Source: a virus. Taken from it: a stretch of DNA of 64,000 nucleotides. The notes beneath the pieces are model-generated. The model worked only from the letters and a program-made list of their open reading frames with translations. It was not told the origin of the DNA and made no database searches. This document shows positions 1 to 64,000 of this stretch, piece by piece; positions within the stretch are counted from its first letter, which is position 1, and each line of letters begins with the position of its first letter. The position numbers were made by a program, and so were the translations under genes. The stretch is from positions 1 to 64,000 of the IMG/VR virus record IMGVR_UViG_3300013093_000029; one strand, written 5' to 3'.

Positions 1-85
1 CAGCGGCAGCTTGACGATCTTTCGGATTGATATACTCTTTACAAGTTAACCAAACTTCTCCTACTACATCGATTTCAATGCTCAT
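1..85 (-). CDS. Partial gene, unknown function (runs off left edge)
   Basis: The first 28 codons of a minus-strand gene are visible, beginning MSIEIDVVGEVW and continuing to the window edge without a stop. The ATG at 85-83 overlaps the stop codon of the upstream 83-residue gene (ATGA arrangement), which points to translational coupling and supports this start. I do not recognise the product from this fragment. It lies downstream of uvsX on the same strand, so it probably belongs to the same replication/recombination transcription unit; that is inference from position. Confidence 0.6.
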   Translation of the reverse strand, partial: MSIEIDVVGEVWLTCKEYINPKDRQAAA

Positions 86-333
86 TTTTCTCTTACTCCA
101 ACAGAAATAACTTCTGCCTGTGCTGGCAATACTAAAAATTCAACGTTATTAGGAATAATCATTACCTTGTTGTTTGGTAACAAATATTTAACCTGACGCC
201 CAAGTTCTTCCGCTAACGGCATAGTATATGAACTATCTGTGCGGACAATTACAATATCGTCCGGTTTAATGTTCATTAATGTTGTTTCTGGTAAGCCTAA
301 TGCGTTATCTTCTAAAAATTTATTCATTTTCAT
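82..333 (-). CDS. Small protein of unknown function, downstream of uvsX
   Basis: An 83-residue ORF whose start overlaps the end of uvsX by 14 nt and whose stop overlaps the next gene. A second possible start (MNKFLED) lies two codons in and would still overlap uvsX. The protein is mixed acidic and hydrophobic, with segments DDIVIVRTD and EFLVLPAQAEV that would suit a small beta-rich fold. There is no cysteine cluster, signal peptide or membrane helix. I do not recognise a family. Tight overlap on both sides suggests a real, translationally coupled gene in the uvsX operon. Confidence 0.6.
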   Translation of the reverse strand: MKMNKFLEDNALGLPETTLMNIKPDDIVIVRTDSSYTMPLAEELGRQVKYLLPNNKVMIIPNNVEFLVLPAQAEVISVGVREK

Positions 334-1429
334 TTCCTTCTAATTGTGCTGTGTTATCAGACAATTCTTCATCTGAGACTTCGGCAGTTTCAGTACTTAG
401 CAAAGGGTTAACGTTACTTGAAATTTCAGCCATAACTTTGTCTAAGCATTCATCTTCGTTACGTTCCCATGCCTTGCGGAATTTCTTAATAACTGTGCCG
501 TTAACAAGTTTGTAAACTAAACTGTTACCTTCTTTAGTTAGTAAGTTTTTACTTTCTAACATATCTACCATACCTGAGTAAGGACTCATACCAGTTTCAT
601 ATGGAATCTCTACTTGTACTGACTCAAACGGTTTAGCATATCTGGTCTTCATAATCTTACAAGCAGCACGGATACCGTTTACTGTTGAAGTTTTATTACC
701 ATCAGCGTCTGTTTTAAGTTTAAGTTTACGCATAGCTACAACGATACTTGATGCGTAGATAAAGCCTTGACCACCTGAAATCTTATCATCTGGGTCAAAC
801 ATATCTTGACTTGCGTAGGTATGGTTAGTTGCTACTAGGCCTAGGTTTAATGTACCAAACATGTTTACACAGTTACGTACAAGTGCTGTAAGTGCTTTAG
901 GTTTACGCCCCATGTCACCTTTCATTTCACCTGCTTCAAACTGGTTAACGTCTGTTGGAGTTAGCATCATACCCAAGCTGTCTAGAACAAACAATACTTT
1001 AGGACGATCTGCTTCATCTAAGGTGCGATACTCTTTAACGAAATCACTGATAACCTTGGCTACATCGTCAATCATAGCCATGTTCAGTTTTAGCAATTTG
1101 TCTTCTGAAGTGTCTACTCCTAACGCATGTAACCAAGCCTCATCAAGCGCATTTTCAGTATCAATTAAGATTACATAAATGCCCTGCTCTTGTGCGTGAC
1201 GTACAATGTTACCTGAACAGATAAATGATTTACCTGCTCCTGATTCACCGGCAAACACCGTTACTTTACCTAGCGGAATACCTTTGTTAAAGTCACCGCT
1301 TAATAGATAGTTTAATGTGTAGTTGCCTGTTGAGATCCAATCAGTTGGATCGTTAAAGCCAATGCCCATTCCTGGGATAGCTTTTGTAATACTCTTTCTG
1401 AATTTACTAATGTCGTATGGTTTTGCCAT
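320..1429 (-). CDS. uvsX: UvsX, RecA-like recombinase
   Basis: The 369-residue protein has the RecA/UvsX core: Walker A GESGAGKS at about residues 61-68 and Walker B KVLFVLD near 144-150, followed by a SATNHTY-type segment that contacts DNA and nucleotide in this family. In T4, UvsX forms filaments on single-stranded DNA and drives strand exchange for recombination-dependent replication, working with gp32 and the gp46/47 nuclease, both also in this window. The tail is strongly acidic (EVSDEELSDN), as expected for the family. Length is close to T4 UvsX (about 390). The ATG has an AAGGA ribosome site about 9 nt upstream. It follows gp32, separated by a GC-rich hairpin. Confidence 0.95.
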   Translation of the reverse strand: MAKPYDISKFRKSITKAIPGMGIGFNDPTDWISTGNYTLNYLLSGDFNKGIPLGKVTVFAGESGAGKSFICSGNIVRHAQEQGIYVILIDTENALDEAWLHALGVDTSEDKLLKLNMAMIDDVAKVISDFVKEYRTLDEADRPKVLFVLDSLGMMLTPTDVNQFEAGEMKGDMGRKPKALTALVRNCVNMFGTLNLGLVATNHTYASQDMFDPDDKISGGQGFIYASSIVVAMRKLKLKTDADGNKTSTVNGIRAACKIMKTRYAKPFESVQVEIPYETGMSPYSGMVDMLESKNLLTKEGNSLVYKLVNGTVIKKFRKAWERNEDECLDKVMAEISSNVNPLLSTETAEVSDEELSDNTAQLEGNENE

Positions 1430-1454
1430 GTTGAATTATCCTTTGATTGAAATA

Positions 1455-1471
1455 GGGGGCATTGCGCCCCC
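1455..1471 (-). terminator. GC-rich hairpin between gp32 and uvsX
   Basis: GGGGGC (1455-1460) pairs with GCCCCC (1466-1471) around a 5-nt loop, 11 nt past the gp32 stop. On the minus strand it is followed by TATTTC rather than a clean U run, so it may be a partial terminator or an mRNA 3'-end stabiliser that lets gp32 and uvsX be expressed at different levels. Confidence 0.5.
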
Positions 1472-1481
1472 ATACGCTATC

Positions 1482-2504
1482 TTAGTTTGTCTTTTGACGA
1501 TTGCGAATCATTGCAAGGATATCTTCGGCACGTTGAGCGCCACCCGCTGGTGTTGCTACTGGTGCTGTTGGAGCACTTGCTACAGCTTCTGATTCAACTG
1601 AACGATCAGCTTCAAATGGTAAATCTTCATCTTCTGCTACAGGTGAAGCTACAGGTGCTGGAGTTGCTACAGCTTGTGGTGCTGGAGCAGCTTGTACCGT
1701 ACCTGCTGGTGCGCTAACACCGCGTGGACGATAGTACGCACCCCAACGATCTGTATCGTATGCTTGACCATCTACTGATGCTTCAAACATTTCTTTGATA
1801 ACTTTCAATTCAACATCGCTTGGTTTCTTAGGTAAGAAATCAGCCAGGTTATACAGGCCATTTTTCTCAATAGCTTCCGCTTCGTCTGAGTTTAGCGCAC
1901 TTTCTTTACGCGACCATTTGCTTGTTGAATAGTCGGCATAACCACCTTTACTTGTCTTAGTAACAGTAAAGTCTAAACCACCTTGGTAGTCTGTTGGTAA
2001 GTTTTCTAACTCTGGATCAAGCAAGGCTGCTTTAACTAAGTTAAAAATTTGTGGGCTGATGATGAAACGTCGAATTGGGTTTTCAGATTTATCATCTGCT
2101 AACGGATTTTCACGAACAAACCCTTGGAACAAGTATGATTTCTTCTTCCAATATTTACGACCCATTTCTTCTAGACTTGGATCTTTAAACCATGTACGTA
2201 CTTCTGCTAGTACTGGACATGCTTCGCCATACATTTCTACGCATGGTACTTGTACTGTAACTGGTTTACTATCTGGTTGACCTTTAACGCCCGCAAAGGT
2301 CAAATTAATCATCAAACGTTCTTTCCAAAAGAAATCGTTCTTTTGATCTGCGTCTGGTAAAAATCTAATTCTTGACGAAGTGCCTTCTGGAATATTCCAG
2401 TGAGCGTAGATAGCGTTGTCTCCACCGCCTTGTTGGTTACCGCCTTGACCGCGGGTTTCTTGTGCTTGTAATTTTGCACGAATTTCTGCTAATGATGTTG
2501 CCAT
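1482..2504 (-). CDS. gp32: gp32, single-stranded DNA-binding protein
   Basis: The 340-residue protein matches the gp32 family as found in aquatic T4-like phages: a central OB-fold region with VPCVEMYGEACPVL and EMGRKYWKKKSYLFQGFV, then a flexible Ala/Pro/Val-rich linker, an acidic stretch (EDEDLPFEADRS) and a short basic end. gp32 coats single-stranded DNA and recruits UvsX and replication proteins, in T4 through the acidic tail. T4 gp32 binds zinc with three cysteines and a histidine; here only two cysteines (about residues 88 and 96) are seen in that region, so the zinc site is probably absent. A good ribosome site (AAGGA) precedes the ATG. Transcription may start at an overlapping sigma-70/late promoter around 2565-2593. 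Confidence 0.93.
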   Translation of the reverse strand: MATSLAEIRAKLQAQETRGQGGNQQGGGDNAIYAHWNIPEGTSSRIRFLPDADQKNDFFWKERLMINLTFAGVKGQPDSKPVTVQVPCVEMYGEACPVLAEVRTWFKDPSLEEMGRKYWKKKSYLFQGFVRENPLADDKSENPIRRFIISPQIFNLVKAALLDPELENLPTDYQGGLDFTVTKTSKGGYADYSTSKWSRKESALNSDEAEAIEKNGLYNLADFLPKKPSDVELKVIKEMFEASVDGQAYDTDRWGAYYRPRGVSAPAGTVQAAPAPQAVATPAPVASPVAEDEDLPFEADRSVESEAVASAPTAPVATPAGGAQRAEDILAMIRNRQKTN

Positions 2505-2543
2505 AATGTTTTTCCTTTAATTTAAGTTGGTCTTTAAAATGCC

Positions 2544-2577
2544 TATAACGTAAGCATGTAATATACTATACGTTATA
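2544..2577 (-). promoter_or_regulatory. Inverted repeat upstream of gp32
   Basis: TATAACGTA (2544-2552) and TACGTTATA (2569-2577) form a perfect 9-bp inverted repeat with a 16-nt spacer, about 40 nt before the gp32 start. T4 gp32 represses its own translation by binding a leader pseudoknot and the adjacent unstructured mRNA; this repeat followed by an A-rich leader could play a similar part, or be a DNA operator. The role is inferred only. Confidence 0.45.
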
Positions 2578-2593
2578 ATTATTTATCTTACAA
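2565..2593 (-). promoter_or_regulatory. Sigma-70-like promoter for gp32
   Basis: On the minus strand TTGTAA (2593-2588), a 17-nt spacer and TATAGT (2570-2565) match the host -35/-10 pattern at 4/6 and 5/6 positions. The spacer contains a late promoter core, so the same site could serve early and late transcription of gp32 and uvsX. Confidence 0.5.
2580..2587 (-). promoter_or_regulatory. Late promoter GATAAATA upstream of gp32
   Basis: GATAAATA on the minus strand matches the NATAAATA core seen at 18 intergenic positions in this window (T4 late: TATAAATA). Predicted start near 2574, within the right arm of the inverted repeat. Confidence 0.55.
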
Positions 2594-2623
2594 GAGCTAT
2601 TTTTAAATATTTTTAACCAAAAT

Positions 2624-2647
2624 AAAAGGCACCCTTGAGTGCCTTTT
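2624..2647 (-). terminator. Rho-independent terminator after the 787-residue gene
   Basis: AAAAGGCAC (2624-2632) pairs perfectly with GTGCCTTTT (2639-2647) around a 6-nt loop. On the minus strand the stem ends in a U-rich tract. It closes the packaging/head operon before the gp32 promoter. Confidence 0.8.
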
Positions 2648-2669
2648 TAATTGATTTATTATTGTTATT

Positions 2670-5033
2670 TTACTTTAGACCTGCTAGTTTACGCATTTCT
2701 GTTAGTACGTTTGTTTTTGATTGTACGCTTTCATATACACTATCGTCCTTGCCTTGAACCCATGCTTTAGCGCCTTTTAATGTTCTAAGAACTTTCTCTT
2801 TTGTACTTTGTTCAGGTTCTCTTGGTTTTGCGCCTACGTTTTTCATTTTTTGATAATGTGCATATTTGTCTTTGGCCATATAGTCATCGCCCACTGCTTC
2901 TTCCATGCTGTAGTCGTCGTTATATTGATCTTCGCCTAGAGTTGCTTTGACTTCTTCTTTAGTTTTGCCATATTTTTCGTAGAACTCTGTATCTGTTAAT
3001 TGTTTTAAGTCAATGTCAAGATCTTTCATACGGCCTTCATCTACAGCATCATCACAGTGGCAATCTGAGCTTTCACATTTATCACAATATGCTTTGTGTG
3101 CATGTGTTAGCGGGCTAGATGAATCGCCCGGTGACATAGCTTCTAATGCTTCATTAAATGCACGACTGTAGGTAGTATCTTGGTCAGCATTTTTTGCTAG
3201 CCAATCATAATGTTTTCTAAGTGCAGCCTTTTTACTTGGAGTTTCTTTTTTATAGAATTTCGGATCCATAGAGCCTTCATCTACTTCACGTTCAATACCA
3301 GCATCACGGGCTAGTTGTTCTACCCAACCACTAACATCGCTAGAGCCAATTTCATGTACAGGGCCAGCAAATTCAGCAATGTCTACTGCGGCATTTACAA
3401 TACCTTCTGGGCCTAGTTTTCTTAATAATGCTAGCATTCTTTCATTGCCTTGGCTACAACCAGTAAGAATTCTGCGTACAATAGCATTTGCAATAGCATC
3501 TATGCTATTATCATCTTCGTCTTCGTCTTCATATACCGCACCATCGGCACCATATTCATCACCCTCTGTCATATCATGTGACTTGCCTTCTACCATGTCG
3601 CGTAGTTCTTCATTTGAAAGATGTTGTGCTTCTAAGGTGTCTAAATTTAAATAATCTAATAACTCACTTCTGGTCATTTTTTCAGTTGGTGCATCACCTG
3701 TGCCCGATTCTTCTAATTCGCCAGTGTCGCCTATTTCGTTTGTAAGTTCTTGATAAACAGCAGGAACATTATTATGCAACCAACTAACAACTAGTTCGCG
3801 TGCATCAGCTTCTGGGTCTTGCTGTGCAGCATGTAACAATATTTCTTCTAACTCATTGCTATTAATAATATCACTAATTACATTAATAGCGTTAATTGCA
3901 TCTACACCCAATGGAATTGGTTCAGCAAATGCGTCAGCTAAGTCATCAATGTTAATAGGCTCTATGCCCCATTGCTTAACTCCCTCTTCGTCTTCGTCCC
4001 AGCTTTCTGCTACTTTATTAGCCCAGCTCTCAAAACTTTCAGCAAATTTATTGGTTTTCTTCATATTGTAAGCCTTATATACTATAGGTAACGCATCACT
4101 CATACGTTCGTTGAATGTACGTTTAACAAATCTTTCTTTGAGAGCTTCAGCATCAAAATCCTCTTCTGGGATAAAACTTGTGCTAGTTGCTACAAATTCT
4201 TCTTTACACTGTTGGTAGCCTTTACGACCACTCATTTTACCTAAGGTGTTTTTTAGTAAACTATGATATTCAAATGCAGCTTCTACCATACGTTGTGTTT
4301 CTTCATCTTCAAAAACACGGCGTACCATAGCAGCTTTAAATGGACGTAGTTTATTGCTTTCTTCAGCGATCTTAGTAATGTGTTGACCAAAATCATCATC
4401 GATACTACCACCTTCACTACAATGACGAGCCATAGCACGTGCATATCTTAGACTATTAATAGGTAATTTACGGCGTTCACCTTCTGAATTTTCTAAGTAC
4501 ATAGCACGGATTTTACGGCTACGAGCACCACGTTGTTCTGGATCTACATTATCACTATGACGAATGATGATCTTTACAGGACCGTCATTTTCATAGCTTG
4601 AACGACTAGTGCCGTAGAGTCTGCTTTCGCTAACTACGTCATCTTTGTCATAGGTATCATCTGCTTTTGAAATTTGTTTAAGGTCACGGTGTTTAAGTGT
4701 TGATCGTGTAATATCACGTGGTTCAAAACTTAATAGGTTACGTTTAGCAAATTCACGTAGTTCTTTTAAGAAATTGTACCATTCTTTACGTTGTTCGTCG
4801 TCTAGATCATGGCTAATGTTCTTACTAAAGTATACCTTTAGGCTAGTTTCATCGATGATGCTAAGTGTAATGTTGCCATAGTTCTTACCATCAACTGTGT
4901 AATCAAAGTTAAAAAAGCGTGCTTCTTCTGGGTTTTGTGTAGCGTGAGCGTTATCATCGCCCAAGCTAACATCTTCAAAGCGGTCACGGACTTTTTCAAA
5001 TAGACCTTCTGCAATTTTGTTAATTTCTCTCAT
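2670..5033 (-). CDS. Large conserved virion-associated protein, function unknown
   Basis: A 787-residue acidic protein starting MREINKIAEGLFEKV. The N-terminal ~130 residues look like a compact domain (beta-rich YTVDGKNYGNITLSIID); the rest is highly charged and largely helical. Near residues 648-660 is a cysteine cluster C-x2-C-x4-C-x-C (CDKCESSDCHC), and the protein ends MRKLAGLK, almost the same ending as scaffold gp22. I recall similar large proteins beside the terminase in aquatic T4-like phages but no assigned function; a head-internal or structural role is inferred from context. The ATG follows a late promoter core by exactly 5 nt with no Shine-Dalgarno, so translation may be leaderless or coupled to gp17. 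Confidence 0.75.
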   Translation of the reverse strand: MREINKIAEGLFEKVRDRFEDVSLGDDNAHATQNPEEARFFNFDYTVDGKNYGNITLSIIDETSLKVYFSKNISHDLDDEQRKEWYNFLKELREFAKRNLLSFEPRDITRSTLKHRDLKQISKADDTYDKDDVVSESRLYGTSRSSYENDGPVKIIIRHSDNVDPEQRGARSRKIRAMYLENSEGERRKLPINSLRYARAMARHCSEGGSIDDDFGQHITKIAEESNKLRPFKAAMVRRVFEDEETQRMVEAAFEYHSLLKNTLGKMSGRKGYQQCKEEFVATSTSFIPEEDFDAEALKERFVKRTFNERMSDALPIVYKAYNMKKTNKFAESFESWANKVAESWDEDEEGVKQWGIEPINIDDLADAFAEPIPLGVDAINAINVISDIINSNELEEILLHAAQQDPEADARELVVSWLHNNVPAVYQELTNEIGDTGELEESGTGDAPTEKMTRSELLDYLNLDTLEAQHLSNEELRDMVEGKSHDMTEGDEYGADGAVYEDEDEDDNSIDAIANAIVRRILTGCSQGNERMLALLRKLGPEGIVNAAVDIAEFAGPVHEIGSSDVSGWVEQLARDAGIEREVDEGSMDPKFYKKETPSKKAALRKHYDWLAKNADQDTTYSRAFNEALEAMSPGDSSSPLTHAHKAYCDKCESSDCHCDDAVDEGRMKDLDIDLKQLTDTEFYEKYGKTKEEVKATLGEDQYNDDYSMEEAVGDDYMAKDKYAHYQKMKNVGAKPREPEQSTKEKVLRTLKGAKAWVQGKDDSVYESVQSKTNVLTEMRKLAGLK

Positions 5034-5038
5034 AACAA

Positions 5039-5046
5039 TATTTATC
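5039..5046 (-). promoter_or_regulatory. Late promoter GATAAATA abutting an ATG
   Basis: The minus strand reads GATAAATATTGTTATG, so the predicted late transcription start coincides with the A of the start codon of the 787-residue gene. No Shine-Dalgarno is present, which suggests a leaderless late transcript. Confidence 0.6.
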
Positions 5047-6614
5047 TAGAATATAAAGAATGGCATTGGCTCAACTATGTCTTCTAAGCTATCTTTCATA
5101 GTAAAGTCAATTTGACTGTCAAAACTCTGCAATAACATAGCCATACGCACTACTAATATAAGTGCCATTACTAGGTCGTCTGTTTCACCTGGTTTTGCCG
5201 CAAAGCTAGGACCGTTAGCTACAAATGTTTTAAGTTCTGAAATTAAAGGTTTACTTACAATAGTCATGCGCTTGGTTTCAATTAAGTTCTTTAATTTAGC
5301 ACAGGCTGATATTTTAGTTGCATTAGTAGTGTTAAATCCTTTACGATATCTACGCCCAGAACCTGCACGCTTAGGTTCGCTTAGGAATACACCTTTAAGG
5401 TTTTCTTCACCAATTTCGTTAATAGATATCAATGCCGCTTCACCTATGGTATTATTTTCTACACTGTAATAGATATTATTCTGATTAACTGTTTCGTTTA
5501 AATAACGTAGAATTTCAGCCAGAATACCAACTTGTTGTTGTACTGGTGTACGATTATGTTGCCACTCGCCTATTTGTCTAAAACTAGGTAACTCAAATAT
5601 CTGTATAGCCGCCGGGTCACCACCTGTGCCTAGGCTAGGGTCATGTGCTACTATATAAGTGTATTGTGGTTCTGGCTTCTTATACCAACGTACTTGCCCT
5701 TGTCGTTCTATAGGATCTAGACCAGCCATTTCAACTAGATGTCCCGGATTAATTAAGGTTTCATCCCAGATAATAAATTCACAGTCCATTTCTCGGCGGA
5801 AACGCTCGTCACCTAACTGCGCACGTTGTTGATCAGCCCACTTGTCATCGCGGTCTGGGTGTTCTTTCCAAAAGCTTCTAAACGCTTTGAATCCATTAAC
5901 CCCCACTTCTGTTGGATTGCCAAACTCATCAAAGCACTTATTCGCCCCTTTCCATAGGGTAGCAAATTGGTCTTCATCGCTGTTAGGCGTTGAAGTGATA
6001 ATACACTTACCACCAGTTGCTAGTGTGGGACTAATCGAAGTCCAGAATTCTCGTCCTATAGTAGGGCGAACAAAGGCAAATTCATCGCAATATAGTAGTG
6101 ATATAGACATACCACGACCTGTGTTTTCAGTAGTTGTAGCTGAAACTATACGACTACCGTTGTCAAAATCAATACTACCTTTGTTGTAACTCACAGCACC
6201 AGCACGTATAAAGTCCGGTACGCTTTCATAGGCGTAACGAATACGCTGCATAATTTCTTGTGAGCCTGTAAATTTATGTGCGGCAATTAGGATAGTACTA
6301 TCTGGTACAAACATTGCATACCATAACAAGTAACCTGCGGCACTTGTTGACTTACCTGTTTGTCGGGGCATTAGCGAGATGCTATAGCGATAGTTATGAT
6401 ATGTATTGATTAAGCGTTTCTGGTAGTCGAATGGCTCGTACAGCATACGTCCTTTAGTAGGATGTTGTATGTAGAAGTAGTTACTCATAAAGTATTCAGG
6501 GCCTGTTACAGGATCTGAACATTTTACAAACTCTTGTAGTTGTTCGTGCGAAAAAGCCGTTGCTTGATGCGGCTTTTTAACTAGAACATTATCTGTACCT
6601 TTGCCTGTTGCCAT
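5046..6614 (-). CDS. gp17: gp17, terminase large subunit
   Basis: The 522-residue protein is the DNA-packaging motor. The ATPase domain has Walker A PRQTGKST (about 83-90), Walker B SLLYCDEF (about 172-179) with the catalytic DE pair, and a STPN coupling motif (about 208-211). The C-terminal nuclease domain shows the first metal-binding Asp in VAHDPSLGTGGD (about 322-333), a VENN segment and a late DDLVMAL motif, as in the RNase H-like terminase nucleases. Length is slightly below T4 gp17 (610). It is followed directly by the 787-residue gene and preceded by two small head-like genes. It would cut concatemeric DNA and pump it through portal gp20. Confidence 0.96.
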   Translation of the reverse strand: MATGKGTDNVLVKKPHQATAFSHEQLQEFVKCSDPVTGPEYFMSNYFYIQHPTKGRMLYEPFDYQKRLINTYHNYRYSISLMPRQTGKSTSAAGYLLWYAMFVPDSTILIAAHKFTGSQEIMQRIRYAYESVPDFIRAGAVSYNKGSIDFDNGSRIVSATTTENTGRGMSISLLYCDEFAFVRPTIGREFWTSISPTLATGGKCIITSTPNSDEDQFATLWKGANKCFDEFGNPTEVGVNGFKAFRSFWKEHPDRDDKWADQQRAQLGDERFRREMDCEFIIWDETLINPGHLVEMAGLDPIERQGQVRWYKKPEPQYTYIVAHDPSLGTGGDPAAIQIFELPSFRQIGEWQHNRTPVQQQVGILAEILRYLNETVNQNNIYYSVENNTIGEAALISINEIGEENLKGVFLSEPKRAGSGRRYRKGFNTTNATKISACAKLKNLIETKRMTIVSKPLISELKTFVANGPSFAAKPGETDDLVMALILVVRMAMLLQSFDSQIDFTMKDSLEDIVEPMPFFIF

Positions 6615-6646
6615 ATACTTACTTATCCTGGCAGGACGTTAGACTG

Positions 6647-6955
6647 TTAAAACGGCTTTTCGCCTGTGAGATATGGTTTTGCGAACCATAAGCGGAACCA
6701 CTCTGGTGTACCTGGTTGAATATTATTGTTATTTTGATAGTTAATCTTTTCTACCGCTGTAATACTCGGGTTACTACCTTCTAACCTAGTAGGGCTACCA
6801 TACCCCTTATACTCAGCTAACTTACCAGCATTTCCTTCCATTCCTGCTAGGCGTCTTAGATCCACTATAGGATCATTAGCATCTAGTACAGCTTCTGGGA
6901 TAAGGTCTTCTGTACTATAGAAGTCGCTAGAAGTTAGTTTGATATGATCAGCCAT
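6647..6955 (-). CDS. Small conserved protein next to terminase
   Basis: A 102-residue protein ending TPEWFRLWFAKPYLTGEKPF, an aromatic C-terminus I associate with a small conserved protein beside gp17 in aquatic T4-like phages. It contains VDLRRLAGMEGN (about 32-43), one of several copies of an R/K-LAG-L/M motif in this window, also found in gp22 and the two large proteins nearby. Its start overlaps the preceding gene's stop by 1 nt. I do not know its function; terminase or head assembly partnership is inferred from position and the shared motif. Confidence 0.7.
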   Translation of the reverse strand: MADHIKLTSSDFYSTEDLIPEAVLDANDPIVDLRRLAGMEGNAGKLAEYKGYGSPTRLEGSNPSITAVEKINYQNNNNIQPGTPEWFRLWFAKPYLTGEKPF

Positions 6956-7380
6956 TATTTAACACCTGCATTTTTCTTAAGAGCTTCTAGCTCTGGATGT
7001 GCGCCTGAATTATGCGGCACAGCACTAACCTTGCCAACATCGTCAGTTTCTTCGCTTTTATTTTTGCTCAGTTGATTAATTGGGCCAGCATCTGTCATTT
7101 CTGCTGCATCTTTAATCATATCAAATTCTTCATCGCTGAATGTCAGCAATAATGGATCTCCAGCAAACGCACCGTTGCGTTCCATTTTACCACCTTTCTT
7201 ACCATCAGCTACAGCCAGAGCGATTCCAAATCGATATTGTTTATACATACTGCCATCACTTTTATTCATACTAATATCAGGCATACTAACTGGGCCTTTC
7301 ATAGTAGCAGCATGATCGTGCTCTAATTTTTTAGGATCTGCACCTTCGTTGCCTTCTGTGATGATTTCATTAATTTTCAT
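6955..7380 (-). CDS. Putative internal head protein with targeting-like N-terminus
   Basis: A 141-residue hydrophilic protein beginning MKINEIITEGNEG. In T4, internal head proteins carry a short N-terminal capsid-targeting peptide cut by the gp21 protease after (L/I)-x-E; ITE|G at residues 7-10 fits both layout and cleavage rule. The middle (YRFGIALAVADGKKGG) may fold as a small domain; the C-terminal part is low in structure. There is no known domain. Context (between gp17 and another large head-like protein) supports a capsid role, but this is inferred. Confidence 0.65.
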   Translation of the reverse strand: MKINEIITEGNEGADPKKLEHDHAATMKGPVSMPDISMNKSDGSMYKQYRFGIALAVADGKKGGKMERNGAFAGDPLLLTFSDEEFDMIKDAAEMTDAGPINQLSKNKSEETDDVGKVSAVPHNSGAHPELEALKKNAGVK

Positions 7381-7423
7381 ATTATAACTTCTTAAGAATG
7401 TATTTTATACTTTTAACTACAGC

Positions 7424-7458
7424 TACGCATAGACAAATAAATGTATATTCTATGCGTA
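7424..7458 (-). promoter_or_regulatory. Hairpin between two head-like genes
   Basis: TACGCATAG (7424-7432) pairs with CTATGCGTA (7450-7458), a perfect 9-bp stem with an AT-rich 17-nt loop, placed 14 nt after the stop of the 819-residue gene. There is no U run, so RNA processing or stability is as likely as termination. Confidence 0.4.
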
Positions 7459-7472
7459 ACTTTAAGCTCATA

Positions 7473-9932
7473 TTACTTTTTTACATCTTCGATCATGCTT
7501 TCGTATGATTTCCAAAGAGCTTCTTCTTTAACAGCCATTGGATTATCACCTCGATATGGTTTGTCAGCATATGAACGTTTAGCGCGGTTTAAGTCAGTAC
7601 CACTTGGAAATGCTACTTCTGGCTCACCTACTTCTTCACGTGGTGTATTTAAGTATTCAATATCGCGTTCTTTTTCTTCATCTAACTCTTCTTCCGGTAA
7701 TTCAACTGTTGGTTCATCATCTACTTCTGCCATACCAGCTAGTTTACGCATTAAGTTCAATGCATCATCTTCTAATGTAGCTGATACAGTAATAGTAGCA
7801 TCTTCTTTTACTGTGTAACGTTTACCGTCTACTTCGAACTCTTTAGCACCCGCAGCTTTAGCTCTAGCTAATGCGCCTGAGAATTCATTGCCTTCTTCCA
7901 TTTCCTCTTCACGCACCGGGTTTAGCTTGCTCTTGTCATAGCTAACGCCTGGTTTTGCTGTTGGTGCAGCTGGTGTTGCTGTAGGGGCTTTTGGCATAGA
8001 TTGGAACTGTTCACGCTCATCTAACTCACATGAACATGGGCTCATTTCACACACTGGACATGCTGTAGTTTCGTGAGTCAATCCAGCTAGTTTAGCAATC
8101 TCATCCAACTCTTGCATACTGCCTCCTAGTTGACTATTAATAGGTGCACCACACTCTGCTATATCTTTACAGAAATGGCCATATGATGATGCTACGTCTT
8201 GAATAAAGTCTTCATCAGCTAATAATGTATTACGGGCAGAACGAGGTGTCATACCTTGTGCTACCATTTCATCATATACAGCTTGACGGAATTCGCTAGT
8301 AGCTGAATTTAAATGTGGATTTTCTTGTGCTAATGCTTTAGCCACTGTTTCATAAAAGTATTCTGTATTTTCTGCGATACGGCTTTCTTTTAATTTAACT
8401 TTAGATAAGTTTGGAGTAGAGTTTTTAACAGTGTCTTTAAATTCAACACCTTCTTCTACTTGGCCTTTGTTGTGTGCTTTCCATGCTGTAGCGTAAGCAA
8501 TACCTTTTTCTTTCTTAGTTAGTTTGCCGTCTTTACTATAACCTTGTTTAATATGTTTAACCATACGTTCAGCTTTAGCGCCTGGAGGTGCTTTTTCGTA
8601 AACATCAACTACTGGTTTACCTTTAGGATCCATCTTTGCTCCACGACCGGCTGGTTTACCTTTGCCTGCTTCGCCGCGACCTGCGATATGACGACTAGCT
8701 GTTGAGATTGGGTTCTTAGCACTGCCTGAAGGTAATTGTTTAACTGTTCCGCCTTTAGCTTTGAAGTCACCCAATGCTTGATTGTATTCTTCTTGGCTGT
8801 ATTCATCTAACTCTTCACTGTGACGTAGTTTGTTTAATACAGCGCCAGCAACACGTTCACCTGCGGCTTTTGAACCGTAACGTTCAGCAGCACCTTTAGC
8901 AATCTTACTAAAGTTTTTGCCTGGTTTGCCAATGTCTTTACCAGCACGTGCGGCTTTAGCTGAATAGCTAGCTTCACTAACACCGTGTTCACGTTTCTTC
9001 ATAGCTTCAATAAAGTCTGCTAGTTTTTTACCTGGATTTTTTGCCATCCATTTGTCGTAGTTAGCTTTGAACTTAGGATGTTTAGGATTGTATAGTTCGT
9101 AAGGGCCACCACTTTCGTTTACATCTTTTTCTGGGTTATGGCCAACTTGTCCCGGAGCACCACCGTAGATTGTACCAGCAGCCATTAGTAATGGAGCCGC
9201 AATCATACCTAAATATGGACTACCAGCAGCGTATGCGCCAACCGTAGTACCTAGTAGGCCTGCTGTGTAAAGAGCCTGTACAATTTTGCCACCTAGTGTA
9301 GGAGCAATGCCTTCTTCAACTTGACCTTGTTCAGCTTGTTGAATAAGTTGTGGAGTAATACCTAATGCTTTTGCTAGGGCCGCAGGATTGTTACCAACTT
9401 GTTTAACTGTAGCAGCTAGTTGTTGTTCTTCTTCTGGGCTTAGTGCTTGCAAGATAGCCTGTGCGCCTTTTTGTGCTTTAGGATCAGCACTTTCTTTAAC
9501 TGCTTTTTTATCTTTAACAGCTTTCTTAAATGTTTCTTTCTTATTGCCGTCACCGTCAACATCTAAGAAGTCTGGTTTAGCAGCCTCATCTAGGTCATCT
9601 TTTTCTTCAGCATCTTTCTGTGCTGAACCACCGTAGGCTTTACCTTTAACAAAACGGCTAGCTGACTTAGGCTTTTCTACTTCTTTGTCTTTGATCTTAC
9701 CTTTAGCGGCAGCTTTTTCACGAGCAGCTTCAATTTTATCTTCAATACCTTCTTTGAAAGTAGCGAATTTTTCACCCAAACTCTTAACAGCTTCACTAAT
9801 ACTACCGCGTGGTTCTACAGTTTCATAAACTGTTGGTTGTTTAACGCTTTCGTTTAGCTGAGTTGCTTCTTTTGCGTTATCATTTAGGCCTTTCATTATG
9901 CCTAAAATATTATACATTCTCATATCGCTCAT
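7473..9932 (-). CDS. Large modular protein, probable internal head/virion protein
   Basis: An 819-residue Lys/Glu/Ala-rich protein with several recognisable pieces: an EF-hand/dockerin-like DVDGDGNKKE (about 124-133), two hydrophobic segments at about 215-258 separated by GSPY, basic Lys/Gly-rich stretches (about 325-470), a C-x2-C-x4-C-x-C cluster CPVCEMSPCSC (about 622-634), and two LAG motifs (EIAKLAGL, LMRKLAGM). Many (L/I)-x-E sites (LNE|S, LDE|A, LKE|S) fit the T4 gp21 cleavage rule, so it may be chopped during head maturation. I know no function for it. The start has a strong AAGGA ribosome site. A late-gene role is inferred from neighbours. Confidence 0.7.
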   Translation of the reverse strand: MSDMRMYNILGIMKGLNDNAKEATQLNESVKQPTVYETVEPRGSISEAVKSLGEKFATFKEGIEDKIEAAREKAAAKGKIKDKEVEKPKSASRFVKGKAYGGSAQKDAEEKDDLDEAAKPDFLDVDGDGNKKETFKKAVKDKKAVKESADPKAQKGAQAILQALSPEEEQQLAATVKQVGNNPAALAKALGITPQLIQQAEQGQVEEGIAPTLGGKIVQALYTAGLLGTTVGAYAAGSPYLGMIAAPLLMAAGTIYGGAPGQVGHNPEKDVNESGGPYELYNPKHPKFKANYDKWMAKNPGKKLADFIEAMKKREHGVSEASYSAKAARAGKDIGKPGKNFSKIAKGAAERYGSKAAGERVAGAVLNKLRHSEELDEYSQEEYNQALGDFKAKGGTVKQLPSGSAKNPISTASRHIAGRGEAGKGKPAGRGAKMDPKGKPVVDVYEKAPPGAKAERMVKHIKQGYSKDGKLTKKEKGIAYATAWKAHNKGQVEEGVEFKDTVKNSTPNLSKVKLKESRIAENTEYFYETVAKALAQENPHLNSATSEFRQAVYDEMVAQGMTPRSARNTLLADEDFIQDVASSYGHFCKDIAECGAPINSQLGGSMQELDEIAKLAGLTHETTACPVCEMSPCSCELDEREQFQSMPKAPTATPAAPTAKPGVSYDKSKLNPVREEEMEEGNEFSGALARAKAAGAKEFEVDGKRYTVKEDATITVSATLEDDALNLMRKLAGMAEVDDEPTVELPEEELDEEKERDIEYLNTPREEVGEPEVAFPSGTDLNRAKRSYADKPYRGDNPMAVKEEALWKSYESMIEDVKK

Positions 9933-9936
9933 TTTC

Positions 9937-10569
9937 TTATCCTTTTACTGGGCTTGGGATTTTATTTTGTTTGCTACCAATAGGGTCTACTTTGCCTTGT
10001 GGAATACTATTAGTTGTTTTAGCATATGATGGATCTTTTTCACCACCAATTGTTTTATCATTACCTGCAATTTCAAATTTAGCTGGTTTATTTAATTCTT
10101 TAAGAATTGTACCTGCTTCACTGTAGAACTTGCTAGCGGCTTTTTGATCTTCATTTGCTTCTGGATATGGTTTAACTAACTCTGCATCACCTTCAACAAA
10201 TTCTTTGATTTCGCTTTGTCCATCTACATTCCAGCGCCATATTTCTTCAGGATGATTTTTAGGAATTACTCTAACTTGAGCCAGTGGACATCCTAGACGT
10301 TCGCTAACAATTTCACGCAATTGTACATCGTTAACTGGATATTTAAGACTAGCATCCATTAAGAAAATTTCACAGTTTTTTATGCTTGGAAAATCAATGT
10401 CATCTTCTTTAATAGGTAAACGTTTAATAGCACCAATGCTTTCTACATCAAAGCCAGCTAGACCTACTTTTAATCCCTCTATCTTTTCTGCTGGATCGCA
10501 ATTAGCTACTTTGATACGGAATTCGTAGATTTTTTGTGATTCACTAAGGTAGTTTAAAAAATTCTTCAT
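9937..10569 (-). CDS. Conserved protein with capsid-targeting-like N-terminus
   Basis: I choose the ATG at 10569 (MKNFLNYLSESQKIYEFRIK; 210 residues) over an upstream ATG at 10608, because the late promoter at 10593-10600 lies between them. MKNFLNYLSE|S resembles the N-terminal head-targeting peptides of T4 internal proteins, with LSE as a candidate gp21 cut. The following EFRIKVANCDP and RLGCPLAQVRVI look like a folded alpha/beta domain I recall from aquatic T4-like phages without an assigned function. The C-terminal third is low complexity. It lies just after gp16 and just before the 819-residue gene. Confidence 0.7.
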   Translation of the reverse strand: MKNFLNYLSESQKIYEFRIKVANCDPAEKIEGLKVGLAGFDVESIGAIKRLPIKEDDIDFPSIKNCEIFLMDASLKYPVNDVQLREIVSERLGCPLAQVRVIPKNHPEEIWRWNVDGQSEIKEFVEGDAELVKPYPEANEDQKAASKFYSEAGTILKELNKPAKFEIAGNDKTIGGEKDPSYAKTTNSIPQGKVDPIGSKQNKIPSPVKG

Positions 10570-10592
10570 ATTATAAGATCCATATATAGTGT

Positions 10593-10600
10593 TATTTATC
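10593..10600 (-). promoter_or_regulatory. Late promoter GATAAATA, within a small hairpin loop
   Basis: GATAAATA on the minus strand, predicted start near 10587, 18 nt before the chosen ATG at 10569. It lies between 5-bp arms GTGTT (10589-10593) and AACAC (10604-10608). Confidence 0.6.
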
Positions 10601-10607
10601 AAAAACA

Positions 10608-11105
10608 CTAGGTTTTCGTGTTAAGTATTTGCTTAAGTAATTCGTTACGGTCTAATACCACACCTTGGCCATCTTCAGCGTCAATGATCTTATCACCGTC
10701 TGATTTCTTATTAGCCTGTTCAATTTGCATGTCTAAGCGTGCTTTTTTAAGTTGTAGGTCTACCATACGTAGTTTTTTATCTAACTTAGCTTGTTTAGCT
10801 GTAATGGCATGTCCTAATAATGTACCTGCTGTGGCTAAAATATGCCCGCTAAAGCGTGCTTCAACGTTCATACCTAGGTCTATCAGGTCTTGAAATTTGT
10901 CTTTGGCTAGATCAGCAAGCTCATCTAGCTCTTTATCGCTAGTGTCTAAGTCTGCTACAAATGGTAATGCTGCATCAATCTTATCAATGGCTAAGTCGGT
11001 TTCTTCTATTAGCGCACGATTTTCTTCAATGGTATGTTCTGCAGCGTCTGTAGTTACATCATCTGCAGGTGGTAAATTAAATAATTCTGATAGTTTTTGT
11101 GTCAT
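10608..11105 (-). CDS. gp16: gp16-like terminase small subunit
   Basis: A 165-residue mostly helical protein. The central EARFSGHILATAGTLLGHAI and the following coiled-coil (LDKKLRMVDLQLKKARLDMQ) match the layout of T4 gp16 (164 residues), whose central helices oligomerise into rings that regulate the gp17 motor. The N-terminal helices and short C-terminal tail also fit. The call rests on length, predicted helical pattern and position in the packaging cluster; direct identity to T4 gp16 is low. It is followed by a gene with a head-targeting-like N-terminus. Confidence 0.7.
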   Translation of the reverse strand: MTQKLSELFNLPPADDVTTDAAEHTIEENRALIEETDLAIDKIDAALPFVADLDTSDKELDELADLAKDKFQDLIDLGMNVEARFSGHILATAGTLLGHAITAKQAKLDKKLRMVDLQLKKARLDMQIEQANKKSDGDKIIDAEDGQGVVLDRNELLKQILNTKT

Positions 11106-11127
11106 AGTATTGTATTTAATACTATTT

Positions 11128-11559
11128 TTATCGTTTGAGATTTTTAAAGATATCGTGTTCTGTTACTACACGGAAACGCATATTATTAGCCTTACACCAA
11201 GCATCTGCTGCAGCCCACTTGGCCATGTTAATTGCTACACTGTATTTGTCTTTAAGTGTCTTAGCACTTTCCATAGTGGTTTGTGTTAACGGTTTGATTT
11301 CAACAACTTCTACATGTTGTCTTTTGTTAGCGTCTTGATATACTATGACAAAATCGGGAACATAGATAGTCTGTTTACCTAGTACAGGATTAAAATATGG
11401 AATTTGTATGCTTTCACTGGCCCACTGTGTAACCGCTGGGTTATTGTCACAAAAATTCATAAATGCAAATTCCCAGCTACTACGATATGTAGGTACTCTT
11501 TTACCTATATATTTTTCTGCATTTTTAATTGTAAATTTACCGTTAGCGTATTTGGCCAT
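11128..11559 (-). CDS. gp4: gp4-like head completion nuclease
   Basis: The 143-residue protein has the TnsA/gp4-type nuclease pattern: YRSSWEFAFMNFC (about 25-37) with the catalytic Glu, VPDFVIVY with the catalytic Asp, and VEIKP with the Glu-x-Lys pair, followed by a region of helix and strand. T4 gp4 acts after packaging to finish the head before tail joining. Length is close to T4 gp4 (150). The ATG overlaps the stop of the upstream gene by one base (TAATG). A gp4 role is well supported by motif order and by the neighbouring tail genes. Confidence 0.85.
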   Translation of the reverse strand: MAKYANGKFTIKNAEKYIGKRVPTYRSSWEFAFMNFCDNNPAVTQWASESIQIPYFNPVLGKQTIYVPDFVIVYQDANKRQHVEVVEIKPLTQTTMESAKTLKDKYSVAINMAKWAAADAWCKANNMRFRVVTEHDIFKNLKR

Positions 11560-12080
11560 TATGCTAGAATCATTCTCGAAACGTAAGGACTAGTTTGGGG
11601 ACTATTACTAATACCTAATAGGCTAGTGCCCACGCGGTTAAGGTTAAGCAGCATAGTTAGATAAGCATCTAATTCAGTTACAAACGCAGGAGGAGTTGAA
11701 GGTCCTGGTTTAGCATAGTTTTTAGTACCTGTTGACCATGTACCTGTTTCAGGATCAAATACATAGTCATCCTGTGAACCTTGATTAGTTTCTTGACTAT
11801 ATTCACTAATAGGATTAGTTATATTTCGCTTATCGTTTAGAGCTTTTAATTGATCAACAATAGTCATTGGATCTAGATTTTGTTGTAAAGCTGTGTAGAT
11901 CACTGAGGCAGCTAAATTTCTACCAGTATCTGCATTGCCTGTAATACGCTGGAAGAAGGCCACTACAGCATCGTTAATCGATGGACTAGTACCCACAGCC
12001 GCATTATAAAAGTTATTGAAGTAATTTGTAGTACTTGGATTATTAGTGGTTTGACCAGGTAAATTTCCGTTGATAGCCAT
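11559..12080 (-). CDS. Conserved virion/tail-region protein, unknown function
   Basis: A 173-residue protein with a helical core (VVAFFQRITGNADTG, ASVIYTALQQNLDPM) and a C-terminus ending NSPQTSPYVSRMILA. I recall proteins with this ending near gp4 and tail genes in aquatic T4-like phages, without an assigned role. It is separated by 1 nt from the upstream tail-tube-family gene and overlaps the gp4 start, so the three are probably co-translated. There are no transmembrane segments or cysteine motifs. A tail or head completion role is inferred only from position. Confidence 0.65.
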   Translation of the reverse strand: MAINGNLPGQTTNNPSTTNYFNNFYNAAVGTSPSINDAVVAFFQRITGNADTGRNLAASVIYTALQQNLDPMTIVDQLKALNDKRNITNPISEYSQETNQGSQDDYVFDPETGTWSTGTKNYAKPGPSTPPAFVTELDAYLTMLLNLNRVGTSLLGISNSPQTSPYVSRMILA

Positions 12081-12081
12081 T

Positions 12082-13101
12082 TTATTGTCCTAGAAGATTT
12101 AGTACACCATTGCCGCCGCTAGCACGAGCAATACCTTGTTGTACTGTTGCGCTAGTCGGAGCAAACACAGGACTAAATGGATTTTGTCCTTTGAGGATAC
12201 TATTACCTATATTGCTCAAATCAAGGGCAGGTGTTTGTTGAAGCTGTGTATTGCTGCCTGTAAAAATATTCATAGCATTAATACCATTTTGTACCGTTGC
12301 GCCAAGGTCCCCATTTTGAATACCAGAAATAACACCTTCTATAGATCCAATCGCGGCGCCAGCATTACGTAGTGGACTAGGTGTATTGTCGTAATGAACT
12401 TCATCAAAGCCCATTACTGTGCCGTTGCTTACTGGGCCAGTTTCGTATAATACAGATTCAAATTGGACTGTCATTTGATGTTGCATCGGTGAATAATCAC
12501 CTGCATCGTGCTGTCCATGAGCAAATGCGGTGATCATTGGTCTAATCAAGTAGTATGAACTAAAACGCTTTTGATGTAGACTATAAATTCTAATAGCATT
12601 GATGTAGGATTGATTACCATCATTAGCCTGTGGACTATAACCCCACATCTGCTGTTGACGAGTTTTATATTTGCTATCGTAATTATATGTTTGTTCGTTA
12701 CCTAAATAATCGCTGTCTCTGTAGTAATATGAAAAGTATTTTTGCCAAAACAATCTAACTACATCGGCACTGTCATCATGAAAGGTAATATTAACAGGAT
12801 CGTAGGTAACACGTTCTTGTTGTACCATCTTACGATTATAAGCATTATAGGTTTTATTTTGTATAGTAAATTTAGGTAGTGTAACACTCTTAGCCATTAG
12901 ACCAGTTTCTATCAAACTTAGTGTATCTGTACCTGCGATACTTTGATTTACATCAATAAACACATGATACAGATTACCTATCTTAGGGCTTAATCTATAT
13001 AAGCTGTCAACAAAGGTTCGTGCGCCATGTTGATAGTCCCTAACACTTTGGTTAGGTGCTATGCTTTGTAATAGTTCACCAAAAATATTGTTGCTAGACA
13101 T
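12082..13101 (-). CDS. gp54: Tail-tube-family protein, gp54-like baseplate-tube initiator
   Basis: I place the start at 13101 (MSSNNIFGELL; 339 residues) because the late promoter overlaps the more upstream ATG. The body has the strand pattern of the gp19/gp54/gp48 fold: NLYHVFIDVN, VTLPKFTIQNKTYNAYNRK, VTYDPVNITFHDDSADVVR, then FWQKYFSYYYRDSDY and MTVQFESVLYETG. In T4, gp54 caps the baseplate and starts tube polymerisation. Size (about 320 in T4) and position next to gp19 fit. Other tube-like structural roles are possible. The start codon lies in a hairpin that only read-through transcripts would form. Confidence 0.65.
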   Translation of the reverse strand: MSSNNIFGELLQSIAPNQSVRDYQHGARTFVDSLYRLSPKIGNLYHVFIDVNQSIAGTDTLSLIETGLMAKSVTLPKFTIQNKTYNAYNRKMVQQERVTYDPVNITFHDDSADVVRLFWQKYFSYYYRDSDYLGNEQTYNYDSKYKTRQQQMWGYSPQANDGNQSYINAIRIYSLHQKRFSSYYLIRPMITAFAHGQHDAGDYSPMQHQMTVQFESVLYETGPVSNGTVMGFDEVHYDNTPSPLRNAGAAIGSIEGVISGIQNGDLGATVQNGINAMNIFTGSNTQLQQTPALDLSNIGNSILKGQNPFSPVFAPTSATVQQGIARASGGNGVLNLLGQ

Positions 13102-13127
13102 AATGTATCCTATATACATTATTTATC
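13101..13127 (-). promoter_or_regulatory. Late promoter overlapping a start-codon hairpin (gp54-like gene)
   Basis: The late core GATAAATA is at 13127-13120. TAATGTAT (13101-13108) and ATACATTA (13114-13121) pair over 8 bp around CCTAT, whose complement carries the AGG ribosome site. RNA started at about 13114 loses the upstream arm and frees the ATG; read-through RNA from gp19 would bury it. Confidence 0.6.
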
Positions 13128-13130
13128 GTC

Positions 13131-13160
13131 AAAAAAAAGCCCAGAATTAACTGGGCCTTT
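13131..13160 (-). terminator. Terminator after gp19
   Basis: GCCCAG (13139-13144) pairs with CTGGGC (13151-13156) with a 6-nt loop; on the minus strand it is followed by eight U. It lies 20-50 nt after the gp19 stop. Confidence 0.85.
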
Positions 13161-13181
13161 ATAATGTATTTTTCGTCTGGA

Positions 13182-13799
13182 TTAACCAGTGATTACTGTA
13201 CCTAAAGTACGTGTTACTGAAGAACCAATGCCTGAACCTGTAGGTGTTTGTAATGCGTTATCATAACGGATTGTTAAGGCAATTTGAATAGGTGTATTTT
13301 CACCATAGTTAACATCGCCATAATCTGCTGTTGACAAGTAGCATCCATACAATTCCCAAGTTTCAAGAACGTTAGGTGTATTAGCACCATTACCACCATC
13401 AAGAATTTCAAGTAATGTTTGGAATTTGTAGTCAATACCAGAACTTGCTGATGCTTGTTCCATAAAGTCAAATTGTTTCTGCATTTGTTCGCCAACACGT
13501 TTAGAAACTTCACCACTTGCATCATCACGCAAGTTACATGTAACTTCAGCCCAGGTTGGTTTACCAGCTAGATACACACGACTATTGTAAATAGGTATTT
13601 CAATAGCGTCAAAGCTCACACTTGGACGTTTAAAGTCAACAACTTGTTTTGTTAGTTCTGTCGTTGGTTGTGTAACGCCAAAGTTTAGAAAAGTAACGCG
13701 GAAGCGGAACTTTAATTTTGGCATTAACAAACCTTGTGAACTAGCACTTTGGTCTGTTGATAACGGCACTGTAAAATTTGTTAATGATGATGTTGCCAT
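13182..13799 (-). CDS. gp19: gp19, tail tube protein
   Basis: The 205-residue protein has the tube-protein fold typical of gp19: MPKLKFRFRVTFLNFG, then VVDFKRPSVSFDAIEIPIYNS and WAEVTCNLRDDASGEVSK, ending with a strand-rich region (PIQIALTIRYDNAL). gp19 hexamers stack to form the inner tube through which DNA passes. T4 gp19 is 163 residues; this one carries a modest extension near the C-terminus. It sits directly downstream of sheath gp18, the usual order, and has its own late promoter and terminator, which suits a protein needed in many copies. Confidence 0.9.
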   Translation of the reverse strand: MATSSLTNFTVPLSTDQSASSQGLLMPKLKFRFRVTFLNFGVTQPTTELTKQVVDFKRPSVSFDAIEIPIYNSRVYLAGKPTWAEVTCNLRDDASGEVSKRVGEQMQKQFDFMEQASASSGIDYKFQTLLEILDGGNGANTPNVLETWELYGCYLSTADYGDVNYGENTPIQIALTIRYDNALQTPTGSGIGSSVTRTLGTVITG

Positions 13800-13828
13800 C
13801 TTTTCTTCCTTTTAATACTTCTTTATAG

Positions 13829-13836
13829 TATTTATT
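13829..13836 (-). promoter_or_regulatory. Late promoter AATAAATA for gp19
   Basis: AATAAATA on the minus strand, 30 nt before the gp19 start; predicted start near 13823. Confidence 0.6.
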
Positions 13837-13853
13837 ATTTTTTCACTTACAAT

Positions 13854-13875
13854 ATGGGAGAGTCACCTCTCCCAT
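13854..13875 (-). terminator. Hairpin after gp18
   Basis: ATGGGAGAG (13854-13862) and CTCTCCCAT (13867-13875) form a perfect 9-bp stem with a 4-nt loop, 12 nt past the gp18 stop. There is no strong U run, so it may protect the mRNA end as much as terminate. Confidence 0.6.
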
Positions 13876-13887
13876 TATGTACGTATA

Positions 13888-16800
13888 TTACTGAATTGTT
13901 AAAGCTGCGCCAGTGTTTTGTAAACGTACTGGAATGTAAATAAACTCAATTGCTTTAACTGGTTGTATAGCAATATCAACCCACAACTCATTAGCATCAA
14001 TACGTGCCGGAGTGTTGTTTGTTGTATCACAAACTACCAAGTAGTCATAGATACCACGTTTAGCAACTAAATCATTGAACACAGCGTTAAATGCTGCTTG
14101 AACTTGGTTGCGTGTAATAGTATCATTTGGTTCAAAGATGAACGGTTGAGCAACTTTGTTAAGTACTGTACGTAAGTAAACTACTAAACGAGCTACGTTA
14201 ATACGATCTAATGCACTTGATTGCGAAGCACGTGTTTTTTGACCGTATGCAACTAAACCTACGCCCGGTAACACTGTTAATGGATTAACATTGTTTGCGT
14301 AAAGTACATCACGTAGACCGTTTGTTACACCAATACTTGTGTATACATTGTTGTTTGTGCGATCAACATAACCAATTGAGCTTACATTGTCAATTAAACC
14401 ACGACGTACACCAGCTGGTGCAAACCATGGATAACTTACAGCGTCACTACGGATCAATGTACGTAGCATCATATGGCTTGGTGGAACAACTACACTGTTA
14501 CCATCTAAGTTAGTAGCTAAACCGCTTGGATAGTAAACACCTAAGTATTCACTATGGCTTACTAAACCAGTTTCACCATTGTCTGCTGCAAGAGCTTCGT
14601 TGTCTGACCAGTTGTTTAATGTTGTGCTGTCTGCCGGTAAGTCAATTGGGCTATCACCGATAATGAACGCTGTATCTAAACGATCATTATTTAGAGTGAT
14701 CATGTCGCCAATTAATTCTGTGTAACCAGGAGCACAAATTAAGTTAAATGCTGTTTGTTCTTCACGTAGTGTTGTGCTTGAAGCAATAGCTGATTTCAAT
14801 GCTTTTACAACTACTGAACGTTGTGCTTTGTAGCCAAAGTATGGAACGCCTGTGGTTGGATCATCACCACTGTGTGTTACCCAAGCATTTTGTACTGTAC
14901 CACCAGTAACAGCTAATTGAGCTGTTGTGAAGTAGTCAGGGTTAAATTGTTTAACATTGTAACCTGAACGGCGTGTGTTAAACAACAATGTACCACGAGC
15001 GTATAATTGGTATTCTGGAGCATCTGGATCTAAATAATCACTTGTTAACAAGCTAGCTGTTGTTGGCAAGTCGGCTGTAATTGGATCTACATCACCTGTT
15101 GCTGACCAACGTGCATCTGCAAATAAGATACCACTTGCATCAACGCTATCTGCATTGTCAATTAGATCCCATGTAGCACCGTTATAACGATATAGTACAG
15201 GGAAGTTAGCTAAATTGCCACTGTTAATCCACAAATCGCCCGGAACCACTGGCGTAACACCATCGCTTTGTGTTGTTGGTTGACTTGCAGCAATAATTAC
15301 ACCATTAGGGTCAGTTGCTGTTAGTGTATAACCACGAGCATCTGTACCTACGTTACGGTAACCTCTCCAAGCACTACCATCGTGAATCATGATATCTACT
15401 TGTGTTGGATCACTAAAGTACCATAATGCACCTTGACTTGGATTACTGTATGGTGCTGTAGCTCCATAGAAGTAAGTCAATGCTGTCCACGGACTTGCTA
15501 GGTATACTGTACCTGCTGAAATTACTTGTACATGTGAGTCTGTAAATAGACCTGCTGTAGCAAGTGGAGTACCTACCAATTGCGTCATTTGTATTGTACC
15601 GCCAGCTAAGTGACTAATAAAGATCTCACCGCTTGAGTTAAAGCCTGCTGTGATGTTTGGTAAGTTAGCACCTAAAATACCGCCAACCATACTAGCTGCT
15701 GTGTTTGCATTTAATGTAACTGTAGCTGTACGCAATGTTGCAGAACCCGGTACGCTAACAGCTAGGCTAAAGCTATCATTTTGGTGATATGAACCAGCTG
15801 CACCCGATACTGTACCTGTAATAGTTACTACACCTGATACTGTTTTAATATAAGGTTTAAATGTACCAGTAGTTGTACTTAAGGTGTCGTATTTAACATA
15901 GATAGAACCTGCCGCTAGACCTGCACCGCCACCTACTGGGTCTAAACCGTAGATTGCAGCCGCATCGCTTGAATATAAAGGAGCAGCCAATTGGTTCCAT
16001 GAATCTAAGCTAGCACTGTATTCTTTAATAGCCCAGCTTGCGCCGTTACCAGTTGCTGATGTTTTAAACCAAATACTACCGTTTGGACGGGTATTTGTGT
16101 CTGATTCGCGCCATGCTGGTGGGTTAGTGTAGTCACTAAATTGTACAGCAGGACCATTGTATGTATAAATGTTACCACTACCTGTAATTGAAATAGCTAG
16201 GTTTGCATCTAATAAACCTGCGCTAGATGCAGCATCGATAGCATTGATAGCTGTACCTTTAATAATTTGTAGTGTATCTGGTGTCGATGTAGCTGTGTCG
16301 ATAGTACCACGAACGTTACCAGCTGCATTACTATAAATGATTGTATTACTGTTAACAAAAATTTCAACTTGTGGGTTAGATGAATTAGTAACGTTAGCTG
16401 TTACACCTTTAATTGTAGCTGCATTAATAGCTGTAGCCACTGCAGATGCTGTTGTACCCGAAACTGTAACTGTGTTACCGTTAATAACTAGTTTACTACC
16501 ACTGGTAATTGTTGGACTAGCAACACTACCTGTAATTGTTGAAACTACTGATCTCCAACCATCACTACCTACTAGATACCAGTTATTATCATAACCTTTG
16601 TAGTAGATTGGATTGCTTGAACTTGTAGCAACTACAGCGTAGTCGCCAATCGCACCGAATGTGCTTAAAGGCACACCTGCGTTTAGATATGTTGGATCTG
16701 TAATTACTGTGATACTACCTTGTTGATTTGTGAAACCATCTTCTTGATCCCATTCAAACACGCCCCAGTTAGTTGCGCTAGTATCTGTGTCTAACCAATA

Positions 16801-17202
16801 GGTACCATCAACTGGTGTACCAGTTGGACGAGTACTTGTACCTGCTAGTTCTGCTAAGTTAACGTTAGCACGTTGAATGTAAATTTGGTTTGTTACGCCT
16901 AATGCTGAGTAAGCAGCTAATAAGCCATACTCGTTAAGTTGACTATCATTAACTGGATTACCTGATGCGTCAAGCTCAAAATTAGGACTACCAAAAATGT
17001 TAACCAAGTCACGTTGACTGGTAACTGTAATAATTTTTTCTGCATTAGCAATAGTTGTTCCTGTCGCTAGCGAATTGCTAGGAGTCATTTTATCTTGCGC
17101 GGTTGCAAGTAAAATAAATGGAACAGTACCAGCTTGTGTAGACGTATATTGGCTTTCATCAATTATGGTAACTGATACGCCAGGTGAAGTTAATGCTGCC
17201 AT
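13888..17202 (-). CDS. gp18: gp18, tail sheath protein (enlarged)
   Basis: A 1104-residue sheath protein. The N-terminus (ALTSPGVSVTIIDESQY) and the C-terminus (AIEFIYIPVRLQNTGAAL) are typical of gp18; the region RTLIRSDAVSYPWFAPAGVR belongs to the conserved C-terminal core. T4 gp18 has 659 residues, so about 450 extra residues are inserted, probably as outward-facing domains. The insert contains at least four similar modules ending in an aromatic-rich hairpin, for example SIWF...WAIKEY, ALWYF...DGSAWRGY and DLWIN...YNGATWDLI. Such YNG/YDG-x-x-W modules also occur in gp14 and the tail fibres here. The sheath contracts to drive the tube through the envelope. A perfect TATAAATA late promoter precedes it. 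Confidence 0.92.
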   Translation of the reverse strand: MAALTSPGVSVTIIDESQYTSTQAGTVPFILLATAQDKMTPSNSLATGTTIANAEKIITVTSQRDLVNIFGSPNFELDASGNPVNDSQLNEYGLLAAYSALGVTNQIYIQRANVNLAELAGTSTRPTGTPVDGTYWLDTDTSATNWGVFEWDQEDGFTNQQGSITVITDPTYLNAGVPLSTFGAIGDYAVVATSSSNPIYYKGYDNNWYLVGSDGWRSVVSTITGSVASPTITSGSKLVINGNTVTVSGTTASAVATAINAATIKGVTANVTNSSNPQVEIFVNSNTIIYSNAAGNVRGTIDTATSTPDTLQIIKGTAINAIDAASSAGLLDANLAISITGSGNIYTYNGPAVQFSDYTNPPAWRESDTNTRPNGSIWFKTSATGNGASWAIKEYSASLDSWNQLAAPLYSSDAAAIYGLDPVGGGAGLAAGSIYVKYDTLSTTTGTFKPYIKTVSGVVTITGTVSGAAGSYHQNDSFSLAVSVPGSATLRTATVTLNANTAASMVGGILGANLPNITAGFNSSGEIFISHLAGGTIQMTQLVGTPLATAGLFTDSHVQVISAGTVYLASPWTALTYFYGATAPYSNPSQGALWYFSDPTQVDIMIHDGSAWRGYRNVGTDARGYTLTATDPNGVIIAASQPTTQSDGVTPVVPGDLWINSGNLANFPVLYRYNGATWDLIDNADSVDASGILFADARWSATGDVDPITADLPTTASLLTSDYLDPDAPEYQLYARGTLLFNTRRSGYNVKQFNPDYFTTAQLAVTGGTVQNAWVTHSGDDPTTGVPYFGYKAQRSVVVKALKSAIASSTTLREEQTAFNLICAPGYTELIGDMITLNNDRLDTAFIIGDSPIDLPADSTTLNNWSDNEALAADNGETGLVSHSEYLGVYYPSGLATNLDGNSVVVPPSHMMLRTLIRSDAVSYPWFAPAGVRRGLIDNVSSIGYVDRTNNNVYTSIGVTNGLRDVLYANNVNPLTVLPGVGLVAYGQKTRASQSSALDRINVARLVVYLRTVLNKVAQPFIFEPNDTITRNQVQAAFNAVFNDLVAKRGIYDYLVVCDTTNNTPARIDANELWVDIAIQPVKAIEFIYIPVRLQNTGAALTIQ

Positions 17203-17238
17203 GTTAAGTATTCCTTTATGAATGTTACTACTTTAAAC

Positions 17239-17246
17239 TATTTATA
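17239..17246 (-). promoter_or_regulatory. Late promoter TATAAATA for gp18
   Basis: Exact T4-type TATAAATA on the minus strand, predicted start near 17233, about 31 nt before the gp18 ATG. Confidence 0.75.
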
Positions 17247-17294
17247 ATTTTTTGGTTAAATTAGTGGTATAAGGTGCCCTTTTAAAGGTTCACC

Positions 17295-17302
17295 CATAAA
17301 TA
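17295..17302 (+). promoter_or_regulatory. Late promoter CATAAATA abutting an ATG
   Basis: The plus strand reads CATAAATACTAGTATG, so the -10 core ends exactly 5 nt before the ATG at 17308 and no Shine-Dalgarno is present. A leaderless transcript is suggested. An imperfect hairpin (GGTG 17273-17276 with CACC 17291-17294) lies just upstream. Confidence 0.6.
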
Positions 17303-17307
17303 CTAGT

Positions 17308-17658
17308 ATGGAATACAGAAAATTATGTCAGATTTGTGGTAAAAAACCCTGTGCAGTCAACTATAAGCTATGGGACAAGACTTATTATAGAAGTCGATGT
17401 GACAGTTGTATCCGTAAAAAGAAGAAATTACCTATACCTATCCCAAGTTGGCATAAGGCAGGCTACAAAAAGAAACCACACTGTGAAAAGTGTGGCTTTA
17501 AGGCAAAGTATAAAGATCAGCTATTTGTCTATTACATCGATGGTGATCTAAACAATAACGAGCATAGTAATCTGCGTACCATATGCTCTAACTGTCAGTA
17601 TGAAGTTGCTCATGAAGGACTAGGCTGGCGTCAAGGGGACTTGGTCCCTGATTTTTAA
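17308..17658 (+). CDS. Zinc-finger, HNH-like protein (probably catalytically degenerate)
   Basis: A 116-residue basic protein with paired cysteines at about 7/10, 31/34, 59/62 and 93/96. The stretch YYIDGDLNNNEHSNLRTICS resembles an HNH nuclease motif (usually HHIDGD...NN...NL...C..CH), but the first catalytic His is Tyr and the final His is missing. It may therefore bind DNA or RNA without cutting. It stands alone on the plus strand between divergent tail and nucleotide genes, and its 3' end overlaps the convergent gp1 gene by 39 nt. Host-take-over or DNA-binding function is only a guess. Confidence 0.7.
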   Translation: MEYRKLCQICGKKPCAVNYKLWDKTYYRSRCDSCIRKKKKLPIPIPSWHKAGYKKKPHCEKCGFKAKYKDQLFVYYIDGDLNNNEHSNLRTICSNCQYEVAHEGLGWRQGDLVPDF

Positions 17659-18282
17659 CAGTTGTTCTACTTGTTCGTACAAGTCCTCAATAGTACTATC
17701 GTTAGTAATAATCTTATCGAACTTGCTACCAACCCAACTATACTCGCTGGCATGAACGCCCGCTTCGTCTAGGTGATGCTTGCCAATTGCCCAGCCGATG
17801 TACTTTTGACCTTTGTTGTAGTTTTTAGCATGTTCATACCATTCAGGTTCCGGACCGCGTTTAACTCTAAGTACCTTAGCACCAATGTTCTTAAGTGCTT
17901 TGATTTCATTTGGAAAGCGACAGTCGGTGATAACGATGTCATCTTTGCTGTTCATCAAGCGGTTTTCTAAGCTAGCTACCCACATGTCGTCATGGAAGCC
18001 TTTACGCACTACTTCTGTGCCCCAATACTGTAGGACCCAGCGTGGTGTGATGTCTTGCTTTAGTCGTTTGCTCCACCATTCATCTTTAGTTTCGCGCCAT
18101 TCGCGGCTTTGCTTAGTACGACCTTCTAATAGTTCGCGGTCCCAACCAAACACTACGCTCACAGCATCTTTAAGGCTGTTGGCGAAACTTTCTCTTTTGT
18201 AACCGTGGAAATTAACTAGATAATCAGCAATGGTGTCCTTGCCAGAACCCATAAAGCCGCAGATGGCGATGATAGAACTCAT
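17620..18282 (-). CDS. gp1: gp1, deoxynucleoside monophosphate kinase
   Basis: The 220-residue protein has a P-loop GFMGSGKDT at about residues 8-16 and the dNMP-kinase layout: FANSLKDAVSVVFGW, then QYWGTEVVRKGFHDDMWV and IVITDCRFPNEIKAL. T4 gp1 phosphorylates dTMP, dGMP and hydroxymethyl-dCMP for phage DNA synthesis; length is close (241). It is preceded by an early-type sigma-70 promoter and an AGGAG ribosome site 5 nt before the ATG, fitting an early metabolic gene among late ones. Its 3' end overlaps the convergent zinc-finger gene. Confidence 0.9.
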   Translation of the reverse strand: MSSIIAICGFMGSGKDTIADYLVNFHGYKRESFANSLKDAVSVVFGWDRELLEGRTKQSREWRETKDEWWSKRLKQDITPRWVLQYWGTEVVRKGFHDDMWVASLENRLMNSKDDIVITDCRFPNEIKALKNIGAKVLRVKRGPEPEWYEHAKNYNKGQKYIGWAIGKHHLDEAGVHASEYSWVGSKFDKIITNDSTIEDLYEQVEQLLKIRDQVPLTPA

Positions 18283-18304
18283 GAAAACTCCTAATTGATA
18301 TACT

Positions 18305-18333
18305 ATTGTATTACAGTTAGATTACTATGTCTA
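18305..18333 (-). promoter_or_regulatory. Sigma-70-like early promoter for gp1
   Basis: On the minus strand TAGACA (18333-18328), 17 nt, TACAAT (18310-18305): 5/6 matches in both boxes. The predicted start is about 16 nt before the gp1 ATG. Confidence 0.65.
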
Positions 18334-18343
18334 GATATTTTGG

Positions 18344-19261
18344 TTAGCCAGTTATCCAAGTCAATGGTTGGCCGCCATCTACAAAGTTTTTAATTTGTTC
18401 ATCTAACTCTTTAAGTAATTCCATACCTTCTTGTTTTAATGCAGCACCATTAAGGCTAGTACCGCCTTGTGGGCCAGCAATACTTTGGAATTTTTCACGT
18501 GCTTGACCTATGCTTAGAATAGTTAGAGCATAAGCATAGTCTTGGATCCATGGAAATACCTGAGGATCGTTTAATAACATAATATCGGGTTTGTAATTGT
18601 ATACGTGTAGCATTACTGTTTCAGCAATTGTATTTGCAGCGCCTGTGCCGCCAAATGGTTGTTTACGAACTAGAGTAAGCTTCTTGGTAACTTTATTCCA
18701 GTAAAAGTTCATAAACCCACCAAACATCTTCATTGCTAGCTTTTGATAGTCAACAAATAGTTCATAGTTAGTTAAACCACCAACACGACCAGCTACTAAC
18801 ATATAAGTGTTTAAGTAGCCTGATGCAAATGGTTCAAATTGACTGGCTGTTGTACCTGTAACTGATCCGATACCACGACGATAAATCTGTTTAACATCTG
18901 TAATATAGTTAGGTAGAATGTATTCTTGTGTTTCAGGATAGATATCTAAGAACGCATAGCTTTCTTCTACAGCATTCGAACTCTTTTGACGATAGCGGAT
19001 AAATGCCTGCTTGATACCCATGTCGAAGTGTTCTTTGTCCGCTTCAACATCAATCATACCATAACCTAATCGTAGACGAATATAGTCAACGATGTCGTTT
19101 TGTAGACTTGATACTGTGGTTAATTGTGCTTGTAGATTAGCATCAAACGCAATATGACCTGCGCCTGTACCAGTATTGGCACTAAAAAGACTGTCTGTTA
19201 CAAGACTACCATTGGCCGTTAGGTCCGTGGTAGCTGAAATTTGTGCTGGTATTAAAGACAT
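18344..19261 (-). CDS. gp13: Neck/head-tail connector protein (gp13-like)
   Basis: A 305-residue protein with IVDYIRLRLGYGMIDVE (about 55-71), then SYAFLDIYPETQEYILP, IYRRGIGSV and a central GGLTNYELFVDYQKLA/GGFMNFYWN region. I recall this layout from neck or structural proteins of aquatic T4-like phages, and size matches T4 gp13 (309), but direct similarity to T4 gp13 was not tested, so the exact name is tentative. It would join the packaged head to the tail, with gp14 encoded on the other strand at 21.2 kb. The ribosome site AGGAT lies inside a 15-bp hairpin whose loop contains the late promoter, a likely temporal switch. Confidence 0.6.
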   Translation of the reverse strand: MSLIPAQISATTDLTANGSLVTDSLFSANTGTGAGHIAFDANLQAQLTTVSSLQNDIVDYIRLRLGYGMIDVEADKEHFDMGIKQAFIRYRQKSSNAVEESYAFLDIYPETQEYILPNYITDVKQIYRRGIGSVTGTTASQFEPFASGYLNTYMLVAGRVGGLTNYELFVDYQKLAMKMFGGFMNFYWNKVTKKLTLVRKQPFGGTGAANTIAETVMLHVYNYKPDIMLLNDPQVFPWIQDYAYALTILSIGQAREKFQSIAGPQGGTSLNGAALKQEGMELLKELDEQIKNFVDGGQPLTWITG

Positions 19262-19263
19262 TT

Positions 19264-19309
19264 AAATTATCCTGTTGTCAAGTATTTATCGTCAACAACA
19301 GGATAATTT
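19264..19309 (-). promoter_or_regulatory. 15-bp hairpin with late promoter in its loop (translation switch)
   Basis: Positions 19264-19278 pair perfectly with 19295-19309. The 16-nt loop holds the late core GATAAATA (19290-19283). On the minus strand the 3' arm contains the AGGA ribosome site of the neck gene. RNA from the early operon upstream would fold and hide this site; RNA started at the late promoter (about 19277) lacks the other arm. T4 uses the same layout at genes e, soc and I-TevI. Confidence 0.75.
19283..19290 (-). promoter_or_regulatory. Late promoter GATAAATA for the neck gene
   Basis: Exact NATAAATA core located entirely in the loop of the 19264-19309 hairpin; predicted start near 19277, 16 nt before the ATG. 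Confidence 0.7.
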
Positions 19310-19313
19310 TTGT

Positions 19314-20522
19314 TTATGCTACTTTAAGTAAGATTGTGTCTTCGTTGATACGTCCGTTAAGTTTAACTTCTGTAGTTTTAATATTTTCTAAAAACTTACG
19401 CAATTCAACTTTACTGGCAGCCATGAACTCTTTTAATTGTACTTCGGGTTTACGAATAGTTTTTTGTGTGCTTTTGATATCATTGTATCCTGTAATAGTA
19501 GTGCCTTTAACATTTAACGCACCACCCATTTCTTCAGCAACATAACGACCAAGTTTACGTGTTTTAACATTGTAAACCCACAATACCTGTGCGCCAATAA
19601 TGTCTACAGGACTAACACTCACTAATTTAAGTGTAGTATCATTCTTTAGATATTTAAGTTTGGCAACAAGTTTTTCTTTTTGCGGAGGTTTACGTACACT
19701 TGCTTTTTTAGTTGCCCGTTTAACCTGTCCATATTGAGCGAACCCATCAAACAATGCTGTATAGAAAGCTTCTAAACGTTTGTAGTCAGCTGTTTTAAGG
19801 TGTGCGTAAGCATCGACTGTGTCTTCATCTTTGCTGGTTTTTGCCGCTAGGAACTCTGCGCGACTACGTTCAAACGGTGCTAAGATTCTAGCTAGTGTTG
19901 CTGGTGCTACACTCTTAGCCAACAAATACTCGTATGCTTTAGGGTCAACTGTCTTGCCTGCAAACAATTGATCTTCTAGCTCTAAGAAATGTAGTTGGTG
20001 CTTGTCTGCTATTGCGTTCATACGATCTTGTATTGTAGGTACCTTTACGTCAATCTTAGGGGCCTTTGCATCAGCTTTTACTGATTCATCATCTTCGGCA
20101 AGTTCTTCCTGTAGTTTGATAACTTTCTTCACAGTGTCTAACAAGTATTCTACATGACGATCACGTAACGGCATACCTTGTGTATGTGCTTTAATAATAG
20201 CGCAGGCTGTAAGTGGAGTTAGGCCATCTTTGGTTTTAGCATAGTAATCAATAGTTGCTTTGTCTAAGTGATGATATTCGCTATCTTTACCTGTGTGTTC
20301 ACGCAACCAAGCTACAAAATATTTCTTTAGGTCTTTAACACCGTAGAAATAATTATAGTAGCGCATAGCTTTACGAAATTGATGATCAAATTCTTCGTCT
20401 GTAAACTCTAAGGCACGATCGTGATCCCAAATTACTTCACTACCTGTATACTTTTCATCTAAGAAAATAGGATCTTTAGTTACTTTAGCTTTCTTCTTTG
20501 CACCATCAATTTTAATTGCCAT
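19314..20522 (-). CDS. Conserved protein of unknown function, early operon
   Basis: A 402-residue, charged, mainly helical protein beginning MAIKIDGAKKKAKVTKDP. The N-terminal part (FDHQFRKAMRYYNYFYG, KKYFVAWLREHTG) has many aromatic residues; the middle is Lys/Glu-rich; the C-terminal part (LGRYVAEEMGGAL, EVQLKEFMAASKVELRKFL) may be a separate domain. I recall similar proteins in aquatic T4-like phages but no function. Its start overlaps the stop of a 54-codon gene by 11 nt. It is the last gene of a unit driven by a consensus sigma-70 promoter, so early expression is expected. Nucleic-acid binding is possible given its basic patches. Confidence 0.75.
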   Translation of the reverse strand: MAIKIDGAKKKAKVTKDPIFLDEKYTGSEVIWDHDRALEFTDEEFDHQFRKAMRYYNYFYGVKDLKKYFVAWLREHTGKDSEYHHLDKATIDYYAKTKDGLTPLTACAIIKAHTQGMPLRDRHVEYLLDTVKKVIKLQEELAEDDESVKADAKAPKIDVKVPTIQDRMNAIADKHQLHFLELEDQLFAGKTVDPKAYEYLLAKSVAPATLARILAPFERSRAEFLAAKTSKDEDTVDAYAHLKTADYKRLEAFYTALFDGFAQYGQVKRATKKASVRKPPQKEKLVAKLKYLKNDTTLKLVSVSPVDIIGAQVLWVYNVKTRKLGRYVAEEMGGALNVKGTTITGYNDIKSTQKTIRKPEVQLKEFMAASKVELRKFLENIKTTEVKLNGRINEDTILLKVA

Positions 20523-20676
20523 TAGTCATTTCCCTTTCTAACTCACGTTTAACCATTTTGTATGCTGTCTTATCGTATATATCCAAGTCATCCCATTCAC
20601 TATTCATTTGTGTTAGAGCTTTCCATAGATCACGATTGTAAAATTGTACCGCTGAGTACGCTTCTTCTATAGTCAT
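20512..20676 (-). CDS. Small early protein, 54 residues
   Basis: Reads MTIEEAYSAVQFYNRD and ends ELEREMTNGN, with the stop inside the start region of the 402-residue gene (ATGGCAATTAA; 11-nt overlap). The protein is acidic and helical. It is not a recognised family. Overlap with a downstream gene and placement in a tightly packed early unit (8 nt after the previous stop) support that it is real. Confidence 0.6.
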   Translation of the reverse strand: MTIEEAYSAVQFYNRDLWKALTQMNSEWDDLDIYDKTAYKMVKRELEREMTNGN

Positions 20677-20684
20677 AATTAGCA

Positions 20685-20858
20685 TTATTTTTGTAGTGTG
20701 TATTTAATTAAAATATTTTTTGCTTCTGTAACATCAGTAATAGGTTCTAACTTATCTAATGTAATTAGTTCATTATGTAGATTAATAGTACGTTGTGCTT
20801 GATATAATCTATTATATTTTCCGTCTGGATAAGACGGTTGTGTCCAAGAGTGTTTCAT
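20685..20858 (-). CDS. Small early protein, 57 residues
   Basis: Reads MKHSWTQPSYPDGKYNRLYQ and ends IKYTLQK. It starts 2 nt after the stop of the 89-residue gene and ends 8 nt before the next start. The first half is aromatic and polar, the second half helical. No family recognised. Its place in the compact early operon is the main support. Confidence 0.55.
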   Translation of the reverse strand: MKHSWTQPSYPDGKYNRLYQAQRTINLHNELITLDKLEPITDVTEAKNILIKYTLQK

Positions 20859-20860
20859 TT

Positions 20861-21130
20861 TTATCCCGCAAGTAATACAGCAAATGTCATCATACGTTCA
20901 TAGTTTGCTATCTCTTCATTGACTTTGTCAACCAGTTCTTTATGTAATCTGGTCTGCTTACCCAATCTGCGGCAGTTAATTTCTTCTTTGCTTACGTCTT
21001 TAACCATAAGTCCAATATTATGACTAATATTCCACATTTCGTGGCTGTATCGCTTCATACTACGTATTGGCGCTTCTATGCGTTGCTGTACTATAGCCCA
21101 ATCCATACTTGTTTGTATCTTATTTTCCAT
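20861..21130 (-). CDS. Small early protein, 89 residues
   Basis: An 89-residue helical protein (MENKIQTSMDWAIVQQRIEA...). Unknown family. It is the first gene after a consensus sigma-70 promoter. The ATG at 21130 falls about where transcription should start (TATAATACAAAAATG), so either the message is leaderless or translation begins at a later Met, such as MDWAIVQQ at 21106 (81 residues). The three small downstream or overlapping genes and the 402-residue gene form one unit. Early host-directed action is a reasonable inference from promoter strength and small size. Confidence 0.6.
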   Translation of the reverse strand: MENKIQTSMDWAIVQQRIEAPIRSMKRYSHEMWNISHNIGLMVKDVSKEEINCRRLGKQTRLHKELVDKVNEEIANYERMMTFAVLLAG

Positions 21131-21136
21131 TTTTGT

Positions 21137-21165
21137 ATTATACTATCTATTTCTCTAGATGTCAA
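21137..21165 (-). promoter_or_regulatory. Consensus sigma-70 early promoter
   Basis: On the minus strand TTGACA (21165-21160), 17 nt, TATAAT (21142-21137): a perfect match in both boxes and spacer. It drives the 89-, 57-, 54- and 402-residue genes. Confidence 0.85.
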
Positions 21166-21170
21166 TCAAC

Positions 21171-21178
21171 GATAAATA
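21171..21178 (+). promoter_or_regulatory. Late promoter GATAAATA for gp14-gp15
   Basis: GATAAATA on the plus strand, back to back with the early promoter just upstream. Predicted start near 21184, with a TAGGA ribosome site before the ATG at 21199. Confidence 0.7.
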
Positions 21179-21198
21179 CTAGATAATAGGATTACGTA

Positions 21199-22662
21199 AT
21201 GCCAAGACTTTCACTTTATAGACCAACCAAAGGTAGTGATTATCAATTTTTTGATAGAACTATCAGCGAAATGTTTACTGTGGGCGGTGTTGATATTAAT
21301 TTGCACAAATATTTAGGTCCACTAGATACCGGTAACATCAATGCTACCGAGCCCGGCGGCACTGGTCTTACTAGTATTCAAGACATGTTGTTCTTAGAAA
21401 ACCGCGACCGTAAATATGATACCAGCATATATACAATGCGTACACAGTTTCGTATCAACGACAGTGACTTTGACTTAACTCAATTTGGCTTATTCCTAAC
21501 TGGCGATACTATATTTGCTACATTTCATTTAAATGACATGATTGACACGTTAGGTCGTAAGATTATGGTTGGCGATGTTGTAGAAATGCCATTCTTAAAA
21601 GACTACTATCCTTTAGATGATGCAATGTCTGCGGCACTTAAACGATACTATGTAGTACAAGATGCTACCCGTGCAGCAGAAGGGTTTAGTCCACTATGGT
21701 ACCCACATCTATGGCGTGTTAAACTACAACCTCTAGTAGACAGTCAAGAATACAAAGATATTCTTAATAGTTTACCAGCTAATGATCCTAATGGTGATGG
21801 TATATTGAATCCTGGTGATCAAACATTAGGTAATCTATTAAGCACCTATAACACGCTTCTTGGCATCAACGATGCGGTTGTTAGTCGTGCAGAGCAAGAT
21901 GTACCAGAAAGTGGGTATGATACTACATCATTCTACACAGAAGCTGTTGATAGTAATGGTAATCCAGTAGATCCATCAGCGGCAGATGCTAGCACAGCTA
22001 CTCATACAGTAGATGGACAGGTAGTAGATGCTAGTTCTACTGTAGATGATGCTAGTTACCAAACCCTAACTTCAGTAACCAAGGTAGAAGGTTACCTAAC
22101 TGGCGACGGTCTACCACCAAATGGTGCTACAGTTGCCGCTGGCTTGAGCTTTCCTTTTAACCCGCACGAAGGTGATTACTACCTACGCTTAGATTATGTA
22201 CCTAATAGACTGTTCCGTTACGATGGACGTCGTTGGGTTAAAGTGGAAGATGCTGTGAGAACTAACCTAACACCTGGCGCACAAAATACAACTCAACTTA
22301 GCGGCTTTATAAACAATACCAACCAGTTTATGGGCAATGCTGCAGCATGGGATGCTATACGTGTAGCAAATCCATATACTCCTTCAGCTAATGCAGCCAC
22401 TGTATCATTTACTCTAAGTAACGTAAATCCATATGGTACTGTACTTACTGTAGTACCTTATGCTAGCACATATGGTGTACGTACACAATTAAACGGTCTA
22501 CCTATAACTAATACTGTAAACAACATTGGCGGAAACGTATCATTTACTGTATCTACTGTGTTAGCAATCGGTGATCTATTAGAATACACTGTCTATAGAC
22601 ACGTGGTTAATGAACGTCAGAGCTTGAGTCAAGCCTTACGTCCTTCAGCGGATAACATATAA
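21199..22662 (+). CDS. gp14: gp14-like neck protein
   Basis: A 487-residue protein beginning MPRLSLYRPTKGSDYQFFDR. The region VGGVDINLHKYLG and MVGDVVEMPFLKDYYPLD fits T4 gp14 (GVECYYVPREY; GDLIYFPMDNSLFEI), which forms part of the neck that closes the head. At 487 residues it is nearly twice T4 gp14 (256). The extra C-terminal part includes GDYYLRLDYVPNRLFRYDGR and then RWVKVED, a YDG-x-x-W module like those in the sheath and fibres, and a beta-rich end. It overlaps gp15 by 1 nt. Confidence 0.78.
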   Translation: MPRLSLYRPTKGSDYQFFDRTISEMFTVGGVDINLHKYLGPLDTGNINATEPGGTGLTSIQDMLFLENRDRKYDTSIYTMRTQFRINDSDFDLTQFGLFLTGDTIFATFHLNDMIDTLGRKIMVGDVVEMPFLKDYYPLDDAMSAALKRYYVVQDATRAAEGFSPLWYPHLWRVKLQPLVDSQEYKDILNSLPANDPNGDGILNPGDQTLGNLLSTYNTLLGINDAVVSRAEQDVPESGYDTTSFYTEAVDSNGNPVDPSAADASTATHTVDGQVVDASSTVDDASYQTLTSVTKVEGYLTGDGLPPNGATVAAGLSFPFNPHEGDYYLRLDYVPNRLFRYDGRRWVKVEDAVRTNLTPGAQNTTQLSGFINNTNQFMGNAAAWDAIRVANPYTPSANAATVSFTLSNVNPYGTVLTVVPYASTYGVRTQLNGLPITNTVNNIGGNVSFTVSTVLAIGDLLEYTVYRHVVNERQSLSQALRPSADNI

Positions 22663-24065
22663 TGGTAGCAAGTCAACAGTTTTTTTACGATGGGCAGATA
22701 GAACGCTTCTTGGCACAGTTTATTCGTATGCTCAGTGGGTTTCAAGTAGAGTTTGGCAAGGACCGTAACGGTAATACTACTCTACAACGTGTTCCAGTTT
22801 ATTGGGGTGATAGTAGCCGTCAAGTACAAACTATTATCAATCAGAACTCGGGCGGCAATATGCTACCTACTGTGCCAGCAATGACTGTGTATATTAATGC
22901 CATGACCTATGATCGTGATCGTGTTCAACAGCCAGACTTTGTTGGCAAGATGAATATTCGTGAACGTTATTACAATGAAGACACCCAGGAATATGAAAAT
23001 CGTCAAGGCAATGCCTTTACTATTGAACGTATGATGCCTGTGCCTTATACTTTAGAACTTAAGGTAGACATTTGGACTAGCAACACTAAACAAAAGCTAC
23101 AACTATTAGAACAAATTATTCCATTATTCAATCCTGCACTAGAGATTCAGTCAACTGATAACTATATCGACTGGACTAGCCTCAGTGTTGTTTATTTAGA
23201 AAGCCCAAATTGGACTAGCCGTAGCGTTCCGATTGGTACAGAAAACCCAATCGATGTTGCTACACTTACATTTAAACTACCTGTGTGGATTAGTACCCCA
23301 GCTAAGGTTAAAAAACTTGGCGTTATTCAAAAGATTATTGCTAACATACACGATGGTGATGGCAACTTAAGCGATGCTGTGCTAAATGATGGTAATCTTT
23401 TAGGTGCTCGTCAGTACTTTACACCTATGATGTATGGCACATTGCTAATTGGCAATACCTTAACTCTATTAAAGATCAGCGAATTTGCAGATCCTAGAGA
23501 TCCCACTACACAAACACAAACTAAAATTGGTACTAAAGACAGTTGGCGTAGTCTAATCAACGTCTACGGTGAACTAAACAATGGTATTAGTCAAGTTAGA
23601 CTTCTACAAGAAGATGGCATCACTGAAGTTATTGGCACTGTAAGCTATCATCCAACCGATGATACTTTATTAATCTTTAATGTCGACGTAGATACTAAAC
23701 CAGGTAATACTCTATCTGCTATCAATGCCATTATTAACCCTAGCACTGTAAATCCTAACAGTATTTCTGCTGTTAGTGGTACTAGCTATTTGATTTTAGA
23801 AGACATCGGTAGTTACGCTAACCCTACGGGCTATGGCGCTATTGCTTGGCGTGGCGCAGATGGTCAAGATCTAGTAGCACATGCTAACGATATTATAGAA
23901 TACAATGGGTCGCACTGGACAGTAATATTTGACAGTCAGACTGATCAGAGTTTACAATATGTAAGTAACCTGACTACAGGTACTCAATACAAATGGAATG
24001 GTGTTCAATGGTTAAAAAGTTACGAGGGCGAGTACAAAGAGGGCCTGTGGACTCTGGTATTATAG
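22662..24065 (+). CDS. gp15: gp15-like tail completion/sheath terminator protein
   Basis: A 467-residue protein. FFYDGQIERFLAQFIRMLSG at the start and RVPVYWGD, VPAMTVYINAM, YTLELKVDIWTSNTKQKLQL and QIIPLFNPAL follow the order seen in T4 gp15 (RVPITYAS, ELSIFTRYEDDMFQIVEQILPYF). gp15 caps the tail and joins it to the neck. T4 gp15 has 272 residues; here the C-terminal ~190 residues are extra, ending with two W-containing modules (YNGSHWTVIF, WNGVQWLKSY). It shares an operon with gp14 and overlaps the Nudix gene by 58 nt. Confidence 0.82.
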   Translation: MVASQQFFYDGQIERFLAQFIRMLSGFQVEFGKDRNGNTTLQRVPVYWGDSSRQVQTIINQNSGGNMLPTVPAMTVYINAMTYDRDRVQQPDFVGKMNIRERYYNEDTQEYENRQGNAFTIERMMPVPYTLELKVDIWTSNTKQKLQLLEQIIPLFNPALEIQSTDNYIDWTSLSVVYLESPNWTSRSVPIGTENPIDVATLTFKLPVWISTPAKVKKLGVIQKIIANIHDGDGNLSDAVLNDGNLLGARQYFTPMMYGTLLIGNTLTLLKISEFADPRDPTTQTQTKIGTKDSWRSLINVYGELNNGISQVRLLQEDGITEVIGTVSYHPTDDTLLIFNVDVDTKPGNTLSAINAIINPSTVNPNSISAVSGTSYLILEDIGSYANPTGYGAIAWRGADGQDLVAHANDIIEYNGSHWTVIFDSQTDQSLQYVSNLTTGTQYKWNGVQWLKSYEGEYKEGLWTLVL

Positions 24066-24475
24066 AAGGTGTAGGCACATTCATATATAGTATTAGTACT
24101 CAACGTTACCTTTTCTTACTACGCAATACTAAAAAATATGCAGGAACCTGGGGATTAGCCGGGGGCGGCATCGAAGCTGGTGAACATTTACTGTCTAGCT
24201 TATATAGAGAACTCGACGAGGAACTAGGCTACGATTTCTCAAACACTAAAGTTATTCCGATTGAAAAGTTCACTAGCGACAATAATAAATTCTCATATCA
24301 CACGTTTTTAATAGCCATTGATGATGAATTTGTACCTGTACTTAACAACGAGCATCGTGGATTTTGTTGGGTAGGTCTAGAGGATCATCCAAAACCCCTG
24401 CACCCAGGAGTTTGGCGTACTATCAATTTTTCAAGTGTTGTAGATAAAATTAAGACGTTAGAAGCGGTCTTATAG
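24008..24475 (+). CDS. Nudix hydrolase
   Basis: The Nudix box is complete: GGIEAGEHLLSSLYRELDEE followed by LGY matches G-x5-E-x7-R-E-U-x-E-E-x-G-U. These enzymes hydrolyse nucleoside diphosphates linked to another group (dinucleotides, sugar nucleotides, oxidised dNTPs or capped RNA). I use the ATG at 24008 (156 residues); an ATG at 23993 and a GTG at 24050 are alternatives and no start has a clear ribosome site, so translation may be coupled to gp15. The end overlaps the convergent minus-strand gene by 6 nt. Substrate cannot be told from sequence. Confidence 0.85.
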   Translation: MVKKLRGRVQRGPVDSGIIEGVGTFIYSISTQRYLFLLRNTKKYAGTWGLAGGGIEAGEHLLSSLYRELDEELGYDFSNTKVIPIEKFTSDNNKFSYHTFLIAIDDEFVPVLNNEHRGFCWVGLEDHPKPLHPGVWRTINFSSVVDKIKTLEAVL

Positions 24476-25204
24476 GTCGCACTCTAATACAAGATTTCTA
24501 AAATTAATTTGTCTAAAATTTAAACAAGATTTTAATTGTTCTGGAATAGGATTGCTACCCGCCGGTGTAACCCAGACCCAATCTACGTCATCGTAGGTAT
24601 CGAATAATGCTTTATGATTTGTTAACCATTCGCTGTGATCAATTTCAAAATCATTAGCATCGTATCCAGCAGTGCCAGCATAGACATTGTTATTCCAACC
24701 TGCTTCGTGACCATCAAATCCTATTAGGTATATCTTTTTATGCTCGTCAAATGCCGCAATGTAAGCCGCAGTAGTACCAGCATCCGCATAGATATCGTAC
24801 GGGATTAGATAAAATTTGCCAGGATGTTCTAATAAGTGAATAGCACTAGAATAAACAATATGTCCTTGTGTATATGTGCCATTTGCTATTTCAGCTACAA
24901 TACCATTATTACCCACCGCTACTAAAAAATCTGGTTCAAAATCTCTATAAAGTGCGTTACACCCATAGGTTTGTACAGTTCTTGACCCTAATAATCCGCT
25001 AGGCTTTTTAAAATTCTGTAGATCAAATCCTAAACGATTAGTTCCATTGCCTATTACAATAGCTGTGTTAGAAATCTGTCTGTTGGTAATACCACTAGGA
25101 ACAGTTTCTGTGGTTGTTTTCCACATACTGTCCTCTAGTCTACGTTCAACAATGATTTCTTCGCCTACATAACCTCTACGGAACTTTTTATTTACGTGTA
25201 TCAT
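24470..25204 (-). CDS. Sugar/nucleotide-enzyme-like protein beside tail fibres
   Basis: A 244-residue protein with a Rossmann-like pattern: TAIVIGNGTNRLGFDL (about 47-62), TYGCNALYRDFEPDFLVAVG (about 79-98) and KIYLIGFDGHEAG. This order (GNG near the start, CN-x-x-Y, then a hydrophobic strand ending in GFD) is reminiscent of CMP-sialic-acid transferases of the Cst-II type and of MAF/MptE-like proteins. I therefore suggest a glycan or nucleotide-sugar related enzyme, at modest confidence. It follows the 1587-residue fibre gene with only 9 nt between, so it may modify fibres or host surface glycans. No signal peptide or membrane helix. Confidence 0.5.
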   Translation of the reverse strand: MIHVNKKFRRGYVGEEIIVERRLEDSMWKTTTETVPSGITNRQISNTAIVIGNGTNRLGFDLQNFKKPSGLLGSRTVQTYGCNALYRDFEPDFLVAVGNNGIVAEIANGTYTQGHIVYSSAIHLLEHPGKFYLIPYDIYADAGTTAAYIAAFDEHKKIYLIGFDGHEAGWNNNVYAGTAGYDANDFEIDHSEWLTNHKALFDTYDDVDWVWVTPAGSNPIPEQLKSCLNFRQINFRNLVLECDL

Positions 25205-25213
25205 TGATTACCT

Positions 25214-28200
25214 TTATACAATATAAGTTGTCATTACTTTAACATTACTATTTGTCAGACTATTACTTGTATAGTAAAGGTTAACGTTGCCAGAACTAAT
25301 GCTACATGAGAATACACCCATTATATTACCAACTACACCATATGTTGTTAAGTATGGAGTAACAGTATCTTGAGTTAATAATATCTCTGCTGCTTCTGCT
25401 GTATTTCCAGTTTTAACCTGCACAATATACTTGGCTGTTGTATAACTTGATGTTGGGAATGTATCAATTACTACAGGAGTACTTGCTGTTGGAATATTAA
25501 CCACTGGTTGTGTGTATGTAACTTTATTGCCTGTTAGGTAGTTAAAGTTACCTGAGGTATCAACGTTGATACGTTCAATTGTACCTGATGCATTAGTACC
25601 TGACCAAATTTGTGATCCGCTCGCATCACATAAGAATTGATTTAGGCCGTTACCACTAGTAATTGATGATACTACAGTAGTAGTTGCTAGTACACGAGCG
25701 TCAATTACATCATCTGGTGCCGGCGGTTCTGTAAATGTCAATGTTGATCCGCTTACTGAATACGCCAGTACTGGGAATTGTATCACACCATTAATACTTA
25801 CGATTGTGGCACTAGTTGTCGAACTTGCTTGCAAGGTAAAGGATGTGTTAGTACCGTCTACGTGACCATATGCTCCTGAATTACCTGAGAATTGACGATC
25901 ACTAATAACAGTAAACACAGAACCTGCTGTCTGCCATTGGCTACCATCGTAAAATTCTAACTGTGAAACTGTGGAGTTAAAACGCATCATACCTGCTACG
26001 TCAACGTTACCGCCACCACCGCTTGGACGTTGCGCTGTTGTACCTACAGGTACCATCATTGAGTCTGTTGATTGTACTTTAAATGATGCACCAGGTGTTG
26101 TGCTTACACTGCCTGTGCCGTTGTAGCCACCACCGCCCACTGTAACTGCTGCATTGTTTGGATCTGCGTAGATTAATCCAGTGGTTGTAGAACCCATTAC
26201 TACAAATGGATCATGTCCTTGTGTGCTGTTAAACACAGCGCCACCACCTGCACGTACATTGCCAGCTATACCAACCCCACCGTCTACACGTAGCGCACCA
26301 GTGTTAGTTGTTGTACTTACAGTAGTATATTTCAACCAAGCATTACCGTTATTGCTCACGTTACTATGGAAGCGCATAACTTCTGCTGTGCTTTGGAAGC
26401 TACCAACACCAAATACAATATCGTTAAAGTTACCTGTTTGGCTAGTTGCTAGAACTAAGTTACCACCCCATGTACTGCTTTCCGGCTTAACAAAAAAGTA
26501 ACCATCGTTTGGTTTAGTAATTGTGTAGTTGCCATCATTAAACGCATTGCCGGTGAAGCCCATGTCTGCCCAACCAGCAGTGTCGTTACCTGCGCTTGAG
26601 TATGCAGCGTAGTCTGCTGAACCTGTATTAGCAGTGTTCAATATAGCCATTTGTGCGTATGTTGATCCGTTATCAACTGCTACTACTGTTGGGTAGTTTA
26701 ATGCTATACTAAATGCAGTCGCTCTGCCAACATAGATGTTTTTACCAGCGTAGATATTACCAGCGGCACTAATACCACCTTGTGTAATAATTGCACCAGT
26801 TGTAGTTGATGTTGTATCTGTAGTGGAGTTTGCCCAAATAACACCTGTAGCAGCAAGCACTGTAGCATCTACACGTGTAGCCAACACATTACCAGTTACA
26901 TTCAAATAACCAGTTACTGACTCATTACCGTTAACTGTCATTGCGTTAAACACACCTGCTGTTGCTAAAACGTTACCAGTTGTGTTAATTTGACCTGCAT
27001 TTAGTTGTGGAGTTGAAATATTACCTGCGGCATTAATGTAGCCACTAATAGTTTCATTTCCATTTACTGTTAATCCATTTAATACACCATTTTGTGCAAT
27101 AACGTTACCTGAGGTATTCAATTGACTTGCAGTTACCACTGCAGCCATTACGTTACCAGTTACATTTAAATAGCCAGTTACTGATTCATTACCATTTACA
27201 GTAAGTGCGTTAAACACACCTGCTGTAGCTAGCACGTTACCAGTAGTGTTTAGTTGACTTGCAGTTACCACGGCAGCCATTACGTTACCAGTTACATTCA
27301 AGTAACCAGTTACTGATTCATTACCATTGACTGTCAATGCGTTGAATGTGCCAGCAGTTGCTAAAATGTTGCCTGAGGAGTTAATAAAGCCACTTGATAC
27401 TGTTAATGTACCATTTTGTGTTGTTGCTCCATTAACTGTCAAACCACTTAATGTGCCACTAGCACCTAAAATATTACCAGTTACATTCAAGTAACCAGTT
27501 ACTGACTCATTACCATTAACTGTTAGTGCATTAAATACACCGGCAGTAGCTAATACGTTACCTGTAGTATTAATTTGACCTGCATTTAGTTGTGCTGTCA
27601 TTACGTTACCAGTTACATTCAAGTAACCAGTAATTGTTTCATTGCCATTAATTGTTAATGCGTTAAATGTTGCAGCTTGACCTAGTACGTTACCTGTACT
27701 GTTTAGTTGTCCTGCTACTAGTGTTCCGCCGATACCAGCACCGCCTGCTACAATTAAAGCACCAGTGCCTGTTGTAGTTGCGGCTGTTGTATTAACTAAG
27801 TTTAAGTTACCAGCTTTAATTGGATCGTAAACAGTAGTACCATCAAGCGTGATATAGCTTGCACTTGGCTCTGCCAGGTTACTTACAAATTTCCAAGTGT
27901 TATCTGTAGGATCACGGAATACGCTAGTATGTTGGTATTGGTTGATTGTACCTAGACCTACGCCAGTGAACGCACTGTAGAAACCAATATCATAATTGTA
28001 TGGTGTTGTTACATTTGGTCTTAGATATAGTAGCGGATCTTGTACAGTAATAACGTTAGCTTGAACACCAATGATGTTGCTAACAAATAAATTACCGCCA
28101 ATCCAAACGTCTTGGCTGAAGCTTGCGCCACCAGCAACCTGCAATGCACCAGTTGATGCACCAGTTGCTTGAGTAGTGTTTGTTATTGTTGTAATGCCAC

Positions 28201-29977
28201 CAACACCTAGTGTGTTGTTAATTTGTGTAGCACCACCAATAGTTGCTGTAAGTGCAATATTCGCTGCACCTGCAACACTAATACCACCGTTAGGTACTAC
28301 AATAGCACCTGTACCTTGTGTAGTAGTTGCTATACTTGCGTTAGCCCATAGACTGTTCGAAACCCCCAATATACTCAATGTACCAGTAGCACCCAAAATG
28401 TTACCAGTTACATTCAAGTAGCCAGTTACAGTTTCGTTGCCATTAACTGTTAGGGCGTTAAATGTACCAGCTTGTCCTAATACGTTACCAGTTGTATTAA
28501 TTTGACCTGCATTTAGTTGTGGGGTTGAGACGTTACCAGCACTGTTAATATATCCAGTTGATGTAATACCACTAAATGTGCCTTGTGCGCCTAATATGTT
28601 GCCAGTTACATTCAAGTAACCAGTCACTGACTCGTTTCCATTTACCGTTAATGCGTTAAATATACCCGCTGTTGCTTCTACATTACCTGTAGTATTAACT
28701 TGGCCTGCATTTAACTGTGGTGTCGAAATGTTGCCTGCAGCATTAATATAGCCACTAATAGTTTCATTTCCGTTTACTGTTAATGCGTTAAATGTACCAG
28801 CTGTTGCTAGAACATTACCTGTTGTATTAACCTGTCCTGCATTTAGTTGTGCAGTTGAAATATTGCCTGTGGTGTTGATATAACCGTAGGCTGAAATATT
28901 ACCATTGACACGTAAGTCGTTGTATATACCAGCAGTGGCAATAACGTTACCTGTCGTATTAATTTGTCCTGCGTTTAGTTGTGGTGTTGAAATATTACCA
29001 CTGGTATTAATATAACCAGTTGAATTTATAGCACCAAACACACCAACAGCGGCACTTACATTGCCTGTTGTGTTGAAATATACAGGGCCGCCTGCCGAAG
29101 TTTGTGTAATATTACCTACTACGTTAACCCATGATCCGCTAACTTGGCCTGCTAGACCCAGTGAAGTATTACCAAATACGCTTAAGCCAGTTGATAGTAC
29201 ATTGCCTGGTGTATTAAAGTTAGCAGCAAACACAGTAGCATTACTATTAAATCCGCCTGCGCCTACTAGAATATTTGATACGTTAATAACTGAGGAATTT
29301 GTAGTACCGTTGACAGTTAATGCGTTATGTACTGCACCTGTTGATAATACATTACCAGTTGTATTAATTTGACCTGCGTTTAGTTGCGGAGTTGATATAT
29401 TACCTGCGGCATTGATGTAACCACTAATGGTTTCATTGCCATTTACTGTAAGTGCGTTAAACACACCACCGCTGGCTAATACGTTACCACTTACGTTTAA
29501 ACTTGCGGTTGTAATTATGTTTGTTACAGAAATAGTACCAATGTTTGCTTGACCTGGTACATTTAAGCTACCAACACTTAAACGTGATAAGCCTGCGCTG
29601 TTAACGTTACCGTAGGTTGTACCTGTTTCGTTAGTAGCAATAAGACGGAATTCGCCAAAGTACTCACTCCAGATAATAGCTTGGTTTTGACTAGTACCAC
29701 GATTGAAAATTAAACCTTCATCGTAACTATTAGTACCACTAAAACCATTGTTTAGTACTACCAATGGATCGTTAACGTAAGTGTTGGTACTAGCAATAGT
29801 TGTATATGAGCTAGAACCTAATACAAACAAGTTACCCGAAATTAATAAGTCACCTGGTACTGTTACGTTACTAGAAAATAGTGAACCTGTAATAGATCCG
29901 TCTGCAATTTTCTGACTAGCAATAATAGTTTTGCTATAGATTTGATTATTCAGTATTCTGGTTAATGCACCTGACAT
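25214..29977 (-). CDS. Large repeat-rich tail fibre protein
   Basis: A 1587-residue fibre. After an N-terminal attachment-like region (RILNNQIYSKTIIASQKIAD...) comes about 850 residues of Gly/Asn/Thr-rich tandem units built on TTGNV...FNALTVNG and ESVTGYLNVTGN, expected to form a trimeric beta shaft. The C-terminal ~300 residues are non-repetitive: FNSTVSQLEFYDGSQW, then VSINGVIQFPVLAYSV and an end domain (DTFPTSSYTTAKYIVQVK) shared with the next fibre gene. No intramolecular chaperone (S74) is evident. It would make or extend a long tail fibre that contacts the host. An 80-nt leader lies between the late promoter and the ATG. Confidence 0.85.
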   Translation of the reverse strand: MSGALTRILNNQIYSKTIIASQKIADGSITGSLFSSNVTVPGDLLISGNLFVLGSSSYTTIASTNTYVNDPLVVLNNGFSGTNSYDEGLIFNRGTSQNQAIIWSEYFGEFRLIATNETGTTYGNVNSAGLSRLSVGSLNVPGQANIGTISVTNIITTASLNVSGNVLASGGVFNALTVNGNETISGYINAAGNISTPQLNAGQINTTGNVLSTGAVHNALTVNGTTNSSVINVSNILVGAGGFNSNATVFAANFNTPGNVLSTGLSVFGNTSLGLAGQVSGSWVNVVGNITQTSAGGPVYFNTTGNVSAAVGVFGAINSTGYINTSGNISTPQLNAGQINTTGNVIATAGIYNDLRVNGNISAYGYINTTGNISTAQLNAGQVNTTGNVLATAGTFNALTVNGNETISGYINAAGNISTPQLNAGQVNTTGNVEATAGIFNALTVNGNESVTGYLNVTGNILGAQGTFSGITSTGYINSAGNVSTPQLNAGQINTTGNVLGQAGTFNALTVNGNETVTGYLNVTGNILGATGTLSILGVSNSLWANASIATTTQGTGAIVVPNGGISVAGAANIALTATIGGATQINNTLGVGGITTITNTTQATGASTGALQVAGGASFSQDVWIGGNLFVSNIIGVQANVITVQDPLLYLRPNVTTPYNYDIGFYSAFTGVGLGTINQYQHTSVFRDPTDNTWKFVSNLAEPSASYITLDGTTVYDPIKAGNLNLVNTTAATTTGTGALIVAGGAGIGGTLVAGQLNSTGNVLGQAATFNALTINGNETITGYLNVTGNVMTAQLNAGQINTTGNVLATAGVFNALTVNGNESVTGYLNVTGNILGASGTLSGLTVNGATTQNGTLTVSSGFINSSGNILATAGTFNALTVNGNESVTGYLNVTGNVMAAVVTASQLNTTGNVLATAGVFNALTVNGNESVTGYLNVTGNVMAAVVTASQLNTSGNVIAQNGVLNGLTVNGNETISGYINAAGNISTPQLNAGQINTTGNVLATAGVFNAMTVNGNESVTGYLNVTGNVLATRVDATVLAATGVIWANSTTDTTSTTTGAIITQGGISAAGNIYAGKNIYVGRATAFSIALNYPTVVAVDNGSTYAQMAILNTANTGSADYAAYSSAGNDTAGWADMGFTGNAFNDGNYTITKPNDGYFFVKPESSTWGGNLVLATSQTGNFNDIVFGVGSFQSTAEVMRFHSNVSNNGNAWLKYTTVSTTTNTGALRVDGGVGIAGNVRAGGGAVFNSTQGHDPFVVMGSTTTGLIYADPNNAAVTVGGGGYNGTGSVSTTPGASFKVQSTDSMMVPVGTTAQRPSGGGGNVDVAGMMRFNSTVSQLEFYDGSQWQTAGSVFTVISDRQFSGNSGAYGHVDGTNTSFTLQASSTTSATIVSINGVIQFPVLAYSVSGSTLTFTEPPAPDDVIDARVLATTTVVSSITSGNGLNQFLCDASGSQIWSGTNASGTIERINVDTSGNFNYLTGNKVTYTQPVVNIPTASTPVVIDTFPTSSYTTAKYIVQVKTGNTAEAAEILLTQDTVTPYLTTYGVVGNIMGVFSCSISSGNVNLYYTSNSLTNSNVKVMTTYIV
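26870..29520 (-). repeat. Tandem repeats in the tail fibre gene
   Basis: About fourteen imperfect units, each encoding a version of TTGNVLATAGVFNALTVNGN plus a linker with GYLNVTGNV or GYINAAGNIS. Some neighbouring units are nearly identical at DNA level (for example around 27060-27330). This favours slippage or recombination that would change fibre length. Confidence 0.75.
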
Positions 29978-30061
29978 GGAAAACTCCGCTTTAAATTATA
30001 TTTTACACTATTATTTGCCTGCGGTTCCATATCCCCAAGGCCTACGATGTGTGGTTTAATG

Positions 30062-30069
30062 TATTTATG
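30062..30069 (-). promoter_or_regulatory. Late promoter CATAAATA for the large fibre
   Basis: CATAAATA on the minus strand, predicted start near 30056, leaving an 80-nt untranslated leader. The leader contains CGTAGGCCT (30046-30038), also found in the leader of the gene at 36896-37318. Confidence 0.6.
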
Positions 30070-30084
30070 CTGAGTTTGGGAAAA

Positions 30085-31533
30085 CTAAAGTGGGTAAAAA
30101 TTGCGGCTAACTGTAAGATAAGTGTTAGATATCACAGGAGTATATTGAATTTGAACATTACTACCGCTGATGCTTGCTGATATATTACCTAGCACATTAC
30201 CAATAGTAATCACCCCATAGGTTGTCGAAGTTGCTGTAGTACCGTTATGTGTAACTAAGGTTTCGTAACTTTGTACATCACCGGCATTAACAGCTTGAAT
30301 TACGTATTTTGCAGTTCTATAACTAGTGGTACTATAACTATCAATGGTTGCAGCCACATTAGGTGTTGCTATTAAGGTATTGGCTAGATTGTTATAGAAT
30401 CCAGTGGTCTGGATGTTACCAACCATGTTTATATTATATCTGTCTAAGGTTACAGATGTGTAATTATTAAAACTCAATCCGCCAACAGTAACAGCACTAG
30501 GTGCCATTAAACGTACTTCAATTGAATCCGTTGTTAATGGAATTTCAGTAAATTGAATTTGGTTATTATTAATGATATTATATGAATAACCAGGTTGTTG
30601 AATAGTACCGTTGATGCTTACAAACACACCAGATGAAGTTGTATTAGAACTTAGTGCATAGGTATTACTTGTGCCATCAGGGTTGATAGTCTGACTACTA
30701 ATTGTTGCCTGTCCTGGTGATATCCAGTTAGTACCGTCATAGTATTCAATTGTTTTACTTGTGGTATTAAAACGTGTATATCCTACATAAGCACTACTTG
30801 GTCTAGATGATTGATCACCAGCTGGCAGTCCCAATGCATCGGTACCTAAAATCTGTACAATACCTGTGCCAGGTGCATTTAATACAATATTGCCGTTGGT
30901 CTCTTTAGTTGAAATAGTGTTACCACTAAATGTAAAGTTGCCTAAAATAGCATTACCAATATTGCTAGGCGTGGGTAATCCTAGATTGCCCGCATAAACC
31001 CCGCCGCTGATATAAACACTATTACCTGCAAAGCTAATAGGGCTACCACCGCTATACGGTGTGTTGTTGCTGTTAAAGTTTAAGATACCTGCTTGATAGT
31101 CAAATACCCATAGGTCATTACTACCACTACCAGTGGCAAATACCTGTGTACCTTTACTAGCTACGTTAGCAGCATTACCACTAGGTGCAATATAGACTTT
31201 AATTTGATAAGTTGATCCAAACTCTGGTGGTACCCAGAATGTACGTCCTGTTTGCCATGTCAATGTTGGAGTAGGAATGCCTGCTGTGCTAGTACATTCT
31301 ACAGGAAATGCTGTCGGATATACTGTTACAACACTGCTATTACTTGACGGAATAACTCCGGGAATTTGATCAGAATTTTGTAAGATTTTATCAGCACGAA
31401 TTTGTAGCGGGCTTGGATTAGGTTCGTTAGTTGCGTCGATGTTACCACTAATATCAGTCTTAGCGGCACCGTAGACTATTTTCTTCCAAAGATAGTCAAC
31501 CTTCTGCGAATCTGGTGCGTTCTGTATCGCCAT
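30085..31533 (-). CDS. Tail fibre/adhesin protein
   Basis: A 482-residue protein whose N-terminal part (QNAPDSQKVDYLWKKIVYG) looks like an attachment domain, followed by a beta-rich body. The C-terminal half repeats domains of the 1587-residue fibre: YTRFNTTSKTIEYYDGTNW, VSINGTIQQPGYSYNI...FTEIP, then IDSYSTTSYRTAKYVIQAVN and TTYGVITIGNVLGNISASIS. This indicates gene duplication or domain exchange between fibres. It overlaps the upstream 971-residue gene by 1 nt. Probably a fibre tip or side-fibre component. Confidence 0.75.
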   Translation of the reverse strand: MAIQNAPDSQKVDYLWKKIVYGAAKTDISGNIDATNEPNPSPLQIRADKILQNSDQIPGVIPSSNSSVVTVYPTAFPVECTSTAGIPTPTLTWQTGRTFWVPPEFGSTYQIKVYIAPSGNAANVASKGTQVFATGSGSNDLWVFDYQAGILNFNSNNTPYSGGSPISFAGNSVYISGGVYAGNLGLPTPSNIGNAILGNFTFSGNTISTKETNGNIVLNAPGTGIVQILGTDALGLPAGDQSSRPSSAYVGYTRFNTTSKTIEYYDGTNWISPGQATISSQTINPDGTSNTYALSSNTTSSGVFVSINGTIQQPGYSYNIINNNQIQFTEIPLTTDSIEVRLMAPSAVTVGGLSFNNYTSVTLDRYNINMVGNIQTTGFYNNLANTLIATPNVAATIDSYSTTSYRTAKYVIQAVNAGDVQSYETLVTHNGTTATSTTYGVITIGNVLGNISASISGSNVQIQYTPVISNTYLTVSRNFYPL

Positions 31534-34448
31534 TATGACACCGCCAATGTGGTAACTGTTTGACCACTTGCTAAAGCTATTCTAATCAATGCTACGTTGT
31601 TGGTTGCAGATGACATACTTACTGTACCTAGTGTCATTGTATATGCGGCATTTAATGCCACGTTGGCTGATACCAATGCTCCGCTACCGCAACCGTTTGA
31701 TCCGTTACCGCCAGCTCCTGTATTAGCTCCAGGTTTACCACTACCAGCATAGCTAACTGTAGCATCTAACCAACCATTTAATGTACTTGTACTATCAATT
31801 GCTGTTCCCGGTGCGGCTATCCATAATCCAGCAATCCCAGCCGGTGCTACTAAGTTTAAGTTAAAGTTTGAAATACCTGTACGTTGGAAGCCCATGGTAA
31901 AGTATTGATAACTTGTGCCGTCACCACTACGATTAGGTCCTACTGGCAGATATCCAGTGCTGTAATTAGCTGTTGAGTAACGTAGCACCCCTAAACGAAT
32001 AGTAGCTTCTCTAGTACCAGCAACACCAGGATCACTAGTTTCATTATAAGTGTTTGCTGTAGACATAAAGTTTGTAGTGTTTACATAGCTAGGCGTATGT
32101 GTTGTACTTGATAAGAAGTATGTACTACGCACCGCTGGGTTTGTATTAGCTGATGTATTTGCTGATATAGCAATTTCACTAATACCACTTTGTGCTGCTG
32201 TGTGTACTTGGATAGCTGTGTTTGTATAGTAGTTTGAACTAGTGCCATTAACACTAGTCACAGTTAATACTAAGTTTGCTATGCTACGAACAGCCGATGC
32301 AGTTACTGATACTGTTAGTGGGTTTAATGTATATGAACTGTATGCTCCAGTATTAGCGATAGGTGTACCACCACTTAACATTGTTACCGCAGTGTTGCTT
32401 ACCGTTGCGTAGGTATACGTAGCCGCAGTGACTATGGCACTACTTGTACCTTCTTGGAATTGCCCTGTGCTGATGCTCACAGGACTGCCGTTATAATATG
32501 TTTGCCCTATCCAACTACTGATAGTAGTATTACCAACTAACACAGTAGGACTACCTGTATTATAATATGGTACACCAGAAACATATCTGTAAGTACCGTT
32601 GGTGCTAGGTATAGTAATACCAGATGCCGCTGTTGGAACTGATGTTATATTGTCAACTACAAAGTCTACGTTACTAGTTCTACCAGTTGTTGAATGTATT
32701 ATGCCGAATCTGTTTATGCCTATAGGTAATTTGCTACCAGTTGCGGTAACGTTGGCCGTAAAGCCAGACCCCCAACCTGGATAGTATATCGAGCTAGCAA
32801 AGGTTGTTGCAGCACCTGTTTGTGCAAATAAATTATAATCGCTAAGAGTAATGACCCAAAGATTGCCGTATAACCCTGTTGTTTGTGAGTTTGCAAAATT
32901 AACATTACCCGAGTCTACACCGTTGACTAAAGAAGCTAAAACTCCTGCATTAGCATTATAAGTTAATGTGTTAGTTATTGTACCACCACTGGCACTAACA
33001 GTAGTTTGATTGTAGGTAGCGCGGTTAACTGAAGCTCCGACTGTTAATGTTGTTCCGCCTGTGTTATCTGTAACACTAGCTGCTAGGTACGGACTTGTAC
33101 CTACACTTGTGCCGTATGTTAATGATCGTGTACTTACACCATATGGTGTAGCTGGTACGTTGGCATAGACTTTTAATGCTACGTTTGAGTATAGCGGTAA
33201 GATTGCTGGGTTAGCAAGATTATCTGTTAGTAATGCTAGATTAACACCCCATTGCCCTGAGCCACTATTTCCATTATATGTATAGGCCAAGTTAGCACCT
33301 AATACCCCGCCAGGACTTGTATTGTTTGCTATGTTAGATACTGTACCATCACCCCACAGTACTGACCAAGTTACTGTGCTGGTATTTGTGTTGGTTGTGG
33401 TATTTTGTAGATAAATTGTATTACCTTGGATGGCATATAAATTATTACCACTATGAATTGTTCCACCTGTATTAGTTCTATACAGATTGTAACTCATCAC
33501 TGGGTTAGGACCGTAAATCTGTATGTACCCAGGAATTTGGAATGCCGCTGAATTACTTGGCACAGCACCATTGGTGTTGGTTGCTGTAACCGCTACAGTA
33601 AACGGAGTACCCGCATTAGTAGCGTAGGTATGTGTGGCTGTAGTAGAACTTGTTGTAGTATTTGCACTTCCGTCACCCCAACTAATTACATATTGGTTAA
33701 CATTACCTTGCGGTACCATTGTTAATAAAATAGTTTGACCTTGGCCACCTGCTGTTACATTGCTTGAGAATGTAACTGTACGAACAAAGGTATTAGTAAA
33801 CAAGTTTTCTGCCACTGAATTTAAAATATCAATAGCATCTGTAACAGTAGTAGATGTAGTAAAGCCTAAATAGGCTGCATTGTTGCCAGCTAAGTTACCA
33901 TCTGACGGAGTACCTAACGGAATTACATTGCCTATAACATCTGCAGAAATTGCACTATCAACGTATGATTTAGTTGCAGCATCTGTACCTGTAATTGGAG
34001 TTGCAACGTTGATAATTCTATTGTTACCAGCGTTTAGATTGCCGCCAACAAACAAGTTGCCTATGCTTACGTTAGCTACTACTAGATTGCCGGAAATAGT
34101 TAAGTTTTGTAGTACACCAACATTAGTGATATTAGGTTGATTTGCAGTTACTAACGTACCTGTAAGATAGTTAGATTGCACATTAGCAAAATAACCAGTG
34201 CGCCACCAATTAGTTGTAGTCCCGAGATCGTAACTTACATTGGCCCCAGTATAAACATGTCCATTGCTAGTATTAATGTTACCGCTAACATCTAAATCGT
34301 ATTGCGGTGCACTGTTGTTAATACCAATACGGTAGTTTGTTACGTCCCAGTATTGTAGAGTTAGGCCAGATGAGGTTATACTAAGGTCTGTACCTTGGCG
34401 GTCTAAATTACTTAGTAGTGAATACCCCGGAATGCGACTGATTGCCAT
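31533..34448 (-). CDS. Tail fibre protein with PKD-like domains
   Basis: A 971-residue fibre. The N-terminus includes INNSAPQYDLDVSGNINTSN, a phrase common in phage fibre shafts, and GTDAATKSYVD, a typical junction of fibre modules. The middle holds at least two PKD/Ig-like domains: VISWGDGSANTTTSS...HTY and VTWSVLWGDGT. The C-terminus is Gly-rich (AGSGKPGANTGAGGNGSNGC) with GGNGSNGCGSG, which looks like a polyglycine-type receptor-binding tip as in some T4-like adhesins (gp38-like). The ribosome site lies in a hairpin whose loop holds the late promoter. A host-recognition role is likely. Confidence 0.75.
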   Translation of the reverse strand: MAISRIPGYSLLSNLDRQGTDLSITSSGLTLQYWDVTNYRIGINNSAPQYDLDVSGNINTSNGHVYTGANVSYDLGTTTNWWRTGYFANVQSNYLTGTLVTANQPNITNVGVLQNLTISGNLVVANVSIGNLFVGGNLNAGNNRIINVATPITGTDAATKSYVDSAISADVIGNVIPLGTPSDGNLAGNNAAYLGFTTSTTVTDAIDILNSVAENLFTNTFVRTVTFSSNVTAGGQGQTILLTMVPQGNVNQYVISWGDGSANTTTSSTTATHTYATNAGTPFTVAVTATNTNGAVPSNSAAFQIPGYIQIYGPNPVMSYNLYRTNTGGTIHSGNNLYAIQGNTIYLQNTTTNTNTSTVTWSVLWGDGTVSNIANNTSPGGVLGANLAYTYNGNSGSGQWGVNLALLTDNLANPAILPLYSNVALKVYANVPATPYGVSTRSLTYGTSVGTSPYLAASVTDNTGGTTLTVGASVNRATYNQTTVSASGGTITNTLTYNANAGVLASLVNGVDSGNVNFANSQTTGLYGNLWVITLSDYNLFAQTGAATTFASSIYYPGWGSGFTANVTATGSKLPIGINRFGIIHSTTGRTSNVDFVVDNITSVPTAASGITIPSTNGTYRYVSGVPYYNTGSPTVLVGNTTISSWIGQTYYNGSPVSISTGQFQEGTSSAIVTAATYTYATVSNTAVTMLSGGTPIANTGAYSSYTLNPLTVSVTASAVRSIANLVLTVTSVNGTSSNYYTNTAIQVHTAAQSGISEIAISANTSANTNPAVRSTYFLSSTTHTPSYVNTTNFMSTANTYNETSDPGVAGTREATIRLGVLRYSTANYSTGYLPVGPNRSGDGTSYQYFTMGFQRTGISNFNLNLVAPAGIAGLWIAAPGTAIDSTSTLNGWLDATVSYAGSGKPGANTGAGGNGSNGCGSGALVSANVALNAAYTMTLGTVSMSSATNNVALIRIALASGQTVTTLAVS

Positions 34449-34451
34449 TAA

Positions 34452-34489
34452 TAATTATCCAACCTTTACACTATTTATCTGGATAATTA
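34452..34489 (-). promoter_or_regulatory. 9-bp hairpin with late promoter in its loop (fibre gene)
   Basis: TAATTATCC (34452-34460) pairs with GGATAATTA (34481-34489). The 20-nt loop includes the late core GATAAATA (34479-34472). The 3' arm on the minus strand contains the GGA of the ribosome site of the 971-residue gene; RNA started at about 34466 lacks the other arm. This is the same layout as at 19264-19309. Confidence 0.65.
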
Positions 34490-34930
34490 AGCTATGTTTG
34501 AAACTGTGCTTGCGAATCCGCTAATGATTGTGATAGTTGCGCCGCTACTTGGGGGGCTACTAAAAATAATATTTCCTGTGCCATCGAATGTATAGTTGGT
34601 GTTAGGGATCTGATACACTGATCCTGCATGAACTATAACTTTAAGTTCGTCGCCTGACACAAACGGCACCGGCGGATTCCAAAAGCGTGTTTTTGATCCA
34701 TCAGCTCCTATTGGACTAAATGAAGATATAGTAACATTGCCTTGTGTGGCCACAGCATTCCACCCGCCTACACCGGATGTGTTAGAAAAGAATTCTAACT
34801 TGTTTGTAGTGGTGTTCCAACGTACTTGCGCATTAGCGGCTGGGTTAGGCCCAACAGTACTAGTCCCAGTTGGCACACCTAGAGCATAAGCCGCACCACT
34901 GAATACTTGATTTTTAAGCATGCGTCCCAT
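34487..34930 (-). CDS. Small tail-fibre-like protein
   Basis: A 147-residue protein starting MGRMLKNQVFSGAAYALGVP. It carries AQVRWNTTTNKLEFFSN...W, then GDELKVIVHAGSVYQIPNTN and IIFSSPPSSGATITIISGF, which are short versions of two modules in the large fibres. It probably forms a short fibre segment or attachment protein. The start MGRML resembles the MGRPIK start of two nearby genes. Spacing to the upstream gene is 3 nt. Confidence 0.65.
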   Translation of the reverse strand: MGRMLKNQVFSGAAYALGVPTGTSTVGPNPAANAQVRWNTTTNKLEFFSNTSGVGGWNAVATQGNVTISSFSPIGADGSKTRFWNPPVPFVSGDELKVIVHAGSVYQIPNTNYTFDGTGNIIFSSPPSSGATITIISGFASTVSNIA

Positions 34931-34933
34931 GAA

Positions 34934-35239
34934 TTAGATTCCTACGTAGTTTACTGTTGCACTAATTGAACCACCCGAGTTAGCTCTAATATAATCACCG
35001 CTAGCTAAAACTAATTTTTCTTTGTCAACAACATAGGTATCTGACGGAGCAATTTGAATTTCTTTATATACAATGTTAGCTGTAGTGCTATATGGAGCTC
35101 CATTACCAGTAACCCAAACGTTCAAGTTAGCTGCACCTGATCCCCAATTACAAAAATACATAGTTGAAATAACTGTATTGCCTGTACTTGCATAGATATT
35201 ACTTGTTGCTAGTGTAAGTGTTGTGCTAATTAATGCCAT
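34934..35239 (-). CDS. Small beta-rich virion protein
   Basis: A 101-residue protein (MALISTTLTLATSNIYASTG). Strand-rich with STMYFCNWGSGAANLNVWVT and IAPSDTYVVDKEKLVLASGD, a pattern seen in small phage structural proteins of jelly-roll or Ig-like type. It lies between fibre genes and is likely part of fibre or head decoration; no specific family recognised. Confidence 0.6.
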   Translation of the reverse strand: MALISTTLTLATSNIYASTGNTVISTMYFCNWGSGAANLNVWVTGNGAPYSTTANIVYKEIQIAPSDTYVVDKEKLVLASGDYIRANSGGSISATVNYVGI

Positions 35240-35249
35240 TTAATAAATC

Positions 35250-35891
35250 CTATAAGAATAACGAAAAGCCAAATGCTCTACGTTTTGTAACTAATTCTTC
35301 GTTACTAGATGCTGTACCTGTTACATATATCCCTGTTTGACCTGCGCCTTCGGCAGCGGCATTAACTACAGTACTACCTAATGCTGATGTGTATGTAACA
35401 TTAGCATACTTCATTTGTAGCGCACCTTGCAAAGTGATATAAGAAGTTGCTGTAACGTTGGCATATATAGTATAACCGTTAACATTTAGGTTAGCACCTA
35501 ATACAGGCGCTTTATCGTCAAATACTGTAGTTAAACCAGTGCCAGATGTTGTTATATTTGCAAAATTGCCACCAGTTTGGTCACTAACTTGCCAACTCTT
35601 TACTGTTTCATTCCATTGGAATTTAACATTTGGTAGTGTACCGCGATCAATAATAACACCAGAAGTAGTACCTAATGTACTAACACCTGCGCCAGTTTCG
35701 CCGTCATTCAATGTAATAAAGTTATCAGTGATACTTAAAACATTGCTTGAGATTTCTGCTGTGTTGCCACGAACGTATAAGTTACCAGTAATGTATACTG
35801 TATCAGTATCTAAGGTAATGTTACTAGTAACACCAGTTTTGAATGGTGTTTGTATAACTAAATTACCATTGAGTTTTTTAACTGTAGCCAT
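35250..35891 (-). CDS. Short tail fibre/shaft protein
   Basis: A 213-residue protein with the fibre-shaft style: VKKLNGNLVIQTPFKTGVTS, TDTVYITGNLYVRGNTAEIS, NFITLNDGETGAGV and KFQWNETVKSWQVSDQTGG. The segment ITDNFITLNDG also occurs in altered form in the large fibre (TNTYVNDPLVVLNNG), so these N-terminal regions are related. It has its own late promoter and follows a terminator. Likely a short fibre or fibre-attachment subunit. Confidence 0.7.
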   Translation of the reverse strand: MATVKKLNGNLVIQTPFKTGVTSNITLDTDTVYITGNLYVRGNTAEISSNVLSITDNFITLNDGETGAGVSTLGTTSGVIIDRGTLPNVKFQWNETVKSWQVSDQTGGNFANITTSGTGLTTVFDDKAPVLGANLNVNGYTIYANVTATSYITLQGALQMKYANVTYTSALGSTVVNAAAEGAGQTGIYVTGTASSNEELVTKRRAFGFSLFL

Positions 35892-35910
35892 CTAAATATT
35901 CCGTTTACAT

Positions 35911-35918
35911 TATTTATC
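35911..35918 (-). promoter_or_regulatory. Late promoter GATAAATA for the 35.2-35.9 kb fibre gene
   Basis: GATAAATA on the minus strand, predicted start near 35905, 14 nt before the ATG at 35891. Confidence 0.6.
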
Positions 35919-35933
35919 ACAAAAGTTAGAGAT

Positions 35934-35963
35934 AAAAAAATAGCGGCTTAGAGCCGCTATTTT
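35934..35963 (-). terminator. Terminator after the MGRPIK gene pair
   Basis: TAGCGGCT (35941-35948) pairs with AGCCGCTA (35952-35959) around TAG, flanked by A and T runs, so it works on the minus strand with a seven-U tail. It lies 14 nt after the stop at 35977. Confidence 0.85.
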
Positions 35964-35976
35964 CATTAACTAAAAA

Positions 35977-36885
35977 TTAGTTATTTGTTGCGATTTGAAC
36001 TGATACACCATTAACTGGTGAGTTAGGACTTACTACCCATGCTACTTTCTGATCAATAACAAATTGTACACCGTTAATTGGGTGTAAGGTTGCTGTACGA
36101 TCACATAAGTGTTTAACATAGTAAGTATTACCATCGCTGTCTGTGGCTGTAATAGTCATCCAACCTGCACCTAACGGACCACCGTTTGTAACTACTAAAG
36201 CATTACCTGTTAGTACGCAATTATCTGTACCATCAGCGTTAGTTACATTGTAACGACGAGCACCTTTCTGTGCGTTGATGTCTGCTAATTTAGCAATAGT
36301 TCCGCTAGAAATCCAAGCATTGGCCGCAATAACGTTAGCTGTAACATCTGGTGTGTATAATACCGCTGTTAATGCACCACCGTAACCTACGTCACCGAAT
36401 GCAATAGTAGTACCTGCTAACGGTGCTGTGTTAGCACTTGACATAGTAACTACATTAGTACCGTATACGTTAATAGATGTAATAGTTGCCGAGGCACTGA
36501 ACCCTACGTTAGCTACCATACCTAAGTATAAACCAGATGTAGTTGAAACAGTAACGTTGCCGTTAGCTGGATATACAGAAGTAGCAGTAACTACCACGTT
36601 AGATGGTTTAACAATTGAAATAGCCGGAGCCGTTACATAACCACTACCTGATGTAATTACTGACGTTGTTGCAATAACCCCGTTAGCAAATTCAGTATCG
36701 CCAACAACCGCTGTAATACCACCAATTGGACTTGGTGCTACTGTGAAGCTAATACCTTGTGAATATGCTGTTCCTGGATTAGTAATAGTTACACTAGCTA
36801 GACCTTCGCCGCCTGCACCATCAAATACTTCGCCATCATTGACGTTACCAACGCCAAAATATTTTCTTTTAATTGGTCTTCCCAT
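35977..36885 (-). CDS. Virion structural protein, MGRPIK family (long)
   Basis: A 302-residue protein beginning MGRPIKRKYFG. I recall proteins with this start as virion structural proteins in aquatic T4-like phages, near the capsid genes. The middle holds Gly/Val-rich beta repeats (VTITNPGTAYSQGISFTVAP; ITSGSGYVTAPAISIVKPSN), a module that resembles tail or head fibres, and the C-terminal part (AQKGARRYNVTNADGTDNCV ... HLCDRTATLHPINGVQF) is shared in style with smaller family members. It is cotranscribed with the shorter MGRPIK gene. Head decoration is the likely role but not shown. Confidence 0.7.
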   Translation of the reverse strand: MGRPIKRKYFGVGNVNDGEVFDGAGGEGLASVTITNPGTAYSQGISFTVAPSPIGGITAVVGDTEFANGVIATTSVITSGSGYVTAPAISIVKPSNVVVTATSVYPANGNVTVSTTSGLYLGMVANVGFSASATITSINVYGTNVVTMSSANTAPLAGTTIAFGDVGYGGALTAVLYTPDVTANVIAANAWISSGTIAKLADINAQKGARRYNVTNADGTDNCVLTGNALVVTNGGPLGAGWMTITATDSDGNTYYVKHLCDRTATLHPINGVQFVIDQKVAWVVSPNSPVNGVSVQIATNN

Positions 36886-36895
36886 GATATTCTCC

Positions 36896-37318
36896 TTAGT
36901 TTGTAGCTACGTTAGCCATTGTAGATGTAGCTGCAATTTGAATATCATAAGCCCAACGATTGCCATTCCAGTCGACTACCCAGTGATCTTGTAATTCTTT
37001 AGCATAGAATTGTGTACCTGTGTAGTCATAACATATAACACTTGCTTGACCGGCTGCTAGATTACCAATGTCTGTGTTACGTAGATACACTGTAGTGTTA
37101 GCGTTAAAACTTGAGCTGTCGGCTACATCAAATCTGTGTTTACTACGTTGTTTGTATGCAAAACCGTGTGCATGTGTTGTGCCTGTTGAGTCTGCATATT
37201 GGAAATCGATTGTGTATACGCCTGTTACTGCGTATGGTGCACCAATTGTACCACCAATGCCACTAGCATATCCGATATCGTTTGTACTGCCTGATGTTAA
37301 TTTAATAGGACGTCCCAT
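36896..37318 (-). CDS. Virion structural protein, MGRPIK family (short)
   Basis: A 140-residue paralogue of the next gene, sharing the N-terminal MGRPIK and a C-terminal pattern (QFYAKELQDHWVVDWNGNRW versus YYVKHLCDRTATLHPINGVQ). The ribosome site AAGGAG is strong. The leader is unusually long (about 74 nt from the predicted late start) and holds two GC-containing hairpins: GCGG/CCGC (37355-37368) and CTCC/GGAG (37374-37387). Possibly a capsid decoration protein. Confidence 0.65.
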   Translation of the reverse strand: MGRPIKLTSGSTNDIGYASGIGGTIGAPYAVTGVYTIDFQYADSTGTTHAHGFAYKQRSKHRFDVADSSSFNANTTVYLRNTDIGNLAAGQASVICYDYTGTQFYAKELQDHWVVDWNGNRWAYDIQIAATSTMANVATN

Positions 37319-37397
37319 TTGTTTTTCTCCTTATGGTTGGCGTTCTAGGCCTACGCGGTGGGTGCCGCATAAACTCCCCTTACGGAGCGAACACATA

Positions 37398-37405
37398 TAT
37401 TTATC
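37398..37405 (-). promoter_or_regulatory. Late promoter GATAAATA for the MGRPIK genes
   Basis: GATAAATA on the minus strand, predicted start near 37392. Back to back with the plus-strand early promoter at 37411-37439. Confidence 0.65.
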
Positions 37406-37410
37406 GTAGC

Positions 37411-37439
37411 TTGACTTTTAACAGCTTAGATAGTATAAT
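37411..37439 (+). promoter_or_regulatory. Sigma-70 early promoter
   Basis: TTGACT (37411-37416), 17 nt, TATAAT (37434-37439): 5/6 and 6/6 matches with an ideal spacer. It drives the single plus-strand gene at 37468. Confidence 0.8.
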
Positions 37440-37467
37440 TACGGTTCATTTGTATAAGGAGTTTAAT

Positions 37468-37794
37468 ATGACTTGGTACAACGCAAAATACAAAGGTGTT
37501 AAGCCCGTTTTTAAGGGCGGTGCTACTAACTACAATACTATTAACGCTACTAAGAAATATGTAGAATATTTTTTAGACATACAAGACATGAATGAATTAC
37601 TTAGAACTACTAAAAGTTTTGATATTAAAATGGATTTGTTATATTGTTTAGATAAGGCAGAAAGTAAACGTGCGTGGAATTTTAGGCATCCTAACTTTTG
37701 TCAAAAGGATGCTAACGTACTGCTACAAGCTGTAAGAAATGTTAAACGCAAAGATGGCTATGATATAACAGAACGTTTTGAGTATTATGCTTAG
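37468..37794 (+). CDS. Early protein of unknown function (108 residues)
   Basis: I take the ATG at 37468, which has an AAGGAG ribosome site; a longer ORF begins at 37333 but would start upstream of the promoter. The product (MTWYNAKYKGVKPVFKGG...) is basic, aromatic and helical, with no known motif. It is bracketed by a strong host-type promoter and a bidirectional terminator, forming a one-gene early unit between the capsid gene and decoration genes. This is the arrangement of a host-interaction protein or an inserted accessory gene; function unknown. Confidence 0.7.
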   Translation: MTWYNAKYKGVKPVFKGGATNYNTINATKKYVEYFLDIQDMNELLRTTKSFDIKMDLLYCLDKAESKRAWNFRHPNFCQKDANVLLQAVRNVKRKDGYDITERFEYYA

Positions 37795-37796
37795 AT

Positions 37797-37829
37797 AAAA
37801 AAATAGCACCCGAAGGTGCTATTTTTATT
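37797..37829. terminator. Bidirectional terminator between convergent genes
   Basis: AAATAGCACC (37801-37810) pairs with GGTGCTATTT (37815-37824) around CGAA, flanked by A and T runs on both sides. It can stop the plus-strand early gene and the minus-strand gp23 transcript. Confidence 0.88.
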
Positions 37830-37851
37830 TTCATATCCTAAAGAATAAATC

Positions 37852-39021
37852 TTATTGGAATGATAGGTTGCTAATACCAATCGCTTCTAAGTAGTCAGCT
37901 GCATTACCTAGAGATGAAGCAGTATTTGTAAGCTCAGCATAACCATAACGTGTCATAAAGCCTACTACTGGTTCAAACGTATTTGGATCTAGAACAACAC
38001 CAGAACTCATTAGAGGCACATATGGGCAATAGAACGCAGCTGCATCAGCTTCGCTAGAACCTTTGTAACCTACTAATACTGCTGTACCTGTTGCTGCAAA
38101 TGAGTTAACATAGATCTTCATAGCATTGTTTAAAGTACCAACTAGTTTTGTGTTAGTTGGAGCTTCGAAAGTACCTTCTGTTGAACGAGCAAAAGCTGAA
38201 GTTGTAGCAGATTGTAGTACTGTTAATGCTTCTGGACTTACAACTGCCCAGTTAGCTGCACCGCGACGTGTACGTTGAGCGATCAAGTTTGCAGCGCGGT
38301 TAATTAAAACTGCTAGAGCTGCGTGCTCGTCACCTACGAATGTAGCTGTACCAGATACTGTAGCTTGGTTGTAGTTGTATGTGTTACCTGAAAGTGCCAT
38401 TAGAGATGCTAAAATCTCTTGGTCAATTTCAACTGTAATTTCTTGAGCCAAAGCTGCCATAATTTCAGCTTCAACATCTAAACCGTGCATACTTTGTGCA
38501 TCTTGAGCTGCCTCAAATGTCCAACGTGCGCTTAATTTACGTGTTTTAGCTTCAACAACTTGTTTCAAGATTTGTACGTTGATACGGTTACCAGGTACAC
38601 CTTCAAGTGTTGATGTTGAAGCTGCTTTACCTGCTGTTGTACCAGAGTACGCTGTTGCAATCTTGAATGGACTTAATGCCTCATCACCACCGTTTGTGCT
38701 GTCGCCTGAAGTTGCAGTAACTTGATCAGCGTAACGAACACGTAGAGTGTGGATTTGAGCCACTGGGCCAGTCATTGGTTGTACACCAACGATTTCATTC
38801 GCAATAACTGTCGGCATTACACGACGAATTACTGGAAGAATAACGCGGTTTAATGTAGCTACGTTACCAACAGCAGTAGCGCCACTGGTTGCAGTTTCCA
38901 TCAAGTGTTTCTTAGTATTTTCTAAGATAACAGCCATTGTAGTTCTTTTAGAACCTTGTAGACCTTCTAACAGGGCGTCTTTGGTCTCATTCCAACGGCC
39001 TTCTAATAGTTGGGTTGTCAT
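37852..39021 (-). CDS. gp23: gp23, major capsid protein
   Basis: The 389-residue HK97-fold capsid protein is recognised by LNRVILPVIRRVMPTVIANE (about 58-77), VGVQPMTGPVAQIHTLRVRY, TRKLSARWTFEAAQDAQSMH and VGFMTRYGYAEL near the end. It is shorter than T4 gp23 (521), mainly through loss of surface insertions. The N-terminal ~42 residues are charged and probably removed by the gp21 protease; HLME|T (about 39-43) fits its (L/I)-x-E rule, giving a mature chain of about 347. A double stop of gp22 lies upstream. It ends before a bidirectional terminator. Confidence 0.95.
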   Translation of the reverse strand: MTTQLLEGRWNETKDALLEGLQGSKRTTMAVILENTKKHLMETATSGATAVGNVATLNRVILPVIRRVMPTVIANEIVGVQPMTGPVAQIHTLRVRYADQVTATSGDSTNGGDEALSPFKIATAYSGTTAGKAASTSTLEGVPGNRINVQILKQVVEAKTRKLSARWTFEAAQDAQSMHGLDVEAEIMAALAQEITVEIDQEILASLMALSGNTYNYNQATVSGTATFVGDEHAALAVLINRAANLIAQRTRRGAANWAVVSPEALTVLQSATTSAFARSTEGTFEAPTNTKLVGTLNNAMKIYVNSFAATGTAVLVGYKGSSEADAAAFYCPYVPLMSSGVVLDPNTFEPVVGFMTRYGYAELTNTASSLGNAADYLEAIGISNLSFQ

Positions 39022-39050
39022 TTCTTATTTTCCTTAAAAAAAGTTTACTA

Positions 39051-40148
39051 CTATTTTAGCCCTGCTAAACGTTTGATATCAATGACATTGTCACCGTTTT
39101 CAATTACGTCAATTTTAGCAGATTTATCACCTGTCACTTCTTTACGACTTTCAGCAATCATCACTTTCTCAGCTTTGACTGTTGGTGCGTTGTTTAGAAC
39201 TGCTGGTAGATACTTATCGTATGCAGTTTGTAGTCTTTCTGTCTGCACACTCTCAAGAAGACTGATCATTACTTCAGCTTTCTCTTTGTTTAATGGTTTT
39301 AATAACTCTGTCATTTTCTCTTTACGAGCAATGCTTTCGTTAATAACTCGAACTTCACGGTTCTTAGTTTCAACTAATGCTTCTTTTTCAGCAATAACTT
39401 GTTTGCTTTCAGCTAATTGACGTTCTTTCTTAGCTAATTGAGCTTGAAGTTTAGCAAATTCTTTGTTCTCATTTAAGTGAGTAACAGCAAATTCTGCTGC
39501 GTATGCTTCAAATAAGCGACGACCGAACATGTTCTCACGAGCAGTTTGGATGTCTTCTTTTAGTTGAGCTAATTCTGACCCTAGGTTTTGTGCTACTGCT
39601 TCTTTAACAAGTTTAGAGCTACGTTTTACAAATGCTTGTTGTAATTCAGCTAATTTTGATTTAGCTTCAGCAACAAGTTTAACTTTTGTTTCAACTACAG
39701 CTTGTTTGTCTTGTTCAAACTCTTTGATCTCTTCAGCTAATGCACGGATAACAAATTTTTCTAACTTAGCAATGCTTTCGTTTTGAACTTTTTTATCTGT
39801 ACGTAACTCTTTGATCTCTTCAGCTAATTTACCAACCATAAAGTCGTTAAATTTACCTGTGCTTTCAACCATTTGACGTTTAAATTTCACGCGGTCTTCT
39901 GCAAGAGCTTGTTTCTCATCGGCGAACTCTTTAAGTTCAGCGGTAAGACTTTCAGTAACCATTTTGTCTAGAGCTTCAACCATTACAGCTTTGTCATGTG
40001 AATAGCGGTTTGCGAATTCTTCACGCAATTCAGCGCGAATCGTTTCACGTGCTTCATTAATTTGACTTTCCCAAGCTTCTGTAATAGCAGTTTGGGTAGA
40101 CTCATTAATAATGCCGCTTTCCAACAATGGTTTGATAGCGTCTAACAT
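39051..40148 (-). CDS. gp22: gp22, prohead scaffold protein
   Basis: A 365-residue, highly charged coiled-coil protein of Lys/Glu/Ala/Leu heptads, as expected for the gp22 core scaffold around which gp23 assembles. Repeated phrases such as LAEEIKEL and FADEKQALAEDRVKFK show internal duplication. Early (L/I)-x-E sites (LLE|S, INE|S) would be cut by gp21 during maturation. It ends VIDIKRLAGLK, a motif shared with other head-region proteins here. T4 gp22 has 269 residues. Order gp20-core-gp21-gp22-gp23 is conserved with T4. Confidence 0.9.
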   Translation of the reverse strand: MLDAIKPLLESGIINESTQTAITEAWESQINEARETIRAELREEFANRYSHDKAVMVEALDKMVTESLTAELKEFADEKQALAEDRVKFKRQMVESTGKFNDFMVGKLAEEIKELRTDKKVQNESIAKLEKFVIRALAEEIKEFEQDKQAVVETKVKLVAEAKSKLAELQQAFVKRSSKLVKEAVAQNLGSELAQLKEDIQTARENMFGRRLFEAYAAEFAVTHLNENKEFAKLQAQLAKKERQLAESKQVIAEKEALVETKNREVRVINESIARKEKMTELLKPLNKEKAEVMISLLESVQTERLQTAYDKYLPAVLNNAPTVKAEKVMIAESRKEVTGDKSAKIDVIENGDNVIDIKRLAGLK

Positions 40149-40157
40149 TCTGATCTC

Positions 40158-40799
40158 CTATTTAATTTTAAGATCTTTGATTAAGCGTGTTACATGCTCT
40201 TTCAAATACTTTTGTACTTTTTGATCTGCACTGGCTTCACGTGCCATTTCGAATACCTTACTGCCACCACGCATATTCATCAGTCCTTCGTAAATCGCTG
40301 TTGGATACGCATTAGGTGCGCTTGGTTGTGCAACTACATCTACTGTGACTATTTCAAAGTCACTTACTTTGCCATCAGCCTCGTTAACGTTACCGCTACC
40401 GCGACTAGATACGCCTAGTTTCACACCTGACTCTAACATAGTCTGAACTAACTGACCCATTGGAGTAGGTAAAATCTTTAATTTGCCAAAGCCATTAGGT
40501 CCATCCATCCACATATCTGTAATCATGTGGCTTACACGGTCTAGGTTAATTTTCAAATCATCAGGGTGATCTACTTCGCCTAAAACGCTGTAGCCACCCT
40601 TGATTTGTTCATTTAACGTAGAAACGGCTTTTTCAATTTCATTTACAGGGTACACACGCTCATTGTGATTACGTACACCACCTTGAATGAATATACCTTT
40701 CATATAACAGTTCTTGCCTTTGCCGTCATGTGAATCCTCAGTAAGGATCTCCAATCTTGCCGCATCGTATGTTAAGTTTTCTTTAAGGTATAAAGCCAT
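40158..40799 (-). CDS. gp21: gp21, prohead protease
   Basis: A 213-residue serine protease of the gp21 (herpesvirus-like) type. Key motifs are GEVDHP with the catalytic His at about 78 and GVSSRGSG with the catalytic Ser at about 131-132, followed by EIVTVDVVAQPSAP. gp21 is activated inside the prohead, cleaves gp22, gp23 and internal proteins at (L/I)-x-E and then itself. Length equals T4 gp21 (212). It lies between the core protein and scaffold genes, as in T4. Confidence 0.95.
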   Translation of the reverse strand: MALYLKENLTYDAARLEILTEDSHDGKGKNCYMKGIFIQGGVRNHNERVYPVNEIEKAVSTLNEQIKGGYSVLGEVDHPDDLKINLDRVSHMITDMWMDGPNGFGKLKILPTPMGQLVQTMLESGVKLGVSSRGSGNVNEADGKVSDFEIVTVDVVAQPSAPNAYPTAIYEGLMNMRGGSKVFEMAREASADQKVQKYLKEHVTRLIKDLKIK

Positions 40800-40812
40800 T
40801 TTTGTTTCCTAA

Positions 40813-41739
40813 TTAAGCACGTGGTTTAAGTGTGCTTTGTTTGTTTACTGGACGACTACCGTCATTACCAGCTAATTTACCTTCACCAGCGCCTTTCTTC
40901 TCAGCACCGTGGCCGCCGTCACCTTTACCGTCCCAAACTTTCTTGCTACCTGGTACGTTTTTGAATTGACCTGCGTGTGGTAAATCACCTTTCTTTTTAG
41001 CATTTGGATGTGGTGTTGTGCCATCTGGAGCAGTTTCTGCTTTACCAGTAGCAATGTTTTTGCCGCTAGCTGAACCGGCACCTAGTGGATTTTTACCTGC
41101 TACAATACCTTTATCATTAACTGTTGGTTTTTGGCTACGTGCACCTGTACCAGCTAAAGCACCTTCTGAATTACCAGGAGCTGCTACTTTTTCTACATAT
41201 TCACGAACGATAGATTCATCCAAATCTTCGTCGTCTTCTTCGTCTTCGTCATCTTCTTCTTTTGACTCGTACATGCCTTCCATTTCATCTTCAGCACCAA
41301 ATTCTTCTTCGTGGCCAAATTCTGGATCATCAATACCGTCATGATGTTCTGGCTCGTGAGCTTCATCAGCCATTAGTGCATCAAATTCAGCTTTAAGTTC
41401 GTCAAGTGCATCTTCAAGATCTAAAACGCGATCTTCGATTTCTGCTTCTTCGTGTTCTTCGCCGCCAAATTCTTCTTCACCGCCGAATTCACCTTCTGTG
41501 TCTTCATCGCTACCAAAGTCTTCATCTTCTTCTTCAGAAATGCCTTCTTCGTCTGATGTAACTTCGTCAACTAAGTTTTCAACTTCGTTGCCGCCGATTG
41601 TTTCATCTAAATCTTCTTCTTCTACTAAGCTCTCATAGATGTCGCGAGATTTCTCAACAACGATCTGATGGAATAATTCACGAGCTTTGTCATTTTCATC
41701 ATTAATGATGAACTCAACTAACTGTTCGTATTTGTTCAT
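40813..41739 (-). CDS. gp68: gp68-like prohead core protein
   Basis: A 308-residue protein. The N-terminal ~50 residues (MNKYEQLVEFIINDENDKAR, ELFHQIVVEKSRDIYESLV) match the prohead core proteins in this position in aquatic T4-like phages. The centre is extremely acidic (runs of E and D between about 50 and 180), and the C-terminal ~120 residues are basic and Gly/Ala/Lys-rich. The T4 genes 67/68 here are much smaller (80 and 141), so this is an expanded version. The acidic middle probably becomes internal peptides after gp21 cleavage. The leader has tandem hairpins. Confidence 0.75.
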   Translation of the reverse strand: MNKYEQLVEFIINDENDKARELFHQIVVEKSRDIYESLVEEEDLDETIGGNEVENLVDEVTSDEEGISEEEDEDFGSDEDTEGEFGGEEEFGGEEHEEAEIEDRVLDLEDALDELKAEFDALMADEAHEPEHHDGIDDPEFGHEEEFGAEDEMEGMYESKEEDDEDEEDDEDLDESIVREYVEKVAAPGNSEGALAGTGARSQKPTVNDKGIVAGKNPLGAGSASGKNIATGKAETAPDGTTPHPNAKKKGDLPHAGQFKNVPGSKKVWDGKGDGGHGAEKKGAGEGKLAGNDGSRPVNKQSTLKPRA

Positions 41740-41760
41740 TATGAACTCCTTGTGATAATA

Positions 41761-41791
41761 TAAGTTTCGAAACTTACATCTGTATGATGTA
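41761..41791 (-). promoter_or_regulatory. Tandem hairpins in the leader of the core-protein gene
   Basis: TAAGTT (41761-41766) pairs with AACTTA (41771-41776), and TACATC (41775-41780) pairs with GATGTA (41786-41791). They lie just upstream of the AAGGAG ribosome site. They may tune translation or mRNA stability. Confidence 0.35.
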
Positions 41792-41866
41792 TTATGTTTA
41801 TATATTTACAAAATTTATTAAAAAGTGGGGTTTTATGCTATGTTTTTGAGTCAAAACGAGAGATAA

Positions 41867-42091
41867 CTACATTCCACCTTGTTCTTGCGGTGGTGCTTTG
41901 TATTGAATTTGCACAGCGTCAATCTTCTTTTCATGTTCTAATTTACGAATGTCATTCATGATTCTTAGACGATTTAGCTGTTTTAAAGTTAATTTAGTCT
42001 TGCGGAGGTCTTTGAGTTTGATAACAGAATTGTCATCTTTCTCATCATAATATCCCGCAGGAGTAGGTTCAAGAATTTCAAATAGGTTCAT
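41867..42091 (-). CDS. Small conserved protein after portal gene
   Basis: I use the ATG at 42091 (MNLFEILEPTPAGYYDEKDD; 74 residues); a TTG start at 42106 would add five residues. The protein is charged and helical (LRKTKLTLKQLNRLRIMNDI). I recall proteins with this N-terminus directly after the portal gene in aquatic T4-like phages; function unknown, probably prohead core (the T4 gene 67 position). A late-like core (GGTAAATA, one mismatch) ends exactly 5 nt before the ATG and no ribosome site is present. Confidence 0.7.
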   Translation of the reverse strand: MNLFEILEPTPAGYYDEKDDNSVIKLKDLRKTKLTLKQLNRLRIMNDIRKLEHEKKIDAVQIQYKAPPQEQGGM

Positions 42092-42111
42092 AACGTTATT
42101 TACCAAAAATA

Positions 42112-43833
42112 TTATAAACCTAATCCGCCACCTTGTGAGCCAGCACCTGTGGGTGCGCTTTGAGGAGCACCTGCTTCTTGTGCGCCTCCTTGTGGCGTAC
42201 CTTGTGCGCCTGCTTCCGGTGCTTCTTGTGGACTTAGAGTGTCCATATCTTGTTGCAGACCGGCATTTGTAACACCTACAGCACGTAGACCAGCTTGTGG
42301 TATTTCTGTATCTTCAACAGCACCGTTTTCTTGTGCCCATAATTCATCATTACGTTGCATTTCTTCTTCACTTAGGTCCAAGTAACGTTCTAATAAGAAA
42401 CGTTTGCTCAAGTAAGGAATAGGCTCTAGCTGTGTAAATGTGCTAATACGAACTTGATCGACTTCTGCTTGACGATACTTAGCAAAGTTTTGTGGTTCGT
42501 TAAAACGCAATTCAAATAGTGCATTATCAATATTAATACCTCTCCAACGCATAAACATCTTAAATTCGTTGTCAAGTTTTTCTGCAATCATCTTTTGAAG
42601 GCGCATACAATATTGATTAAAGCGCCACTCTTGGATCAATGCTGTGGTTGTTTTACCGTCACTGAATGTACGTTCACCTTCATCTGTACCTGTAGGTAAG
42701 TATGAGCTAGGTATACGTAGACCACGGAACATTTTGTTAGTAAAATAACGCAGGTCAGTAATTTCACCTAGGTTTTGACCACCTGGGAATACATCTACGC
42801 TACTACCACGGCCGTCTGCTGTAACAGGGAAGAAATAATCCTCGTTCGTTGACAGTGGATTGTATGTAGCATCCATCATGTTAACACCGCCACCAGTTTG
42901 TGTAGGGATACGACGTTGGTGAATTTCATTTTTAACACGATCAACATAGGCCATGGCCATGTGGGTTGGCATGTTACCTACGTCAATTTTGAATACACGA
43001 CGTTCTGGTGCACGTTGTATGCGGTAAATGATAATACTATCTTCTAATAGTTCTTTTTGTTTAAAAATCTTAAAGATACTTTCTAATACACTAGTACCGA
43101 ATGGCCAATTTAGGTCTAGACCTTCTGTTAGACTTAGATGTACTACGTGTTCTGCATCAATAACAGCTTCGTTTTTAGCATGACTAAAACGGCTACCCCC
43201 ACTGTACGGAGTTTGCGGTTGTACATAACTACCACTAGGTCCACCTACTTGTGGGTGATTAATAAATGTATCACTCGAGCTTAAGGCTGTGGCTGTTAAG
43301 TTTTGGAAGTTAATATTTAGATCTTTGATAACATATTGTTCCGGCTTCTTGCCTTCTGCTTCGTTAACAATAACCTTAGTTACTTTAAACATTTCTGTCC
43401 AGTATAACTTAAAGTCTTCTGGATCACGTAGGAATACTTGATCACCGTACTTAATACAGTTACGGAATAGTTTAAACAGGCGTTTGTTTAGGTCGTTTAA
43501 TGTTACCCACTGTTGTAGTTGATCTTTTAGAATCTTAACTTCGTTGTCTGTTGGATCTTCTTTGAAGAATAGGTCAAATCCTGTGCCGTTTTCAATGTTA
43601 GTTTGTGTACTAAACTCAGCAATAATGTCTAGGGCAGCATTAATTTCACTGTCCATGTCCATTTGCTCGTATTGGTTGTATCGTTCTGTACGATTTGGAT
43701 GCCCAATGTACACTTCTGGTAGTTGACTCGCAAAGTTGCGATAGCCTGCGTCTGGTAAATTATTATTACCACCGCCCAGTGGGCTCATCATACCGCTAGT
43801 GTTAGCAGTCTTAAAATACTTTTTCCACGCCAT
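42112..43833 (-). CDS. gp20: gp20, portal protein
   Basis: The 573-residue protein has the gp20 signature regions: YEQMDMDSEINAALDIIAEF (about 51-70), LFRNCIKYGDQVF, RAPERRVFKIDVGNMP, YFTNKMFRGLRIPSSYLPTG and QEWRFNQYCMRLQKMIAEKL. Twelve copies form the ring through which gp17 pumps DNA and to which the neck attaches. Length is near T4 gp20 (524). The C-terminus is Gly/Ala/Gln-rich and likely disordered. It is the first gene of the head cassette and has its own late promoter. Confidence 0.95.
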   Translation of the reverse strand: MAWKKYFKTANTSGMMSPLGGGNNNLPDAGYRNFASQLPEVYIGHPNRTERYNQYEQMDMDSEINAALDIIAEFSTQTNIENGTGFDLFFKEDPTDNEVKILKDQLQQWVTLNDLNKRLFKLFRNCIKYGDQVFLRDPEDFKLYWTEMFKVTKVIVNEAEGKKPEQYVIKDLNINFQNLTATALSSSDTFINHPQVGGPSGSYVQPQTPYSGGSRFSHAKNEAVIDAEHVVHLSLTEGLDLNWPFGTSVLESIFKIFKQKELLEDSIIIYRIQRAPERRVFKIDVGNMPTHMAMAYVDRVKNEIHQRRIPTQTGGGVNMMDATYNPLSTNEDYFFPVTADGRGSSVDVFPGGQNLGEITDLRYFTNKMFRGLRIPSSYLPTGTDEGERTFSDGKTTTALIQEWRFNQYCMRLQKMIAEKLDNEFKMFMRWRGINIDNALFELRFNEPQNFAKYRQAEVDQVRISTFTQLEPIPYLSKRFLLERYLDLSEEEMQRNDELWAQENGAVEDTEIPQAGLRAVGVTNAGLQQDMDTLSPQEAPEAGAQGTPQGGAQEAGAPQSAPTGAGSQGGGLGL

Positions 43834-43852
43834 ATTTGTTTAACCTAGGTTG

Positions 43853-43860
43853 TATTTATT
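43853..43860 (-). promoter_or_regulatory. Late promoter AATAAATA for portal
   Basis: AATAAATA on the minus strand, predicted start near 43847, 14 nt before the gp20 ATG. The palindrome AACCTAGGTT (43842-43851) lies between. Confidence 0.55.
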
Positions 43861-43891
43861 ATTTAACTAAAATTACAGTTTGCTATAAATT

Positions 43892-46493
43892 TTAATTAGT
43901 GTTTGCTGCTACTCTAGCTGTATGATCTACGTTTTGTTTCATTAGTCTAGCAATTTCTGCTAAATGAGCTGTAGCTTCTGCAGAACTAACATCACCGCGT
44001 TCCTCGTCGTCCCATTGTTTATATACTTTCTTAATAGGATCTGCTTCTGGACGTTTCATAAACTCTTCTTGCAGTTGATTTACGTCAAAACCTTCAAAGC
44101 CTTTCATACGATCTTTAATCACACCCCAACGATCTTCATTCATGCTAACCTTTGGTTGATAATCGTTTTCTCCGAATCGCTGACCTTTCATTTCACGCAT
44201 AGCATCAATAGCTGTTACCAGACTTTCAACTGTGGCATTACTCAATACGCTACTAGGTCCGTTAGTAGTAACCGGACTAGTTGCTGTTTGATTAAATCCT
44301 TGAAGTTGTTTAGCTATTTCAGCTTGCAATACCGGCGAGTTGACTACAGTTTTGTCCATACCGTCATCGCCGGTTAGGTTTCCAGATTGTAACTTCATGG
44401 CATTTATTACATCAAGTAATTTACCAGTTGATACTGTACTTAATACACTACTCGGGCCACTAATAAGTTCAGGGCCGTTTTCACCAGCAATACCTAGTTT
44501 ACCTACACCAATTGCACCACCTTTATCATGTTTAGCAACGGATTTCATGTAATCAGATTGCCAATCACTAGGCTTATTAGCCTGTGCAGCATTTGCATTT
44601 TGTGTAGCAGCAAAATCTCTTATACGTTTTTCATATTCTGCTTGCGTTTCATTTGGTTGTTTTAAGAACGCTGTACTTGATGCTCCTACTCCTTCGGCTT
44701 TATTTTCGCCTGTAGCTACTTGTGTCATAGCCGCAGTTCTATTTTCTTTTGCGATCCCAGGAGTATGAGTTTTAATACCAAGATCAGCAAGCATATCCTG
44801 TACTTGGCTTAACATTGCTTTGCTTACTTCGGCAAATTTTGCTATAGCAGGTGTTAATTCTTGTTGAAGTGCTTTTTTCAAATCTTGCGCAGCTTCTTCT
44901 GCGCCTGTTACACTCTTAGTTAGATCATCATTTGCATCTTTTTGTGTTACTCCAGCCTCTGCTCCATCTACAGCAGCTTTTGTATATTGATTGTTGGCAT
45001 CAATTTGTTTAGACATTGATGCAGAAAGATCTTTTATAGCACCATCAGCAAAATATCCAGCACGAGCCAATCCTTGGTTAGAGAGAATAGATTTATTAAT
45101 CGTTTCACCGTACTTGGCATTTAAATCTGCACCTTTTTTGTAAGTTAATGTATTACTTTCCCATGCTGCATATAATTCACTGGCTTTATCTTTAGCACCT
45201 CTTACTTGTGCTTCATACATTGCACCTTCTTCGTTAATAACTGCGCCATGTGATGCAACACGATCTTTGAAATTTTTCAGCTCAAGATCTGTCATACTTG
45301 TCATAGCCTGCTGAATAGCAGCTTGTTGTTCAGGTGATTTTTTAGCCAATTCCTGTCTAAATATTAGTTCTTTAGATGCTTGTTCAGCAACTTCCATTTT
45401 CTTTTTAGCATCTTCACCTGTAATACTAGCAATTAAACGTAGATTTTCTGCATATTTTTGTGTAGCATCTTGCACATTCTTATCAGTAACTGTTTTACCA
45501 GTGATACGCATCTGTTTAGTAACATCGGCCATTAGACCTACTTGTTCTTCAAACCCGTAACCTAATTTTAATAGCTGTTCTTGTGCGCCCGATTCTTTTA
45601 GTGCCTTACCGACACGACCTAACATCTTAGTGCCTTCAGTTACACTAATGCCAGCTGATGCAATCTTTTCACTGCTGGCTTTAACAACATTTGACATTTG
45701 CTCAATAGTTAAACCGGCATCTCCTGCGGCATTGCGCATACCAGTCATGCCATCAGTAAACAGAGCCCCGCTAGCCGACATTTGATTAAATGCTTTGTAT
45801 GTTTTTTCTACTTCTTTGCTTAAGATCTCAACACCAAACTTAGCTAATTTAGTCATTGACTCTGAACTAGCGTCTAGTGCTGATCCGAGTATTTTTGCCG
45901 CGCCGCCGACTATAAATCCAAGTCCTTCAGTTTCGACTCCTGCAGCCATAGCTACATCACCAAAGGTACTTAATAGCTTACCAGCGCCTTTAGCCGCAGA
46001 TCCTGCCATGTCAATGCCTGCGGTCATCAGATCTGTAGATAATTGTGTTCCGCTAGCATCGTCTTGAAGATTTTTTACAAATTGTGCTGTACCTTGAGCA
46101 GCTCGACCTAGTATGTCTTTAGTTGCTTTACTAGTTGCATCTGCATATTTCTTAGTGGCTTCTTCAGCCATTTTAGTAGCAGCGGTCTTGGCTAACTCTG
46201 CTTTCATTGATTTCTTAACCGCTATTTCAGCCGCATCAGTAGTTTCATCTAGATCTTCAATAGAATCATTGAGTTCATCAATTTTCTTTTTTAGGTCGTC
46301 ATAGGTGGCTTTTTGCTTTTTAGCGTCTTTGGTTAACTTGTCAATTTCTTTTTGGAATTTTTCAGCAGATTTTCCAGACTTTTCGTAGATATCGTTTAAG
46401 TCCTTGCTGTTTGCGCCAAATCGTTCTAGGAATTCAGCAAACGCTCTTAATTGTTCTTCATTCATGCTTTTATAGACCTTGGTTTTAGCTACC
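43892..46493 (-). CDS. gp29: Tape measure protein (gp29-like)
   Basis: The 867-residue protein has the usual tape-measure layout: long helical N-terminus (heptads KLTKDAKKQKATYDDLKKKI), small-residue hydrophobic helices (GSAAKGAGKLLSTFGDVAMA; GLGFIVGGAAKILGSAL), more helices, and a C-terminal KHDKGGAIGVGKLGIAGENG-type segment followed by PELISGPS, common in tape measures. The gene sits beside the gp26-type hub genes as in T4. T4 gp29 has 590 residues; a larger protein predicts a longer tail. The start is uncertain: ATG at 46493 has no ribosome site and lies in a 5-bp hairpin; ATG at 46463 (MNEEQL) has AAGG upstream. Confidence 0.85.
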
Positions 46494-46500
46494 ATAAATA
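46493..46500 (+). promoter_or_regulatory. Late promoter CATAAATA for the gp26-type gene
   Basis: CATAAATA on the plus strand, predicted start near 46506; an AGGA ribosome site precedes the ATG at 46541. Confidence 0.65.
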
Positions 46501-46520
46501 TAAAATATGGTACTATCAAT

Positions 46521-46528
46521 TATTTATA
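46521..46528 (-). promoter_or_regulatory. Late promoter TATAAATA for the tape measure
   Basis: Exact TATAAATA on the minus strand, predicted start near 46515. It faces the plus-strand promoter at 46493-46500, so the two transcripts would overlap by about 10 nt at their 5' ends. Confidence 0.7.
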
Positions 46529-46540
46529 GGAAATAAAAAC

Positions 46541-47407
46541 ATGAGTCAAACTCCATCGTTTAATCAAGCTAACCCATTAGCTAGACACTTTAGACAACCA
46601 GTGATCTACACTAAACTACCTAGTCGCGGTCAGTTTTGGCCAGAAGGTAGTATAGACATCCCTGTTACAGGTGAAATTCCTATTCTAGCAATGAGTACTA
46701 AAGACGAAGTTATTCTACGCACACCAGATGCACTGTTAAACGGGCAAGGTGTTATTGATGTTATTCAAAGTTGCTGTCCAACTATTAAGAACGCATGGGA
46801 AACTCCTAGTATTGACGTAGACAGCATTATTATCAGTATTCGTATTGCTAGTTATGGTAATAATATGGAGTTTACCAGCACTTGCCCACACTGTAATACC
46901 CAGCATGACTATAGCGTTGATCTAGGAGTAGTTCTACAGGGCATCGAAACACCTAACTACAGTAGAGGTGTTGACGTAGATGGTCTTAAAATTAAACTAC
47001 GTCCGCAACCATACTTTAGTCTTAACAAAACTAACATCATTGCTTTTGAAGAACAGCAATTGTTACGATCACTACAGATGATTGAAGATAATTCAGACGA
47101 AGCACAGGCTAAATTTAATGCACAGCTGAATAAACTAATCGATCTTAACATTATGATCACTGCCGACAGTACAGAAAGCATTACCACAGAAGACGGACAA
47201 CTAGTAACTGATCGTAGTTTTATCAAAGAGTTCTACACAAACTGTGATAATAAAACAGTTAAAGCGGTTAAAGCTCGTTTAGATGAATATAACAAACAAG
47301 CCAACATTAAACCATTTAATGTTATCTGTAGCGAAGAAGACTGCGCTAAGCCATTTGATATTGATATTATATTCGATTTTGCAAGTTTTTTCGGAAAAGG
47401 CTCTTAA
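46541..47407 (+). CDS. gp26: Baseplate hub assembly protein (gp26/gp51 type)
   Basis: I use the ATG at 46541 (MSQTPSFNQANPLARHFRQP; 288 residues), which has a good ribosome site; an in-frame start at 46451 lies upstream of the promoter. LPSRGQFWPEGSIDIPVTGE and ILAMSTKDEVILRTPDALLN are typical of T4-like baseplate hub proteins of the gp26/gp51 type. Cysteine pairs CPHC (about 115-118) and CSEEDC (about 268-273) suggest a metal site. It probably helps assemble the baseplate hub and tape measure. Near its end is a TTTTTTC slippery heptamer leading in -1 frame into the next ORF. Confidence 0.75.
   Translation: MSQTPSFNQANPLARHFRQPVIYTKLPSRGQFWPEGSIDIPVTGEIPILAMSTKDEVILRTPDALLNGQGVIDVIQSCCPTIKNAWETPSIDVDSIIISIRIASYGNNMEFTSTCPHCNTQHDYSVDLGVVLQGIETPNYSRGVDVDGLKIKLRPQPYFSLNKTNIIAFEEQQLLRSLQMIEDNSDEAQAKFNAQLNKLIDLNIMITADSTESITTEDGQLVTDRSFIKEFYTNCDNKTVKAVKARLDEYNKQANIKPFNVICSEEDCAKPFDIDIIFDFASFFGKGS
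47386..47392 (+). promoter_or_regulatory. Candidate -1 ribosomal frameshift site
   Basis: The heptamer T TTT TTC lies in the proper frame of the gp26-type gene (AG[T TTT TTC] GGA). A -1 slip there reads CGG AAA AGG CTC TTA and stays open into the 64-codon ORF, giving a fusion of about 360 residues. Confidence 0.55.
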
Positions 47408-47427
47408 CTCTAGATAACGCCAGCGTC

Positions 47428-47622
47428 GTGTCCTTACTCGAAGGATATGACAAAGAAGTAAGAGCCTTAAAAGATGATGCGTTACGTATGTGTTGGTATA
47501 TGCGTGGTGGGTTAAGTTATGATGATGCTATGTTGCTAAGTCAAACAGAAAAAGAAATTATCAATAAGATAGTTAAAGATAATTTAGAAACTACCCAAAA
47601 GAGTCATTTGCCTTTCTTTTAA
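47428..47622 (+). CDS. Small hub/tail assembly ORF, possibly made as a frameshift fusion
   Basis: A 64-codon ORF from a GTG (EGYDKEVRALKDDALRMCWY, then MRGGLSYDDAMLLSQTEKEI). It resembles a small conserved ORF after gp26 in aquatic T4-like phages that I recall with a WYMRG motif. The GTG has no ribosome site in the usual window. The reading frame stays open upstream to the slippery site at 47386-47392, so it may be translated as the C-terminal part of a -1 frameshift product, like the G/GT tail chaperones of lambda and E/E' of P2. In T4 the hub genes 26 and 51 are adjacent. Confidence 0.65.
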   Translation: MSLLEGYDKEVRALKDDALRMCWYMRGGLSYDDAMLLSQTEKEIINKIVKDNLETTQKSHLPFF

Positions 47623-47699
47623 TAAAAGTCATTATATTACATACAAGAGTAGTTGTGTGGCATATATTCTAGACTAATCCATTTGTGTAGTATAATTCG
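47623..47699. other. Non-coding, AT-rich flank of the structured region
   Basis: This gap follows the hub ORF. It contains TATAAT (47691-47696) on the plus strand but no good -35 at 16-18 nt (TAGACT lies at 15 nt), so I do not call a promoter. No ORF is seen on either strand. Confidence 0.5.
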
Positions 47700-48168
47700 T
47701 AATATATTCCATACAAGAAAGATGTCTCTGACATCTGCGTTATCGCTATCGCTCAACGCTTTTTCTTCTAATCTAAATTACGTTAGTTATTTTGAATTAC
47801 TGTACTGCTCTTAAACGTTATCATCCAGATTTGGTCATACTTCACCTATCCGAGGCAAAGTATAAGTCGCATCATCCGAGTTGACAGTCATACTAACTAA
47901 AAGAGATTGTTAATCAATAACACGGAGGCGGTCAGCCGGTACCCCCTACTCTAGCTTCTTCTGACGGGTGCTGTATAGCCATAGTTAGCTAACTATACTA
48001 GTCACGTGAGTTGTATTGCTTTTTCTTCAGAGCTCACATCATTTGGCGTTTAGGCCTAATTGATCGTCGGTGCCATCCAGTGTGTAGTCTACTCTACACG
48101 TTCCAAGTGCGGCCATTACGCGAGCACCATCTCCTCTGGATACAGAACTTAATCTGCAATAGGGCTAA
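47700..48168 (-). ncRNA. Candidate large structured RNA
   Basis: Between the hub genes and the GIY-YIG-like gene there are about 540 nt without an ORF, while the rest of the genome is packed. The region is rich in helices. Best is 47835-47865: on the minus strand 13 pairs including three G-U wobbles enclose a 5-nt loop. A three-way junction is formed by ATCCAG/CTGGAT (48075-48080 with 48136-48141), GTGTAG/CTACAC (48082-48099) and GTGC/GCAC (48107-48127). Others: ATAGTT/AACTAT (47981-47996), GTGAG/CTCAC (48006-48037), GTCAG/CTGAC (47931-47965), TGTTA/TAACA (47908-47922). Wobble extensions favour the minus strand. It could belong to the large ornate phage RNAs (GOLLD/ROOL type), a group I intron relic or a new class; no tRNA, tmRNA or RNase P signature is seen. 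Confidence 0.5.
47720..47769 (+). terminator. Terminator after the hub genes (two hairpins)
   Basis: AGATGTC/GACATCT (47720-47736, perfect 7-bp stem, TCT loop) is followed by GCGTT (47737-47741) pairing with AACGC (47755-47759) and then TTTTTCTTCT. This fits a plus-strand terminator for the hub transcript. On the minus strand the same hairpins lack a good U run. Confidence 0.7.
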
Positions 48169-48169
48169 T

Positions 48170-48607
48170 TTACTTCTTTATTACTAGATCTTTTACTGAA
48201 TTCTTGCCAAGTTTAATTTGTATAATGCCGTTGTAGTTGTTTTCACGAAGTAATACATGTTCTGTGAATTGGTAGTAGGCCTCTAAGTAGTTTGTTTCGC
48301 CTCTACTGTTACATAAATGAATTATGTCACGAGTAAAGTTTTCTTTGCCATGTGTGTCAATATCTGCTTGTAGTCGCGGACTAGATCCCCAGTAGGTCTT
48401 CCAATCTGTTTCTACAACTTCACGACGTTTGTTTTTCTTGCCTTTTAGAGGTGGTCTCTTTTTGATAGTAGTGAAATATTTGCGGCCAACATAATCGTGA
48501 CCATTTATATTATTTGTAATTCTGTAGATAAAACCATAATAAGTGCCGATATCCTCGGATTCAAATGCTACACCGTTATAAATCCAAGGATAATCGTATG
48601 ATGCCAT
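48170..48607 (-). CDS. GIY-YIG nuclease-like protein
   Basis: A 145-residue protein with YYGFIYRITNNINGHDYVGR as the GIY-YIG motif (GFIY ... YVG), then GRKYF with the conserved Arg and NYLEAYYQF with a candidate catalytic Glu. The N-terminus (YDYPWIYNGVAFESEDIGTY) matches a small GIY-YIG-like family common in T4-like phages. It could be a homing-type or DNA-processing nuclease. It lies next to the structured RNA candidate, an arrangement also seen with self-splicing introns or mobile elements, though no interrupted gene is evident. It starts 3 nt after the small basic gene. Confidence 0.75.
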   Translation of the reverse strand: MASYDYPWIYNGVAFESEDIGTYYGFIYRITNNINGHDYVGRKYFTTIKKRPPLKGKKNKRREVVETDWKTYWGSSPRLQADIDTHGKENFTRDIIHLCNSRGETNYLEAYYQFTEHVLLRENNYNGIIQIKLGKNSVKDLVIKK

Positions 48608-48610
48608 AAG

Positions 48611-48802
48611 TTATTTAGCGGCTTTAGCTGCGTTTTTCTTCTCTTGAATTTCTGCACGACGAGCTTTGGTTAGTTTACCTAGGTCGCCCAATGCACCACG
48701 AGCACGTGTTCCTGCCGCTGCTACACCTTTTTCTTCAAATTTAGCATGTTCTGTTAAGTATGCTTCATATGCTGCTACGATTTGTTCATGATTTGTTGCC
48801 AT
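48611..48802 (-). CDS. Small basic histone-like protein
   Basis: A 63-residue protein, MATNHEQIVAAYEAYLTEHA then FEEKGVAAAGTRARGALGDL and KARRAEIQEKKNAAKAAK. The N-terminal helix is acidic and the rest basic and Ala-rich, like histone H1/Hc1-type DNA-compacting proteins that I recall in aquatic T4-like phages. It may bind phage or host DNA. Because it lies directly after two radical SAM genes, a peptide substrate role is another possibility, but its similarity to a separate phage family makes DNA binding more likely. Confidence 0.65.
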   Translation of the reverse strand: MATNHEQIVAAYEAYLTEHAKFEEKGVAAAGTRARGALGDLGKLTKARRAEIQEKKNAAKAAK

Positions 48803-48823
48803 TTTTTACTTCTCCTTGTGAAA

Positions 48824-49840
48824 TTACCATTCTGTTGCGTACTGCTGATTTACCACTGATATATTACATTTAGTCCTACATTCGGTCCTGGAGAAAATTT
48901 CAAACTCTTCGCTCCAATACTGGTCATTTAGGACCTCATTTAATGATCTTTGATTCAGATCAAACTGGTTCTTACTTACATCTAACCACTCGTTGTTATG
49001 TGAATATCTATTTGCTACCCAACAACAAGGAAATAAATGTCCTTGACTGTTGATAAACAAACCCTTATTACCGATTCCACATAACGGAGTTACTTCGCCA
49101 AACGTTTCTGCTTGGTTATATAATCTTAAATTAGTTTTTGCACCTACTGTACTTTCTTTACGTTCATTGAATTGTGTAAAAATCCGTTGGAATCTGTAGT
49201 TAGTACTAATTAAGTTATCCTTGGGCTGTAATTGGTCGCTTTCTGGGTATATACTATATACTTTATTAAACTTTGTACTTAACGTCAACTGAAATTGATC
49301 AAACCCTAGTTCTTTGGCCAACAATTTCATATCATCTAATTTATCTTCGTTAAATTTAAATGCAATAGCATCCCAGGTCATATAAACATGACTGCTATTG
49401 CGTAAGGTAGTAACGCCTTGAATGATACTCGACCAATTGCTGTTTATACGATATTGTTCGTTACTGCCTTGATCCCATCCATCCAAACTAAAGTGAATAT
49501 GATCATTATGATCTAATGCTTGCCCTAGTCTAGCCCACCAGTCAACATTTTTATAGCTACCGTTGGTAACAATAACAAATTTCACTGGTTTAACACTTTT
49601 AATATATTCGATCACGTCTATTAAGCTATGTGCATATATAGGATCACCATCGTCGCCACAAAACGTAATCTTTTCTACGTTGTCTTGTATAAATTCTGGA
49701 GTAAAATTCTTCTTAAAGAAATTTAAACTTAATTCTGTGTTTACTAAGGTGTCGGGAACTTCTGTGCGAGCACAGCGCGGACATTTTAATGTACACTTAC
49801 TGGATATTTCGATATGCCAATGCCACGTTGCTAATTTCAA
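48824..49840 (-). CDS. Radical SAM protein with SPASM-like C-terminus (second of pair)
   Basis: A 338-residue protein with the radical SAM cluster CTLKCPRC (C-x3-C-x2-C, about 15-22), ITFCGDDGDP, HFSLDGWDQGSN and a C-terminal cysteine region (PLCGIGNKG, HLFPCCWVANRYS, TECRTKCNIS) expected to hold an extra iron-sulfur cluster. The start is TTG: the sequence TTGA overlaps the stop of the first radical SAM gene by 4 nt, and there is no alternative ATG before the cluster, so translation is probably coupled. The substrate is unknown; SPASM enzymes often modify peptides or proteins. Confidence 0.85.
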   Translation of the reverse strand: MKLATWHWHIEISSKCTLKCPRCARTEVPDTLVNTELSLNFFKKNFTPEFIQDNVEKITFCGDDGDPIYAHSLIDVIEYIKSVKPVKFVIVTNGSYKNVDWWARLGQALDHNDHIHFSLDGWDQGSNEQYRINSNWSSIIQGVTTLRNSSHVYMTWDAIAFKFNEDKLDDMKLLAKELGFDQFQLTLSTKFNKVYSIYPESDQLQPKDNLISTNYRFQRIFTQFNERKESTVGAKTNLRLYNQAETFGEVTPLCGIGNKGLFINSQGHLFPCCWVANRYSHNNEWLDVSKNQFDLNQRSLNEVLNDQYWSEEFEIFSRTECRTKCNISVVNQQYATEW

Positions 49841-50706
49841 AATTCGACCTCACGTTGCCATTGGTTTGAGTAACTTGTACCATTTAAGTTTTTTGTACAG
49901 GTTGCAACACAAGTTGCATTAGGTGATATCGAATCCCAGGATTCTTGCACAATGTTAAAATAGTCAATAGTGTGACTAGTATTGCCCAACCAGCAACACG
50001 GATACACTATACCCTTGGTAGAAATATATAGACTTTGTTCTTTAAGAGCAACACAATCAATAGTTCCGATATTTACACTAGGATTTTTCCATCCGGTAGG
50101 GGGATTTAAAAAAGATATAGGGTGATTAGTATGCCGACGACTAACTTTAGCTCGAAACCATTTAAATCCTAATTCTTTTGCTAATGTTTGTGCTTGATCT
50201 ACCTGATGTTGATTATGTTCAAATACTAACATTTCCCAGTGAGCTCTACCGCCGGCGGCAATAAATGCCTGCGCATTTTCTATAACCTTATCCCAACCAA
50301 CATTTACTCTGTATATGTGATTGGTATCGTTTAATCCGTCGATACTAAAAATTACATAATCTTTCTGATAAGATAACATTGCACCTAAAGAACTCCACCA
50401 AGTAGTAGACCGTAGACCTCCATTAGTATTCATACCTAATGTTATTGTGGGATTTAATTTACGAAAATAGCTATAAATTTCTAAGGTGTGCTTGCCTGCG
50501 GCAGGATCGCCATAATTTCCACACATATACATCTTGTCTAATGCTTTGATAGTATCTTCTGAAATAGCATCTGCTATATTATCTACAGTTAAATGGTGCA
50601 GCACAGACTTATCAAACGTAGGATCAGTTTCTCTGCTACATTGCGGACATGCAGCATTACAAGCATCTGTAGGTTCTACGTGTAATATTTTAGGTAACAT
50701 CAACAT
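49837..50706 (-). CDS. Radical SAM protein with SPASM-like C-terminus (first of pair)
   Basis: I use the ATG at 50706 (MLMLPKILHVEPTDACNAAC; 289 residues), overlapping the gp46 end by 17 nt; 50700 is also possible. The radical SAM motif is CNAACPQC, followed by MYMCGNYGDPAAG, FSIDGLNDTN and a C-terminal cysteine set (GTIDC, VYPCCWLGN, CVATC). It is a diverged paralogue of the next gene; both keep the SIDG/SLDG strand and the PCCW motif. Two different radical SAM enzymes inside a gp46/gp47 operon are not part of the T4 core, so they are accessory. Their target may be a phage structural or host protein. Confidence 0.85.
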   Translation of the reverse strand: MLMLPKILHVEPTDACNAACPQCSRETDPTFDKSVLHHLTVDNIADAISEDTIKALDKMYMCGNYGDPAAGKHTLEIYSYFRKLNPTITLGMNTNGGLRSTTWWSSLGAMLSYQKDYVIFSIDGLNDTNHIYRVNVGWDKVIENAQAFIAAGGRAHWEMLVFEHNQHQVDQAQTLAKELGFKWFRAKVSRRHTNHPISFLNPPTGWKNPSVNIGTIDCVALKEQSLYISTKGIVYPCCWLGNTSHTIDYFNIVQESWDSISPNATCVATCTKNLNGTSYSNQWQREVEF

Positions 50707-52465
50707 CAGTATTATATGTAGTAAATCCATTCTCTTTTACTACTGTTAAAATATTGTTTACACGACCCGCTAGTTCATCTTTATGCGATACTAACCAAAT
50801 AGATTTGTTATTCTCTCTGGTCATTTTCTTAAGGATAGCAAGAGCATTTTCTACACCCGACGTATCCATACCGCTGTCAACAAGTTCGTCGATAAACAAT
50901 AAGTTAATTGGTTGATATAAACTTTCCCACACATCACGGAATGCCCATGATAAGCTAAGGATAAGTCTATTGCGCTCTCCACGGCTTAAGTTATCAAAAT
51001 CTAACTCTCTGCCTAATTCTTCAATTTGTACACTTAGATCATTTAAGAATTTAACCTGATGTGGTAATCCAATTTTATCTAAGTAGTGGCTTAAGCGAGC
51101 ATTTAAATAGCTTAAGTTCTGATCAATAATGCGTTTACGAATATAACTGTCTTTATTAGTTAGTAATTTATGTAGGAACTCTTGGTGTTCTTTAATACGT
51201 ACTAGTTCATTCATATTAGTATAATCAATTTCAGCAAGTGCTGTAGTGCGCATTTCAGCTATCTGTTCTGTATAAGGATCAGTTTCTGCTTGCTTACTTA
51301 TTAATTGTGTTTGTAAACTAGCCACAGTACTACGATGATGGATAGCATCTTCTTCTTTATCATAGTAAACTTTAGGTGGCGCACCTAATTCTCCTAATGC
51401 TGATTTGGCATCGCCTAGGTCTAATAGTAATTTCTCAGCGGTACTATAAGCTAAAGCTGACTCCTCTAATGATGCTTGTTTAGTTGCTAATACTTCTTCA
51501 TGCTTGCTATCGTGTAAGTCTTGACCGCAAGCATAACATTTGTGATTGTTTAAGTCGGCAATTTCTTTGTCTAATTTTTTAATAGTTTTTTGCTCGCGAT
51601 CCATATCGTTGCTAGCACGCTGTAAAGCTGTGTTAAGGTCTGTTAGGTCTCTACGCTTTTGATTGTATGCTGTGAGTTTTTTGTGAGCAGCAATTTCAGC
51701 GTCAATGTCGATGTGGGATAATTCTTCAATGGCAGCTACTAGCTTTGACACATCCTCAATATGTTTAGTAGTCCACATAGTTTGGCGACGTTCTAAGCTA
51801 ACAATCTGTTCTTCGATACGCTTATTAGCATCAGTAATTGCTTTGATGTTAAATTCTTCTTGAGTAATCGCATCTCTGGTTGCTTTACTTTGCTCTTTAA
51901 GTGCTTCTGCTTTTTCACTTAATAGAGTAATACCAAGTAATTGTTCAATAATAGCACGCTGATCATTCGCCTTAAGACTTAAAAACGGTTCTGTGTAGGT
52001 GTTAAGTGCAACAATGTGCTTGAACATGTCATGAGACATGCCTAGCAAGCGTTCAATTTCGGCTTGTGTTTCTCGACTGTCACCTTGACTGTTATCATCT
52101 TTAGCTTCTTGTTCGATATCTCCAATATAAAACTTCATTACATTATGTTTACGACCGCGCTCAATCTTATAGTCGACCCCATTTACTTCAAAATCAATAG
52201 TAACTAACATGTTCTTAGCGTTAGTTTTATTGATCAAGTTATCTTTACGAATATTAGTTAGAGCATTGCCGTATAAGGCATAACTTAATGCGTTAATGAT
52301 AGTAGTTTTACCTGTACCATTACGTGCTCCGCTGTCATCACCACCTAAGTCAATATTCTCGCCTAGGACTAAGGTCAAGTCCTTGCGATCAAAGTTGACG
52401 GCCTGCGTAGCATTACCCACACTCATAAAGTTTTTAACTGTAAGATATTTGATACGGAAACTCAT
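50690..52465 (-). CDS. gp46: gp46, recombination nuclease ATPase subunit (SbcC/Rad50-like)
   Basis: The 591-residue SMC-like ATPase has Walker A GARNGTGKTT (about 46-55), long coiled coils broken by a zinc hook CYACGQDLHD (about 309), the ABC signature LSRGERNRLIL (about 491) and Walker B INLLFIDELVDSG (about 520). With gp47 it resects DNA ends for UvsX-mediated recombination and helps host DNA breakdown in T4. Length is near T4 gp46 (560). It overlaps gp47 by 4 nt. Confidence 0.95.
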   Translation of the reverse strand: MSFRIKYLTVKNFMSVGNATQAVNFDRKDLTLVLGENIDLGGDDSGARNGTGKTTIINALSYALYGNALTNIRKDNLINKTNAKNMLVTIDFEVNGVDYKIERGRKHNVMKFYIGDIEQEAKDDNSQGDSRETQAEIERLLGMSHDMFKHIVALNTYTEPFLSLKANDQRAIIEQLLGITLLSEKAEALKEQSKATRDAITQEEFNIKAITDANKRIEEQIVSLERRQTMWTTKHIEDVSKLVAAIEELSHIDIDAEIAAHKKLTAYNQKRRDLTDLNTALQRASNDMDREQKTIKKLDKEIADLNNHKCYACGQDLHDSKHEEVLATKQASLEESALAYSTAEKLLLDLGDAKSALGELGAPPKVYYDKEEDAIHHRSTVASLQTQLISKQAETDPYTEQIAEMRTTALAEIDYTNMNELVRIKEHQEFLHKLLTNKDSYIRKRIIDQNLSYLNARLSHYLDKIGLPHQVKFLNDLSVQIEELGRELDFDNLSRGERNRLILSLSWAFRDVWESLYQPINLLFIDELVDSGMDTSGVENALAILKKMTRENNKSIWLVSHKDELAGRVNNILTVVKENGFTTYNTDVDVT

Positions 52466-53478
52466 AGATGTCTGTAGATATCCAATAATAAATTAGGATC
52501 GTAATGATCACTGTTAATGTTTGTTAGATTATTTGTAACGATAGTATCAATACTTTCAAACTGTACATTACCTAGTTGAATATCTTGGCCGATATCCATA
52601 TTTTTAGCAGGTATCAGTGTAAGCTCACGTAAATTATAAGTTCCTACAAAAGTTTCTTTAATAAAAGTAGCTTCTTCGTAGGTAATATCAACATCAATAT
52701 TAACGCGACAGTGCATATCCTTCAGTAACAAGTTTTCTGGAATACGTAGAATATCACTTAGATTGTACACACGATATTTAGGTTGGTCAGGCCAATTGTG
52801 AAACTCTGGTTCCTTGCCCCAATCTAAGATCATCATACCTCTGTCGTCGTCACTAGCATCGGCATAATTATGTGGGAAACAATTACCGATATAGGTAATA
52901 TTTTTAGAATGTTGACGCTTATGAAAGTGTCCGCTGAATACGTGTTCTATATGACCAAAATGTTCACCACGTAGTTCGCCGTGTTCTGGCATTTGTACCA
53001 TAGCATTCATAAAGAAATGCGGCAATTCAAAATGCCCAAATACGTATTTGCCCTTTAGCTTAGGTATCCGCTTATGATCGTCGCCGACAAGCCAAGGAGC
53101 AATGACAACGTCACTGTCTGAAAACCAGTCATTAACAATTTTAACGTTGGGTAGGTGTTTTGCCCATTCCACGCTTTGTACGTCACGCTTGTCTCTATAG
53201 TAGAGATCGTGATTGCCAGGGATAAAATATACAATATCAAATGCGGCATTTAATAACTCCAGGGCTTGTAAACTGTAGTTAAGAGTGACAATGTTAATTG
53301 CCGCACGATTATTATGCCAGTCGCCAAGGAAGAAACAGGTTTCACACCCTTCTTCTTTAGCTTTAGTAATAAACCATTTAACAAAGGTTAAACAATCGTC
53401 ATTGTGTGCTTGGCTGTTAGACTTTAATCCGAAATGAATGTCAGTACAAACAGCCGCTTTTTTAAATAAATTAGCCAT
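52462..53478 (-). CDS. gp47: gp47, recombination nuclease (SbcD/Mre11-like)
   Basis: The 338-residue phosphoesterase has the Mre11 motif series: DIHFG (about 13-17), GDWHNN, PGNHDLYYRD (about 91-100), VFGHFELPH and FSGHFHKRQ (about 184-192). These bind two metals for exonuclease and endonuclease action with gp46. Length equals T4 gp47 (339). It follows the late sigma gene in the same minus-strand unit. Confidence 0.95.
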   Translation of the reverse strand: MANLFKKAAVCTDIHFGLKSNSQAHNDDCLTFVKWFITKAKEEGCETCFFLGDWHNNRAAINIVTLNYSLQALELLNAAFDIVYFIPGNHDLYYRDKRDVQSVEWAKHLPNVKIVNDWFSDSDVVIAPWLVGDDHKRIPKLKGKYVFGHFELPHFFMNAMVQMPEHGELRGEHFGHIEHVFSGHFHKRQHSKNITYIGNCFPHNYADASDDDRGMMILDWGKEPEFHNWPDQPKYRVYNLSDILRIPENLLLKDMHCRVNIDVDITYEEATFIKETFVGTYNLRELTLIPAKNMDIGQDIQLGNVQFESIDTIVTNNLTNINSDHYDPNLLLDIYRHL

Positions 53479-53530
53479 AGTTATAGTGTATACGAATCCT
53501 TGTAGTAAGGTCTAGTTAAATGTAGCCAAA

Positions 53531-54412
53531 TTATTCATCCGCACCCCAACCACCTCCACCCCAATCGCCTTGTCGAGTGTACGAAGGAGTATAGTTGTTC
53601 ATTTCTAAGATATCATCACGAATGTTTTGATTGCGCTTTTCGATGTTTAGAACACGAGTAAATGAATTTGTAATTGCAGCTGTATAATAAGCGAATGGAT
53701 TTTGTGATTTGCTTTCGTCGAATTGAAGACCGATTTGACTTAATTGTAGTAGTGCTTGACTACGCATTTCGTCATTGTAGGTATAACCACGCCAGTTACT
53801 ACGTGTAGCATAACGTTCGCATAATTTGATGAACATGTGTGCTAGTTTAGCTGTCATAGCACCATGATCTTTACTAAACTTGCCTTTTTCTAAGTCACCT
53901 TTCCAATGGCTTTTGCCTACTAGATAAGGAGTATTATTTTCATCTACTTTATAGTGCATGAATGGAGGGAAGTTACATTTAGTATACTTAGTTGCACCTT
54001 TAACTACAACTGGCTCGTCGTATTCGGTTTCAAAGTTGTCTTCATCTGCGTCGTATTCTTCTTGAGCTTTGGCATCAGCTTTCTTTTGCTTCGCTTCGTC
54101 GATGGGTATATGTTCCCAGGTCATAACACGGAACACTACATCTGTACTTGGAGTATCTTTTAAAGGGGAAGTGTATTCGTCTAATTTCTTTTTAACACCG
54201 TTGAGTAGATCTTGTTCTTGTAGTTCTTTACCTAAACGTTCTATACGGGCTTTGCGTGCTTCTTCTATATGTTTTTTAGTAATTTTGTCGACGCTAGGTA
54301 CAATCATATCGTAGTCTTTATAACTAGGATCTATAAAACTACAAAACGTTGACTTACTTTTGTGAATTTCTTTTAATATATCTTTATTATTTAGGTAATT
54401 TACCTTTCTCAT
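53531..54412 (-). CDS. gp55: gp55, late transcription sigma factor
   Basis: The C-terminal half has the gp55 core: MTAKLAHMFIKLCERYATRS, NWRGYTYNDEMRSQALLQLS and FDESKSQNPFAYYTAAITNS with FTRVLNIEKRNQNIRDD, comparable to T4 [20 protein letters not shown] and [20 protein letters not shown]. gp55 replaces host sigma at late promoters with core TATAAATA. At 293 residues it is longer than T4 gp55 (185), with extra N-terminal charged regions. The C-terminal tail is Gly/Trp-rich. It is the first gene of the gp55-gp47-gp46 unit, preceded by a sigma-70-like promoter, as expected for an early gene. Confidence 0.9.
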   Translation of the reverse strand: MRKVNYLNNKDILKEIHKSKSTFCSFIDPSYKDYDMIVPSVDKITKKHIEEARKARIERLGKELQEQDLLNGVKKKLDEYTSPLKDTPSTDVVFRVMTWEHIPIDEAKQKKADAKAQEEYDADEDNFETEYDEPVVVKGATKYTKCNFPPFMHYKVDENNTPYLVGKSHWKGDLEKGKFSKDHGAMTAKLAHMFIKLCERYATRSNWRGYTYNDEMRSQALLQLSQIGLQFDESKSQNPFAYYTAAITNSFTRVLNIEKRNQNIRDDILEMNNYTPSYTRQGDWGGGGWGADE

Positions 54413-54438
54413 GGTTAGAGGAATCCTTTTAATATACT

Positions 54439-54467
54439 ACTATAATACAGTCAATAAATACAGTAAA
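54439..54467 (-). promoter_or_regulatory. Sigma-70-like promoter for gp55 operon
   Basis: On the minus strand TTTACT (54467-54462), 17 nt, TATAGT (54444-54439): 4/6 and 5/6 matches. Its spacer contains the opposite-strand late promoter for gp48. Confidence 0.55.
54453..54460 (+). promoter_or_regulatory. Late promoter AATAAATA for the baseplate operon
   Basis: AATAAATA on the plus strand, predicted start near 54466, with a GAGG ribosome site before the gp48 ATG at 54485. Confidence 0.6.
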
Positions 54468-54484
54468 GCAAGAGGTTTTAGATA

Positions 54485-55537
54485 ATGGCATTAAATTTAG
54501 GTGGTTTATTCAACCAATCAGCTGGTAGCTCAACCACCCAGGCATTAACTGGGGGTACTAGTGTATTCTCTTTATTAGATCCAAGCAATGCTCGCAACGC
54601 TATTTCTGGGCTATTGCCAGGCGGAATGAGTAGTGCTGCCAAAGCTACACCTAATATAGGCTTCCAAACCGCTGGTGGAAATGGTGGTGCAACGGCCGCA
54701 AATGAAAATGACTGGCGAGTAAGAATAAGTTTATCTCCAGGAGCCAAGATTTGGTATCAAGATCCAACATTGATATCAAATGCTCTAATGTATCCACTAG
54801 TTGAAACCAATGGTGTAGTGTTCCCATATACACCAGCTATTACTATCAACCATAATGCTAACTACAGTACTGCACAGCTTACACATAGTAATTATCCCGC
54901 GCATTTCTACAACTATTCAGAAGTGGCAGACATACAGATAGGCGGCGAATTTACTGTACAAAACCCAAGCGATGGCCAATACCTAATGGCGGCCATATAC
55001 TTTTTCCGTTCAGCAACTAAGATGTTCTTTGGACAAGGTGATAATGTAGGTAACCCACCACCAATGGTATATCTAGATGGATATGGAAGTCACTACTTTC
55101 CGCATGTTCCTTGCGTAGTTACTAGCTTTCAGCATCAATTACCTGATGATGTAGACTACATTCAAGTGCCTATCAGCAGAACTACTATGCAGGAGTCGCA
55201 GATTTCTCCATCTAGTGCTACAAATAATACAACACCAGACCTTGCAACCAACAGTATCACAGGTCCTAACGGTGAAACGTATACTCCAAATTGGAACTTT
55301 ACCGGATCAGCAACGGGTGATGCTGCCCTAGCAGCTAACAATAACACAATGAATACTACAAAAACACAGTATAGTACTATTACAACTACTACACGCTTAC
55401 CAACGAGAAGTAGCATTTCAATTACATTAAAACCAATGTATAGTCGTAAAAATCTTGCTGATAACTTTGATCTTAACAAATTTGCCCAAGGAATGTTGTT
55501 GGCTAATCCAACCACAGGTGCAGGAGGATTTATCTAA
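54485..55537 (+). CDS. gp48: gp48, baseplate tail-tube cap
   Basis: A 350-residue protein with NDWRVRISLSPGAKIWYQDP, TNGVVFPYTPAITINHNANY, LTHSNYPAHFYNYSEV and YLMAAIYFFRSATKMFFGQG, and PCVVTSFQHQLPDDVDYI. This is the tube-like fold of gp48, which sits on the baseplate hub and starts the tube with gp54. Length is near T4 gp48 (364). It overlaps gp53 by 1 nt; the plus-strand baseplate genes form one operon. Confidence 0.88.
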   Translation: MALNLGGLFNQSAGSSTTQALTGGTSVFSLLDPSNARNAISGLLPGGMSSAAKATPNIGFQTAGGNGGATAANENDWRVRISLSPGAKIWYQDPTLISNALMYPLVETNGVVFPYTPAITINHNANYSTAQLTHSNYPAHFYNYSEVADIQIGGEFTVQNPSDGQYLMAAIYFFRSATKMFFGQGDNVGNPPPMVYLDGYGSHYFPHVPCVVTSFQHQLPDDVDYIQVPISRTTMQESQISPSSATNNTTPDLATNSITGPNGETYTPNWNFTGSATGDAALAANNNTMNTTKTQYSTITTTTRLPTRSSISITLKPMYSRKNLADNFDLNKFAQGMLLANPTTGAGGFI

Positions 55538-55839
55538 TGACTGTTAATTATAGTAAATCTAGCCCATACGCTAACACAAACTTTTACGGTTTCTTTTTAG
55601 ATGTCGCTACATTGCCTAATATTCCTATAGATCCTACGGATGTACTATATGAAATTGATGCTATCTATGAAAGTCGCCCAGACTTATTAGCCTACGACTT
55701 ATATGGTGATCCTAGCCTATGGTGGGTATTTTGTATACGTAATCCTAATGTACTTCAAGATCCTACATATGATTTTGTTCCTGGGGTAACTATCTATATC
55801 CCGCAAAAACAAAATTTAGTAGCGGCTCTAGGACTATAA
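55537..55839 (+). CDS. gp53: gp53, baseplate wedge
   Basis: A 100-residue protein with DVLYEIDAIYESRPDLLAYD and LYGDPSLWWVFCIRNPNVLQ, then GVTIYIP at the end. This is the LysM-like wedge protein gp53, shorter than T4 gp53 (196). It locks neighbouring wedges of the baseplate. It starts in the gp48 stop region with GGAGG upstream. Confidence 0.88.
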   Translation: MTVNYSKSSPYANTNFYGFFLDVATLPNIPIDPTDVLYEIDAIYESRPDLLAYDLYGDPSLWWVFCIRNPNVLQDPTYDFVPGVTIYIPQKQNLVAALGL

Positions 55840-55844
55840 TATAA

Positions 55845-58800
55845 ATGTCAATAACTCCAGCACCATCACTTAGTCAGGTAATACAAAGTGCTAGCGGCTA
55901 TTTAATAGCTCTAACCACAGGCGGTGAAACAGTTAAGCTAACTGGTAATGCCAATTGGCGCAACAACAATCCTGGTAATCTGCGCCCTACAGCATTTACA
56001 AGAGCTCAACCCGGTTTCATTGGTGTAGCTGATACAAGCAGCGGACAATTTGCTGTGTTTGACACTTATGCACACGGCGCACTAGCTCAGCAGACCCTAT
56101 TGTTTAGTACTACAGCGTATGCAGGACTTACTATAGCTCAGGCAATTGCCAAGTATGCTCCGGCAACTGAGAATAATGTACAATCTTATATTTCATCTGT
56201 GGTTAATGCCCTAGGAGTTGCAGCCAGCACATTAATGAACGCATTGACCCCTAGTCAACAGCAGACATTAGTGACATCTATGCAGAAAGTGGAAGGATAT
56301 GTTCCAGGACAAGTACAAAAAATATCAGACCCTTCATCTTTAACTAATGCGTCTACACCTAATCCGTCGGAGGCTAATTCTGCAGATGCTTCTCAAGTTT
56401 ATGTAGTGAATAATTCGCCACCTATACCTAACAGATTAGCTAATTATGCAAACTACATATATTCGTTAAGTTTACACATGTTAACAAATGAGGAATATAA
56501 TAATATTGTAGTCACACAACAATATACTCCTAAGAATGTTATTATTGCCAGTGCTGGCCGTCATGGTGTTAATTTTCCTCGTAACCCTAATTGGAGTGAA
56601 GATTTTTACTTTGAAAACTTTACTATGCAGACTATTATTAGTCCCAATGATGAAAGTAGAAACACCAATGCTATAAAATGTAGTTTTGAAATCATAGAAC
56701 CATATGGTTTTACTATGGTTGAAAGAATTCTTAAAACCACACAAGATCTGGGTGGTAGCAACTATCTTGACATGCCATATCTAGTGCAGATTGATTTCTT
56801 CGCAATGGATGATGCAGGCACGATCACAGGAGCATTGCCTGATTTACAAAAACGTCTTCCTGTTAAATTTACCAAGATGGATATCAAGGTAACTGAGCGC
56901 GGCGCATCATATACTGTGAATGCTATACCATTTGGCCATGATGGATTTACTGGCTCGGCAATCACAGTACCATCTAACATGGAAGTTACAGCAAAAACCG
57001 TAGCAGACTTTTTCCAAAGCGTTGAAGGAACATCAGCAGACTCATTTGCACAAGCTGTAGTAGCTAGCTCAGATTTGTCACAACGTCAAACAACAGATGC
57101 TCAAGCAGCGGCTAATCTAAATGCTCCTACTATGTTGTACAATTCTCTACAACAAAATTCTGTTATTAATGTAGATTCTTTTGGTACAGCAATTAACGCT
57201 TATTTTGCTGGTCTTAAAAATGCAGGCAAAATTTCTATAGCAGATATCTATAGATTTGAATTCTTGCCAGACCCCGATACAGGGCAGGATGTTATAGGAT
57301 CATCTACTTTTGTTGATCCTGCAGCTAATACTCCTAAAGCAACGCCAATGAAGAAGAATTCAGACGTTAAAGAAACTATTAGTATGAAATTGTCTGATGT
57401 AGGTAATAGTCAAAATACATACGATACTACCCGTGGCATTTTTAGTATTAACTATGGTACAGCAATTGATAAACTATTAGAATATGTAATACGTAATAGT
57501 TCTTATATACATGATCAATTGGTTATCCCTGATGGTATGTCAGATGCTGACTATCAAGCACGTAAAGATCAAATGAAAGATAAGCCACTTAAATGGTTTA
57601 AGATTGTGCCTAAGATTAGACTATTGGGATATGACACAATAAGAAAATTATGGGCTAAAGAATATACCTATTCAGTACAGCCTTATAAAATGTATAATCT
57701 ACGTAGTGATATTGCACCACAAGGTATTGTAGTAAATCCAGTCAAGGCCTACAACTATATATTCACAGGTAAAAATAGTGATATAATACATTTAGACATT
57801 GTTTTTAATACTTTGTTCTATACTCAACAGACAGCTTATAGAAATAATCAAGGTGAAACAAGCCCAACAGCTGAAAGTATTAACACTGATTACCAATATC
57901 AGAATGCACCTAATTATTCTGGCGGTGATGCTCCATTAGGAGTTAATTACGATGCTGTGATGCCGTTAGTTATGAAACCTGTGGTGCAGAACTCTAAGGC
58001 TGTGGCTACGGGTAATCCGACAGATGCCAAAGCTGTGGGCGCTGCGGATTTAGCAGAAAGTATTATGAGTAGTAGTTCAGCTGACATGCTGACTATTAAG
58101 ATGTCAATTATTGGTGATCCTGATTATATCAAACAAGATGACGTATTTTATGGGCCATCGGCGGCACTTACTACTGAAATAGCCAACTCATTTGATCCAC
58201 GACTATTACCAAATGGTGGTAGTTTAACTATGGATCAAAGCGGATTATATGTTCAAGTATTGTTTAAAGTTCCTAGAGATATTGATGACAGTACAGGATT
58301 TATGAAATATGATGCTGGCCAACGAAACAGTGTATTTAGTGGCTTATATCAAGTTCTTACTGTGACTAGTACTTTTACTAAAGGTGAGTTTACACAAGAA
58401 CTTACAATGAATCGTATACCACGACAAGTGGCCTTTGATTATGTAAGTGCTACTAACAATACAACCTCTAATGCAAGACCAGCATCTAGTAATGTCGCGT
58501 CAACTATAGTAAATTCAGTAACAGCAACACCAACCCCTAGTTCAGCGGCCGCAGCAGATACCGCGGTTGATCAAACTCCAGGACAAAATCAACAAACAGC
58601 GGCAACTAATATCTCAGCTCAAGATGCAGCCGATACGCCTACACCAACAGCAGCACAACAAGATTTAGCCAACGTAAGAGCTAGTGGTACTACTACAGAT
58701 ATTAATAGTCAAAATGCTCCACAAGAAACACCACAAGTACAGACACCAACAGTAACAGATATTAATACACAATTCTTAGGTACCGCAAAAACTACAGCAA

Positions 58801-59174
58801 TAGAAGTTAGAGATTTAGTAATGCACAGAAATAGTGTATATAATTTAGCACGAGCTACAGATAGTGGACTAACTAGATTAATTGACCAATATATTGCACA
58901 AGACCCTGCTAACGGTGACCTGACAGATAATGAATTGGCAGCTAAATATCCAGACGTTGCTACACTAGTAGCAAGAAAACAAAACTTATTAGCACAACAA
59001 AAACAATTGAATCAACAGATTACAGATACAGCAAATTCAATAGTTCAAAGCGAACCGCAGAAAGCTACACTCAACGTAGATATTACGTTTAATAGTACAG
59101 CTAAAGGCCCGTCGCCAACTATAGTAGTAGGCGGCCAACGACTATTAGAATTTGGAACTACACCAGGATCATAA
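55845..59174 (+). CDS. Large baseplate hub protein with N-terminal lysozyme-like domain
   Basis: An 1109-residue protein. The N-terminal region (WRNNNPGNLRP, FDTYAHGALAQQTLLF, LTIAQAIAKYAP) resembles the NPGN-type peptidoglycan-degrading domains in some phage tails. The middle (EDFYFENFTMQTIISPNDES, IKCSFEIIEPYGFTMVERIL, MPYLVQIDFFAMDDAG) is the hub-type domain I associate with gp27-position proteins of aquatic T4-like phages. Further parts include KWFKIVPKIRLLGYDTIRKL and a Gln/Ala/Pro-rich linker near 870-960, then a helical end. It probably forms the central hub with gp5. T4 gp27 is only 391 residues. Confidence 0.7.
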   Translation: MSITPAPSLSQVIQSASGYLIALTTGGETVKLTGNANWRNNNPGNLRPTAFTRAQPGFIGVADTSSGQFAVFDTYAHGALAQQTLLFSTTAYAGLTIAQAIAKYAPATENNVQSYISSVVNALGVAASTLMNALTPSQQQTLVTSMQKVEGYVPGQVQKISDPSSLTNASTPNPSEANSADASQVYVVNNSPPIPNRLANYANYIYSLSLHMLTNEEYNNIVVTQQYTPKNVIIASAGRHGVNFPRNPNWSEDFYFENFTMQTIISPNDESRNTNAIKCSFEIIEPYGFTMVERILKTTQDLGGSNYLDMPYLVQIDFFAMDDAGTITGALPDLQKRLPVKFTKMDIKVTERGASYTVNAIPFGHDGFTGSAITVPSNMEVTAKTVADFFQSVEGTSADSFAQAVVASSDLSQRQTTDAQAAANLNAPTMLYNSLQQNSVINVDSFGTAINAYFAGLKNAGKISIADIYRFEFLPDPDTGQDVIGSSTFVDPAANTPKATPMKKNSDVKETISMKLSDVGNSQNTYDTTRGIFSINYGTAIDKLLEYVIRNSSYIHDQLVIPDGMSDADYQARKDQMKDKPLKWFKIVPKIRLLGYDTIRKLWAKEYTYSVQPYKMYNLRSDIAPQGIVVNPVKAYNYIFTGKNSDIIHLDIVFNTLFYTQQTAYRNNQGETSPTAESINTDYQYQNAPNYSGGDAPLGVNYDAVMPLVMKPVVQNSKAVATGNPTDAKAVGAADLAESIMSSSSADMLTIKMSIIGDPDYIKQDDVFYGPSAALTTEIANSFDPRLLPNGGSLTMDQSGLYVQVLFKVPRDIDDSTGFMKYDAGQRNSVFSGLYQVLTVTSTFTKGEFTQELTMNRIPRQVAFDYVSATNNTTSNARPASSNVASTIVNSVTATPTPSSAAAADTAVDQTPGQNQQTAATNISAQDAADTPTPTAAQQDLANVRASGTTTDINSQNAPQETPQVQTPTVTDINTQFLGTAKTTAIEVRDLVMHRNSVYNLARATDSGLTRLIDQYIAQDPANGDLTDNELAAKYPDVATLVARKQNLLAQQKQLNQQITDTANSIVQSEPQKATLNVDITFNSTAKGPSPTIVVGGQRLLEFGTTPGS

Positions 59175-59177
59175 CAC

Positions 59178-61250
59178 ATGGCATTAGATCATAGAGTTGG
59201 CAATAAGGTTGTTAAAAATGCTCGTCGCGAAGAAGCATCAGGTACTCGCGTTGATCCTTATCCATATATAGGCATTGTTAAAAATAATTTAGATCCAACA
59301 CGTAGCGGACGTTTACAAGTTTATATTCCAGATCTAGGTGGTCCACCGGATGATCCTAAAAACTGGCGCACAGTAAGTTATAGTAGTCCGTTTATGGGAT
59401 ATACTAGTCAGACAGAACTTTCAACAGATCGCCCACCCACTACTAACGCATTTGGCACAGTTCATCATACCTATGGTATGTGGATGGTCCCGCCTGATGT
59501 GGGTATAGAAGTTATTTGTATTTTTATCGCGGGTGACCCTCTACGTGGATACTGGATAAGCTGTGTTAATCCTAACCTTAGCCACTACATGGTTCCTGGT
59601 CTAGCTGGAACGCAAAATGTCGATCTTACTAGCCTAACGCCAGGACAACGTAAAACAGTTCAAGACGGTGATATCTTACCAGTAGTTGAATTTAATGAAT
59701 ATACCAGCGACTTTACTAATGCCGCTTTTTACAATAACAATAAACCAGTACACACATATCAATGGGCAATATATCAAAAGCAAGGTCTAGATAAAGACGT
59801 CGTACGTGGCCCACAATCTAGTAGTAGTCAACGTGAAAGTCCTAGTTATGTATTTGGTATTAGTACACCGGGTCGTCCTGTAAATGATCCAGCAGATGAT
59901 ACTAACTATTTGTCAAACCTCACAACAGGTACAATAGATCCTAAGTACAATACTGTAAAATCACGTAAAGGTGGCCATGTATTTGTTATGGACGATGGTT
60001 CTACCCTAGGTGATGATCAACTTATACGTTTACGTACCGCAGGTGGACATCAGATATTAATGCACGATTCGAACGAGTCGTTATATATTTCTCATGCTAA
60101 TGGCTATAGCTGGGTTGAACTAACTAAGGACGGCAAGATTTTAGCCTACAGTAAGAACGGCATGGCTTTGCGTACAGAAGGCGATTTTAATATTGTGGCA
60201 GGTGGTGACTTTAACCTTGATGTAACAGGTAAAATTAACATTAAATCAGGTGCTAGCGTAGCATTAGAAACACCGTTGGCAAACTTTCTTGTAGCTGGTA
60301 AGTTAAGTGTAACAGCCACAGGTGGAACAGAATTAAAAACAGGATCATTTAAAGTAGATAGTGATGGCAAAATAGGTCTTAATGCAGGTGGTCCTATCGC
60401 TGTCCAAGGTGCAAGTTTTAAACAACAAAGTGGAGGTACAGATTCACTTAAAGCACTGACTCCTATTACACCTAACAAACTACCAGATACAGCATCAACA
60501 GGTGCTAGCTGGGTTAGTACTCCTGGTAAGTTAGAAACTATTGCTACAGTGGCACCAACACATGAACCATATGCTCGAGGTACTAAGGCCACAGCATTTA
60601 CTCCATCTAGCCCTGGAATTCAACCGGGCGGCTATAGCGGTAGTGTTGATCAAACTAAACAAAATGATACATCTGGAGTAAAAAATCCAGCAGGTCTTAA
60701 AGATATACGCAATCAGCCTGCGGCAACTAATGCTGTAGCAAATCTAACCAAAGATCAAACAACAGCATATCTCGCACAGATAGGCAAGAGTGAAAGTGGT
60801 GGTAACTATAATACCACTAACCAATTAGGCTATGTGGGCAAATATCAATTTGGTTGGCCTGCACTCTTTGATGGTGGCTATATTAAGAGCACAGTTAAAA
60901 GTAATGCAGGTCTACAAAATCCAAATGCCTGGACTGGCAAGAATGGCATTAGTAGTGTACAAGACTGGCTAAACAACGGCAACGAACAAGAAGCCGCTAT
61001 GTTGGTATATACCCAAAGAAACTATACTAGTATGTGTAATATTGGTGCTGTATCAGCTGACCAAAGTCCGGAAGATGTTGCAGGTATGTTGGCATGCGCA
61101 CACTTACTAGGCCCAGGCGGTGCTAAACAATGGCGTAATGGGCAAGGTGGATCAGACGCTAATGGAACCACAGGTGATACATACTTCCAAAAAGGCAAAT
61201 ATGCTGTAGCTGTGCTAGCCCCACAATTACAGTCAGTAAATAACGGCTAA
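59178..61250 (+). CDS. gp5: gp5-like hub/spike protein with C-terminal muralytic domain
   Basis: A 690-residue protein. The N-terminal OB-fold (YPYIGIVKNNLDPTRSGRLQ, VYIPDLGG) and GYWISCVNP are typical of gp5/VgrG-like hubs. The central GGHQILMHDSNESLYISHAN then GDFNIVAGGDFNLDVTGKIN suggest a triple beta-helix spike. The C-terminal ~170 residues (TAYLAQIGKSESGGNYNTTN, GYVGKYQFGWPALFDGGYIK) look like a transglycosylase-type lysozyme domain with a catalytic Glu in KSESGGNY. In T4 gp5 the lysozyme lies between hub and spike, so the order here differs. It would pierce and digest the cell wall. Confidence 0.82.
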   Translation: MALDHRVGNKVVKNARREEASGTRVDPYPYIGIVKNNLDPTRSGRLQVYIPDLGGPPDDPKNWRTVSYSSPFMGYTSQTELSTDRPPTTNAFGTVHHTYGMWMVPPDVGIEVICIFIAGDPLRGYWISCVNPNLSHYMVPGLAGTQNVDLTSLTPGQRKTVQDGDILPVVEFNEYTSDFTNAAFYNNNKPVHTYQWAIYQKQGLDKDVVRGPQSSSSQRESPSYVFGISTPGRPVNDPADDTNYLSNLTTGTIDPKYNTVKSRKGGHVFVMDDGSTLGDDQLIRLRTAGGHQILMHDSNESLYISHANGYSWVELTKDGKILAYSKNGMALRTEGDFNIVAGGDFNLDVTGKINIKSGASVALETPLANFLVAGKLSVTATGGTELKTGSFKVDSDGKIGLNAGGPIAVQGASFKQQSGGTDSLKALTPITPNKLPDTASTGASWVSTPGKLETIATVAPTHEPYARGTKATAFTPSSPGIQPGGYSGSVDQTKQNDTSGVKNPAGLKDIRNQPAATNAVANLTKDQTTAYLAQIGKSESGGNYNTTNQLGYVGKYQFGWPALFDGGYIKSTVKSNAGLQNPNAWTGKNGISSVQDWLNNGNEQEAAMLVYTQRNYTSMCNIGAVSADQSPEDVAGMLACAHLLGPGGAKQWRNGQGGSDANGTTGDTYFQKGKYAVAVLAPQLQSVNNG

Positions 61251-61258
61251 ATATTACT

Positions 61259-61636
61259 ATGGCTACAGTATATAAAGGTTTTAGTACAATAGGTCCAAGT
61301 AACAATTTCCGTTTAACGGATTTTGACCTAATCAAACAGGATATTATTAACCACTTTAACATTCGTAAAGGTGAGAAATTAATGAATCCTAACTTTGGTA
61401 CGATTATATGGAATGTACTATATGAGCCATTCACTGAAGATCTAAAAAGTGTAATTATCACAGATATCACAGCCGTTGCTGGCTATGATCCTCGTGTGAG
61501 CTTTGATAACATTATTGTTACAGAATATGATCAGGGCATACAAATAGAACTACAATTACGCTACGTTTTAACCAATCAAGTCAACACTATGCTGCTTAAT
61601 TTTAACGGCACAACACAGAAACTATCCGTGATGTAA
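61259..61636 (+). CDS. gp25: gp25, baseplate wedge (sheath initiator)
   Basis: The 125-residue protein has the gp25 pattern: DFDLIKQDIINHFNIRKGEK, LMNPNFGTIIWNVLYEPFT with the conserved EP near the sharp turn, and ILNNQ-like strand pairs at the end (IQIELQLRYVLTNQVNTMLL). gp25 joins the baseplate to the sheath. Length is near T4 gp25 (132). A late-like core (GCTAAATA, one mismatch) ends exactly 5 nt before the ATG and overlaps the gp5 stop; no Shine-Dalgarno is seen. Confidence 0.92.
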   Translation: MATVYKGFSTIGPSNNFRLTDFDLIKQDIINHFNIRKGEKLMNPNFGTIIWNVLYEPFTEDLKSVIITDITAVAGYDPRVSFDNIIVTEYDQGIQIELQLRYVLTNQVNTMLLNFNGTTQKLSVM

Positions 61637-61659
61637 TTAACTACGCTGTTTATTTCTAA

Positions 61660-61667
61660 GATAAATA
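61660..61667 (+). promoter_or_regulatory. Late promoter GATAAATA for gp6
   Basis: GATAAATA on the plus strand, predicted start near 61673; AGGA ribosome site 10 nt before the ATG at 61688. Confidence 0.7.
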
Positions 61668-61687
61668 CATTATATTAGGAATAAAGT

Positions 61688-64000
61688 ATGGCAACCACAA
61701 CGAGACAGACTAGTTTATTAGTCGCAGAAGACTGGACTAAACTATATCAAACGTTCCGCAACGCAGACTTTCAAAGTTACGACTATGAAACGCTACGTGC
61801 TTCGATGATCAGTTATCTTCAATTATACTATCCTGAAGATTTTAACGATTACATTGAAAGTTCTGAATTTATTGCGCTAATTGATATGATTTCCTTCTTA
61901 GGACAATCATTAGCCTTCCGCGGCGATTTAAATGCTCGTGAAAACTTTATCGATACAGCACAACGTCGTGACAGTATCTTAAAATTAGCACGTCTGATCT
62001 CATATAATCCTAAACGTAATATTAACAGCAAAGGCTATTTAAAATTTGACAGTGTGTCAACTACAGAAACAGTATATGATAGCAACGGGATTAATCTAAG
62101 CAATCTAATTATCAATTGGGCCGATAGTGCTAACAGTAATTGGTTAGAACAATTTACTATCGTATTAAATGCGGCACTACAAAGCAATCAAGTAATTGGT
62201 AAACCAGCTAGTAGTCAAATTATTGCTGGAGTAACTACAGAAGAATATAACATAAATTATATTCCTAGTAGACTAGCTATCTATCCATTTAAATCTACAG
62301 TTGGTGGTACCAGCATGGATTTTGAATTTGTAAGCCCAACCACTACAGGCCAAAATTATGTTTATGAGGCAGCACCATTTATAAGTGCACCATTTAATTT
62401 CCTATATAAAAATGACGGTCTAGGTAATGGTAGCAACAACACAGGCTATTTCTTATACTTTGTACAAGGTACACTACAAAGTCAAGACTTTAATTTTGCA
62501 GAAAGTATTCCAAATCGCACCTATAGTATCAACGCTAATAATATCAACAATAGTGATATTTGGCTTTATATGGTAAACAGTGATGGCACATTGGGTGAGA
62601 TGTGGACACAAACTCCTGCTGTGGCTAACACTAATGTTATCTATAATAATAGTTCAACACGTGACATTTATCAAGTTAATACACGTGCTAGTGATCAAAT
62701 TGATCTAGTATTCGGTGACGGCGCATTTGCGACCATTCCACAAGGTAATTTCCGTTTATACTATAGAATATCAAACGGTCTACAATACAAAATTACACCT
62801 GACGAAATGCAAGGTGTGGTTATGTCACTTAACTACCTAAGTCAATCAGGTCGTGTAGAAGTATTAAACATTACAGCTAGTCTACAGTATACAATTGCTA
62901 ATGCAACTACACGTGAAAGTCTGGACGAGATTAGACAAAAAGCGCCGCAACAATTCTATACACAGAATCGTATGATCACAGGTGAAGACTACAACATCTT
63001 ACCTTATACGCTATTCTCAAACATTTTAAAAGTAAAAGCTGTTAACCGTACTAGTTCTGGTATTAGTCGTTATCTTGATGTTATTGACGTAACAGGCAAA
63101 TATTCTAGTACTAATATTTTTGCTGAAGATGGCATATTGTATCGTGATAATTTTACCAGCACATTCAGCTTTGATTATTATACATCAAATGACATTTATC
63201 GTGTTATCTACGATCAAGTTGCTCATATAGCGCAGGCATCAGAAACACTTCAATTGTTCTATGCTGACTATCCACTGATTACATTAACTAACATCTATTG
63301 GCATACATCGACAACTATTGCTAATGGTAGCACAGGTTACTTTGTTGACGTAAACGGAAATATTTTACAAATCGGCAACTATGTTGCTAACAGTAACAAA
63401 TATATTCAACAAGGTAGTATTGTTAGACTTAGTGCAGGTCCAGGAAACTACTTTAACAGTCAAAATTATGTTCAAACAGGAACACCAAGCAAACCGGGTG
63501 ACAAATATTATATCTACGCAGCTATCGAATTGGTTGATGCTGATGGTACTAATAGTGGTCAAGGTAACCTTGCTAGTGGTGCAGGACCTGTAACTATTAA
63601 CCAAGTTATTCCAGCAACAGGGCTTAACGGATCAGCGCAAACAATCATTGGTGACAAAGTATTTGCTGTATTTAATAACAACTTTTCTAATACCTTAGTA
63701 CAATCAATGGTAGGTTACATACAGGCCTATGCTAACTTCGGTCTACGTTATGATACATCAACAGGTGCTTGGACTATTATTCTGCCAGGCAATTTAAATT
63801 TAAACGGTGAGTTTGACTTAACTTATGCAGGCGATACTAGTGGGCAAGCATTAGACAGCAGCTGGATTATTGCATTCCAGACAGTAGGTAAAACTTATAC
63901 AGTACTATATCGTGGGTTAAGCTATATTTTTGAAAGTGTCCAAGAAACTAATTTTTATTATGACGGCACAACTAAGATTTACGACTCTAAGACAGGACTA
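61688..64000 (+). CDS. gp6: gp6, baseplate wedge (partial at right edge)
   Basis: At least 771 codons without a stop to the window end. The N-terminus (FQSYDYETLRASMISYLQLY, EDFNDYIESSEFIALIDMIS, FLGQSLAFRGDLNARENF, AQRRDSILKLARLISYNP) matches gp6, the core wedge protein of the iris-like ring, which in T4 has 660 residues. The later part (GYFVDVNGNI, PSKPGDKYYIYAAIELVDAD) may include additional insertions, so this protein is longer than in T4. It has its own late promoter. Confidence 0.92.
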   Translation, partial: MATTTRQTSLLVAEDWTKLYQTFRNADFQSYDYETLRASMISYLQLYYPEDFNDYIESSEFIALIDMISFLGQSLAFRGDLNARENFIDTAQRRDSILKLARLISYNPKRNINSKGYLKFDSVSTTETVYDSNGINLSNLIINWADSANSNWLEQFTIVLNAALQSNQVIGKPASSQIIAGVTTEEYNINYIPSRLAIYPFKSTVGGTSMDFEFVSPTTTGQNYVYEAAPFISAPFNFLYKNDGLGNGSNNTGYFLYFVQGTLQSQDFNFAESIPNRTYSINANNINNSDIWLYMVNSDGTLGEMWTQTPAVANTNVIYNNSSTRDIYQVNTRASDQIDLVFGDGAFATIPQGNFRLYYRISNGLQYKITPDEMQGVVMSLNYLSQSGRVEVLNITASLQYTIANATTRESLDEIRQKAPQQFYTQNRMITGEDYNILPYTLFSNILKVKAVNRTSSGISRYLDVIDVTGKYSSTNIFAEDGILYRDNFTSTFSFDYYTSNDIYRVIYDQVAHIAQASETLQLFYADYPLITLTNIYWHTSTTIANGSTGYFVDVNGNILQIGNYVANSNKYIQQGSIVRLSAGPGNYFNSQNYVQTGTPSKPGDKYYIYAAIELVDADGTNSGQGNLASGAGPVTINQVIPATGLNGSAQTIIGDKVFAVFNNNFSNTLVQSMVGYIQAYANFGLRYDTSTGAWTIILPGNLNLNGEFDLTYAGDTSGQALDSSWIIAFQTVGKTYTVLYRGLSYIFESVQETNFYYDGTTKIYDSKTGL

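What the first reader, a model, noticed from the sequence alone, without database searches (positions are those of the whole stretch)
47700..48168. Possible large structured RNA in the only long gene-free gap
Seen: about 540 nt without ORF, whereas all other gaps are under about 130 nt. Helices listed in the feature include a 13-bp hairpin at 47835-47865 with three G-U pairs on the minus strand and a three-way junction at 48075-48141. Five helices gain wobble pairs when read on the minus strand, versus two on the plus strand, pointing to a minus-strand RNA at the end of the gp55-gp46-radical SAM operon. Known: large ornate RNAs (GOLLD, ROOL) occur in phages. Inference: this may be such an RNA or a new class. 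The next gene is GIY-YIG-like.
Basis: partly seen in the sequence, partly recalled or inferred. Interest (0 to 1): 0.82.

Follow-up and report, generated by a model that had tools for sequence, protein, structure and literature searches.

The report
New large RNA of giant phages
A gene-free stretch in a freshwater phage genome encodes a large, elaborately folded RNA that sits at the same place in many related phages, and it carries two copies of a short word that always change together, so the RNA seems to read a partner we do not yet know.

Summary
Window 47623-48169 (547 nt) is the longest gap between ORFs of at least 60 aa. Its minus strand encodes a structured noncoding RNA of about 450 nt (about 48166 to 47716). 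The RNA follows the neighbouring GIY-YIG gene in 79 of the 80 best contigs fetched by that protein, and lies beside the hub gene in 11 of 11 loci fetched by the hub protein. Compensatory changes abound: 91.8% of cells paired against 45-52% in slid controls. No Rfam family matches it.

Beyond the finding: two copies of a 7-nt word (window GGAUGAU, 47871-47877 and 47820-47826) are identical to each other in 129 of 129 distinct RNAs examined, although the word has 10 versions. Both copies therefore seem to read one partner; none was found in the RNA, the fetched flanks or 11 phage contigs. Cultured jumbo phages (121Q, GAP32, CBB, BF, XaC1) have a gap of about 0.8 kb at the same locus with a likely remote homologue of the RNA core. 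The RNA's existence and strand are near certain; its mechanism is inferred, and no transcript was seen.

The parts
47716..48166 (-). Structured noncoding RNA gene (about 450 nt); both ends approximate
   Evidence: Conserved block in blastn and nhmmer against related loci; both-sided pair changes
48075..48141 (-). 5' domain three-way junction (type A RNAs, the type in the window)
   Evidence: Columns 62-133 of alignment A1
48106..48128 (-). Hairpin of the 5' junction
   Evidence: A1 columns 77-81/96-100: 5 of 5 pairs with both-sided changes
48082..48099 (-). Hairpin of the 5' junction (GUGUAGA..UACAC)
   Evidence: A1 columns 107-113/120-126: 5 of 6 pairs with both-sided changes; two of its pairs significant in the tree-aware test
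47974..47997 (-). Hairpin upstream of the core
   Evidence: A1 columns 248-255/264-271: 6 of 8 pairs with both-sided changes
47902..47952 (-). Core three-way junction (NGAG..CUCN', GGGGGU..GCCUCC with UACCGG..ACC, one more hairpin); the most conserved part, shared by both types
   Evidence: Helices 1-5
47871..47877 (-). Twin motif, copy 1 (GGAUGAU; family form RGAUNAN, here preceded by CUC)
47835..47865 (-). 13-bp hairpin between the twin motifs
   Evidence: columns 451-463/471-483; helix 6
47820..47826 (-). Twin motif, copy 2 (GGAUGAU; here preceded by UCU)
47737..47759 (-). Conserved 3' hairpin before the terminator-like one (GCGUUGAGCGAUAGCGAUAACGC)
   Evidence: Conserved in A1 and A2; in type B five stem pairs with both-sided changes (columns 613-617/633-637)
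47720..47736 (-). Terminator-like hairpin followed by UUCUU
   Evidence: 7 pairs; hairpin conserved in relatives, U run mostly short there
48170..48607 (-). Adjacent upstream gene: SegE-like GIY-YIG protein (context, not part of the RNA)
   Evidence: Pfam PF19835 E 2.8e-37
46541..47407 (+). Convergent gene: T4-type baseplate hub (context)
   Evidence: Pfam PF12322 E 1.4e-15

Best explanation
The minus strand of about 48166-47716 is the gene of a non-coding RNA of about 450 nt, the window's member of a new family of large phage RNAs kept at the junction between the recombination genes (gp47/gp46 side) and the baseplate hub gene. Shown: conservation, secondary structure, strand, place in the gene order, no sign of coding, and two 7-nt words identical to each other. 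Inferred: the RNA acts in trans as a scaffold or sponge. A rigid core (three-way junction plus the 13-bp hairpin) holds the two identical words near each other, and each binds one copy of the same partner, probably by base pairing to a short stretch of an RNA (host RNA or an unrecognised phage RNA), so that the partner's sequence fixes both words at once. Different phages use different words because their partner differs.
For: RNA: relatives at the same locus; both-sided changes, 0 of 500 shuffles reaching the paired percentage, slid controls 44.7-51.9%; strand; no shared ORF, and only 278 of 1971 (type A) and 714 of 3391 (type B) internal gaps are multiples of three, some flank included. Twin words: identical over 7 nt in 170 of 170 elements, 129 of 129 distinct ones, with 10 versions; permutation expects identity of 0.48-0.74 at the three main variable positions, observed 1.00. 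Four RNAs from the hub-protein fetch agree (L298, L300, L301, L302), three of them lacking the sequence I had searched with and one with a further version. All 8 combinations of three two-state positions occur, as expected for position-by-position reading such as pairing. The RNA is poor in complements to its own word (5-mers: 178 observed, mean 220, none of 200 permutations lower), as if the word must stay free.
Against: No partner was found: no excess of own complements in the fetched loci (7-mers 78 vs 79.5), none in 11 contigs, no gene family hit across them (complements at best in 4 of 10 members of one very long gene; the sense word in 7 of 10 of the same gene). These contigs may be incomplete. 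No transcript was seen. G, A and A inside the word are constant in 129 of 129, which free pairing would not require, though my search expression also asked for them. A protein partner encoded elsewhere is not excluded.
Confidence: 0.5

Rival explanations
1. RNA-only homo-oligomer: the RNA assembles with copies of itself, as GOLLD, ROOL and OLE do, and the two identical words make equivalent contacts between chains rather than reading an outside partner.
For: Size, elaborate fold, phage origin; in ROOL the same sequences of different chains interact (PMC12286853, passages). Copy 2 with its flank, AUCURGAU, is self-complementary in its common versions (read).
Against: Self-complementarity is lost in L113 and L300 while the words stay identical. 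No part of the RNA was seen to covary with the words by pairing.
Confidence: 0.22
2. Protein scaffold: each word is bound by one subunit of a phage or host protein whose specificity drifts, so the two sites change together (as nutL and nutR boxB sites do in lambdoid phages; recalled).
For: Nearly constant G, A, A positions inside a variable word; spacing of the copies 49-58 nt in 129 of 129.
Against: No residue of the 10 flanking protein families tracks the word fully. The highest normalised values are 0.85 and 0.83 (family 9, 34 sequences), 0.77 (family 8, 38) and 0.66 (family 1, 58), in very variable columns where chance fits are easy; they were not tested against the tree. Free combination of three positions is more typical of pairing.
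Confidence: 0.15
3. The words are kept identical by DNA copying (gene conversion or template switching between direct repeats), with no common partner.
For: Short direct repeats 49-58 nt apart in phages, where recombination is frequent (recalled).
Against: The copies are preceded by different triplets, CUC and UCU, in nearly all sequences shown, right at the border of the identical word, so a copied tract would have to stop there each time (exceptions such as L111 and L113). No mixed pair among 129.
Confidence: 0.06
4. Cis-acting 3' UTR of the gp46-SegE operon (stability or termination between convergent operons) without trans function.
For: Lies right after the SegE stop codon in the window; ends in a terminator-like hairpin; no promoter-like sites above chance in the window (3 found, 4.1 expected).
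Against: The gene upstream differs between phages while the RNA stays. In seven of eight cultured jumbo phages the syntenic conserved block begins with a TATAAT-like box, though promoter-like sites are not above chance in number there either (5 vs 3.9 and 4 vs 2.6).
Confidence: 0.07

Closest known systems
GOLLD and ROOL RNAs
   Same: Large, ornate, phage-borne, function unknown
   Different: No GOLLD or ROOL match in the window or in nine relatives scanned whole (that both are in Rfam is recalled); no tRNA in the window, whereas GOLLD and ROOL are often near tRNA islands (PMC12286853, passages); here a fixed locus and twin words
EGFOA RNA (Rfam RF02955)
   Same: A weak match (29.0 bits, cut-off 37.7, E 0.0046) lies in the syntenic gap of Sinorhizobium phage Phosso, so EGFOA may be a distant cousin at the same locus
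   Different: No EGFOA match in the window element or L134, nor in 21 whole records with stricter filters, which also missed the Phosso match
Unannotated conserved block in the hub-gp46 gap of cultured jumbo phages (121Q, GAP32, CBB, BF, Munch, Kaldavass, Hallingskeid, XaC1)
   Same: Same locus and strand; similar core layout (closing stem, UAG linker, stem with ACAG..AACCCGC, hairpin, closing stem; read); the top four hits of model R1 in 73 kb fall there
   Different: Sequence similarity below nhmmer detection; no twin words seen; TATAAT-like box at the start in seven of eight
Bridge RNA of IS110 elements (recalled)
   Same: Two loops of one RNA that share sequence because both read related targets
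   Different: No recombinase among the ten neighbouring proteins scanned; here the two words are fully identical

Membership tests
GOLLD | Match to Rfam covariance model | tested here: not met
   No match at gathering nor with E up to 5 on the element
ROOL | Match to Rfam covariance model | tested here: not met
GOLLD/ROOL-like behaviour | Forms homo-oligomers | not testable with these tools
   Needs biochemistry or cryo-EM
Group I intron | Match to Rfam intron model and interruption of a gene | tested here: not met
   No Rfam match; it lies between complete convergent genes
tmRNA | ARAGORN or Rfam detection | tested here: not met
   ARAGORN 0 genes, no Rfam match
EGFOA RNA | Score above the family cut-off | tested here: not met
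   Not in the window or 21 records (stricter filters); Phosso 29.0 of 37.7 bits
Family defined here (model R1) | Core three-way junction, hairpin and twin words at the hub locus | tested here: met
   Window 138.2 bits; one hit in each of 12 of 12 records searched; those the model was built from match by construction

The most novel reading that the evidence does not exclude
A new kind of programmable phage RNA: one RNA with two identical, re-writable 7-nt readers that address the same short sequence in a host (or rival phage) nucleic acid, the words differing between phages like specificity alleles, and an ancient member of the same RNA class sits unannotated in cultured jumbo phages of E. coli.
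Probability: 0.2. Interest if true: 0.95.

Novelty: new variant of a known kind. Interest (0 to 1): 0.8.

Why it matters
Most large noncoding RNAs of phages have no known function. This family is common in the viral contigs searched, keeps its place in the gene order, and carries a built-in clue to function: two words that must match one partner. That makes the partner searchable. The likely homologue in cultured E. coli jumbo phages would turn a metagenomic curiosity into something that can be deleted, pulled down and imaged in a laboratory strain.

Tried and rejected
Protein coding: longest ATG ORF in 430 nt has median 39 aa (type A, 56 sequences, maximum 64) and 30 aa (type B, 73, maximum 89), on either strand. 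Replication origin: GC-skew extremes of 7 contigs do not fall on the RNA; the nearest are about 7 kb (G006) and 11 kb (G003) away. Cis partner for the twin words: no Watson-Crick column, no excess of complements with or without G-U. Extra sense copies in the loci show a weak excess (7-mer 123 vs 109, 29 of 300 permutations as high; 5-mer RGAUN 1301 vs 1236, 9 of 300); the largest clusters are nine hits about 1 kb upstream and six in the RNA just before the core of related type A members. Trans partner in 11 phage contigs: none. Flanking protein partner: none clear. Ordinary sequence homology to the jumbo-phage block: none (best E 1.3); only the covariance model points to it. Presence in isolates by blastn: searches gave no match at E 0.1, with flank in the query, gave four short matches of 34-41 bases in its first 86 bases, taken as chance. 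Plasmids: none. Genome collection of 84,980 species: none for the core pattern.

Rows dropped: the identity count uses 170 of the 198 loci with a match to the element, those where a regular expression (CTC or TCT, then [AG]GA[CT]NAN) found both copies. It does not require identity, but it fixes the triplets and limits the versions that can be seen, and some loci are second fetches of one contig. Of the 28 left out I looked at four: L111 and L113 have identical 7-mers, L104 and L187 share about 6 nt. The others were not inspected one by one; many are cut by contig ends. The 40 word changes are on a tree from about 220 nt, and recombination may inflate them; ten versions need at least nine changes in any case. 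The covariation test is my own script in the manner of R-scape, not R-scape. Only the best 80 of 146 GIY-YIG relatives were kept, and one search stopped at 120 rows.

Full report
The gap. Between the + gene ending at 47622 and the - gene ending at 48170 lie 547 nt, the longest gap between ORFs of at least 60 aa in the window. The - gene is a SegE-like GIY-YIG protein; upstream of it come an Hc1-like protein, two radical SAM proteins and the gp46- and gp47-like pair; the + genes are a T4-type baseplate hub and a 64-aa protein. The portal protein is nearest, at 49-52% identity, to those of jumbo T4-like phages such as Atu_ph07, Phosso and the PA5oct group.

It is conserved as RNA. Of the 80 viral contigs kept by a search with the GIY-YIG protein (the best 80 of 146), 79 match the element downstream, several of them cut short by the contig end; the exception, L059, ends 5 nt after the gene match. 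A fetch by the hub protein, blind to the RNA, gave 11 loci, 11 of 11 with the element downstream of the hub on the opposite strand, down to hub identities of 33%, weakest E 4e-13. Five of these 11 are contigs already seen and two pairs among the other six gave the same hits, so four are new and distinct. Two types share the core and differ in the 5' domain: type A (window) and type B. The gene just upstream is often but not always the GIY-YIG gene, and other genes may sit on either side, while the RNA stays.

Structure. In 35 type A sequences the consensus fold has 70 pairs, 29 with both-sided changes; in 52 type B sequences 65 pairs, 42 with such changes. For a hand-written core structure on 31 diverse sequences, 91.8% of 868 cells pair against 44.7-51.9% for slid versions, 97 cells are changed on both sides (shuffled mean 24.8), and no shuffle of 500 reaches the paired percentage or the covariation score. 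A tree-aware test of my own gave 10 and 12 significant pairs for types A and B, of which three and two are the identity pairs described below. The consensus fold is more stable on the minus strand in three of three alignments. Against expectation, the window sequence alone does not fold better than most shuffles on either strand (z -1.56 and -1.50). A terminator-like hairpin ends the element at 47736-47720; it is conserved, but in most relatives the U run after it is short, so where the RNA ends is not established.

Not a known family. Rfam 15 gave no match at gathering in the window except an unrelated freshwater-2 RNA at 37316-37389, and only chance-level snoRNA or microRNA matches for the element at relaxed thresholds; nine relatives gave none. 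In the held literature, searches on large phage RNAs, structured RNAs in phages and metagenomes, EGFOA, and jumbo phages and their transcriptomes listed no paper that, by title or start of abstract, describes it; I saw listings only, plus passages of one paper and term searches in two others, one with hits for 'promoter' alone and one with none. Most subscription papers are not held, so this is weak evidence of absence.

Twin words. On both sides of the 13-bp hairpin lie two copies of RGAUNAN, nearly always preceded by CUC in copy 1 and UCU in copy 2. They covary by identity, not by pairing. In 170 of 170 elements, 129 of 129 distinct ones, the two 7-mers are the same although ten versions occur and all eight combinations of the three common variable positions are present. 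The excess of identity is mainly in the 7-mer; weaker excess is seen at a few flanking positions, chiefly the base five positions upstream in type A (0.80 observed, 0.26 expected) and the second base downstream in type B (0.78 vs 0.42). On a tree of the upstream core, 40 word changes are inferred. RNAs fetched by the hub protein repeat the rule: GGATGAT twice in L298, AGATAAT twice in L301, GGATAAT twice in L302 and a further word, GCATAAT, twice in L300. The simplest reading is a common partner for both copies. I did not find it in the RNA, whose own complements are if anything avoided, nor in the fetched loci, nor in 11 phage contigs, nor does any flanking protein clearly follow the words.

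Cultured relatives. In the jumbo phages 121Q, GAP32, CBB, BF, Kaldavass, Munch, Hallingskeid and XaC1 the same gene order holds, with a gap of 660-836 nt after the hub and its small neighbour (Kaldavass and Hallingskeid have tiny ORFs annotated in it; in XaC1 two further genes come first, in Munch one follows). Phosso has a gap of 1014 nt after three further genes, PA5oct about 1.5 kb with tiny ORFs, RaK2 364 nt; Atu_ph07 has small genes and the Vibrio phage a large gene there instead. The eight gaps align with each other (67-93% identity over the longer blastn pieces), with a TATAAT box on the strand opposite the hub (TATACT in XaC1; the Hallingskeid segment starts after it). A terminator-like hairpin follows the core on that strand in 121Q by the tool's scan, though not in GAP32, and by a looser script in seven of the eight. 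Their consensus fold has 48 of 115 pairs with both-sided changes, but the other strand does about as well (47 of 119; -159.7 vs -152.5 kcal/mol). With filters off, the four best hits of model R1 over 73 kb of 11 such loci are all in this gap on the expected strand: GAP32 E 0.019, XaC1 0.1, BF 0.12, CBB 0.13; 121Q (2.1), Kaldavass (4.2) and Munch (7.1) follow at the matching place among chance hits, and Hallingskeid's only listed hit is elsewhere. GAP32 and CBB are close relatives, so these are not four independent results, and no single one is significant by itself. The closing stem of the jumbo core varies in a compensated way (UGCGA/UUCGCA, CGUGA/UUCACG, CGUAA/UUUACG; read). I take remote homology of the core as likely (about 0.75), not proven. 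The twin words were not seen there.

How it may work. Shown: RNA fold, strand, locus, twin words. Inferred: trans action through a partner read by both words. The main rival is a homo-oligomer as in GOLLD, ROOL and OLE (PMC12286853, passages). They part on whether changing both words together redirects binding to a new partner.

Verdict. The family is not in Rfam 15. The identity-coupled words and the cultured jumbo-phage counterpart are the reasons to follow it up.

Noticed in passing
window 37316-37389, minus: freshwater-2 RNA (Rfam RF02980) above its cut-off, 52.4 vs 49.9 bits: a second structured RNA in the same phage.
   Followed up: no
window 20523-20860: Second-longest gap (338 nt) between ORFs of at least 60 aa; vanishes with a 45-aa limit, so perhaps a small gene.
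   Followed up: no
type B loci, e.g. L088, L134, L144, L182: A recurrent three-gene cassette (protein clusters 7, 8, 9; 45-48 members each, all type B) between the RNA and the hub gene, mostly on the hub's strand; function not looked up.
   Followed up: no
L118 and L188, core hairpin of the RNA: Both carry A- and T-rich insertions of about 25 and 15 nt on the two sides of one core hairpin, a tolerated extension of the RNA.
   Followed up: no
L280 5724-6737 (Sinorhizobium phage Phosso): 1014-nt gap at the syntenic locus with a weak EGFOA (RF02955) match, a possible link between EGFOA RNAs and this locus.
   Followed up: partly
window 48611-48802, minus: 63-aa protein matching the histone H1-like family Hc1 (E 8.9e-11) between the radical SAM genes and SegE; related proteins in 64 type A and 2 type B entries (cluster 6).
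   Followed up: no
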